34,342 nucleotides of DNA. It comes from Phycisphaerales bacterium. Its GTDB lineage: Bacteria > Planctomycetota > Phycisphaerae > Phycisphaerales > UBA1924. Of this stretch, positions 1 to 34,342 are shown piece by piece. The notes below the pieces were generated by a model. That model had not been told where the DNA came from, did not search any database, and worked only from the letters and a program-made list of their open reading frames with translations. The DNA lies in contig RECZ01000094.1 in assembly GCA_007693765.1 (NCBI GenBank), forward strand, positions 1-34,342. Reading direction: 5' to 3'. The stretch's first letter is position 1. Each line of letters starts with the position of its first letter. A program made the translations under genes and the position numbers.

Positions 1-338
1 GTGGGGGTCGTCGCCAGCGCGGTGCGCCCCGGCTCGAGGGCGATGCGGCAGGCGCGATCGAGGGCGTCGTCGGCGCCGGCGGTGAGGAGGATGCGCTCGG
101 GGGCGGTGTTGAGCCGCTGGGCGAGGAGGGATTCGAGGGCGCGGGCGTCGGGGTAGCGGCGGAGGGCGTCGGGGTTGGTGGTGAGGAGCGCGGCGATCTC
201 ATCGGGAGTGCGCGCGGGGCCCTCGTTGGCGTCGAGACGGAGGTCGATGGGCTGGGGCGTGTTCGCGCGCGCATAGGCGGTCTCGCTGCGCAGGCGGGGG
301 ATCGGCGTGAACGGGGTGGGTTCGGTTGTAGGGTTCAT
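1..338 (-). CDS. hisC: Histidinol-phosphate aminotransferase, N-terminal part (cut by window edge)
   Basis: About 112 codons of the N-terminus are visible, read leftward from the ATG at 338. They include the early PLP-aminotransferase motif LDANEGP, the RRYPDA segment and LLTAGADDALD, all typical of HisC. The enzyme makes L-histidinol phosphate from imidazole acetol phosphate with glutamate as amino donor. The PLP lysine and the rest of the fold lie beyond base 1. The start codon is 22 nt after the hisG stop, so the two genes are very likely co-transcribed and both under the attenuator upstream of hisG. No clear Shine-Dalgarno sequence precedes this ATG. The family call is firm; the exact start is likely but not proven. 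Confidence 0.9.
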   Translation of the reverse strand, partial: MNPTTEPTPFTPIPRLRSETAYARANTPQPIDLRLDANEGPARTPDEIAALLTTNPDALRRYPDARALESLLAQRLNTAPERILLTAGADDALDRACRIALEPGRTALATTP

Positions 339-360
339 GTGCGCACGGGGTATGGCCGCG

Positions 361-1242
361 TCAGGGCGTGACCTGCGAGAGAGGGGAGATGACGATGTCG
401 GCGCCGCCCTGGGCCTTGATGGCGGGGATGAGCGTGGGGAGCGCATCGCGGGGCACGGCGGCCTTCACGGCGTAGCCGGCGCCGGCGTGGAGCAGCGCCA
501 CGGTGGGCTCGCGCATGCACGGGAGCGCGGCGACGACGGCTTCGAGACGGTCGGGCGCGACGTTCACTTCCAGCATCACGCGTTTGCGCGCCTCGAGGAC
601 CGAGCGCAGGACGAGCGCGAGGTCCTCGATGGCGCGGCGTTTCTCGGGCGTCTCCATGGCGCGGCGGCTGGCGTAGAGGCGCGTGGAGGAGTGCATGAGG
701 GTTTCGAAGACGACGAGGTTGTTGGCCTCGAGCGTGGCGCCGCTGGCGGCGACGTCGATGACGCAGTCGGCGTCTTCAGGCGGGAAGACCTCGGTGGCGC
801 CGTAGGAGCGGAGGAAGCGGTCGTCGCGGTTGCGCCGGTCGATCCAGCGGCGCGCGATGCGTTCGAACTCGGAGGCGACGACGAGCGGGCGCGCGGGCGG
901 GGCGCCGTCGTCGAGGACAGCGGGCGGGGCCGCGGCGACGATGCGGACGGCGTCGAGGCCGGTGTCGAGGATCTCGACGACGTCGGCGTTGAGTTCCTCG
1001 ACCCAGTCGGCGCCCGCGAAGCCGGCGTCGCGCGAGCCGGCGTCGAGCATCTCGACGATGTTCTGGGGCTTGAGGACCTTGGTCTCGGTGTCGGGCAGGG
1101 AGACGCGAGGGCGGTAGCCGCGGGCGCTGGCGGTGATGCGCACGCCGGCGTCGGCGAGGAGCGCGACGACGCCCTCGTGCATCCGCCCCTTGGGGATGGC
1201 GAGGCGGAGCGCGCTGTCGGCGGTGTCGGGGATGGGCGTCAT
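361..1242 (-). CDS. hisG: ATP phosphoribosyltransferase, long form
   Basis: 293 residues. It catalyses the first, feedback-controlled step of histidine synthesis, joining ATP and PRPP. The N-terminus LRLAIPKGRM, the central GADWVEE segment, and DCVIDVAASGATLEANNL (the PRPP-binding loop region) mark HisG. The length and the roughly 75-residue C-terminal segment ending VISPLSQV fit the long form (HisGL) with its own regulatory domain, so no HisZ partner is needed. The start ATG at 1242 is preceded by AGGAAGG about 11 nt away. hisC follows after 22 nt. The roughly 220-nt leader between the promoter and this start contains a His-rich leader peptide and a terminator, so expression is probably controlled by attenuation in addition to allosteric feedback. 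Confidence 0.95.
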   Translation of the reverse strand: MTPIPDTADSALRLAIPKGRMHEGVVALLADAGVRITASARGYRPRVSLPDTETKVLKPQNIVEMLDAGSRDAGFAGADWVEELNADVVEILDTGLDAVRIVAAAPPAVLDDGAPPARPLVVASEFERIARRWIDRRNRDDRFLRSYGATEVFPPEDADCVIDVAASGATLEANNLVVFETLMHSSTRLYASRRAMETPEKRRAIEDLALVLRSVLEARKRVMLEVNVAPDRLEAVVAALPCMREPTVALLHAGAGYAVKAAVPRDALPTLIPAIKAQGGADIVISPLSQVTP

Positions 1243-1328
1243 GGGCGGGAGCCTTCCTGAGGGGCTGGCGGGCTCCGACCGACGCGTGTGTGGGGATCGC
1301 CCCCGCTTCAGGGCCCGCAGGAGGGGCC

Positions 1329-1362
1329 AAAAAGCACACGACGCCGACCGGGGCCGGCGTCG
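1329..1362 (-). terminator. Attenuator terminator in the hisG leader
   Basis: On the minus strand a 9-bp stem (arms 1362-1354 and 1347-1339, one G-U pair, 6-nt loop) is followed within 5 nt by five T residues at 1333-1329. It lies between the leader peptide stop and the hisG start, about 87 nt before hisG. It is therefore not the end of an upstream gene transcript but a leader terminator. The 5' arm can instead pair with a segment just after the leader stop codon. Confidence 0.8.
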
Positions 1363-1407
1363 CTGATGGTGGGGTTGGATACGTTCAGTACCCGCAGCGC
1401 GGCCGGC
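1353..1407 (-). promoter_or_regulatory. Antiterminator pairing segments of the his attenuator
   Basis: Segment 2 (1407-1395, GCCGGCCGCGCTG), directly after the leader stop codon, can pair with segment 3 (1365-1353, CAGCGACGCCGGC). This gives a 6-bp and a 5-bp helix around a 2x2 internal mismatch. Segment 3 contains the 5' arm of the terminator, so the two structures exclude each other. A further GCCGGC copy inside the leader peptide gene (codons 8-9) can pair with segment 2 as the 1:2 protector helix. This was worked out by eye; no folding program was run. Confidence 0.7.
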
Positions 1408-1461
1408 TCACCGATGGCGGTGATGATGGTGCAGGCCGGCGTGGCGGGGGGTGGGGTTCAT
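1408..1461 (-). CDS. hisL: His operon leader peptide (His-rich)
   Basis: An 18-codon frame, ATG at 1461 to TGA at 1408, encodes MNPTPRHAGLHHHHRHR: six His in 17 residues, with five of the six in residues 11-16. It lies between a candidate promoter and a terminator upstream of hisG, on the same strand. By analogy with the enteric his leader, a ribosome stalled at the His codons when charged tRNA-His is scarce would cover segment 1 and free segment 2 to pair with segment 3, preventing termination. A ribosome that reaches the stop codon would cover segment 2 and allow the terminator. No Shine-Dalgarno is visible, and the predicted transcript start lies only a few nt upstream, so translation may be leaderless. 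The symbol is assigned by function, not by sequence similarity to enteric HisL. Confidence 0.8.
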   Translation of the reverse strand: MNPTPRHAGLHHHHRHR

Positions 1462-1471
1462 AGTCGGGGGG

Positions 1472-1499
1472 AGTATTGCCTGATTTGGGCGGTGGTCAA
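1472..1499 (-). promoter_or_regulatory. Candidate sigma-70 promoter of the his operon
   Basis: Minus-strand TTGACC (1499-1494), a 16-nt spacer, and AATACT (1477-1472). The -35 box matches 5 of 6 consensus bases and the -10 box 4 of 6. Transcription would begin near 1465, immediately before the leader peptide ATG at 1461, which is the right place for an attenuator leader. Confidence 0.55.
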
Positions 1500-1522
1500 G
1501 CCGGTCGGGAGAGGGATCGTCG

Positions 1523-1551
1523 GCGGCCCGGGGACGGATTCACCCGGCCGC
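1523..1551 (-). terminator. Hairpin abutting the DUF481 gene stop
   Basis: Arms 1551-1543 and 1532-1523 (GCGGCCGGG against CCCGGGCCGC, one bulged base) form a GC-rich hairpin directly after the stop codon at 1552. There is no T run, so as an intrinsic terminator it is weak. It would separate the DUF481 gene from the his promoter. Confidence 0.4.
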
Positions 1552-2574
1552 TCAGAACCGGAAGCCGACGGTCAGGTAGTAGTCGAGGTCGTTCTTATCG
1601 TTCCCTGCGCCGGCGTTGGAGTTGTAGCGGTGGTTGGCGCCGAGTTTGAGGAAGAGGTTGACCTCGGGGTCGACGAGGATCTCGTAGCCGGCGTCGGTGT
1701 TGAGGCGGAACTCGCCGAAGTCGCTGAAGGACGGCAGGTACTCGGTGCTGAGGAAGATCGACTGGCGTTCGGTGAGCTGGTGCCGGAAGTCGACGCCGAG
1801 CAGGCCCTCGGGCACGACATCGTCCTCGTCGTCTGCGCCGATGTTGAATGTGGCGCCGGCGCCGGCTCGGCCGCGGAGCAGGGTACGGTCGTTGTTGATG
1901 AAGGTGTATGTCGGACCGGCGAAGAGCGCGAGGCGGAGGTCCCAGTCCTGGAACTTGTCGTACTCGAGACGGCTCTGGGCGAAGAAGCCCCACGGGGAAT
2001 CTTTGAAGAGCCAGTCGTTGCGGACGAAGAGCTCGGCGCGGTCGCGGGTGACCTCGCCGTCTTCCTCGCCGCGGGTGTAGAAGGCGTTGGCGCGCGTCTC
2101 CATGTAGTCGGTGATGCGCTCCACGCTCACGCTGAAGCGGAAATTGAGCGTGTCGGTGTTGCCCTCGGAGCCGGTGAGCCCGCCCTCGAAGGAGCCGGTC
2201 CAGCCCTCGAAGAAGGATTTCCTCACAGGCTCAACGGGCGCTGGTTTTTCTTCAGCGGGCGCGGGGGGCGCGGCGGGGGGATCTGTTTCGATCGTTTCGG
2301 GCTCCTGCCGGGGCGCCTCGGGGGTGTCGAGGAGGGTGACGCTGGCCGCGGGCAGCGTGAGTTCGCCGAGCACGGGGTGCGTGAAGCGCACGCTGTCGCC
2401 ATCGATGCGCACATCGCTGACGATGAGCACCTCGCCGCTGGCGAGTTTGACGCGGACGGGCTCATCGGCGAGCGCGCCGGTGGCGGCCGCGAAGGAGCCG
2501 ATGAGGAGCGCGGCGGCGAGTCGGGCGGGGCGTGAAACGGGGTCGAGTCGGGCAACAGATGTTCGGCGACGCAT
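1552..2574 (-). CDS. DUF481-family outer-membrane beta-barrel protein (YdiY-like)
   Basis: 340 residues. A basic N-terminus and a hydrophobic stretch ending at ATGALADE (about residues 18-37) form a signal peptide. A short beta-rich N-terminal segment follows (residues 38-85), then a Pro/Glu-rich linker (about 86-116). The DUF481 barrel comes next, opening with the typical LTGSEGNTDTLNF motif. Alternating aromatic/polar strands and a final VGFRF with C-terminal Phe fit an outer-membrane barrel recognised by the BAM machinery. The specific role of DUF481 proteins is unknown; they are often described as salt-stress or putative porin-like proteins. It is transcribed alone: a 208-nt gap separates it from the RND pump gene upstream. 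No strong ribosome site is visible before the ATG. Confidence 0.85.
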   Translation of the reverse strand: MRRRTSVARLDPVSRPARLAAALLIGSFAAATGALADEPVRVKLASGEVLIVSDVRIDGDSVRFTHPVLGELTLPAASVTLLDTPEAPRQEPETIETDPPAAPPAPAEEKPAPVEPVRKSFFEGWTGSFEGGLTGSEGNTDTLNFRFSVSVERITDYMETRANAFYTRGEEDGEVTRDRAELFVRNDWLFKDSPWGFFAQSRLEYDKFQDWDLRLALFAGPTYTFINNDRTLLRGRAGAGATFNIGADDEDDVVPEGLLGVDFRHQLTERQSIFLSTEYLPSFSDFGEFRLNTDAGYEILVDPEVNLFLKLGANHRYNSNAGAGNDKNDLDYYLTVGFRF

Positions 2575-2782
2575 TGGCGAATGGCTCTTTCTTTTGCGTT
2601 GTGTTTCTGTGGTGGAGGGATCTCCCTGCGGGGAGGGGGCGGCATCCTACTGGATGGGGGCGGGCGTGTTCGCGTGGCGTTTCGACGCGGGATGGGGCGC
2701 GGTTTCGCGGGATCGGCGCGGCGGACAGCGGGCCCGGGCGGGGGTGCGGCGCGTGGGCGATAAGTTGCTGTGGTGGAATCGT

Positions 2783-5700
2783 TTAGGCGCCGGCGGGGCG
2801 GACGTGCACCGGGGGTGTTTCGCCGAGCGATTCGAGCTGTTCGAGGAGCAGTCGTTCGCGTCTGGCGGCGGGGTGCGTGAGCGGCGCGAGCAGCGCGTAG
2901 AGGGCGGGGATCAGGAAGAGCGTGAGCAGCGTGGCGAAGCCCATGCCCCCGATGATCACCAGCCCGATGGCGCGGCGGCCCTCTGCCCCGGCGCCGGAGG
3001 CGAGCACCAGCGGCACGGCGCCGAGGATCGTCGAGATGGTGGTCATGAGGATGGGGCGCACGCGGATCATGGAGGCCTCGCGTGCGGCGTCGCGCACGCT
3101 CATGCCCTTGGCGCGGAGCTGGTTGGCGAATTCGACGAGGAGGATGCCGTTCTTGGTCATGAGGCCGATGAGCAGGATCAGCCCGATCTGGCTGTAGATG
3201 TTGAGCGAGGCGCCGGTGAAGAGCAGCGTCGCGAGGCCGCCGGTGACGGCGAGCGGGGCGGCGACGAGGATGGTCACGGGGTGCACGAGGCTCTCGAACT
3301 GCGCGGCGAGGGCGAGGTAGACGAGCAGGAACGCGAGGCCGAAGGTGATGAAGAGCTGGGCGGATGAATCGCGGTAGTCGAGCGACTGGCCGAGGTAGTT
3401 GATGGTGGCGCCGGGGGGGAGGTTCTCGTTGGCGAGCGCTTCGAGCCGGTCGAGCGCCGCGCCGAGCGAGGCGGAGGCGGCCGGCGTGCCGGTGACGATG
3501 ACGGAGGGCGCGCGGTTGATGCGGGTGAGGTCGCGCACGGTGCCGGATTCTTCGAGGCTCACGAAGGATTCGAGCGGCACGAGGGCGCCGCCGGCGGTGC
3601 GCACGTTGATGTTGGAGAGGTCCGACGGGCTGGCGCGGTCGGCGGGGCGGGCCTGCAGGATGACCTTGTAGAGGTCGCCTTGGTCGAGGTACTCGGTGAC
3701 CTCGCGCCCGCCGAGGAAGGTCTGCACGGCCCGCCCGATGGAGCGGACGTCGACGCCCACGTCGATGGCGCGCTCGCGGTCGACGCGCACGCTGAGCTGC
3801 GGGCGGGTGCGCTCGTAGTCGAGCCGAAGGTTTTCGAAGAGGGGGTCGTTCTGGGCGAGGGCGAGCAGTTGCTGCGCCCACTCCGTGGCGGACTCGAAGT
3901 CCGGGCCGCCGACGGCGACCTGGATCGGCTCGCGGTTGTCGCGGATGCCGAGGCCGGGCGGGTTGATCGCCACGACGCGGGCGCCGGTGATCTCGCGCAG
4001 ACGAGGCGTGAGCGCGTTGACGACGTCGAGTTGCGACACGTCGCGCTCGGACCAGTCGACGAGGCGCACGATGATGCGCGCGGTGTTGACCTGCCCCGCG
4101 CCGCCGAAGCCGGGGGCGACGATGGCGACGGTGCGCATGATCGGGCCGTGCGGCGGGCGGTGCTCGTCGATGATGTCTTCGATGAGCCGGACCTGACGCA
4201 CGGTGTGCTCGAGGCTGGCGCCCTCGGGGCCCTCGACGTTGATGACGAAGCGGCCCTGATCTTCCGACGGCGTGAGCTCGCGGGGCAGGCGTTCGTGGAA
4301 GATGGCCGCGGCGAGCGTGACGAGCAACGCGACCGCGACGCTGAGCCAGCGGAGCCGGATGGAGACGCCGACGGCCTTGCCGTACTGGCGGGCGATCCAG
4401 CCGTGCTGCGTGGGCGATCCGGCGGCGGGCGTGGTCGGACGCTGCGCACCTTTGTTGCGCTCGGGCAGCACCTTGGAGCAGAGCATGACGCCCAGCGAGA
4501 GCGCCACGAAGGAGGAGATGATGACGGCGCCGGCGAGCGTCAGGCCGAACTCGGTGAACAGGCGGCCCACCTGCCCGGTGAGGAAGGCGAGGGGCACGAA
4601 GACGGCGACGAGCACGACGGTGGTTGCGATGACGGCGAAGCCGACCTCCCCGGCGCCGCGCACCGCGGCCGCGAGGCGGGGCTCGCCCATGCGGATGCGT
4701 CGCTCGATGTTCTCGAGCACGACGATCGAGTCGTCGACGACGAGGCCGATGGCGAGCACCGCCGCGAGCAGGGTGAGCACGTTCACCGAGAAACCGGCGG
4801 CGTAGACGATGGTGACGGCGCCCATCACCGAGACGGGGATGGAGATGATGGGCACCAGCGCAGCGCGGAAGGAGCGCAGGAAGGCCACGATGACCACGAT
4901 CACCAGCGCCAGCGCGATGGCGAGCGTGATGAGAACGCCCCGGATCGAGGCCTTGATGAAGATCGAGTCGTCGGAGGCGATGGAGAGGTCGACGCCATCC
5001 GGGAGGGAGTGGCGGATGATGTCGACCTCGTGCCGGATGGCGTTGGCGACGTCGACGGTGTTGGCGTTGGATTGGCGGATGATCCCGAGCGAGACGGCGG
5101 AGCGGCCGTTGACGGCGAAGGCGCTGCGGTCGTTCTCGGCCTCGAGCGAGACGCGGGCGACGTCGCCGACACGCACGGGGCCCGCTTCGGTGGTGCGGAC
5201 GACGAGCCGCTCGAACTCGCGCGGCTCGGTGAGGCGCGAGAGCGTGCGGACGGAGAGCTCGCGCAGGCGAGACTCGATGCGCCCGCCGGGCAACTCGAGG
5301 TTCTCGGCGAGCAGGCGGTTCTCGATGTCCTCGACGGTGATGGCGCGTGCGGCCATGGCCTCGCGGTCGAGCCAGAGACGGATGGAGTAGCGTCGCTCGC
5401 CGCCCACGCGGGTGCGTGCGACGCCGTCGATGAGCGAGAAGCGCTCGACGAGGCGCCGGTTGACGTAGTCGGTGAGTTCGAGGGCGTTGAGGCGGTCGCT
5501 GGTGAGGCTGAGCCACATGATGGGCGAGGCGTCGCTGCTGGCCTTGCGCACGGTGGGCTCGTCGACGTCGACGGGGAGGTCGTCACGGGCGCGGTTGATC
5601 TGGTCGCGCACGTCTGCGGCGGCGAGGTCGATGTTGCGGCTCAGGACGAACTCGATGTCGATGCGGCTCTCGCCGTCGTTGCTGGCCGAGCGCACGGTGC

Positions 5701-5932
5701 GGATGCCCTCGACGCCGCCGAGGCGGTCGAGCAGGCGCTTGGTGACCTCGGCGTCCACCACGGCCGCGGAGGCGCCGCGGTAGGTGGTGATCACGGAGAC
5801 GACGGGGGCGTCGACGTTCGGGTACTGACGCATCTCGAGGCGGGTGAGCGAGACGAGGCCGAACACGAGGATGACGGCGCACATCACGCCCGCGAGCACC
5901 GGGCGACGCACTGAGAGCGTGGAGAGAACCAT
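2783..5932 (-). CDS. RND-family multidrug efflux transporter (HAE1 type), inner-membrane pump
   Basis: 1049 residues, the usual length for tripartite RND pumps. TM1 begins at residue about 10 (RRPVLAGVMCAVILVFGL). The first periplasmic porter domain follows, then a TM2-TM6 block containing GLVVDDSIVVLENIERR with the paired Asp residues of the TM4 proton relay. A second periplasmic half and a second six-helix block (starting near YRDSSAQLFITFGLAFLLVYL) complete the fold. It would use proton motive force to expel drugs or toxic compounds together with the membrane-fusion protein encoded just upstream and an outer-membrane channel not seen here. Its ATG overlaps the TGA of the fusion-protein gene by one base (TGATG), indicating coupled translation. 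The substrate cannot be told from sequence. Confidence 0.93.
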   Translation of the reverse strand: MVLSTLSVRRPVLAGVMCAVILVFGLVSLTRLEMRQYPNVDAPVVSVITTYRGASAAVVDAEVTKRLLDRLGGVEGIRTVRSASNDGESRIDIEFVLSRNIDLAAADVRDQINRARDDLPVDVDEPTVRKASSDASPIMWLSLTSDRLNALELTDYVNRRLVERFSLIDGVARTRVGGERRYSIRLWLDREAMAARAITVEDIENRLLAENLELPGGRIESRLRELSVRTLSRLTEPREFERLVVRTTEAGPVRVGDVARVSLEAENDRSAFAVNGRSAVSLGIIRQSNANTVDVANAIRHEVDIIRHSLPDGVDLSIASDDSIFIKASIRGVLITLAIALALVIVVIVAFLRSFRAALVPIISIPVSVMGAVTIVYAAGFSVNVLTLLAAVLAIGLVVDDSIVVLENIERRIRMGEPRLAAAVRGAGEVGFAVIATTVVLVAVFVPLAFLTGQVGRLFTEFGLTLAGAVIISSFVALSLGVMLCSKVLPERNKGAQRPTTPAAGSPTQHGWIARQYGKAVGVSIRLRWLSVAVALLVTLAAAIFHERLPRELTPSEDQGRFVINVEGPEGASLEHTVRQVRLIEDIIDEHRPPHGPIMRTVAIVAPGFGGAGQVNTARIIVRLVDWSERDVSQLDVVNALTPRLREITGARVVAINPPGLGIRDNREPIQVAVGGPDFESATEWAQQLLALAQNDPLFENLRLDYERTRPQLSVRVDRERAIDVGVDVRSIGRAVQTFLGGREVTEYLDQGDLYKVILQARPADRASPSDLSNINVRTAGGALVPLESFVSLEESGTVRDLTRINRAPSVIVTGTPAASASLGAALDRLEALANENLPPGATINYLGQSLDYRDSSAQLFITFGLAFLLVYLALAAQFESLVHPVTILVAAPLAVTGGLATLLFTGASLNIYSQIGLILLIGLMTKNGILLVEFANQLRAKGMSVRDAAREASMIRVRPILMTTISTILGAVPLVLASGAGAEGRRAIGLVIIGGMGFATLLTLFLIPALYALLAPLTHPAARRERLLLEQLESLGETPPVHVRPAGA

Positions 5933-7233
5933 CAGCGGGTGATCCCGGCGCCCTCGGCGGCGCTCGGCTCGATCACGGCGGTCCCGCCGGAGGACTTGAA
6001 GGCGATCGCCGCGGCGGGCACGAGGCCGAGGTCGACGAGTTCCTGATCGGGCGCGGCGTTCACCGCGGCCCCGTCGCGCAGGCGTTGCAGGCCGCTGGAG
6101 ACGACCACATCGCCGGCCCGCACGCCCTCGAGGATCTCGACGTAGCCGGCGCGGCGCTCGCCGATGCGCACGCGCACGCGGCTGGCCTCGCCGTTTTCGA
6201 CGATGAAGAGCTCGACACGCTGACCGTCGACGAGCAGCGAGGACTCGGGCACGAGCACGGCGTCTTCGCGGGTGTCGAGCACGAGCGTGACGCCGCCGAA
6301 CATGCCGGGGCGCAGCCGCCCCTCGGGGTTGGGCACGTGGGCGAAGACCTCGGCGGTGCGGGAGGCGACGTCGACGACGGCGCCGACGGCGCGGAGGCGG
6401 CCCTCGAACTCTGCGCCGGGGAAGGCGGGCGTGTCGATGCCGACGCGGAGGCCGGTGCGGAGGCGCGCCAGGTGCATCTCGGGCACGCTGAAGACGATCT
6501 CGATGGGGTCGACGCTGGTGAGGCTGGTGACGCTGTCGCCGGGGTTGATGTAGGCGCCCATGCTCACGTTTCGCCGCGCGACGCGCCCGCCGAAGGGGGC
6601 GCGCAGGACGTGGTTCTCAACGATGACGCCGGCGCGGTCGCGCTCCGCCTCGGCTTCGTGCAGGTCTGTCCGGGCGTCTTCCAGTTCGGAGAGCGTCGCG
6701 CCGCCGCGTTCGTAGGCGCCTTCGACGCGGCGCAGGCGCAGCCGCGCCCGTTCGACGCGCGCCTCTCCGGCGCGGAGATCGGCGGCTGCGCGCCGGTCGT
6801 CGAGGCGCACGAGGATGTCGCCGGCCTCGACGAGATCTTCGTCCTGGAAGTTGATCTCGACGACCACGCCGGAGACCTCGGAGGTCACGCGCACGGTGTC
6901 GACGGCGCGCGTGGTGCCGACGAGGCGGAGCGTCGATTCGAGCGGGGCGGACCACGCCTTCACCACCTTCACCGGCACGGCCGGCGTCGGCGCGGGGGCC
7001 TCGGGGGCGCCGTCCGCGCCGCCGGTGATGGCGTCGCACCCGGCGCCGGCGAGCAGCGCGGCCGCGGCGATGCAGCACGCGAGCAGCCCGGCGCGTCTGC
7101 GAGCGCGAGGGGTAGTCAAGTGGGTCAAGGGGTGTGTGGTCTCGCGCGTGGTCACAGCGTTTGTTTCGTCATTCTCAGTCGCGTGGATTGTCTGGACGGA
7201 GGTGTGAACCGAAAATCGGGGCTGAAAATTCAT
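5932..7233 (-). CDS. RND efflux periplasmic adaptor (membrane-fusion) protein, probable lipoprotein
   Basis: 433 residues from the ATG at 7233, which overlaps the ogt stop codon (ATGA). A GTG at 7155 would give 407 residues and a more normal signal peptide, so the start is uncertain. Basic residues RARRRAG precede a hydrophobic segment and Cys66 in LLAGAGC, a lipobox-like site with a non-standard Gly at -3. The mature protein has the barrel-sandwich/lipoyl half motif GVVVEINFQDEDLVEAGDIL, an alpha-hairpin rich in Arg/Glu (about residues 130-170), the second half motif VLRAPFGGRVARRNVSMGAYI, and a C-terminal beta-barrel and membrane-proximal domain. It bridges the RND pump to the outer-membrane channel. 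It is followed immediately by the pump gene. Confidence 0.9.
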   Translation of the reverse strand: MNFQPRFSVHTSVQTIHATENDETNAVTTRETTHPLTHLTTPRARRRAGLLACCIAAAALLAGAGCDAITGGADGAPEAPAPTPAVPVKVVKAWSAPLESTLRLVGTTRAVDTVRVTSEVSGVVVEINFQDEDLVEAGDILVRLDDRRAAADLRAGEARVERARLRLRRVEGAYERGGATLSELEDARTDLHEAEAERDRAGVIVENHVLRAPFGGRVARRNVSMGAYINPGDSVTSLTSVDPIEIVFSVPEMHLARLRTGLRVGIDTPAFPGAEFEGRLRAVGAVVDVASRTAEVFAHVPNPEGRLRPGMFGGVTLVLDTREDAVLVPESSLLVDGQRVELFIVENGEASRVRVRIGERRAGYVEILEGVRAGDVVVSSGLQRLRDGAAVNAAPDQELVDLGLVPAAAIAFKSSGGTAVIEPSAAEGAGITR

Positions 7234-7772
7234 CGCACCGCGGCGATCGCGGGCTCGGGGGCCGCTTCGAGGGCCAGCAAGCGTCCCTTGCGCTGGACGC
7301 CGCCCGCGTAGCCGGTGAGGGAGCCGTCGGCCCCGATCACCCGGTGGCAGGGCACAACGATAGGGAGCGGGTTGCGGGCGTTGGCGAGCCCGACGGCGCG
7401 GGCCGCGTTCGGGGCGCCGATACGGGCGGCGAGGGCGGCGTACGAGACGCGTTCCCCGTAGCGCACGGCGCGGAGGGCGCCCCAGACGCGCCGCTGGAAG
7501 GGCGTGCCGGGGGGGTGCTCGGCGTCGTCGATGGCGAGGGGGAGGTCGAAGTCGGTCAGCCGGTGATCGAAGTACGCGCGGAGTTGCTCGGCCGCGGCAT
7601 GCAACGGGTCGCATCGCGCGTCGGTGTGCGCGCGCTCGGGCTCGGTCGCGGCGTGGTCGAGCATGTCGATGCGGCGCACGGCGCGCTCGTCAGCGACGAT
7701 GCGGAGGGGCCCGATCGGGGAGTCGATCGTAGCGGCGTGGACGCGACGCGTTGTCTGGGTGTCGGCGAGCAT
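7230..7772 (-). CDS. ogt: Methylated-DNA--[protein]-cysteine S-methyltransferase
   Basis: 180 residues from the ATG at 7772 (start MLADTQ). The frame stays open upstream, but that extension is Arg/Ala-rich and overlaps the catalase terminator, so it is rejected. The active-site motif IVVPCHRVIGADGSLTGYAGG contains the alkyl-acceptor Cys. GTPFQRRVWGALRAVRYGERVSYAALAARIG is the winged-helix DNA-binding part. The protein transfers O6-alkyl groups from guanine to its own Cys in a suicide reaction. There is no N-terminal Ada regulatory domain, so it is the Ogt type. Its TGA overlaps the ATG of the membrane-fusion gene (ATGA), which suggests one transcript linking DNA alkyl repair to efflux. Confidence 0.92.
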   Translation of the reverse strand: MLADTQTTRRVHAATIDSPIGPLRIVADERAVRRIDMLDHAATEPERAHTDARCDPLHAAAEQLRAYFDHRLTDFDLPLAIDDAEHPPGTPFQRRVWGALRAVRYGERVSYAALAARIGAPNAARAVGLANARNPLPIVVPCHRVIGADGSLTGYAGGVQRKGRLLALEAAPEPAIAAVR

Positions 7773-7854
7773 GGTCACATCATGGTGTGCGACGGCGTCG
7801 GCGTCGAGACGCCGCCGGCGAGACGCCCCCGGTAAGACGGGGCGCGCGAGGGAT

Positions 7855-7893
7855 AAAAAAAGGCGGCCGGCGCGACAAACGTACGCGCCGGCC
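7855..7893 (-). terminator. Intrinsic terminator of the catalase gene
   Basis: A perfect 10-bp stem (7893-7884 and 7874-7865, 9-nt loop) is followed after 3 nt by seven T residues on the minus strand (7861-7855). It lies 27 nt past the catalase stop. It should stop catalase transcripts before ogt, so ogt probably has its own promoter in 7773-7854, though I see no clear one. Confidence 0.93.
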
Positions 7894-7919
7894 ACCCTCG
7901 TGGGGGCTGGTTGTGCGGC

Positions 7920-9416
7920 TCAGGCCATGCTGTGCTTGGCGCCGGGCTGCATGAGAGCATCGACATCGATGCCGAGCTTGGTGGCCACGCGCCGGCCGTA
8001 GTCCTCGTCGGCGCGGAAGAAGTGGCAGAGCTGAAGCATCTGCACTTCGTTGCGGGCCTGGCCCAGCACGCCGGCGATGCGCGTCGCGAGGCGGTCGCGG
8101 TGATCGTCGTCGAACATGCGGTAGAGGTTGCCGGCCTGGGTGTAGTCGTCGTGATCAACGGTGGAGTCGAAGCGGTCGACGACGGCCTGCCCAAGGTCCC
8201 ACGCGGGGTCGCTGTAGCGCTCGTCGGGCATGGGGGCGCCCTCGCGGGTGTTGGGCCAGTAGTTGGGCTTGGCGCCGTAGTCGGCGGCGGTCGCCATGTG
8301 GCCGTCGCGCTGGTAGTGCATGACGGGGCAGCGGGGCTTGTTGACGGGGAGCTGCTGGAAGTTGTTGCCGACGCGGTGGCGGTGGGCATCGGCGTAGGAC
8401 ATGAGGCGGGCCTGCAGCATTTTGTCGGGGCTGGGCCCGATGCCGGGCACGAGCGCCGAGGGGCTGAACGAGGACTGCTCGACCTCGGCGTGGTAGTTCT
8501 CGGGGTTGCGGTTGAGCTCGAGCGTGCCGACCTCGATGAGCGGGAAGTCGGCGTGGGGCCAGACCTTGGTGAGGTCGAAGGGGTTCCACTTGAACGACTC
8601 GGCCTGCTTCTGCGTCATCACCTGGATGCAGAAGCGCCATTGGGGGTAGTCGCCCTTCTCGATGGCCTCGAAGAGGTCGCGCTGGTGGCTCTCGCGGTCG
8701 GCGCCGACGAGCGCCGCGGCCTCGTCGTCCATCAGGTTCTTGATGCCCTGTTTGGTCTTGAAGTGGAACTTGCACCACACGCGCTCGCCCTTGTCGTTGA
8801 TGAGCGAGTAGGTGTGACTGCCGTAGCCGTTGATGTTGCGGTAGGAGGCGGGGAGGCCGCGGTCACTGAAGAGGATGGTCACCTGGTGGAGCGACTCGGG
8901 GCACTGGCTCCAGAAGTCCCACTGCATGTCCATGTCGCGCAGGTTGGATTTGGGGTCGCGCTTCTGCGTGTGGATGAACATCTGGAACTTGTAGGGATCG
9001 CGCACGAAGAACACGGGGGTGTTGTTGCCCACCATGTCCCAGTTGCCCTCCTCGGTGTAGAACTTGAGAGCGAAGCCGCGCACATCGCGCTCCGCGTCGG
9101 CGGCGCCGCGCTCGCCGGCGACGGTGGAGAAGCGCAGGAAGACGTCCGTCTTCTTGCCGACCTTGCTCAGGAACGCGGCCTTGGTGTATTTCGTGACGTC
9201 GTTGGTGACGGTGAACGTGCCGTGCGCGGCGGAGCCCTTGGCGTGGACGACGCGCTCGGGGATGCGCTCGCGGTTGAAGTGCTGCATCTGCTCGAGGAGC
9301 TGGACGTCCTGCATGAGCAGCGGGCCGCGGGGGCCGGCGGTGAGGGCCTGTTGGCGGGCGATGGGGGCGCCGTCGGCGGTGGTCAGGACGGGGCATTTTT
9401 TGCTGTTGTCGGGCAT
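7920..9416 (-). CDS. katA: Monofunctional haem catalase (small-subunit, clade 3)
   Basis: 498 residues. It breaks down hydrogen peroxide to water and oxygen. The catalytic His58 lies in ERVVHAKGSAAHGTF, the distal Asn in EGNWDMVGNNTPVFF, and the proximal haem-ligand Tyr in ARLMSYADAHRHRVG. The length and absence of a C-terminal flavodoxin-like domain place it among small-subunit catalases that usually bind NADPH. There is no signal peptide, so it is cytoplasmic. AAGGAG stands 8 nt before the ATG. It is divergent from oxyR across a 102-nt gap with overlapping promoters, the classic arrangement for peroxide-induced control. A strong terminator follows. Confidence 0.96.
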   Translation of the reverse strand: MPDNSKKCPVLTTADGAPIARQQALTAGPRGPLLMQDVQLLEQMQHFNRERIPERVVHAKGSAAHGTFTVTNDVTKYTKAAFLSKVGKKTDVFLRFSTVAGERGAADAERDVRGFALKFYTEEGNWDMVGNNTPVFFVRDPYKFQMFIHTQKRDPKSNLRDMDMQWDFWSQCPESLHQVTILFSDRGLPASYRNINGYGSHTYSLINDKGERVWCKFHFKTKQGIKNLMDDEAAALVGADRESHQRDLFEAIEKGDYPQWRFCIQVMTQKQAESFKWNPFDLTKVWPHADFPLIEVGTLELNRNPENYHAEVEQSSFSPSALVPGIGPSPDKMLQARLMSYADAHRHRVGNNFQQLPVNKPRCPVMHYQRDGHMATAADYGAKPNYWPNTREGAPMPDERYSDPAWDLGQAVVDRFDSTVDHDDYTQAGNLYRMFDDDHRDRLATRIAGVLGQARNEVQMLQLCHFFRADEDYGRRVATKLGIDVDALMQPGAKHSMA

Positions 9417-9450
9417 GTACGGTCTCCTTCGCGGGCTGTCGTCAGGACCA

Positions 9451-9479
9451 AATGTAGCGGGTTGTGCTATCGCTGTCCA
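9451..9479 (-). promoter_or_regulatory. Candidate catalase promoter
   Basis: Minus-strand TGGACA (9479-9474), a 17-nt spacer, and TACATT (9456-9451). The left arm of the dyad centred at 9486 falls in the spacer, a position where a bound LysR-type regulator could act. The -35 box matches 5 of 6 bases. Confidence 0.5.
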
Positions 9480-9490
9480 ACATATATCAT
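9462..9490 (+). promoter_or_regulatory. Candidate oxyR promoter
   Basis: TTGTGC (9462-9467), a 17-nt spacer, and TATCAT (9485-9490). It overlaps the divergent catalase promoter almost completely, and the dyad at 9467-9505 covers its -10 region, which fits autorepression. Confidence 0.5.
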
Positions 9491-9505
9491 GGATCAGTTC
9501 GATAG
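9467..9505. promoter_or_regulatory. Dyad element between katA and oxyR, likely OxyR operator
   Basis: CTATCG at 9467-9472 and CGATAG at 9500-9505 are exact inverted arms, with further symmetric bases around the centre at 9486. The size (39 bp) suits a LysR-type tetramer. A second ATAG-N7-CTAT match at 9502-9516 resembles half of the enteric OxyR consensus and overlaps the oxyR ribosome site AGGAG. Confidence 0.5.
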
Positions 9506-9518
9506 GAGATGACTATAC

Positions 9519-10436
9519 ATGGAGCTGCACCAACTCCGGTATTTCGTGGCGGCGGCGGAGGCGGGCTCGATCAGCCGCGCAGCGCAGCGGTGCGGCGTGG
9601 CGCAGCCCTCGCTCAGCCAGCAGATCCGGCGGCTTGAGGAGTCGCTGGGCGTGCGGCTCTTCGACCGTCTGGGGCGCGGCGTGGCGCTGACGGACGAGGG
9701 CCGGGCGCTCGTGCCGCGGGCGCGACGGATCCTCGGCGAGGTGCGCGAGGCGGAGATGCTGGTTCGCTCGGAGGACGGCGAGGGCGCGGGTCGGCTGTCG
9801 GTGGGGGCGATCCCGACGATCGCGCCGTACCTGCTGCCGGGGCCGCTGGCGCGGCTGCTGGCGGATCACCCCGGGTGCGATGTTTCGGTGCGGGAGGATT
9901 ACACGGAGCGCCTGCTCGAACGCCTCGCCGACACGGAGATCGATGTCGCGATCGTGAGCACGCCCGTCGAGCATGATTTGATCGAGACAGAGGTGATCGG
10001 CGACGAGGCGCTGCTGGTGGTGACGCCGGTCGGCCACCCGTTCGCGGCGGGGAACGGCGTGTCGCTGGCGGCGCTGCGCAGCGAGCCGACGATCGCGCTG
10101 CACGAGATGCACTGTCTGGGCAGACAGATCAGCGGGTTCTGCGCCGTGAAGCGGATCGCGCCCAAGGTGGTGTGCCACGCGGCGCAGCTCTCGACGCTGC
10201 TGGAGTTCGTGCGGCTGGGAATGGGTGTGTCGCTGGTTCCCGAGATGGCGTCGCGCGCCGACGCGTCACGCGAGCGTGTGTACCTGCCGGTGCTCCGCGG
10301 CGGGCCGCGCCGAGAGATCGCGCTGGCGTGGCGATCGGGGCGCACGAAGCCGGCGATGGCGCGTCGTTTGGCGGCGTTCGTGCGTCAGGAGCTCGAGACG
10401 CCGGCGACGCGGCCGCGAACAACTGTGAACATATGA
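9519..10436 (+). CDS. oxyR: Hydrogen peroxide-sensing LysR-family regulator OxyR
   Basis: 305 residues. An N-terminal winged helix-turn-helix (residues 1-60, MELHQLRYFVAAAEAGSISRAA...SQQIRRLEE) precedes a two-lobe regulatory domain. The segment HEMHCLGRQISGFC places Cys at 199 and 208, exactly the spacing and numbering of the redox pair in E. coli OxyR. This supports a true peroxide sensor rather than a generic LysR protein. Oxidation should form the 199-208 disulfide and activate the divergent catalase gene. AGGAG stands 10 nt before the ATG. The gene ends 10 nt before a good promoter for the next lipoprotein gene, so it is probably transcribed alone. Confidence 0.93.
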   Translation: MELHQLRYFVAAAEAGSISRAAQRCGVAQPSLSQQIRRLEESLGVRLFDRLGRGVALTDEGRALVPRARRILGEVREAEMLVRSEDGEGAGRLSVGAIPTIAPYLLPGPLARLLADHPGCDVSVREDYTERLLERLADTEIDVAIVSTPVEHDLIETEVIGDEALLVVTPVGHPFAAGNGVSLAALRSEPTIALHEMHCLGRQISGFCAVKRIAPKVVCHAAQLSTLLEFVRLGMGVSLVPEMASRADASRERVYLPVLRGGPRREIALAWRSGRTKPAMARRLAAFVRQELETPATRPRTTVNI

Positions 10437-10454
10437 ACAAGTGACGCGTATAAT
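10426..10454 (+). promoter_or_regulatory. Candidate promoter of the coiled-coil lipoprotein gene
   Basis: A perfect TATAAT at 10449-10454 follows TGAACA (10426-10431, 4 of 6) after 17 nt. It overlaps the end of oxyR. It is unusually AT-rich for this sequence. Confidence 0.6.
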
Positions 10455-10552
10455 ACGGCGTCGTGCGACCGATCGCGTGCGGCGGCGTGGGGTGTCGCGT
10501 GTGGCGGCGCCGGCGTCGACGCGGATCGAGTCGCCGAGAAAGGGATGTCGAT

Positions 10553-11068
10553 ATGAGACGCCAGACAACGATTCTCGTGGGCTGCGTGCTCGCCTCATCG
10601 CTCGTGCTGACGGGGTGCGGCAGGAGCGACGATGCGCCCGGCGACGCCGCGAACGGGCCCAGGACCGGCGACGCGGGTTCGCTGACCGAGCGTGCACAGT
10701 ACAACGACGTGGCGCGTGATGCGCAGCGCGCCGTTGACGATGCCCGTGCGACGATGAGCGCGGAGATCGAGCGGTACAAGGCCGCGATGAGTGAGCAGAT
10801 GACGCGCCTCGACGAGCATATCCGAGCGCTCGACACGCGGGCGCGCGACCTCGAGGGCGCGGCCCGCACCGAGATGCAGAACGCGGTCGCGGAGCTCAGG
10901 CAGTCGCGCGAGGACTTCATGAAGCGCATGGAAGAACTCGCCGCCGAGGGCTCCGCCGCGTGGTCGGACGCGCAACGCAGCCTCGACGCCGCGTGGAGCG
11001 ACCTGCGCAGGACCGCGGACGACGCGATGGAGCGCTTCAACCTGACGACGCCCAACGCCGCGCCGTAA
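10553..11068 (+). CDS. Small lipoprotein with long coiled coil
   Basis: 171 residues from the ATG at 10553, with AAAGGG about 8-13 nt upstream. The signal peptide ends in a good lipobox, VLTGC (Cys about residue 22). After a short acidic linker, residues about 45-160 are almost continuous amphipathic helix rich in Ala, Arg, Glu and Met. The spacing in ERYKAAMSEQMTRLDEHIRA, for example, predicts a coiled coil. It should be anchored to a membrane and exposed to the periplasm. No known family is recognised; it loosely resembles Lpp-like or other envelope-spacer lipoproteins. It has its own promoter with a consensus -10 and a strong hairpin downstream. Confidence 0.75.
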   Translation: MRRQTTILVGCVLASSLVLTGCGRSDDAPGDAANGPRTGDAGSLTERAQYNDVARDAQRAVDDARATMSAEIERYKAAMSEQMTRLDEHIRALDTRARDLEGAARTEMQNAVAELRQSREDFMKRMEELAAEGSAAWSDAQRSLDAAWSDLRRTADDAMERFNLTTPNAAP

Positions 11069-11114
11069 ACCCGCCGACGCCCCCCGCGAACGCGGCGGGC
11101 GAAGATCGCAATGA

Positions 11115-11150
11115 ACAACGCGGCGCGCCCTGTCGGGCGCGCCGCGTTGT
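11115..11150. terminator. Bidirectional terminator between convergent genes
   Basis: A perfect 16-bp inverted repeat (11115-11130 and 11135-11150) with a 4-nt loop lies between the lipoprotein gene (+, ends 11068) and the DCC protein gene (-, ends 11158). The plus-strand side runs into TTGTTTCGTG. The stem is strong, but the T tract is short on both sides. Confidence 0.75.
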
Positions 11151-11157
11151 TTCGTGT

Positions 11158-11637
11158 TCAGGCGGGGCTCCCGTGCCGAGGGGACGCTTCGTCGGCGGCG
11201 GGCGCCGCGGCGTGGTGTTCGCTCGCGTCGAGGAACCGCGACGCCTGCTCGGGCGTGGGGATCATGCACGTCTCGCGCTTGCCGAACCAGCGGTAGCGGC
11301 GGGCGCCGATCCACGTGTACACGCGGTCGCGCCAGGCTTTGGGCAGAACGCGGGCCGCGCCGCCCATCGACCACGGGAAGCCCATGTAGCGCCCGATGCG
11401 GATGGCCGCGTCGGAGTGCGTGTGCACGCCCTCGTCGTCGATCAGCACGACGCTGTCAAAGTATGTGTCCGGGACGCCGGATGCAGCGAGCAACTGCTTC
11501 GCGGCCTCGGATTGCAGCGAGGCGAAGCGCAGCCTGCCCTCGGCGTCGCGCCGGATCATGCGCGCGACGGAGGCGTTGCAGAAGTTGCACACGCCGTCGA
11601 AAAGGACCACGGGGTTGTCGTGGCGCGGTGCGGGCAT
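11158..11637 (-). CDS. DCC-family (DUF393) thiol-disulfide oxidoreductase-like protein
   Basis: 159 residues. The N-terminal VVLFDGVCNFCNASV has the DxxCxxC signature that gives the DCC family its name (Cys17, Cys20), followed by FASLQSEAAKQLL. The middle GRYMGFPW and the WIGARRYRWFGKRETC segment match YuxK-like proteins. The fold resembles thioredoxin, and the family is assumed to act in thiol redox chemistry, but no substrate is known. The C-terminal 25 residues are Ala/Ser/His-rich and probably disordered. It is convergent with the upstream lipoprotein gene. It lies downstream of the 11701-14802 gene on the same strand, with a 63-nt gap containing short repeats. Confidence 0.85.
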   Translation of the reverse strand: MPAPRHDNPVVLFDGVCNFCNASVARMIRRDAEGRLRFASLQSEAAKQLLAASGVPDTYFDSVVLIDDEGVHTHSDAAIRIGRYMGFPWSMGGAARVLPKAWRDRVYTWIGARRYRWFGKRETCMIPTPEQASRFLDASEHHAAAPAADEASPRHGSPA

Positions 11638-11660
11638 GAGGGAGTGTAGGGGGGAGAGTG

Positions 11661-11700
11661 AGGGACTGGGCAGTAGGCATTAGGCACTAGGGACTGGGCA
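11661..11700. repeat. Short intergenic direct repeats
   Basis: AGGGACTGGGCA occurs at 11661-11672 and 11689-11700, and TAGGCA occurs twice between them. The tract fills the gap between two minus-strand genes. No hairpin or coding potential is seen. Confidence 0.6.
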
Positions 11701-14700
11701 TCAGATCGACAGCGCGTCGCAGAGGGCTTCGATGGGGTGGGGGAGGTTGCGGCCGGCGCCGAAGCGTTTGGTCTGGCTGCGGCAGGAGTAGCCCGTGGTG
11801 ATCGGGCGTGCGCCGGCGGCGTCGATCTCCTCGAGGCGCTTAGCCCACGAGAGGTCGAAGATCCCCTTGGAGTTCTCGCGGTGCATCGCCTCGTGCCCCC
11901 ACGCGCCGCCCATGCCGCAGCAGCCCGCGGCGATCGGGCGGAGGCGCAGGCCCAGCAGGGCGAAGGCGTCGCGCCACTGCATGACGGACTCGGGCGTGAG
12001 GGCGCGCTCGGTGCAGTGCAGCAGCAGCGCGTGCTCGGGCGTCTCGCCGCGTGGGGTGGGCCGGGGGAGGCCGGGCAGGCGGCGCGTGAGCCATTCCTGC
12101 GGCGCCTCGACGTGGAAGCCGGGGTCGCGCGTGTCGAGCGTCTTGAGGTACTCGTGCCGGTACATCAGCGTGACGGCGGGATCGACGCCGACGAGGTCGG
12201 CGCCGAGGCTCGCGGCGTCGCGCAGGGCCGCGGCCTGTGCGCGCGCGACGCGTTCGAACTCGCGCAGGTAGCCGCGCACGTGCAGGCCCTTGCCCCCGGG
12301 CCGGTAGGGCAGCACGCGCGGGCGCATGCCCAGCGCCGTGAGCAGGTCGCAGAAGCGGGCGACGACGGTGGGCGTGTAGAACGTGGAGAAGGCGTCCTGC
12401 ACGATGAGGACGTACTGCGCCCGCTGCTCGGGCGCGGCGGCGCGGAGTTCGTTCGGGTTGTAAGGCGGCACAGCGCGCTCGCGCAGGAGCGTGCGCAGGG
12501 TGGGCGTGGCGATCGGGGGCAGGTCGACGAGGCCGACGCGGCGCATGAGCGCGCGCACGGGGGCGGCGTTCTGCAGGGCGTTGGCGAGGCGCGGCGCCTT
12601 GGCCGCGAGGGGCAGGCGGGCCTCGACGTCGCCGATGAGGCGGTCGCGCAGGGGGCGCCTGTAGCGCGTGTGGTACGCCTGCAGGAACGCGGCGCGGAAC
12701 TCGGGCACGTCAACCTTTACGGGGCACTGGCCCGAGCACGCCTTGCACGCGAGGCAGCCCTGCATGGCGTCGTACACCTCGTGCGAGAAATCGTCGGGAT
12801 CGCTCTCGCGCGAGAAGCGCCCGGGCTTGGCGGCGTGGGTATCCTTCAGTTCGTGCCCGTTGAGCGCGAGCAGGCGCAGCCACTCGCGGAAGACGACGGA
12901 GCGGCCCTTGGGGCTGTGGATGCGGTCGCGTGTGCCCTTCCACGAGGGGCACATGACGGTGCTCACATCGTCGCTGAAGCACTGGCCGTTGCCGTTACAG
13001 CGGAGGGCGTCGTCGAAGGTCTGGCGGACGTGCGGCGCGATCTGCCGGTCGAACGAGCCGCGCGTGGGCGACTCGATGGTGGCGAGGCGGAAGGTTGTTT
13101 CGCCGGGGGCGTCGTCGTCGAATGGCGTCGCGATCTTGCCGGGGTTGAACTGGTTGCGCGGGTCGAAGACGCCCTTGACGCGTCGCATGGTGTTGTAGAG
13201 GTCGTTGCCGAAGAAGAGGGGGTTGTACTCGCTGCGGTAGCCCTTGCCGTGCTCGCCCCAGAGGATGCCCCCGTACCGATGGACGAGCCGCGCGACCTCG
13301 TCGGTGATGGGCCGGAGGAGCGCCTCGTCTTCGGGGTCGGTCATGTCGAGCGCGGGGCGGAGGTGCATGCAGCCGACGTCGACGTGCCCGTAGACGCCGT
13401 AGTCGAGGCCGCGCCGGTCGAGGATCTCGCGGAGTTCGCGCATGAAGGCGCGGAGGTTCTCGGGGGGGACGGCGGCGTCCTCGATGAAGGGCACGGGCTT
13501 GCGTCGCCCGGGCAGGGCGCCGAGCAGGCCGACGGCGCGCTTGCGCAGGTTCCACATCGCCTCGCGGTGGGGCGTGTCGAGGACGACGGCGCAGCCGGTG
13601 GCCTCGTCGGTGCGCCCGGCGCGGGCCAGCGCGTGGGCGGCGAGTTGTTCGGCCTGCGCGCGCACGGCGTCGGCGTCGTCGGACGCGAACTCGACCATGT
13701 TCACGGCGCGCATGGGCGTGGTGGGGTCGTCGAGGAAATCGCGCACCAGCAGCCACGATTCGTCGGTGCGGGCGAGGTCGATGAGTTTCTCGTCCATCGT
13801 CTCGATGGCGCGGGGGCGGAACGCGGCGAGGGCTTCCGCCGCGCCCAGCGCCTCGTCGAAGGACGCGTACTTCATCACCACCATCGCGAAGTGGCGGGGC
13901 AGGGGCGTGAGGCGCAGTCGGGCCTCGGCGACGAACCCCAGCGTGCCCTCGGCGCCGGAGAGGAGCCAGTTGAGATTGAACACGCCGCCCCCCCCGGAAC
14001 TGTCTCCGGCGCCACCGGCGCCATTCTCGACACCTGCGCTTCCGGGGGTGCGCACCATGCCGAGGTTGTAGCCGCTGGCGAAGCGCCAGAGTTTGGGCAC
14101 GGTGCGCTCGATGAGGTCGTGGTCGCGCGCGAGCAGGTCATCGAGGTCGCGGTGGACGGCGCCGATGAGGTCGTCGCGCTGTTTGAGCGATTCGAGGTCG
14201 TCGTGGGTGAGTTCGCGCGAGTTCCACTCGACGCCGCCGATGAAGACGGAGGTGAGGTCGAGGATGTGGCTGCTGGTTTTCCCATAGACGCGCGAGCCCT
14301 CGCCGGCGGCGTCGGTGCTGATCATGCCGCCCAGCGTGGCGCGGTCGCCCGGGGCGACGTTGGGGGCGAAGAAGAGGCCCAGCGGCTTGGCGGCCTTGTT
14401 GAGCTGCGCGAGGGTGACGCCGGGCTGCACGCGCGCCCAGCGCTCCTGCGCGTTGATCTCGAGGATGCGCGTCATGTGGCGCGAGGTGTCGACGACGACG
14501 CCTTCGGTGAGGGCGCTGCCGTCGGTGCCGGTGCCGCCGCCGCGTGCGCACACGCTGACGCGGTGGAAACGCGGCTCGTCGAGCAGGCGGGCGACGAGGG
14601 CGAGGTCGGCGGTGGTGCGCGGGCACACGACCGCCTGGGGCGTCACCTGATAGACGCTGTTGTCCGTCGCGGCGGTGAGGCGCGTGGCGTAGTCGGTGCG

Positions 14701-14802
14701 GATGTCGCCCGTGAAGCCCCCGCCGCGCAGCGCATCGAGGTAGGCCCGGTGGTCGGGCCGCAGCGTGGCCTCGATGCGGAGGCTTGGGATCATCGCGGGC
14801 AT
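11701..14802 (-). CDS. ydiJ: YdiJ-type FAD and Fe-S D-2-hydroxyglutarate dehydrogenase
   Basis: 1033 residues. The N-terminal half is a GlcD-like FAD-binding domain: CARGGGTGTDGSALTEG at about residues 85-101 is the pyrophosphate-binding loop, and GMISTDAAGEGSRVYGKTS follows. The C-terminal half is a GlpC/GlcF-like iron-sulphur domain with Cys683, 686, 689 and 693 in CLACKACSGQCP and a late CCG motif in AAGCCGMGGAWGHE (about 957). This fused layout and length match E. coli YdiJ, reported as a D-2-hydroxyglutarate dehydrogenase. A Gly-rich stretch of about 25 residues (near 250-276) interrupts the usual FNLNWLLSGAEGTLG region and looks like an extra loop. It starts 4 nt after the stop of the DUF1338-like gene, whose predicted product is D-2-hydroxyglutarate. 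D-lactate is an alternative substrate. Confidence 0.8.
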   Translation of the reverse strand: MPAMIPSLRIEATLRPDHRAYLDALRGGGFTGDIRTDYATRLTAATDNSVYQVTPQAVVCPRTTADLALVARLLDEPRFHRVSVCARGGGTGTDGSALTEGVVVDTSRHMTRILEINAQERWARVQPGVTLAQLNKAAKPLGLFFAPNVAPGDRATLGGMISTDAAGEGSRVYGKTSSHILDLTSVFIGGVEWNSRELTHDDLESLKQRDDLIGAVHRDLDDLLARDHDLIERTVPKLWRFASGYNLGMVRTPGSAGVENGAGGAGDSSGGGGVFNLNWLLSGAEGTLGFVAEARLRLTPLPRHFAMVVMKYASFDEALGAAEALAAFRPRAIETMDEKLIDLARTDESWLLVRDFLDDPTTPMRAVNMVEFASDDADAVRAQAEQLAAHALARAGRTDEATGCAVVLDTPHREAMWNLRKRAVGLLGALPGRRKPVPFIEDAAVPPENLRAFMRELREILDRRGLDYGVYGHVDVGCMHLRPALDMTDPEDEALLRPITDEVARLVHRYGGILWGEHGKGYRSEYNPLFFGNDLYNTMRRVKGVFDPRNQFNPGKIATPFDDDAPGETTFRLATIESPTRGSFDRQIAPHVRQTFDDALRCNGNGQCFSDDVSTVMCPSWKGTRDRIHSPKGRSVVFREWLRLLALNGHELKDTHAAKPGRFSRESDPDDFSHEVYDAMQGCLACKACSGQCPVKVDVPEFRAAFLQAYHTRYRRPLRDRLIGDVEARLPLAAKAPRLANALQNAAPVRALMRRVGLVDLPPIATPTLRTLLRERAVPPYNPNELRAAAPEQRAQYVLIVQDAFSTFYTPTVVARFCDLLTALGMRPRVLPYRPGGKGLHVRGYLREFERVARAQAAALRDAASLGADLVGVDPAVTLMYRHEYLKTLDTRDPGFHVEAPQEWLTRRLPGLPRPTPRGETPEHALLLHCTERALTPESVMQWRDAFALLGLRLRPIAAGCCGMGGAWGHEAMHRENSKGIFDLSWAKRLEEIDAAGARPITTGYSCRSQTKRFGAGRNLPHPIEALCDALSI

Positions 14803-14806
14803 GGCG

Positions 14807-16207
14807 TCACGCGCCGAGGACCGGCTCTGCGGTTTGCTGTCGGCGTGGATCGGTGCGGCTGATGATGTCGCTCACGCCCTTCTGGTTGAAGCCCTTGTAG
14901 CCGTCGTGGCGTTCGAGGTTCTCGAGGTGCGAGCCGATGGCGCCGTCCATGCGGAACTGCGCGGCCTGCGCTGGTGTGATGTGGTTGTCGTCGAGGAGGC
15001 GCTGCACGCGCTTGTCGGCGACGGGCCAGCGTTCGCCCTCGGTGAAGGCCTGGCGCAGGTAGGGCAGGTTGGTGAAGGCGGGCATGGAGGGCACGCCGGC
15101 GGCCATGAGTTGGTCACGCAGGGCGTCGAAGTCGAACTGGCATTCGAGGTGGTGCATGCCGGCTTGCAGCAGCGATTCGCCGTGCAGGCCGACCCAGAGG
15201 CCGACGGTGCCGAGTTCGCTCCCCGGCAATAGGCCCTCGTGGGCGAAGTCGCCGGCGATCTCAGATTCGGAGAGGTCGACGTCGGCGAAGATGACGATGC
15301 GCGACTCGGGCTGCTCGAGCACCTGCGCGCCCCAGCCGGCCTCGGCGCCGGCGTAGAAGCGTTCGCGGCAGAGGAAGCCGAGTTTCTCGAAGAGCGCGAT
15401 GAGGTTCTTGAAGCCGGCGCGGGAGGAGCGGTAGGTGTGGTGGTCGTGGTTGGCCCAGCCGAGGCCGAGCGTGTCTTGTCGAGCCTTCTGCACACGAGCG
15501 GCGCGGTTGCGGCGCTGCCAGTGTTCGCGCTCGGCGGCGAAAAAGATGGCGCAGGCGTGGTCCTTGCCGAGGTCGCGCACGGCGTTGTCCACGAGGTCGT
15601 TTACGCGCTTCCAGCCCTGCTCGTCGTCAGGCCAGTCGCGCTTGCGACGGCGGAGGCACTCGTAGTGGTGGATCGCGGCGAGGGTGCGGTTCGGGTCGGC
15701 GGGGGCGATGTCGAACGAGCGTGTGCCGTGGCGCTCGACGACCCACAGCGCCCCGCGGGGCTCGACGAACGCGGGGGCGCGGCGCAGGGGGGCCATGGGC
15801 GCGCCCTGGATGAGGTAGTCGTTGGTGATGGAGAGGGCCGCGAGGAAATCGGAGACGAAGTCGACCTTGATCCCCACGCGCATGGACTTGGTCTCGGCGA
15901 GCACGATCTGGGGGAAGATGCCGCCGTCGTGCTCGAAGACCTCGGCGGTCTCGGAGCGGGGGCGGGGCTCGAAGCCGAGTTCGGCGAGCCGCTTGCGGAC
16001 GGGCGCATCGTCGCGCACCTCGATGAAGTCCACCCAGTCGACGAAGCGCGTGCCGGTGTCGTGGCGCATGCGCTCCGCGAGCTCCGCGGCGGGGGGGCAG
16101 CGGTCCATGAACTCGGCGAGCAGTTCGCTGATGAAGGCCTGGGCCTGGGACTCGGGTTTCCAGTCGTAATGGGGGGCGGACGAGGTGGGTTGGGTGGTCT
16201 GTGTCAT
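14807..16207 (-). CDS. DUF1338-like protein, candidate 2-oxoadipate dioxygenase/decarboxylase
   Basis: 466 residues from the ATG at 16207. The frame stays open further upstream but is Pro/Arg-rich there and is rejected. Three segments resemble DUF1338 (HglS-like) enzymes of the VOC fold: HDHHTYRSSR followed by FEKLGF and SRIVIFADVDL (about 255-320), GMHHLECQFDFDAL (about 352), and a C-terminal RHDGYKGFNQKGVSDIISRTD (about 434). In that family a metal site of two His and one Glu turns 2-oxoadipate into D-2-hydroxyglutarate plus CO2 using oxygen. The next gene, 4 nt away, encodes a D-2-hydroxyglutarate dehydrogenase, which fits exactly. The N-terminal 150 residues may be a second, degenerate VOC half. 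The assignment is from memory of the family, with context as the main support; another VOC dioxygenase is possible. Confidence 0.6.
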   Translation of the reverse strand: MTQTTQPTSSAPHYDWKPESQAQAFISELLAEFMDRCPPAAELAERMRHDTGTRFVDWVDFIEVRDDAPVRKRLAELGFEPRPRSETAEVFEHDGGIFPQIVLAETKSMRVGIKVDFVSDFLAALSITNDYLIQGAPMAPLRRAPAFVEPRGALWVVERHGTRSFDIAPADPNRTLAAIHHYECLRRRKRDWPDDEQGWKRVNDLVDNAVRDLGKDHACAIFFAAEREHWQRRNRAARVQKARQDTLGLGWANHDHHTYRSSRAGFKNLIALFEKLGFLCRERFYAGAEAGWGAQVLEQPESRIVIFADVDLSESEIAGDFAHEGLLPGSELGTVGLWVGLHGESLLQAGMHHLECQFDFDALRDQLMAAGVPSMPAFTNLPYLRQAFTEGERWPVADKRVQRLLDDNHITPAQAAQFRMDGAIGSHLENLERHDGYKGFNQKGVSDIISRTDPRRQQTAEPVLGA

Positions 16208-16240
16208 GGGTGGTGTGGGGGGGTGCGGGTGTGGGGGGGA
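16208..16240 (+). other. G-quadruplex-capable G tract before the DUF1338-like gene
   Basis: Four G runs (16208-16210, 16217-16223, 16227-16229, 16233-16239) with loops of 6, 3 and 3 nt lie on the plus strand, i.e. the template strand of the minus-strand gene starting at 16207. The leader RNA there is C-rich, and no Shine-Dalgarno is seen. Confidence 0.5.
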
Positions 16241-16245
16241 TCGGG

Positions 16246-16273
16246 ATGATACCCGGCTCGGGAGGGCCCGAGC
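16246..16273 (-). promoter_or_regulatory. Candidate -10 box with adjacent inverted repeat
   Basis: Minus-strand TATCAT (16251-16246) lies about 40 nt before the DUF1338-like start. Just upstream, at the -35 side, is a perfect 7-bp inverted repeat (16256-16262 and 16267-16273). No -35 match is visible, so the repeat may be an operator for an activator, or simply a terminator stem of the desaturase transcript. Confidence 0.3.
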
Positions 16274-16352
16274 TTGCGCGCCAGCGGACGCGTCGGGGGG
16301 TGGACCGGAGGGTGGTGGGCCATGCCCGCGCTGGGATGTGGGAGCAGGAGGA

Positions 16353-17336
16353 TCACACGCCGGCGTCGGCCGTCGAGCGTTGTTCGGTCTGCGGCGCCGC
16401 TTCAAGGCGCCGTTCCGCCTGGGCCGCACGCCGGATGTGCTTGGGCGCGACGACCTTGCGGGCCAGCCCGAGGCGTTTGAGCAACGCGATGTGGTAGTAG
16501 GTGAGGTCGATCTCCCACCATCGGTGCTGGTTGGAGGCGCTGGCCTGATCGTGGTGGTGGTTGTTGTGCCATCCCTCGCCGACGGCAAGGAGGGCGACGA
16601 TCCAGTTGTTGCGGCTGTGCTCGGGCGTGTCGTGGTTGCGGTAGCCCCACGTGTGGGTGAGCGAGTTCACCGACCACGTGATGTGCCACACGAGCACCAC
16701 GCGCAGGAACACGCCCCAGACGAGCAGGCTCAGTCCCATCTGCAGAGCGCCGGCCATCGTGCCCGTCTGCCACCATCCGATGCCGTACCCGGCGACGAGG
16801 AACAAGGCCGCGTGGGCGAGGAAGATCATCGGCGCCAGCAGGAGTCGTTTCTCGAGCGCCATGTAGAAGGGGTCGCTGAGGATGTCCTTGGTGTAGTAGT
16901 GGTAGGCATCGGTCGTGCGCGTGGCGGTGTTATGGCGCGTGACCCACTGGAAGTGGGACCACAGGAAGGTGACCAGCGGGCTGTGGGGATCGTCTTCGTG
17001 GTCGGAGTGCTTGTGGTGGTGGCGGTGGGTGGTCACCCACTTGCATGGCGTGTCTTCGAGGCAGCACAACGCGATGACGACCCAGAAACGCTCGAGCCAC
17101 TTGGGCACGACGAAGCTTCGGTGCGTCAGCAGGCGGTGGTAGCAGAAGTTGATGCCCTGCCCGAAGAAGAAGACGCCGACCACGCAGGCGATCAGGCCCG
17201 TCCACGTGAAGAGCCACGGTATGACGGCCAGCAACGCGAGCGCGTGCATGACCACCAGCACGACCGCGTATCGCCACAGGATGCGATCCTGCATCACCGT
17301 GCTGGGCAGTTGGAGGCGTTGTGTCTGGTTGCTCAC
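16353..17336 (-). CDS. Acyl-CoA/acyl-lipid fatty acid desaturase (delta-9 type)
   Basis: 327 residues from the GTG at 17336, with AAGGA 5 nt upstream. Three histidine boxes mark the membrane di-iron desaturase family: HRLLTH (about 67), HRHHH (about 104) and HNNHH (about 257). Four hydrophobic segments occur in two pairs (about 25-65 and 170-225). EGWHNNHHHDQASA is typical of stearoyl-CoA desaturase-like bacterial enzymes. It would introduce a cis double bond into membrane acyl chains using oxygen and a reductase partner, adjusting membrane fluidity. The C-terminal 30 residues are charged and probably disordered. It is divergent from the sigma factor gene across about 200 nt. It ends 145 nt before the DUF1338-like operon and is probably transcribed separately. 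Confidence 0.92.
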   Translation of the reverse strand: MSNQTQRLQLPSTVMQDRILWRYAVVLVVMHALALLAVIPWLFTWTGLIACVVGVFFFGQGINFCYHRLLTHRSFVVPKWLERFWVVIALCCLEDTPCKWVTTHRHHHKHSDHEDDPHSPLVTFLWSHFQWVTRHNTATRTTDAYHYYTKDILSDPFYMALEKRLLLAPMIFLAHAALFLVAGYGIGWWQTGTMAGALQMGLSLLVWGVFLRVVLVWHITWSVNSLTHTWGYRNHDTPEHSRNNWIVALLAVGEGWHNNHHHDQASASNQHRWWEIDLTYYHIALLKRLGLARKVVAPKHIRRAAQAERRLEAAPQTEQRSTADAGV

Positions 17337-17534
17337 GGTTCCTTCGATCGTGCGGCGACGGGGAGGACGAACGCACCGCGCCGGCGTGCGAAAGGGAGCG
17401 CGGCGTCGCGGGCGCGCTCCCGTTGAGAATGGTAGCCACCGGCGTGGGCGCGGGACGCGGGGGCCGCCCGTGAGGCGTGCATCAGCACCAGTTACGATCT
17501 ACGGCGGCATGATCACCGGCTATGGGAGAACGAG

Positions 17535-18161
17535 ATGAGTGATGAGGGGTCTTCGCGCGGGCCGTCGGGCGACGTCACGCGGCTTTTGGCGGATTCCGCC
17601 GCGGGGAACGACGAGGCGCGAAACCGGCTGGCGGACATGGTCTTCGCGGAGCTGCACGCGATGGCCCGGGTGCAGATGGCTTCCGAGCGGAGCGGGCACA
17701 CCCTCGGCGCCACGGCCCTCGTGAGCGAGGCGTACCTGAAGCTCTTCCGCCCCCCCGGCGACGCCGACGGGGGGCGGCCCGAGCCCTGGGCCGATCGCCG
17801 GGCCTTTTTCGCCGCCGCTGTGACGGCGATGCGCCGGGTGCTCATCGACCACGCGCGGGCGAAACTGACGGAGAAGCGTGGGGGATCGTCCCGACGCCCG
17901 ATGCCGAACTTCGACGCCGACGCGGTCGCCGCGGCGCAGACGCTCGATCCTTCGGAGTTCCTGTCACTCGACGACGCGATTTCTCGCCTTGAAGAGGTAG
18001 ACGAGCGCGCTGCGCAGGTCACACGTCTCCGGTTCTTCGCGGGCCTGAGCGTGGAGGCCGTCGCCGAGTTGCTCGGCGTGTCGGAACGCACGGCGATACG
18101 CGATTGGATATTCGCCCGCGCCTGGCTGCGGGACAGGCTCCTCGAGGAGGGTTCGACGTGA
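17535..18161 (+). CDS. ECF-type RNA polymerase sigma factor (planctomycete/acidobacterial type)
   Basis: 208 residues. GGGAGAA stands 7 nt before the ATG. Region 2 (about residues 12-80, LADMVFAELHAMARVQM...TALVSEAYLKLF) and the following FFAAAVTAMRRVLIDHARAKL are the signature of the TIGR02999-like group found mainly in planctomycetes and acidobacteria. Region 4 (about 150-205) carries AAQVTRLRFFAGLSVEAVAELLGVSERTAIRDW with a helix-turn-helix. No anti-sigma factor is encoded nearby. Instead the gene overlaps the downstream Ser/Thr kinase by 4 nt (GTGA), so the kinase is the likely regulator, by phosphorylation or by protein contact. Confidence 0.93.
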   Translation: MSDEGSSRGPSGDVTRLLADSAAGNDEARNRLADMVFAELHAMARVQMASERSGHTLGATALVSEAYLKLFRPPGDADGGRPEPWADRRAFFAAAVTAMRRVLIDHARAKLTEKRGGSSRRPMPNFDADAVAAAQTLDPSEFLSLDDAISRLEEVDERAAQVTRLRFFAGLSVEAVAELLGVSERTAIRDWIFARAWLRDRLLEEGST

Positions 18162-20713
18162 GAAGCGCAGGCCCGGACAACGCGGAATCACCGGGCGACG
18201 CCGATCAATGGCGCCGGGCCAAGGAGCTCTTCTCGAGCCTCTGCGAGGCGACGCCTCAGGAGCGTACGCGTGTTCTGGGGTCCTTCGCTTTGGACGACCC
18301 CGTGCGCGCCGCGGCGGAGCGGCTGCTGCGGTCGCTCGAGAGCGCGACGGGTTTTATGGAGGAGCCCCCGCCGCGACGCCCCGACCCCGGCGCCGATGCG
18401 CCCGATGCGCCGCTGCCGGCGCGCATCGGCCCCTACACGCCGATCGAGCGGCTCGGCGAGGGCGGGTTCGGGATCGTCTACCGCGCCCGCCAGACCCATC
18501 CCGTCGAGCGCGAGGTGGCCGTGAAGGTGCTGCGGTCGGGGCTGGAGTCGGCGCAGGTGCTGGCCCGCTTCAACGACGAGCGCCGCTTCCTGGCGCGCCT
18601 CGATCACCCGGACGTGGTGCGCGTGCTCGACGCGGGCGCGACTGAGGACGGGCGCCTTTACGTCGTGATGGACCTCGTGCCCGGCGTTCCGATCACCGCC
18701 TTCGTGCGCGACGCCGGCCTGAGCGTGGAGGAGCGGTTGCGGCTGTTTGTGCGTGTGTGCCGCGCGGTCCACGCTGTGCATCAGCGGGCCGTGATCCACC
18801 GCGATCTCAAGCCGTCGAACATCGTTGTCGTGCGGGGCGACGACGGCCCGCGCCCGCGCATCATCGACTTCGGCATCGCCGCGGCCCTCGACGCCGAGGA
18901 CCGCGCGGGCTGGACGAAGGACGGCGCCCCCATCGGCACCCCGCGGTACGCAAGCCCGGAGCAGTCGTCGTCGTCCGGGAGCGTCGACACGCGGACGGAC
19001 GTGTACTCGCTGGGCGTTCTGCTCGGGGAGATGCTCTCCGGGGCGACGCCGCGCCCGCACGCCTCGGGCGCCGAGACGACCGCGACGCCGCCGAGCCGGG
19101 CCGCGTCCGAAGCGGGCGACGCCGGGATGGCGCGCAGGCTGCGCGGCGATCTCGACCGCATCGTGCTGCGGGCGACGGCGTGGGAGCCGGCGCGTCGGTA
19201 CGACTCGGCCGCGGGTCTCGCCGACGACGTGGAGCGCCACCTCGCGGGGATGCCGGTGCTCGCGTCTCCGCCGGGGCGTGTGTACGCCGCGCGGAAGTTC
19301 ATCGGTCGGCACCGCTTCGCGAGCGCCGCCGGCGCTCTCGCGGTGCTGGCGCTCGTCGCGGGGTTGCTCGTGTCGCTGGTGGCGACCGGCGAGGCGAACC
19401 GGCAGCGGCGCATCGCGGAATCCAACAGCAGTCGGGCGGCGTTCATTGGTTCGTTCCTGCTGCAGACCATCGAGCGCAACGCCGATCCCGATGCGCGCGG
19501 TGGCGACATCATCCTCGACGAGGCGTCGCTCGAAGCGCTGGCCGCGGAGGCGATCGCCGGTCTGGATCAGGACCCGGAGACGATGCTGGACCTGCTGGAG
19601 ACCATCGGGCAGATCCAGCACAAGGTGGGCCACTTCGAAGCCGCCGCGGCCAACTTCGCCTTGGCCGGCGCGCGCGCGCGCACCGCCGACGGCGGGCCGA
19701 CGGCGCGCAGCGTCCGCCTCCAGATCATGCAGGCGATGACGCTCGAATCGGATCATCGCAACAAGGCTCGCGTGCTGGAGCTCAAACAGCAGGCGGCGCT
19801 CGACGCGGCGACGCTGTTCGACGAGGACGACCCGAGGCTCCTGAGCATCCGCATGCGTTTGCCCATCGCGCTCGACGAGCTGGAGCGCATCGTCGCCCGT
19901 CTGGAGGCCGACCCTGATGCGCGACCAGACGACGTCATCACGGGCCTCAGCACCGCGTACTGGCGCCACGAGTTCGGCCCGGAGCCGGTGCGCGGGCTGC
20001 CCTATGCGCGAAGGTGGCACGAGCGGGCGCTGGAGCGGTACGGCCCCGGGCACAGCCTCACTATCAACGCGATGACCACGTACGCGAGCGCCGAATCGGT
20101 GCACGGCTCGCCGCGCGCTGCGTTGCCGTTACTCGTCGAGGCGGTCGCCCGATCCGGCAAGGTTTTGGGCCCGGATCATCACCACACCGAATCGGCGCGC
20201 AGGGTGCTCGCGCGCGTCTACGGCGAGGTGGGCGAGCCGCTCTCCGGCATCCCCCACGCGCTCGAGCACGAGGCCCTCACGCGGAGGCTCCACGGCGAGG
20301 GCTCCGTGCAGCACGCCGGCGCGCTGCGCGTCCTCGGCACGCTCCACGCGCTGGCTGGGCAATCGGAGGAGGCCCGCGACCTGCTCACGGTGAGCCTCGA
20401 GGCGATGCGCGGGCACTGGCCGGCAACGCACAACATGGTCACGGCGGTCGAGGCTCGGCTCGCGGATGTGCTGGTCGACCTCGGCGACTACGACGGGGCC
20501 GACGCCCTCGCCTCGCACGCGCTGGGCGCCATGCATCCGCGTTCGATGGCGCAGCCCGTGGCCCTCGCGGCGAGCGCCAAGGCCCGCGCCATGATCGCAC
20601 GCGGCGACCGCGCGGGCGCCGCGGCGCTGATCGCCGACACCCTGGCGCGGTACGAGGCGGAGGGCGTGACGGGCCGACCGGTCGCGATGCTCCGCGATGT
20701 TCTGGAGCCCTGA
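18158..20713 (+). CDS. Membrane Ser/Thr protein kinase with C-terminal TPR-like domain
   Basis: 851 residues from the GTG at 18158, which overlaps the sigma factor stop; GGAGG lies about 8 nt upstream. A longer upstream frame is rejected. After a helical N-terminal region (about 10-85), a PknB-like kinase domain runs from about 89. It shows GEGGFGIVY (P-loop, about 97), EVAVKVL (Lys), VIHRDLKPSN (about 213), IIDFGIA (about 236) and GTPRYASPEQ. All catalytic residues are present. A single membrane segment (about 388-412) follows, and then about 430 helical residues with irregular TPR-like repeats that would lie outside the cytoplasm. The arrangement suggests that the outer TPR part senses a partner and the inner kinase controls the sigma factor. 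A kinase coupled to an ECF sigma factor is common in planctomycetes. Confidence 0.92.
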   Translation: MRSAGPDNAESPGDADQWRRAKELFSSLCEATPQERTRVLGSFALDDPVRAAAERLLRSLESATGFMEEPPPRRPDPGADAPDAPLPARIGPYTPIERLGEGGFGIVYRARQTHPVEREVAVKVLRSGLESAQVLARFNDERRFLARLDHPDVVRVLDAGATEDGRLYVVMDLVPGVPITAFVRDAGLSVEERLRLFVRVCRAVHAVHQRAVIHRDLKPSNIVVVRGDDGPRPRIIDFGIAAALDAEDRAGWTKDGAPIGTPRYASPEQSSSSGSVDTRTDVYSLGVLLGEMLSGATPRPHASGAETTATPPSRAASEAGDAGMARRLRGDLDRIVLRATAWEPARRYDSAAGLADDVERHLAGMPVLASPPGRVYAARKFIGRHRFASAAGALAVLALVAGLLVSLVATGEANRQRRIAESNSSRAAFIGSFLLQTIERNADPDARGGDIILDEASLEALAAEAIAGLDQDPETMLDLLETIGQIQHKVGHFEAAAANFALAGARARTADGGPTARSVRLQIMQAMTLESDHRNKARVLELKQQAALDAATLFDEDDPRLLSIRMRLPIALDELERIVARLEADPDARPDDVITGLSTAYWRHEFGPEPVRGLPYARRWHERALERYGPGHSLTINAMTTYASAESVHGSPRAALPLLVEAVARSGKVLGPDHHHTESARRVLARVYGEVGEPLSGIPHALEHEALTRRLHGEGSVQHAGALRVLGTLHALAGQSEEARDLLTVSLEAMRGHWPATHNMVTAVEARLADVLVDLGDYDGADALASHALGAMHPRSMAQPVALAASAKARAMIARGDRAGAAALIADTLARYEAEGVTGRPVAMLRDVLEP

Positions 20714-20730
20714 GCGGCGGTCGGCCGCGG

Positions 20731-20768
20731 TGTAAAAGAAAGCGGGCCGCGGCGGTTGCCGCGGCCCG
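20731..20768 (-). terminator. Intrinsic terminator of the PTPGA-tail protein gene
   Basis: A perfect 11-bp stem (20768-20758 and 20753-20743, 4-nt loop) is followed on the minus strand by GCTTTCTTTTACA. It lies 38 nt past the stop at 20806 and may also end the convergent kinase transcript. Confidence 0.85.
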
Positions 20769-20805
20769 TGGAATCGGTGGTTGGTGCGCGAGGTCGGTTG
20801 GTCGC

Positions 20806-21384
20806 TCAGGCGCGACGACGGCGAGCGCCGATCAGGCCGGCGATGGCGAAGAGGCCTGCGGCGCCGGGTGTGGGGATGAGCTGCCAGGTGCCGAGCACGG
20901 CGCCCGAGCCGGGGATGCCCGCGGTGTCGCCGATGACGATGTCGCCGGAGCTGTTGAAGAGCACGCCGCTGAAGTCGAACCCGGTGGTGGCGCCGGTGAA
21001 GGCGGGGTCGGTGGTGGTGAAGCTCTGTCCGGTGGGGGCGGAGGCGCCGCTCGTCCAGAGGTTGAGGCCGCTGGCGCCGAGCGTCCCGATCCCGTTCAGG
21101 ATGCGGTTGTAATTGTTGGCCGTGCCGTTGGGGCTGAGATCGCCCCCGATCACCTGGCTGCCGCCGGTGGCGAAGCCGGCGTCGGCGAAGAGGTTGAGCA
21201 GCGAGACGCCGCCGATGATCGAGGCGCTGCTGTCGTTCACGGCCGCGGCGGCGCCGGTGGCGATGAAGGTGACGTTCGAGGCGTCGGTGTTGTCAACGAT
21301 CAGCAGCACGGGGCCCTGCTGCGCGTTTGCGGCGGTGGCTGCGAGACCGGTGGCGGCAACGATAGCGAGAATCTTGCGTGACAT
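20806..21384 (-). CDS. Secreted protein with PEP-CTERM-like sorting tail
   Basis: 192 residues. The signal peptide (1-21, MSRKILAIVAATGLAATAANA) is followed by a beta-rich, Gly/Ser/Thr/Asn-rich body with no Cys. The C-terminus is LIPTPGAAGLFAIAGLIGARRRRA: a PTPGA motif, a hydrophobic helix and a basic end. This tripartite tail corresponds to the PEP-CTERM/exosortase-type sorting signals, in the variant seen in Phycisphaerae. The body matches no family I know. It is probably a surface or matrix protein processed at the tail. AAGGAAG lies about 8 nt before the ATG. It stands alone between the kinase and a long gene-poor stretch. Confidence 0.8.
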   Translation of the reverse strand: MSRKILAIVAATGLAATAANAQQGPVLLIVDNTDASNVTFIATGAAAAVNDSSASIIGGVSLLNLFADAGFATGGSQVIGGDLSPNGTANNYNRILNGIGTLGASGLNLWTSGASAPTGQSFTTTDPAFTGATTGFDFSGVLFNSSGDIVIGDTAGIPGSGAVLGTWQLIPTPGAAGLFAIAGLIGARRRRA

Positions 21385-21694
21385 GCTTCTTCCTTCTGAG
21401 ACTGTAACGGTTCCCGAACAGGTTCAGCACGCGGCGACGATCGCGTGGGGTGACGTACGCCGCGTGCTCCGAAGAACCCAGAGCGCCCTGCGACAGGCGC
21501 ACGAGCCGAATCACTGCCCGATCTGGCGATGCCCGCGCGTGCACGTGCGGCGCAGTCGGACGAGCCTCGATAAGAACCATACGGGCTACTGCGGGCTATG
21601 CAAGCACAAATCTTCCGTAACGCTCCAATCTTAGCGCGCGCTGCATCGCCTTCGATCCAGCTCCGCGTCGGAGATAGCGCGGGGCTGGCGGGCA

Positions 21695-21722
21695 GCGTTC
21701 ACGCATCAGAATGCGTGAACGC
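21695..21722. repeat. Perfect 12-bp inverted repeat with 4-nt loop
   Basis: GCGTTCACGCAT (21695-21706), loop CAGA, ATGCGTGAACGC (21711-21722). There is no T run on either side, so it is not a typical intrinsic terminator. It could be an operator, an RNA hairpin or an end of a lost element. Confidence 0.8.
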
Positions 21723-21829
21723 CGCGCGTTGTATTCGCGATTTGTTTGGTCGCGACGCGACGAGGCGCGAGAGGGCGTTTTTACGCTGCGTACGACGATG
21801 TCCGGATGGGCAGCCGCGCGGCGACGCCA

Positions 21830-22020
21830 TGCACACGCAGCACCACCCGGCGCCGGCCGTCACGCATCTGGTGGCGATCGCCGATGCGGTTGTGGCGGGC
21901 CTTCTCGCCGTGGACGATCAGCGCGAGCCGCTCGGGCGATTCGACACCCAAGCACGGGCCTTCGATCGGACGAGCACGGGGGCGTTCGGCGCCGTCGAGC
22001 GGTTGCTCCCATTTCGTTGA
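21830..22020 (+). CDS. Possible small hypothetical protein or gene fragment
   Basis: 63 codons from the ATG at 21830, with mostly G/C third positions. The product starts MHTQHHPAPAVTHLVAIADAVVAGLLAVDD and matches no family I know. There is no ribosome site. After the stop, coding-like composition continues in another frame (MLLEAWPAFDRGDDEAYRLW near 22125-22190), which hints at a frameshifted remnant rather than an intact gene. Confidence 0.25.
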
Positions 22021-22506
22021 CGCGATACCGCGAAGAACGCCGCGCGACGTCCGAGCGCAGGCGTTCGATCGCGTCGTTGATCAGCGCCGCGTTGCAGGCG
22101 TTGGCGTCGTGCGGCGCGCATATGCTGCTGGAAGCGTGGCCCGCGTTCGATCGCGGCGACGACGAGGCATACCGGTTGTGGGGGCCCGGCGGCGACAGGC
22201 TGTCTAAATGCCCGTTTGTGCAGCGTGATCGGGGTTGTCCGTGCAGATCGCTCCGTGCTGACACCGATTGTCGGGACCAATCGCCGGGACAATACTAGCC
22301 CGTGAACTATGACGTTCGAGCCGATCGCACGAGTCGCGGCTCTCCGGACCGTTCACGAGACATGTTCGAGTCGGGCAATGGGGGGTATCGCCACTCTCGT
22401 CGATTCGATCCGGCTCCATCCGGCTCGGTGTCTCAATTCAAGTGTAGATCGAAGCCCATGTGAATCCCAGACTGTGGAATCGCAGTCGCAACGAAGAAAT
22501 GAGCAG

Positions 22507-22680
22507 ATGATGCAGGACAACAAACCCAACGAGCACAAGCAGCAGAACCAGGGCAACGAGAACAAGCCCAACAACCAGAAGAACGCCGAAGGCCAGCACC
22601 AGGGCGATGAGGCGCAGGAGCGTCAGAAGCAGCAGGGCGGCAAGCAGGCCGGCCAGCAGCAGGGCGCGAACAAGCGGTAA
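22507..22680 (+). CDS. Small, highly hydrophilic, low-complexity protein
   Basis: 57 residues from the ATG at 22507 (MMQDNKPNEHKQQNQ...). Almost all residues are Gln, Asn, Lys, Glu, Gly or Ala; there is no hydrophobic core, Cys, Trp or Tyr, so it should be disordered. The frame is open upstream to 22309, but that part is ordinary and lacks the bias, so the short form is preferred; the ribosome site is weak. Such peptides resemble desiccation or general-stress hydrophilins in composition only. It precedes a group of envelope/stress-like genes on the same strand. Confidence 0.55.
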   Translation: MMQDNKPNEHKQQNQGNENKPNNQKNAEGQHQGDEAQERQKQQGGKQAGQQQGANKR

Positions 22681-22798
22681 CTCCCTGGTCGGGGCCGCGC
22701 GCTCCGAACAACCGCTGGAGGAGTGGAGAGAACGCGTGCGAGCGCGTGGTGGGAGAAAGAGTTGCTCTGAGCACGAAAGCGCTCTGAGTGACTTGTAA

Positions 22799-22850
22799 GG
22801 CGGCACGCGGAGGAAGTCTGGGGGCTCCGCGCCGCCGCAAAGTTTTGTTT
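22799..22850 (+). terminator. Possible terminator after the small hydrophilic gene
   Basis: The arms GGCGGC-AC-GCGGAG (22799-22812) and CTCCGCGCCGCC (22825-22836) pair with a 2-nt bulge, and are followed by GCAAAGTTTTGTTT. It lies 119 nt after the stop and 83 nt before the PRC-barrel gene. Confidence 0.5.
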
Positions 22851-22932
22851 CGGGATCACACCGCCCGGAGTGTGCGTCGGCATTGCGCCGGCCGCCGAGC
22901 GCTCTACCTTCGTCCCACAATTGGAGTTTCAC

Positions 22933-24933
22933 ATGCAACGCAAGAATCTTTTGATCGTAAGCGCTTCGTTCCTGGCCATGGCCGCCGGTTTGGCGGTGGC
23001 GCAGTCTCAGTCTCAGAACGTCTCGCCGCGTCAATCCGTACAGATCGCCGAGCAGCTGACGCAGATGCGCCACAGCCTGAGCGACGCCATCGCCACCGCC
23101 GAGAGGCAGTCCAACGGCACGGCGGTCGGCGCACGGTTGTCCATGAACTGGAACGAGCTCCAGCAGCAGCTTATGGGCGGCCGGATGGATCATCAGGACG
23201 GCACGCACACCGACCGACAGACCCGCGACCGCATCGAGCGCGAGATCCGCCAGAACAACCCGAACCTGAGCAACGAACAGGTCGAGACGCAGGTCCGCGA
23301 GCGCATGCAGCGCGAGTCCCGCGACGGGTTCGGCACGCAACAGCGTGACCAGTCGACCGGTCAGCCGACCGATCGCCAGACCCGCGACCGCATCGAGCGC
23401 GAGATCCGTCAGAGCAACCCGAACCTGACCACCGAGCAGGTCGAGGCCCAGGCCCGCGAGCGCATGCAGCGTGAATCCCGCGACGGGCTCGGCACGCAGG
23501 CGCGTGACCAGTCGACCGGTCAGCCGACCGATCGCCAGACCCGCGACCGCATCGAGCGCGAGATCCGTCAGAGCAACCCGAACCTGACCACCGAGCAGGT
23601 CGAGGCCCAGGCCCGCGAGCGCATGCAGCGGGAGACGCGTGATCAGACCACCACCACGACGACGCGTGACCACACGACGCGTGACGCGACGGCTGATCGT
23701 CAGGCCCTCCAGCAGATCGAGCGCGAGATCCGCGAGCGCAACCCCGAGCTGTCACAGGAACTGGTCGAATCTCAGGCCCGTGAGGTGTTCGCGCAGCAAG
23801 ACCGGACTCGCACCACCACGACTTCAACCACCTCCACCACCACGACGCGCGATCAGACCCAGCGTGACACCGGCCGGGACTCCACCACCACGATGCGCGA
23901 GCAGACCCAGCGTGGCGCCGGCCAGGACTCGATCACCGGCACGACGCGCCGGGATGTCGGGACGACCCAGCGCGATGGCGAATCGCTCTTCGCCATCATC
24001 ACCTGCGTGGTCGATCGTTCCAAGGTCCGCGAGATCGTCGTCGACATGAACGAGAACAAGGTCGTCGGATCCTTCTCGGTCGACTCCCTCCGTGACGGCA
24101 CGCGCGATCACAGCGCCTGGGGCCGCGACAGCCACGATAGTCGCGACATCCACGACAGCCGCGACTCCTCCGGCGCCACCGCCGGCGCCCCCGGTGCGTC
24201 GATGGTGCGCGCGACTGACCTGATGAACGCCACGGCACGCAACCCCGACGGCACACGGCTCGGCGACATCGACGAGCTCGCCATCGATCCCCAGACAAAC
24301 CGAGTCCTCTACGGCGTGCTCCGCCGCGGCGGGTTCCTGGGCATGGGCGAGTCGCGCTACGCGATCCCGACGAGCGGGCTGACGGCCCCACGTGACGGCC
24401 GCATGCACATGAACCTCAACGAGAGCGATTTCGAGAATCGCGACGGGTTCAAGCACGACAACTGGCCTCTGCGGGCCGACTCCGCGTTCGATCGCGGCCA
24501 GACCCGCGATCAGACTCGCGACCAGACCCGTGATCAGACCCGTGATCAGACCCGTGATCAGACCCGTGATCATGCTTCGTCCCCCGCGGCACAGCGCATC
24601 GTGAAGGCTTCGAACATCATCGGTTCGAACGTCCAGTGCCGCGACGGCGCGAATCTCGGCAAGATCCAGGACCTGATCGTGAACCCCCAGTCCGGCGAAG
24701 TCGTGTACGCGATCGTCGACGCCAAGAACGGCTACCTGCCCGTTCCGATGTCGGCGCTGACGGTCAAGGGCGACGGGTACGCAGCGCCGATTTCCCTCAC
24801 CGAGCTCAACGCCATGCCCACGTTCGACAAGAAGCGCGATCCCAACTGGAACGACAGCGATTGGAACCGCCGCACGTTCGAGGGCTTCGGCGTTCGGATG
24901 GGTGAGACCCGTCCGATGCGCGACAGCCGCTGA
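22933..24933 (+). CDS. Secreted PRC-barrel protein with tandem repeats
   Basis: 666 residues from the ATG at 22933; TGGAG lies 7-11 nt upstream. The signal peptide (about 1-23) ends ...GLAVAQ. Residues about 94-252 are three 53-residue repeats (DRQTRDRIEREIRQ..NPNL..EQVE) plus a weaker fourth, strongly charged and helical. A Thr-rich, low-complexity stretch with RDQTQRD follows. A first PRC-barrel-like domain (about 420-500) has VRATDLMNATARNPDGTRLGDI and IDPQTNRVLYGVLRRGG. Six RDQT units come next (about 523-546). A second PRC-barrel (about 553-620) has IVKASNIIGSNVQCRDGANLGKIQDL and VVYAIVDAKNGYLPVP. PRC-barrels bind protein partners, RNA or metals in varied settings; here the signal peptide places them outside the cytoplasm. 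The function is unknown. A large minus-strand frame across the repeats is a shadow of the repeated codons. Confidence 0.85.
   Translation: MQRKNLLIVSASFLAMAAGLAVAQSQSQNVSPRQSVQIAEQLTQMRHSLSDAIATAERQSNGTAVGARLSMNWNELQQQLMGGRMDHQDGTHTDRQTRDRIEREIRQNNPNLSNEQVETQVRERMQRESRDGFGTQQRDQSTGQPTDRQTRDRIEREIRQSNPNLTTEQVEAQARERMQRESRDGLGTQARDQSTGQPTDRQTRDRIEREIRQSNPNLTTEQVEAQARERMQRETRDQTTTTTTRDHTTRDATADRQALQQIEREIRERNPELSQELVESQAREVFAQQDRTRTTTTSTTSTTTTRDQTQRDTGRDSTTTMREQTQRGAGQDSITGTTRRDVGTTQRDGESLFAIITCVVDRSKVREIVVDMNENKVVGSFSVDSLRDGTRDHSAWGRDSHDSRDIHDSRDSSGATAGAPGASMVRATDLMNATARNPDGTRLGDIDELAIDPQTNRVLYGVLRRGGFLGMGESRYAIPTSGLTAPRDGRMHMNLNESDFENRDGFKHDNWPLRADSAFDRGQTRDQTRDQTRDQTRDQTRDQTRDHASSPAAQRIVKASNIIGSNVQCRDGANLGKIQDLIVNPQSGEVVYAIVDAKNGYLPVPMSALTVKGDGYAAPISLTELNAMPTFDKKRDPNWNDSDWNRRTFEGFGVRMGETRPMRDSR
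23212..23688 (+). repeat. Three 159-bp tandem repeats within the PRC-barrel gene
   Basis: Units start at 23212, 23371 and 23530, exactly 159 bp (53 codons) apart, with a diverged fourth at 23695. Units 2 and 3 are identical for at least their first 100 bases, pointing to recent duplication that keeps frame. Confidence 0.9.
24499..24570 (+). repeat. Six 12-bp repeats encoding RDQT
   Basis: CAGACCCGTGAT-type units run head to tail from 24499 to 24570. The last four copies are identical. Copy number can change without frameshift, so this is a candidate for length variation between strains. Confidence 0.92.
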
Positions 24934-25019
24934 TCTACACCCCTCGTGCTCAACGAGCGTCGCCGACCGCAGCAGGTCGAGCCCGATCTGTTCCGGCGAC
25001 CGGTTCTGAGACCACGACC

Positions 25020-25051
25020 GACGGGCCCTTCCCGGAAGGGAAGGCCCCGTC
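25020..25051 (+). terminator. Hairpin after the PRC-barrel gene
   Basis: A 14-bp stem with one mismatch (25020-25033 and 25038-25051), loop GGAA, followed by ATTTG. It lies 86 nt past the stop. The weak T tract makes it a probable rather than certain terminator. Confidence 0.6.
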
Positions 25052-25132
25052 ATTTGCAGCCGCGTTCCGCGGGTGCGCCCCACCCGGGGGCCGTCCTTGA
25101 CGACGGTTCCCTCTACCAAGGAGTCCTGAACT

Positions 25133-25465
25133 ATGGGTATCGAAACCAAATCTGCGGCGAACGACAGCGGATACCGAACCGATGCGCAGCGGGCCAGCGA
25201 TCGCGCGAGCCTCTCGGAGCACGGCAGCGCGGCATCGGGCATGAAGCGCGATTTCGGCGAGAAGGCCACCGACGTCGCCGACAACCTCGCGCACCATGCG
25301 CACGACGCCGGCCACGCGATCCAGGACGCGGGCCAGAGCATCGCGAAGAAGAGCAAACACGCGCACGGCGCGGTCTGCAGCTTCACCAAGGAGAACCCGA
25401 CCACCGCGGTGCTGATCGCCTTCGGCATCGGCGCCATCCTCGCACGCATCCTGCCCGGGCGCTAA
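25133..25465 (+). CDS. DUF883/YqjD-like small membrane-anchored protein
   Basis: 110 residues. AAGGAG lies about 10 nt before the ATG. The N-terminal 35 residues are polar and disordered. Residues 36-85 form an amphipathic helix (KATDVADNLAHHAHDAGHAIQDAGQSIAKKSKHAHG). The end is ENPTTAVLIAFGIGAILARILPGR, the C-terminal membrane helix with small-residue spacing seen in ElaB/YqjD proteins. In enteric bacteria those proteins attach ribosomes to the inner membrane in stationary phase; whether this one does so is unknown. It is 3 nt from the next gene, which resembles YqjE, so the pair mirrors the enteric yqjD-yqjE order. Confidence 0.7.
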   Translation: MGIETKSAANDSGYRTDAQRASDRASLSEHGSAASGMKRDFGEKATDVADNLAHHAHDAGHAIQDAGQSIAKKSKHAHGAVCSFTKENPTTAVLIAFGIGAILARILPGR

Positions 25466-25468
25466 GCC

Positions 25469-26230
25469 ATGCTCGCACGCGTATTCAATCCCGCGGGGAT
25501 GGTCGTACGACTGGCCGAAATGAAGTCGAGGCTCGCGCTCTACGCGGCCCAGCGATCGGCGACGGCGGTCGTCGGTTTCTTCGCCGCGGCTACATTGGCC
25601 GTGCTCGGGGTGGCCGGGTTGCTCGGCGCCGGCTACGTCGTCATGGCGGAGCGCTTCGGATCGCCGATCGCGCTGGGGGCGGTGGGCGTGACGCTGCTGC
25701 TGATCGCCGCGTCTGTCGCGCTCATCGCGAGCAGGCACGCGCGGAGTTCGGAGCAGGGCGTCACCGAAGCGAGCACGCGTGAGTGCATCTTGAAAGGCGA
25801 AGAGATGCTTCGATCAGTATTGGGCATCACGGATGTGGACAACGAAGCACGGGAAAAGAGTGCCCACACCCGCGACGACGGGCCAGTCAACACCAACCTG
25901 GACAGCCCGAAGGTGATGATGGCCGCGGGCTTCGCTGTCCTCGGGCTACTCGGCCCGGGCCGCGTCTTCCGGGCCATCAGGATCGCCACCGCGGTCGGCA
26001 GCCTCGCGGCGCTGGCCAACCGAGCCATCACCGACTCTCGCAACAAAGAGGGAGAGCGCAGCGATCAGGTAGAAACTCCGGCGCGTGCGGGATCAAAGCA
26101 CGGCCCCGACGGCACGCCAGATAGCGGCCGGAGCACAGCGCCCAGCAACCAACGGCGCACAGGGGTGGGCAAGCCCCTGGGCGACAACTTCACGCCATCG
26201 CACAGCAGTATCGGGCCGCCACCTCGATGA
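25469..26230 (+). CDS. YqjE/holin-superfamily-like membrane protein with long C-terminal extension
   Basis: 253 residues starting 3 nt after the previous stop. The first 95 residues have an amphipathic start and two membrane helices (about 34-58 and 68-88), like YqjE and phage-holin-superfamily III proteins. The C-terminal 155 residues add another hydrophobic stretch (about 147-180, MMAAGFAVLGLLGPGRVFRAIRIATAVGSLAAL) and a disordered, Ser/Pro/Gly-rich tail. It probably sits in the inner membrane with the DUF883-like partner. Its role is unknown; co-occurrence suggests an envelope-stress unit. Confidence 0.65.
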   Translation: MLARVFNPAGMVVRLAEMKSRLALYAAQRSATAVVGFFAAATLAVLGVAGLLGAGYVVMAERFGSPIALGAVGVTLLLIAASVALIASRHARSSEQGVTEASTRECILKGEEMLRSVLGITDVDNEAREKSAHTRDDGPVNTNLDSPKVMMAAGFAVLGLLGPGRVFRAIRIATAVGSLAALANRAITDSRNKEGERSDQVETPARAGSKHGPDGTPDSGRSTAPSNQRRTGVGKPLGDNFTPSHSSIGPPPR

Positions 26231-26526
26231 CGAGGGTGCGACCCGCAATGTGCGGGGTTCACTATATCCGTGCGCACACGGAACCCGCTCGACACGCGAC
26301 AGCGTGACGGGCGGACTTCACGGCCGACGAAACTGACGAACCGGCGGTCGCGACCGATCATCTACATACAGACGTTGCACTGCGCAGGTCGCTCGGCGGG
26401 CTCCGCGGCGTCATCCCATGCTGCGTTCGATCTTGCTGGATGCGCACCGCCGTTCGTGAGAAGAAGCGACGCACGCACTGCGCAGCGGTGCGCGGTGGTT
26501 ACCGGCACAGTGATGCTCGCGCTCGA
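26231..26526. other. Intergenic region between convergent genes
   Basis: No gene is seen. A nested hairpin (outer arms 26252-26260 and 26281-26288, inner CCGTG/CACGG with loop CGCA) lies just after the YqjE-like gene and may end its transcript despite lacking a T run. The 11-mer GCACTGCGCAG occurs twice further on (near 26377 and 26473). Confidence 0.45.
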
Positions 26527-27168
26527 TCAGGCCGGTTCGGCGCCCGGTTCTCCGCCGAAGAGCGACCAGAACTCGTCGCGCGCGTTGCTGCGGGGGAAGG
26601 CGGTCGCGGGGACGGGCACGCCGAGGAACCGGCACAGCGGCTCCCACCCGTCCGCCGGGTTGAACACCAGCAGCCGGTCCGCGGGGATCGTGGCGCGGAC
26701 AATCTCGTTGTTGCGCCGGTAGGCCGCGACGCAGCGTTCGCGATCGAAACCGCCGAACACGTCCTGGATCAGCAGGCGGTCCATCGTCTCGAAAATCGCG
26801 GCGATGTGCGGCGGCAGCGGGAGGCTTTCGCGCACGGCGAAGAACTTGCCGATCGTGGCGGAATAGCTCGCCCACCAGGCGTCCTCCGGGCGTTCGGTGT
26901 GGAGCACCTTCGCGCCGGGAAAGGCGTCGGATAATTCGTGCCAGACGGCGGCCCCGGGGAAATCGACCTGGCTGGTGTAGCCCTCGAAGACCCGGGTCCA
27001 GTCCACCCCGGCCCCATCGACGAACGCGGCCCAGTGCGCGGGCTGCGACGGGTTGCCCATCACCTCGACCATGTGATGACACGGGCCGAACCCGAGGTGC
27101 TCCAGGGCGAGCTTGGTCGACATCGTACCGGTTCGGCCGAACCCGGAGCCGATGATCTTCAATCCCAT
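26527..27168 (-). CDS. Sulfotransferase-family P-loop protein
   Basis: 213 residues from the ATG at 27168; AGGAAGGGA lies about 11 nt upstream. The N-terminal MGLKIIGSGFGRTGTMSTKLAL is the PAPS 5'-phosphosulfate-binding loop form found in a sulfotransferase-like family widespread in bacteria and some animals. VLHTERPEDAWWASYS carries the 3'-phosphate-binding Arg/Ser region. The C-terminal DRLLVFNPADGWEPLCRFLGVPVP is also typical. It may transfer sulfate from PAPS to a small molecule or lipid, but many members have unknown substrates. It follows the permease gene on the same strand after 110 nt. Confidence 0.8.
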   Translation of the reverse strand: MGLKIIGSGFGRTGTMSTKLALEHLGFGPCHHMVEVMGNPSQPAHWAAFVDGAGVDWTRVFEGYTSQVDFPGAAVWHELSDAFPGAKVLHTERPEDAWWASYSATIGKFFAVRESLPLPPHIAAIFETMDRLLIQDVFGGFDRERCVAAYRRNNEIVRATIPADRLLVFNPADGWEPLCRFLGVPVPATAFPRSNARDEFWSLFGGEPGAEPA

Positions 27169-27278
27169 GACGACGGATTCCCTTCCTTGTGGGCTTGTCG
27201 CGCGTGGTCTCGGACGATCGAGGCGAATCCGTCGGTCCGACCCATCTCGGTCGATGGTCTTCGGCTCGCCGGCGCCCG

Positions 27279-28595
27279 TCAACCCCGCCGCGCAACCCGC
27301 CGCGCGACCATCGCCGCAGCATACAGCACGCTCCCCGCGGCCAGCATCACCGTCGTGGCCACGACAGAGTCCACGCTGACCCTCGTGAGCAGCGCGACGC
27401 ACACCAGCGCGCCGAGCACGGGGATCACAGGGCCGCCCGGCAGCCTCAGCAGACCCGGCGCATCGCCCGCCGCGCGCCGCACGCGCGGCATGGAGGCGAT
27501 GCAGGTCAGGTAGATCAGCAGTCGCGTCAGCACGCTCAGCGCCGCCAGCCATACAAAGCTGCCCGTCACCGCCAGAGCAAACGCCGCGGCGCCGAACAGC
27601 ACCACCGATGTCCACGGCGTTTCATGCCGCGGATGCACGCGCCCCATCCATGCGGGCATCTGCCCGTCCAGCGCCATCCGGTAGGTCACCCGCGGCGAGG
27701 AGAACATGGACCCCAGCAGATTTCCCCCAACCGATGCGATGATCGCCAGCACCACGATGATCGCCCCGACCGGTCCCAGCAGCACCTCCCCAACCTCGAC
27801 GATGGGCCGCTCCGACGACTCGAGCGCGGGCAGCAGCCGCTGCGTCGCTAGCTGCACCAGCACGTACACCGCCGTCACGCCGATCAACGCCGCCACCAGT
27901 GCGCGGGGCATGTCGCGTTCCGGCCGCTTCGACTCACCCGCCGGCACAAGCCCGGACTCGAAGCCGACGTACGCGTAGATCACCAGCAGCGTCGCCGCGC
28001 CGAGGTCCGCGACCCCCGGCGGCGCGGCGACCGACGCGAACACTTCGCGGTCGAGACCGGCCAACCCCACAAACGCCAGCGCGATCAGCGGGGCGAGTTT
28101 GAGCACCGTCAGCACGCCGAGCGACCGTACAGCGGTCTTTGCGCCCAGCACATTGATCCACACCAGGAGGCCGCACCCGACAAGGAGCAGCCCCGCGCGC
28201 ACGGCCGGGCCCATCGGCTCCGCCCACAGAAAGCCGATCGTCGTCACCAGCAGGTTCAGGTTCGCCGCGAAGGCCGTGAGTCGCGCGATGTAGAACGCCC
28301 AGCCGATCTGGAACCCGACGAACGGCCCGAACGCCGCCGCGGCGTAGACCATCGGCCCGCCCGTGCCCCGGAACGCGCTCGAGAGCCACGCGAAGCTGAG
28401 CATCACCGGCGCGATCAGGAGCCCGCACAGGGCGAACACCCACGGGCTGAACCCGCCCGCGAGCCGCTCCACCTCGGCGGGAACGCCGAAAATCCCCGCG
28501 CCGATCATGCCGTTGACGACGAGCAGCCACAGCGCCAAAACGCCCAGCCTTCTCGCAAGCGGCTCCGGCCCCAGCGATTCCAGCCCGTGGTTCAT
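27279..28595 (-). CDS. APC-superfamily amino acid permease
   Basis: 438 residues from the ATG at 28595. About 12 hydrophobic segments span the protein. TM1 carries VVNGMIGAGIFGVPAEV, the unwound GAGIFG substrate site of the APC family. YAYVGFESGLVPAGESKRPERDMPRAL is the conserved TM6 to loop signature. It should import amino acids or exchange them by cation symport; the substrate is not evident. The N-terminus is cytoplasmic. It may be co-transcribed with the sulfotransferase-like gene. It is divergent from the ClpX-like gene across about 420 nt. Confidence 0.88.
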   Translation of the reverse strand: MNHGLESLGPEPLARRLGVLALWLLVVNGMIGAGIFGVPAEVERLAGGFSPWVFALCGLLIAPVMLSFAWLSSAFRGTGGPMVYAAAAFGPFVGFQIGWAFYIARLTAFAANLNLLVTTIGFLWAEPMGPAVRAGLLLVGCGLLVWINVLGAKTAVRSLGVLTVLKLAPLIALAFVGLAGLDREVFASVAAPPGVADLGAATLLVIYAYVGFESGLVPAGESKRPERDMPRALVAALIGVTAVYVLVQLATQRLLPALESSERPIVEVGEVLLGPVGAIIVVLAIIASVGGNLLGSMFSSPRVTYRMALDGQMPAWMGRVHPRHETPWTSVVLFGAAAFALAVTGSFVWLAALSVLTRLLIYLTCIASMPRVRRAAGDAPGLLRLPGGPVIPVLGALVCVALLTRVSVDSVVATTVMLAAGSVLYAAAMVARRVARRG

Positions 28596-28928
28596 CGTCA
28601 GAGCGTAGCGAAATCGCTGCGCGAAGCGCCCCGGGTGGTGGCGCACAGCGCCGCGTCGCCACGCGTGTTCAGCCGGGTGCGGACGCGTGCAACAGATGCA
28701 ACCCCAACCGGGCCGCGAGACATACCGCAAGGAAGCGTCCCCATCGATCGTGGAAATGGAATCACTCGTTCTGCGATCTCCCATCAGGCCGCTTCAGCGG
28801 ACGCGGCGCATAGAGGCGCTCGGCTGCGCAACGAGCCCGCAGGAGAACGCGGCGGTGGCACGCAACGCATCGACGAGATGCGTCAGATGCAGGTCACCTA
28901 TTTTTACGTCAATCTGGGTAAAAAACTG
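28596..28928. other. Intergenic region between permease and ClpX-like gene
   Basis: No convincing gene is seen. Open frames here have no pattern of real proteins. The right end is AT-rich (28898-28928) and may act as an UP element for the promoter at 28929. No clear permease promoter is seen on the minus strand. Confidence 0.4.
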
Positions 28929-28957
28929 TTGACCCTTCACGGCCGAGCCGGTACTTT
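28929..28957 (+). promoter_or_regulatory. Candidate promoter of the ClpX-like gene
   Basis: TTGACC (28929-28934), 17 nt, TACTTT (28952-28957), with an AT-rich tract directly upstream. It is about 60 nt before the start codon. Confidence 0.6.
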
Positions 28958-29022
28958 CGTTCTCCGGCGGAACAAGCGGTCAAAACTCGGCATCGAGGCT
29001 CATCACGAATGGAGGCGTGATC

Positions 29023-30753
29023 GTGGTATCGTTGTGCACATCGTCAAGCGACGGATCCGAAGACGGCGCAGCGCCCGCGCTTCCTACTCCGGCGCAGATC
29101 ATCAGGGCCTTGGATCGGTACGTGATCGGTCAGGAGCGGCCGAAGCGCGACCTCGCCGTCGCCGTCTACAACCACTACGTCTCGCGTGCCTACGCCTCGC
29201 ACCCCGCGGCCAGGCACAGGGACCTCGGGCCACAGCACATCCTGCTGCTGGGTCCAACCGGTAGCGGCAAGACCTACCTCGTCCGCCGCATCGCCGAGAT
29301 CCTCGATGTCCCCATCGTTTTCGCCCGCGCCACCTCGCTCGTCGAGGTCGGCTACAAGGGCGAGAGCGTCGATTCCCTGCTGGAAAGCCTCATCGCCCAG
29401 TGCGGCGGCGACACCCAAAAGGCCGAGCGGGGCATCATCTACATCGACGAGTTCGACAAGATCCGAAAAGCCCGCGACGACATCGCGCGCGATGTCTCCG
29501 GCGAGGGCGTCCAGAACGCCTTGCTCACGCTCCTCGACGGCCGATGCACCAGCACCGGCGGGCTGCACTCGGCGAGATGCACCCTCGATGTCTCGAAGAT
29601 TCTCTTCATCTGCACCGGCGCGTTCTCCGACCTGCCGGGGATCGTCCGGCGCCGGATCGAGGGCTCGGGCGGATTCGGCTTCGGGGCGGAGCGCGAGGTG
29701 ACCCGGGTCGACATCGAGTCCGTCGACGACGCTTTCGCTCAGGGCGAGCACGAGGACCTGATCCAGTACGGCTTCATCCCCGAGATCGTCGGGCGCTTCG
29801 CCGCCATAACCGCCCTCCGAACGCTCTCGGAAGACGAGCTCGTCCGCATCCTGACCGACGCGGGCGATTCGATCCTCGAGAAGCAACAAACGCTCTTTGC
29901 GCTCCACGGCATCGAGCTGCTCGTCCCGGGCGAGTCGCTCAGGGCCGTCGCGCAGATGTCGCGGCGGCTTGGCACAGGGGCGCGAGGGCTCGTCAACCTC
30001 GTCCGCAACGCATTGGACGATGTCAACTGGCGCCTACCCGACCTGCAGGAGGAGGGCGTCGACCGCATCCTCATCACGCCCGAGACCGTCCGGCGGACCG
30101 GGGCGCCGATCGTGCTTCGGCGCAACGCCCCGATGCCCCCCGAGTGGGTCGACGCGGTCGCCCGGAGGCCGCCGACGCTGCAGGAGCAGGCCGAAGACGA
30201 GCGTCCGCCGCTGCCGAACATCAACACGCTCCGGGCCACAGCGCTGCGCCCCGGGGTCATCGCGGATGCCCCCGCGTCGGGCGGATCCTCCCCGGGGGTC
30301 TCAGACACCAGGGGCTGGTCGTCGGCCCGCGTCGCCAGACGACTCGAGAACGTCAAGACGGAGCTTGATTGGCCCAACACCACGGGCTCGGCACGGAGAT
30401 GGTGGGAGGCCTTCGAGAACGAGAACCGCGGCCGCGCCACGCTCGTGCTCCGGCTCGCCGAGGAACTGCTCGTGCGCAGAGCGACGATCACCGAGTTTTT
30501 CATGGCGTATGTGTACAGCAACTGCGACAACATCCAGGCCAACCTCCACTACCTCGACTACACGCGGATCAAGAAGCGTGAAGACGCGAAGAGGGCCGCT
30601 TCCCGGGAGGCCGACCCGACACCAAAGCCGCCTGAAGACGCCGACGCCGCCGCCGACGCCGACGATCCCGACGCCCGCGACCAAACCGACGAGCAGACCG
30701 ATGACGGATCCGAACAGGACGATCCCGGCGGCCCAGAGCGCAACGGGAAGTAG
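29023..30753 (+). CDS. Divergent ClpX-like AAA+ unfoldase with novel C-terminal region
   Basis: 576 residues from the GTG at 29023, which has GGAGG 7 nt upstream; the GTG at 29017 is too close to it. Residues about 20-365 align with ClpX: VIGQE box, Walker A GPTGSGKT (77-84), Walker B IIYIDEFDK (138-146), DVSGEGVQ, the arginine-finger segment FIPEIVGRF (about 251-259) and sensor-2 GARG (319-322). Differences from standard ClpX are clear. The N-terminal zinc domain is absent. The pore loop reads GYKG instead of GYVG (110-113). The RKH loop is lost (GGLHSARC). The ClpP-docking IGF reads FGF (218-220). Residues about 370-576 form an extension with a helical block (WWEAFENENRGRATLVLRLA...) and an acidic Asp/Glu-rich tail. 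It is probably an unfoldase or remodelling ATPase with its own substrates. It lies beside a broken TIR gene and a transposase remnant. Confidence 0.85.
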   Translation: MVSLCTSSSDGSEDGAAPALPTPAQIIRALDRYVIGQERPKRDLAVAVYNHYVSRAYASHPAARHRDLGPQHILLLGPTGSGKTYLVRRIAEILDVPIVFARATSLVEVGYKGESVDSLLESLIAQCGGDTQKAERGIIYIDEFDKIRKARDDIARDVSGEGVQNALLTLLDGRCTSTGGLHSARCTLDVSKILFICTGAFSDLPGIVRRRIEGSGGFGFGAEREVTRVDIESVDDAFAQGEHEDLIQYGFIPEIVGRFAAITALRTLSEDELVRILTDAGDSILEKQQTLFALHGIELLVPGESLRAVAQMSRRLGTGARGLVNLVRNALDDVNWRLPDLQEEGVDRILITPETVRRTGAPIVLRRNAPMPPEWVDAVARRPPTLQEQAEDERPPLPNINTLRATALRPGVIADAPASGGSSPGVSDTRGWSSARVARRLENVKTELDWPNTTGSARRWWEAFENENRGRATLVLRLAEELLVRRATITEFFMAYVYSNCDNIQANLHYLDYTRIKKREDAKRAASREADPTPKPPEDADAAADADDPDARDQTDEQTDDGSEQDDPGGPERNGK

Positions 30754-30832
30754 ACGCGATCATGAGGAAGCATCTGCTTCGGACAAAGTCGGCGGCCGCT
30801 CGCCCCCCAGCCTGCGCCGCTGGCGCACCGGC

Positions 30833-31307
30833 GCCCGCGTCGTCAGTGTCGAAGCTCATCGTGCCGGGATAAGGAGGCCGGCCTGGCGGCAGCGCAATCC
30901 CTTCGGGGCCTTGGTTCGTGATCTTTCTGAGGGCCTCGAACAGGCGTTCGTAGGCCTCATCGGGGTTGGAAGTCAGGTCGATCTTCTGGAGGTTGTCGCA
31001 GATGAATTGGTCGCCATCCGGCGTGACGATCACGGGGAAGATGACCTTATCCTAGCGCGCGGGCGTGCGTGGACTCGGCGAAGAGCCTCTTGGAATCGAA
31101 CCAGCGGCGGCTGAGCAGGAGGACAACGGCGGCGGCGTTGTTGAGCTCGGAGTAGCGCCGGCGCTCCCAGCCTTCGCCGGGCGGGATACCGTGATAGCGA
31201 CCGAAGTCGAGGAAGATCTGCTCGAAGCCGCGCTCGTCGAGCCATTGTTTGAACCGCTCCGCGGGAGCGTTGTCGAGGCTGGAATAGCTGATGAAGATGT
31301 TTGGCAT
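30833..31307 (-). pseudogene. Truncated, frameshifted TIR-STAND gene
   Basis: The first 86 codons from the ATG at 31307 form a TIR domain: MPNIFISYSSLDNAPAERFK, IFLDFGRYHGIPPGEGWE and VVLLLSRRWFDSKRLFAE. A frameshift near 31050 puts a stop after ARALG. The next frame continues the same protein (DKVIFPVIVTPDGDQF, then LQKIDLTSNPDEAYERLFEALR and GRPPYPGTMSFDTDDAG). That is the usual linker and the first strand of the STAND NTPase in TIR-nSTAND-WD40 proteins. Similarity ends near 30833, so the NTPase and any repeat domain are lost. TIR-STAND proteins act in signalling or anti-phage defence with NAD-cleaving TIR domains in several cases. This copy should be inactive unless the TIR alone is expressed. 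Confidence 0.7.
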
Positions 31308-31423
31308 GGTGATGGCGATCGAATAGTATCAAGGGCGGCACGGTCAGGTTGCGGGCGGCGCTTCGATGATGCAGGGGGATGATATTGCTGCCAATGGTGA
31401 CGATGGGCAGGCGCTGGAGGCTG

Positions 31424-31710
31424 CTGTGAGTGCTGGGCGACAAGGGCTACAGCGAACCACGTGTGCGGCGGTGGTGCGAGCGTCGCGGCATCGGGGATGT
31501 GATCCCGCAGCGCAGCGACCAACGAGAGCACGACGATCGCCGCGTCTTCAGCCGGTCGATCTACATGACCCTGACCGTGGTGGATCACTGCTTGGGATGG
31601 CTCAACACAATCGCCGTTCGGGAACCAGATATGAGAAGCTGGCGACGCACGACCTCGCCAAGTTCAAGCTCGCACTCGTCGGCCGGCGCCTGCGGCTACT
31701 GGAGCCGTGA
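31424..31710 (+). pseudogene. IS5-family-like transposase C-terminal remnant
   Basis: One frame gives VLGDKGYSEPRVRRWCERRGIGDVIPQRSDQ (31430 on), the DKGY segment of IS5/IS427-type DDE transposases. After a frameshift near 31600-31625 the other frame gives RRSGTRYEKLATHDLAKFKLALVGRRLRLLEP and a stop at 31710, matching the family's RRIATRYEKLA C-terminus. The N-terminal two thirds are missing, and I see no terminal inverted repeats. It marks past insertion and deletion next to the broken TIR gene. Confidence 0.65.
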
Positions 31711-31770
31711 GACACGCCTGGCCCCAGTCGAACTGTTCGCACAACAATCACAAACTGTGCGCGGCAATGG

Positions 31771-32823
31771 ATGAGACGGATGGACACCACGGCTGGACAA
31801 CCCGTGCTGGTGACCGGGGGGAGCGGCTTCATCGGCGGACGGCTGGTGCGGCGACTGAACGAGCATCGCTGCCGTGTGTCCTGCTTGGTGCGACCCGGCT
31901 CTCGCACCGATGATCTGCGGTCTGCCGGTGCGATGCTCGTGACGGGGGATGTAACCGATCGGGAGAGCGCTCAACGGGCGTTGGTCGAGTCGCAGGCCCG
32001 CACGGTGTTTCACCTTGCCGGACTTGTGAGGGCGCGGAGTTGGGAGGAGTTTGCCCGTGTGAATGCCGGCGGCGTGGAGAACGTCGCCGCCGCGTGCGCG
32101 GCGAGCGCCAACCCACCGGTCCTGGTCGTTGTGTCTTCGTTGGCGGCCGCGGGGCCCAGCGCGCCCGACCGGCCGCGCGTCGAGGGTGACCCTCCGGCGC
32201 CCGTTTCCAACTACGGCCGCAGCAAACTGGCCGGAGAACGGGCCGCGGCCGGGTACGCGGGGTTGGTCCCCATCACCATCGTGCGTCCGCCGATCGTGTT
32301 CGGCCCCGGTGATCGGGCCGTCCTCGAGATGTTCCGACTGGTTTCGCGCTGGGGTGTTCATGTCGTGCCCGGCTTGGCGGGGCGCGACCGGCGATTGTCG
32401 CTGATCCACGTGGACGACCTGGTGGAGGGTCTGCTGCTCGCGGCCGAGAAGGGCGAGCGGCTGCGGGTGGGTTCATCGCCCGGCCAGGGCGTTTACTTCA
32501 TCGCTGGCGAGGAGCACCCGACATTCGAGCAGTTCGGACAGGCCATCGCCAACGCGCTCGTGCGGAGACCTCCGGCGGTCTTGCGGGCGCCGGGCCGGCT
32601 GCTCAGACTGGCCGGAGTCGGCGGAGATGTCATGGCTCGAATCCGCAACCGCCCCACCTGGATCAACAGCGACAAGGTCTCTGAAGCACTCGCATCATCG
32701 TGGACGTGCTGCTCGGAGAAAGCCCGTGAGCAACTCGGCTGGCCCACCGCCTTCCCCCCGGCGACCCTGGCCGAACGGTTGCACGAAACAGCCCGGTGGT
32801 ATCGCCAATCAGGGTGGCTCTGA
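31771..32823 (+). CDS. SDR-family NAD(P)-dependent epimerase/dehydratase/reductase
   Basis: 350 residues (ATG 31771; ATG 31780 is an equally good start; no clear ribosome site). The Rossmann motif VTGGSGFIGGRL lies at about residues 14-25, VFHLAG at about 80, and the catalytic YxxxK in SNYGRSKLAGE (about 146-156) with an upstream Ser (VVSSLAA). VRPPIVFGPGDRA follows. This is the extended SDR family, related to UDP-sugar epimerases and 3-beta-hydroxysteroid or ceramide-pathway reductases. It converges with a YghO/bacterial ceramide synthase-like gene, so a CerR-like role in reducing oxidised ceramide is a possible function. A sugar-nucleotide enzyme remains an alternative. Confidence 0.8.
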   Translation: MRRMDTTAGQPVLVTGGSGFIGGRLVRRLNEHRCRVSCLVRPGSRTDDLRSAGAMLVTGDVTDRESAQRALVESQARTVFHLAGLVRARSWEEFARVNAGGVENVAAACAASANPPVLVVVSSLAAAGPSAPDRPRVEGDPPAPVSNYGRSKLAGERAAAGYAGLVPITIVRPPIVFGPGDRAVLEMFRLVSRWGVHVVPGLAGRDRRLSLIHVDDLVEGLLLAAEKGERLRVGSSPGQGVYFIAGEEHPTFEQFGQAIANALVRRPPAVLRAPGRLLRLAGVGGDVMARIRNRPTWINSDKVSEALASSWTCCSEKAREQLGWPTAFPPATLAERLHETARWYRQSGWL

Positions 32824-32957
32824 GTTCTCGCGTTGACGCCGGAACAGTCGAGATCACTCGGCGATCCTCATCCCCTGCTCTCAGTACGGACCTCCGTAGA
32901 ACTCGCCGCCAGTGCGCGACATTGACCCGGTCCTGGCCCCCGGCGGGGTTGGCGGAG

Positions 32958-34133
32958 TCACAGCGCCTTGTCGAAAATCCGGTACGTGCTGGTGATCTTC
33001 GTCCCGACTCGTTCGAGCGTGCCGCGGGAGCGGGCGTTGCTCTCGAGCACCCACGAGAACTCGTAGCGCTCGATGCCCCATCTCGCCGCTCCTTCCGCGC
33101 CCCCAACCCCCCACGCCAGCCTGTCCAGCAACACGACGCTCAGGCCGGAACTCTGGTGGCCGGGCACCATGGTCATGGCCATCGCGCGGGCCGTGGTGAT
33201 GCGTCGTCGCCCCATCAGGAGTTGCACGATGCCGAACGGGAACAGTCGGCCGTTGAGCCTTCTGAGTATCTGGTTGTAATCGAGGAGAGCCAGCAGAGCG
33301 CCGATGGGCTCACCCTTGAGTTCCGCGAAGATGGCAAATCGCGGCACGATGATGCGCCGCAGTTCGGCGGCGATGTGCTTCGCCTCGCGCGGTTGGAGCG
33401 GGGTGAAACCCCAGGTGCCCTCCAGCGAACGGTTGTAGATATCGAGGTACGTCTCGATCTCGTGCTGAAACCTCGCCGGGTTCATCGGCCGGACGACCAA
33501 CTCGGTTCCCTCCAGCGCGGCCAGCACCGCCGGCTTGTAGCGCTCGACCAACGCCGCCAGAAGTTTCACGTCCATCTCGTAGGCGTACAGATCCTGCGAC
33601 TTGGCGAATCCGCACGACTCCAGCAGCGCCGCGTAGTACGGCGGGTTGTATGTCATCAGAAAGCAAGGCGGGCGATCGAAGCCGTGAATGAGCAGGCCGC
33701 ATGTGTAATTCAGGGAGGGGTTCACCGGCCCGCGCACCGCGGTCATGCCGCGCTGTCGGAGCCAGGCCGCGCCGGCCTCAAAGAGCGCGCGAGCGACGCC
33801 CTCATCGTTCACGCACTCGAAGAAACCAAAGAAGCCGAGGAGTTCGTTGTACTTGCGGTTGTGGGCGTGGTTGACGAGCACCGCGATCCGCCCGAGAGTC
33901 TGTCCGCCGCGCTCGGCCAGGAGCGTGATGACCTCCGCATCGTCGTAGAACGGGTGGCGACCGACCCGCCATCCCGGCCAACCAAGCAATTCTCGCTCCG
34001 ACGCGAGGATGGGCGGCGCCCAGTTGGGGTCTCGCCGCGCTCCGGGCGCGGCGTAGATCGCCCAGGGCAGACGCTGAAAGCGTCGTCGATCTCGCCACGA
34101 AACCACCGGCCTCACCACGAGCTGGTCGCTCAT
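32958..34133 (-). CDS. YghO/bacterial ceramide synthase-like GNAT-fold acyltransferase
   Basis: 391 residues. The N-terminal third has LPWAIYAAPGARRDPNWAPP and LGRIAVLVNHAHNRKY, followed by ELLGFFGFFECVNDEG, MTAVRGPVNPSLNYTCGLL and FLMTYNPPYYAALLESCGF. This pattern (GFFGFFE, RGP-NPS-N, YNPPYY) is the YghO-like family that includes the bacterial ceramide synthases with a GNAT-like fold. These enzymes N-acylate a long-chain base with acyl-CoA or acyl-ACP. A second GNAT-like half (about 205-370) ends LESNARSRGTLERVGTKITSTYRIF. There is no signal peptide. Its ATG overlaps the TGA of the upstream gene (ATGA), indicating an operon. Substrate assignment is inference. Confidence 0.7.
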   Translation of the reverse strand: MSDQLVVRPVVSWRDRRRFQRLPWAIYAAPGARRDPNWAPPILASERELLGWPGWRVGRHPFYDDAEVITLLAERGGQTLGRIAVLVNHAHNRKYNELLGFFGFFECVNDEGVARALFEAGAAWLRQRGMTAVRGPVNPSLNYTCGLLIHGFDRPPCFLMTYNPPYYAALLESCGFAKSQDLYAYEMDVKLLAALVERYKPAVLAALEGTELVVRPMNPARFQHEIETYLDIYNRSLEGTWGFTPLQPREAKHIAAELRRIIVPRFAIFAELKGEPIGALLALLDYNQILRRLNGRLFPFGIVQLLMGRRRITTARAMAMTMVPGHQSSGLSVVLLDRLAWGVGGAEGAARWGIERYEFSWVLESNARSRGTLERVGTKITSTYRIFDKAL

Positions 34134-34342
34134 GGCCGTGCCGCCTCGAGCAAGCCGCGGCAGACCTCCGCGATTCCGCGGGCCGCGGAGCCGTTCTGCA
34201 CGGGCATCAGGTGTCGCATCTGATCCATGTCGAAATCGGAGTATGTCTCCTTGCCCAGCGCCAGGCCGACGAACGCGGTCGAGGAATAGCGGGTGAGCAG
34301 CACATCGCAGTTGGCGATCATCTCCTCCGCGCTGCCGGTTGT
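34130..34342 (-). CDS. C-terminal end of an unknown protein, glycosyltransferase-like (cut by window edge)
   Basis: The last 70 codons of a gene running in from the right. EEMIANCDVLLTRYSSTAFVGLALGKETYSDFD resembles the C-terminal donor-binding part of GT-B glycosyltransferases or CDP-glycerol/capsule-type transferases, where a conserved S/T-S-T-A/T segment is followed by a small hydrophobic helix. MPVQNGSAARGIAEVCRGLLEAARP ends the protein. The stop overlaps the start of the ceramide-synthase-like gene, so the two are co-transcribed. Too little is visible for a firm family call. Confidence 0.45.
   Translation of the reverse strand, partial: TTGSAEEMIANCDVLLTRYSSTAFVGLALGKETYSDFDMDQMRHLMPVQNGSAARGIAEVCRGLLEAARP

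Follow-up and report, generated by a model that had tools for sequence, protein, structure and literature searches.

The closest described counterpart of the locus reported here is the his attenuator of enteric bacteria (hisL of E. coli and Salmonella, Rfam family RF00514), in which a leader ORF with His codons lies before hisG and an antiterminator and a terminator form in a mutually exclusive manner. Candidate his attenuators with His-run leader peptides and predicted terminators and antiterminators were found in Firmicutes by comparative genomics (PMC9413887; leaders of hisS and hisZ in PMC2965389). Leaderless leader peptides are already known as well, and this feature is not new in itself: the transcripts of trpL in Sinorhizobium meliloti (PMC7298713) and of leuL, trpL, ilvL and thrL in Streptomyces lividans (PMC8079986) begin at the leader ATG and follow attenuation logic. 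The literature matches report his leader peptides from Proteobacteria and Firmicutes; from Actinobacteria they report leader peptides. A his leader peptide in Planctomycetota is described in none of these open-licence papers, whose silence is not proof, and the initial annotation knew of no description from Phycisphaerae; the word stem planctomyc is absent from PMC9413887 and PMC2965389.

We analyzed a stretch of planctomycete DNA of 34,342 nucleotides (the window; host genome of 2.9 Mb). Public collections mostly assign the members of its family to Phycisphaerales. Its hisG gene is preceded, as in the enteric system, by a leader ORF with His codons and by an antiterminator and a terminator that would exclude each other. 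In contrast to the enteric system, the RNA comes from another phylum, belongs to a long-form HisG, is predicted to be leaderless and has a compact 2:3 and 3:4 layout, which contains a CGCCGGC core as well as a middle hairpin. The Firmicutes candidates differ from it in phylum and, in PMC2965389, in their target genes, and the Sinorhizobium and Streptomyces leaders in both amino acid and phylum. A search with RF00514, which the initial annotation had proposed, does not recognize the RNA of the window (no match even at E 5). Across the 163 genomes of the window's family no match exceeded the cut-off, and an E. coli positive control was detected. A single weak match (G033, L167) was rejected: it marks the end of a gene, no His-rich ORF accompanies it, and no hisG follows downstream. 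The window and the loci of 20 relatives were matched neither by RF00514 nor by any other Rfam family, including the T-box models, and do not qualify as T-box riboswitches.

Layout of the hisG leader in the window

All parts of the locus lie on the minus strand. The hisG gene (361–1242) encodes the long form with a C-terminal regulatory domain (PF01634, PF08029, TIGR00070 and TIGR03455 above cut-offs), and its ATG at 1242 is preceded by a Shine-Dalgarno-like AGGAAGG (1258–1252). Together with hisC, which begins 19 nt after hisG, it forms an operon; hisC is cut by the contig end (1–341), and this short fragment matches TIGR01141 (E 2.6e-12) and no Pfam family. Elsewhere in the window, a catalase-like gene (7920–9416, minus strand) is divergent from a gene for a LysR-type regulator (9519–10436, plus strand), which looks like an oxidative-stress pair from its sequence.

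Upstream of hisG, a sigma-70-like promoter (1472–1499) comprises a -35 box TTGACC (1499–1494), a 16-nt spacer and a -10 box AATACT (1477–1472). It is one of three in a consensus scan of 20 kb, where 0.6 would be expected, and predicts a transcription start at about 1465–1461. The leader ORF MNPTPRHAGLHHHHRHR extends from the ATG at 1461 to the TGA at 1408 and comprises 17 residues and a stop codon (18 codons), with six His, four of them consecutive (CAC CAT CAT CAC). A leader with four or more His among eight codons arose in 0.2% of dinucleotide shuffles of this upstream region. A protector-like hairpin, TCACCG-CCAT-CGGTGA (1408–1423), is predicted to form between the final His codons and the stop region.

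Segment 2, GCCGGCCGCGCTG (1395–1407), begins immediately 3' of the leader stop codon and is separated from segment 3, CAGCGACGCCGGC (1353–1365), by a predicted middle hairpin, GGGTAC-TGAAC-GTATCC (1377–1393). Segment 3 is common to both alternative structures. Its pairing with segment 2 forms the antiterminator, with 6+5 base pairs and an internal loop of 2 nt on each side (11 of 13 positions). Its pairing with segment 4 forms the putative intrinsic terminator (1338–1363), a hairpin with 11 base pairs, a 4-nt loop and a predicted energy of -19.9 kcal/mol, followed four bases past the stem by a T5 run (1329–1333). Among the seven terminator-like sites of the 20-kb scan it has the longest stem and the highest G+C content; the count itself (7 found, 6.3 expected) is not above chance. 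The promoter, the 18-codon leader with its six His codons, segments 2 and 3 with their 11 pairs, the terminator, the T5 run and hisG were thus all present where the initial annotation had placed them.

Conservation of the leader and its RNA pairings

We gathered HisG homologues from each of the 163 genomes in the window's family and from 80 loci of a genome-contig collection. With 450 nt of sequence available upstream of hisG, we counted as a leader any short ORF in which four or more codons out of eight specify His. Such an ORF precedes hisG in 103 of 139 distinct loci compared with 0.46% of dinucleotide shuffles. The excess is particular to His, with nothing comparable for other amino acids in short ORFs upstream of hisG at the 139 loci, and a control region 1 kb upstream contained a His-rich leader in 0 of 131 cases. 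Within the family, hisG was present in 86 of the 163 genomes (protein search or PF01634 search); 85 loci were fetched, 83 had enough upstream sequence, and 76 of these 83 carry the leader. The attenuation reading of the initial annotation, for which the lack of a His run and stems in related genomes would have counted as refutation, is supported by this test: His run and terminator are kept in these 76 testable genomes and recur in other planctomycete families and other phyla. By the same protein or PF01634 searches, hisG was not found in 77 family genomes, many of them more than 90% complete, and from these gene contents histidine auxotrophy may be common in the family.

The seven family loci below the criterion are not uniform. 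One (L119) has HHH. Four, all from one genus (L008, L013, L015 and L021; g33), keep promoter, ORF, segment 2 and terminator with few His codons, as in MTKALHQLQHCMKPLASGECR; judged by their sequences, these leaders represent a natural variant of the switch with a decayed His run. In L164 the leader is poor, and L166 lacks one; a terminator-like hairpin is present at each of the two loci. The leaders have a median length of 20 residues and contain 4 to 9 His, and outside the His run the peptide is very variable among relatives. The run is no simple DNA repeat, since neighbouring His codons combine CAC with CAT in 206 of 387 cases. CAT accounts for 53% of the His codons in 104 leader ORFs and for 17% in hisG genes; a pairing constraint or slower decoding is a possible source of this excess.

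In the alignment of the terminator stem, 96.4% of the cells are paired and six of nine pairs show changes on both sides, a count that, like that for segments 2 and 3, ignores the relatedness of the sequences. This pairing was reached by 0 of 500 shuffles and exceeds that of all slid registers. At least four T follow within 12 nt of the hairpin in 91 of 104 relatives, with imperfect T runs in many. For segments 2 and 3, only 76% of the cells pair in one rigid alignment, in which the both-side changes and the covariation score nevertheless both exceed all 500 shuffles. In an alignment-free test, the two segments of one sequence matched each other better than segments exchanged between sequences (0 of 5000 permutations, relatedness again ignored). 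In L153, L160 and L150, segment 3 has changed from GCCGGC to GCCGAC, and segments 2 and 4 change accordingly. At 101 loci, the complementarity between the His-run region and the stop region is above that of shuffles, matching the protector-like hairpin, and the spacer from the stop codon to the terminator folds better than shuffles (mean z -1.2). The comparison of related hisG leaders, which the initial annotation had advised as a search for compensatory changes, gave strong covariation for 3:4 and better matching of own partners for 2:3.

A feature that the initial annotation did not mention is the apparent lack of an untranslated region before the leader. At 104 loci, TAxxxT-like hexamers show a sharp peak with their first base in positions -16 to -13, counted from the start codon of the leader; elsewhere upstream of the leader such hexamers are rare. 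A -10 box usually lies 6–7 nt from the transcription start; the transcript therefore appears to begin at or just before the start codon. A Shine-Dalgarno-like motif precedes 6 of 101 leader starts, below the background of 12%, and 86 of 101 hisG starts (accepting any candidate hisG start). The close -10 box and the missing Shine-Dalgarno motif, both read from sequence, suggest that the leader is probably translated from a leaderless transcript. The same -10 box was not seen at the Gemmatimonadota leaders.

Distribution and related leaders

A covariance model, R1, was built from 67 loci. Within the family it finds the element upstream of hisG, also in genomes whose leader ORF falls short of the threshold. 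In a sample of 294 genomes spread over the phylum, it gave nine strong matches, which come from seven other families and each have a HisG match downstream; eight have a His-run leader and the ninth (L182) a leader with more dispersed His. The leader ORF also occurs at loci labelled Acidobacteriota, Gemmatimonadota, Armatimonadota, Chloroflexota, Spirochaetota, Sumerlaeota and Actinomycetota and at some Pseudomonadota loci, and is absent from Myxococcota and most Pseudomonadota among the HisG homologues examined. The labels are those of metagenome bins and the loci were picked by HisG similarity, which gives presence, not frequency. The HisG tree has poorly supported deep branches and requires at least 14 changes of leader state; it does not discriminate between an ancient, a transferred and a repeatedly gained module, and the independent evolution suggested by the initial annotation is one possible history.

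Most secondary R1 matches are ordinary gene-end terminators (L186, L187, L190–L194, L196, L199–L201), and the hairpin-plus-T form of the window's terminator ends ordinary genes in the family, its own genome included. At L199 (own genome, C112:12534–12654), L186 and L187, gene-end hairpins of the same shape are followed by GTTCTTTTT or GTTGCTTTTT. Several genes ending in such hairpins encode proteins with an Arg-rich, PEP-CTERM-like tail.

The secondary R1 matches with Thr-run leaders (for example MNQNITTTTTTTTTATSPD and MPRPTTTTTTTTETRPRG) all precede thrS, the gene of threonyl-tRNA synthetase. Of the 49 family genomes examined, 27 carry such leaders before thrS (raw count, by a criterion of four Thr in eight codons). 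Many have a TAxxxT-like box near the ATG, and a CCGG hairpin is followed by T. Thr-run leader, hairpin and T run were found before thrS at L183, L188, L195, L197, L202, L203–L204, L207–L212, L215–L216, L218, L221–L222, L225, L227–L228, L230–L232, L267, L271, L273–L275 and L281. The thrS gene of the window's own genome (L263) has no Thr leader. From their layout, which is that of the his leader, we regard them as a candidate threonine attenuator. One Streptomyces leader likewise precedes thrS, but has two Thr and an unclear terminator (PMC8079986), whereas the family leaders have Thr runs and a hairpin with a T run. Trp-rich leaders upstream of trpE were rejected as candidates: at least two Trp in a short ORF occurred in only three of about 23 readable loci, with no consistent pattern.

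Predicted folds, proposed mechanism and alternatives

Folding of the window RNA in both states, as the initial annotation had recommended, agreed with an attenuator. We simulated a ribosome stalled at His11, the first His of the run, with its leading edge 13 nt further on. Here the antiterminator is the predicted fold (-39.1 kcal/mol compared with -34.1 kcal/mol for the terminator state). With the ribosome at the stop codon, the terminator is the predicted fold (-27.8 kcal/mol). For stalls at His12 to His14, the antiterminator folds until segment 4 is made, after which the full-length equilibrium favours the terminator; kinetics therefore matter, and the antiterminator must form first at these positions. 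The fold without a ribosome is ambiguous, the antiterminator being the minimum-energy structure and the terminator the centroid.

Based on the parts seen in the sequence, their conservation, the 3:4 covariation, the 2:3 matching and the predicted folds, we propose that a ribosome-mediated transcription attenuator upstream of hisG senses charged tRNA-His, a reading to which we assign a probability of about 0.9. A short ORF contains a run of codons for the operon's amino acid, sequence and covariation predict an intrinsic terminator between this ORF and hisG, and sequence matching and predicted folds point to an alternative antiterminator that would exclude it. In the proposed mechanism, RNA polymerase would start at the leader ATG or no more than some four bases away from it, and the transcript from which the leader is translated would be leaderless or nearly so. 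When charged tRNA-His is scarce, the ribosome would stall on CAC-CAT-CAT-CAC and leave segment 2 free to pair with segment 3, enclosing the middle hairpin. This pairing would prevent the terminator, and hisG-hisC would be transcribed. When charged tRNA-His is plentiful, the ribosome would reach the stop codon and cover segment 2; the 3:4 terminator would then form and transcription would stop at the T run. From sequence we thus infer the transcription start, leaderless initiation, stalling, termination and the response to histidine.

Points against attenuation are the T run of the window, which is short (T5) and lies four bases from the stem, the equilibrium folds for stalls at His12 to His14, the ambiguous fold without a ribosome, pair counts and 2:3 permutations that ignore relatedness, and the family loci with few His codons (four, in one genus) or with a poor or missing leader (L164 and L166). 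Stalling on the same sensor could instead control Rho-dependent termination or translation of hisG, with no intrinsic terminator involved. The imperfect T runs of many relatives would suit this arrangement, but the hairpin stem and the T-rich tract after it are conserved, and the same form ends ordinary genes. In the window, moreover, some 95 nt separate the end of the hairpin from the hisG start, which leaves the ribosome-binding site uncovered, and we consider such control improbable.

Both remaining explanations are far less probable still. His-rich peptides can bind metals, and the leader might encode a functional small protein, such as a metal binder, whose place before hisG is incidental. 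Against this, the peptide varies greatly outside the His run, the run lies just before the stop codon and faces complementary RNA segments, the strong R1 matches read outside the family all precede hisG, and the Thr-run analogues precede thrS. A chance coincidence of a His-rich short ORF with a GC-rich hairpin could appeal to the many hairpins of GC-rich DNA and to the unremarkable number of terminator-like sites in 20 kb; it is refuted by the conservation of the leader far above the shuffled expectation, with the covariation also against it, and we give it equally negligible weight.

The attenuator reading leads to a wider view, towards which we lean with some reserve: a his attenuator of the leaderless type, whose RNA sequence is not related to that of the enteric system, would be an old or horizontally spread module attached to a long-form lineage of hisG that Planctomycetota share with several other phyla. 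In the window's family it would be one of a larger group of leader-peptide attenuators on leaderless transcripts, the Thr-run leaders before thrS among them. This is apparently the first record for Planctomycetota of the classical his attenuation mechanism, built on a separate RNA outside RF00514; for the several other phyla with such leader sequences, we found no earlier description in the open-licence literature. With it, Planctomycetota and, judged by sequence, several more phyla are added to the groups for which the open-licence papers describe leader-peptide attenuation (Proteobacteria, Actinobacteria and Firmicutes), and R1 is now available to find the planctomycete his attenuator. The natural variants with worn-down His runs offer a way to study the loss of the switch. 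For these bacteria, the attenuator would imply coupled transcription and translation as well as functional leaderless initiation.
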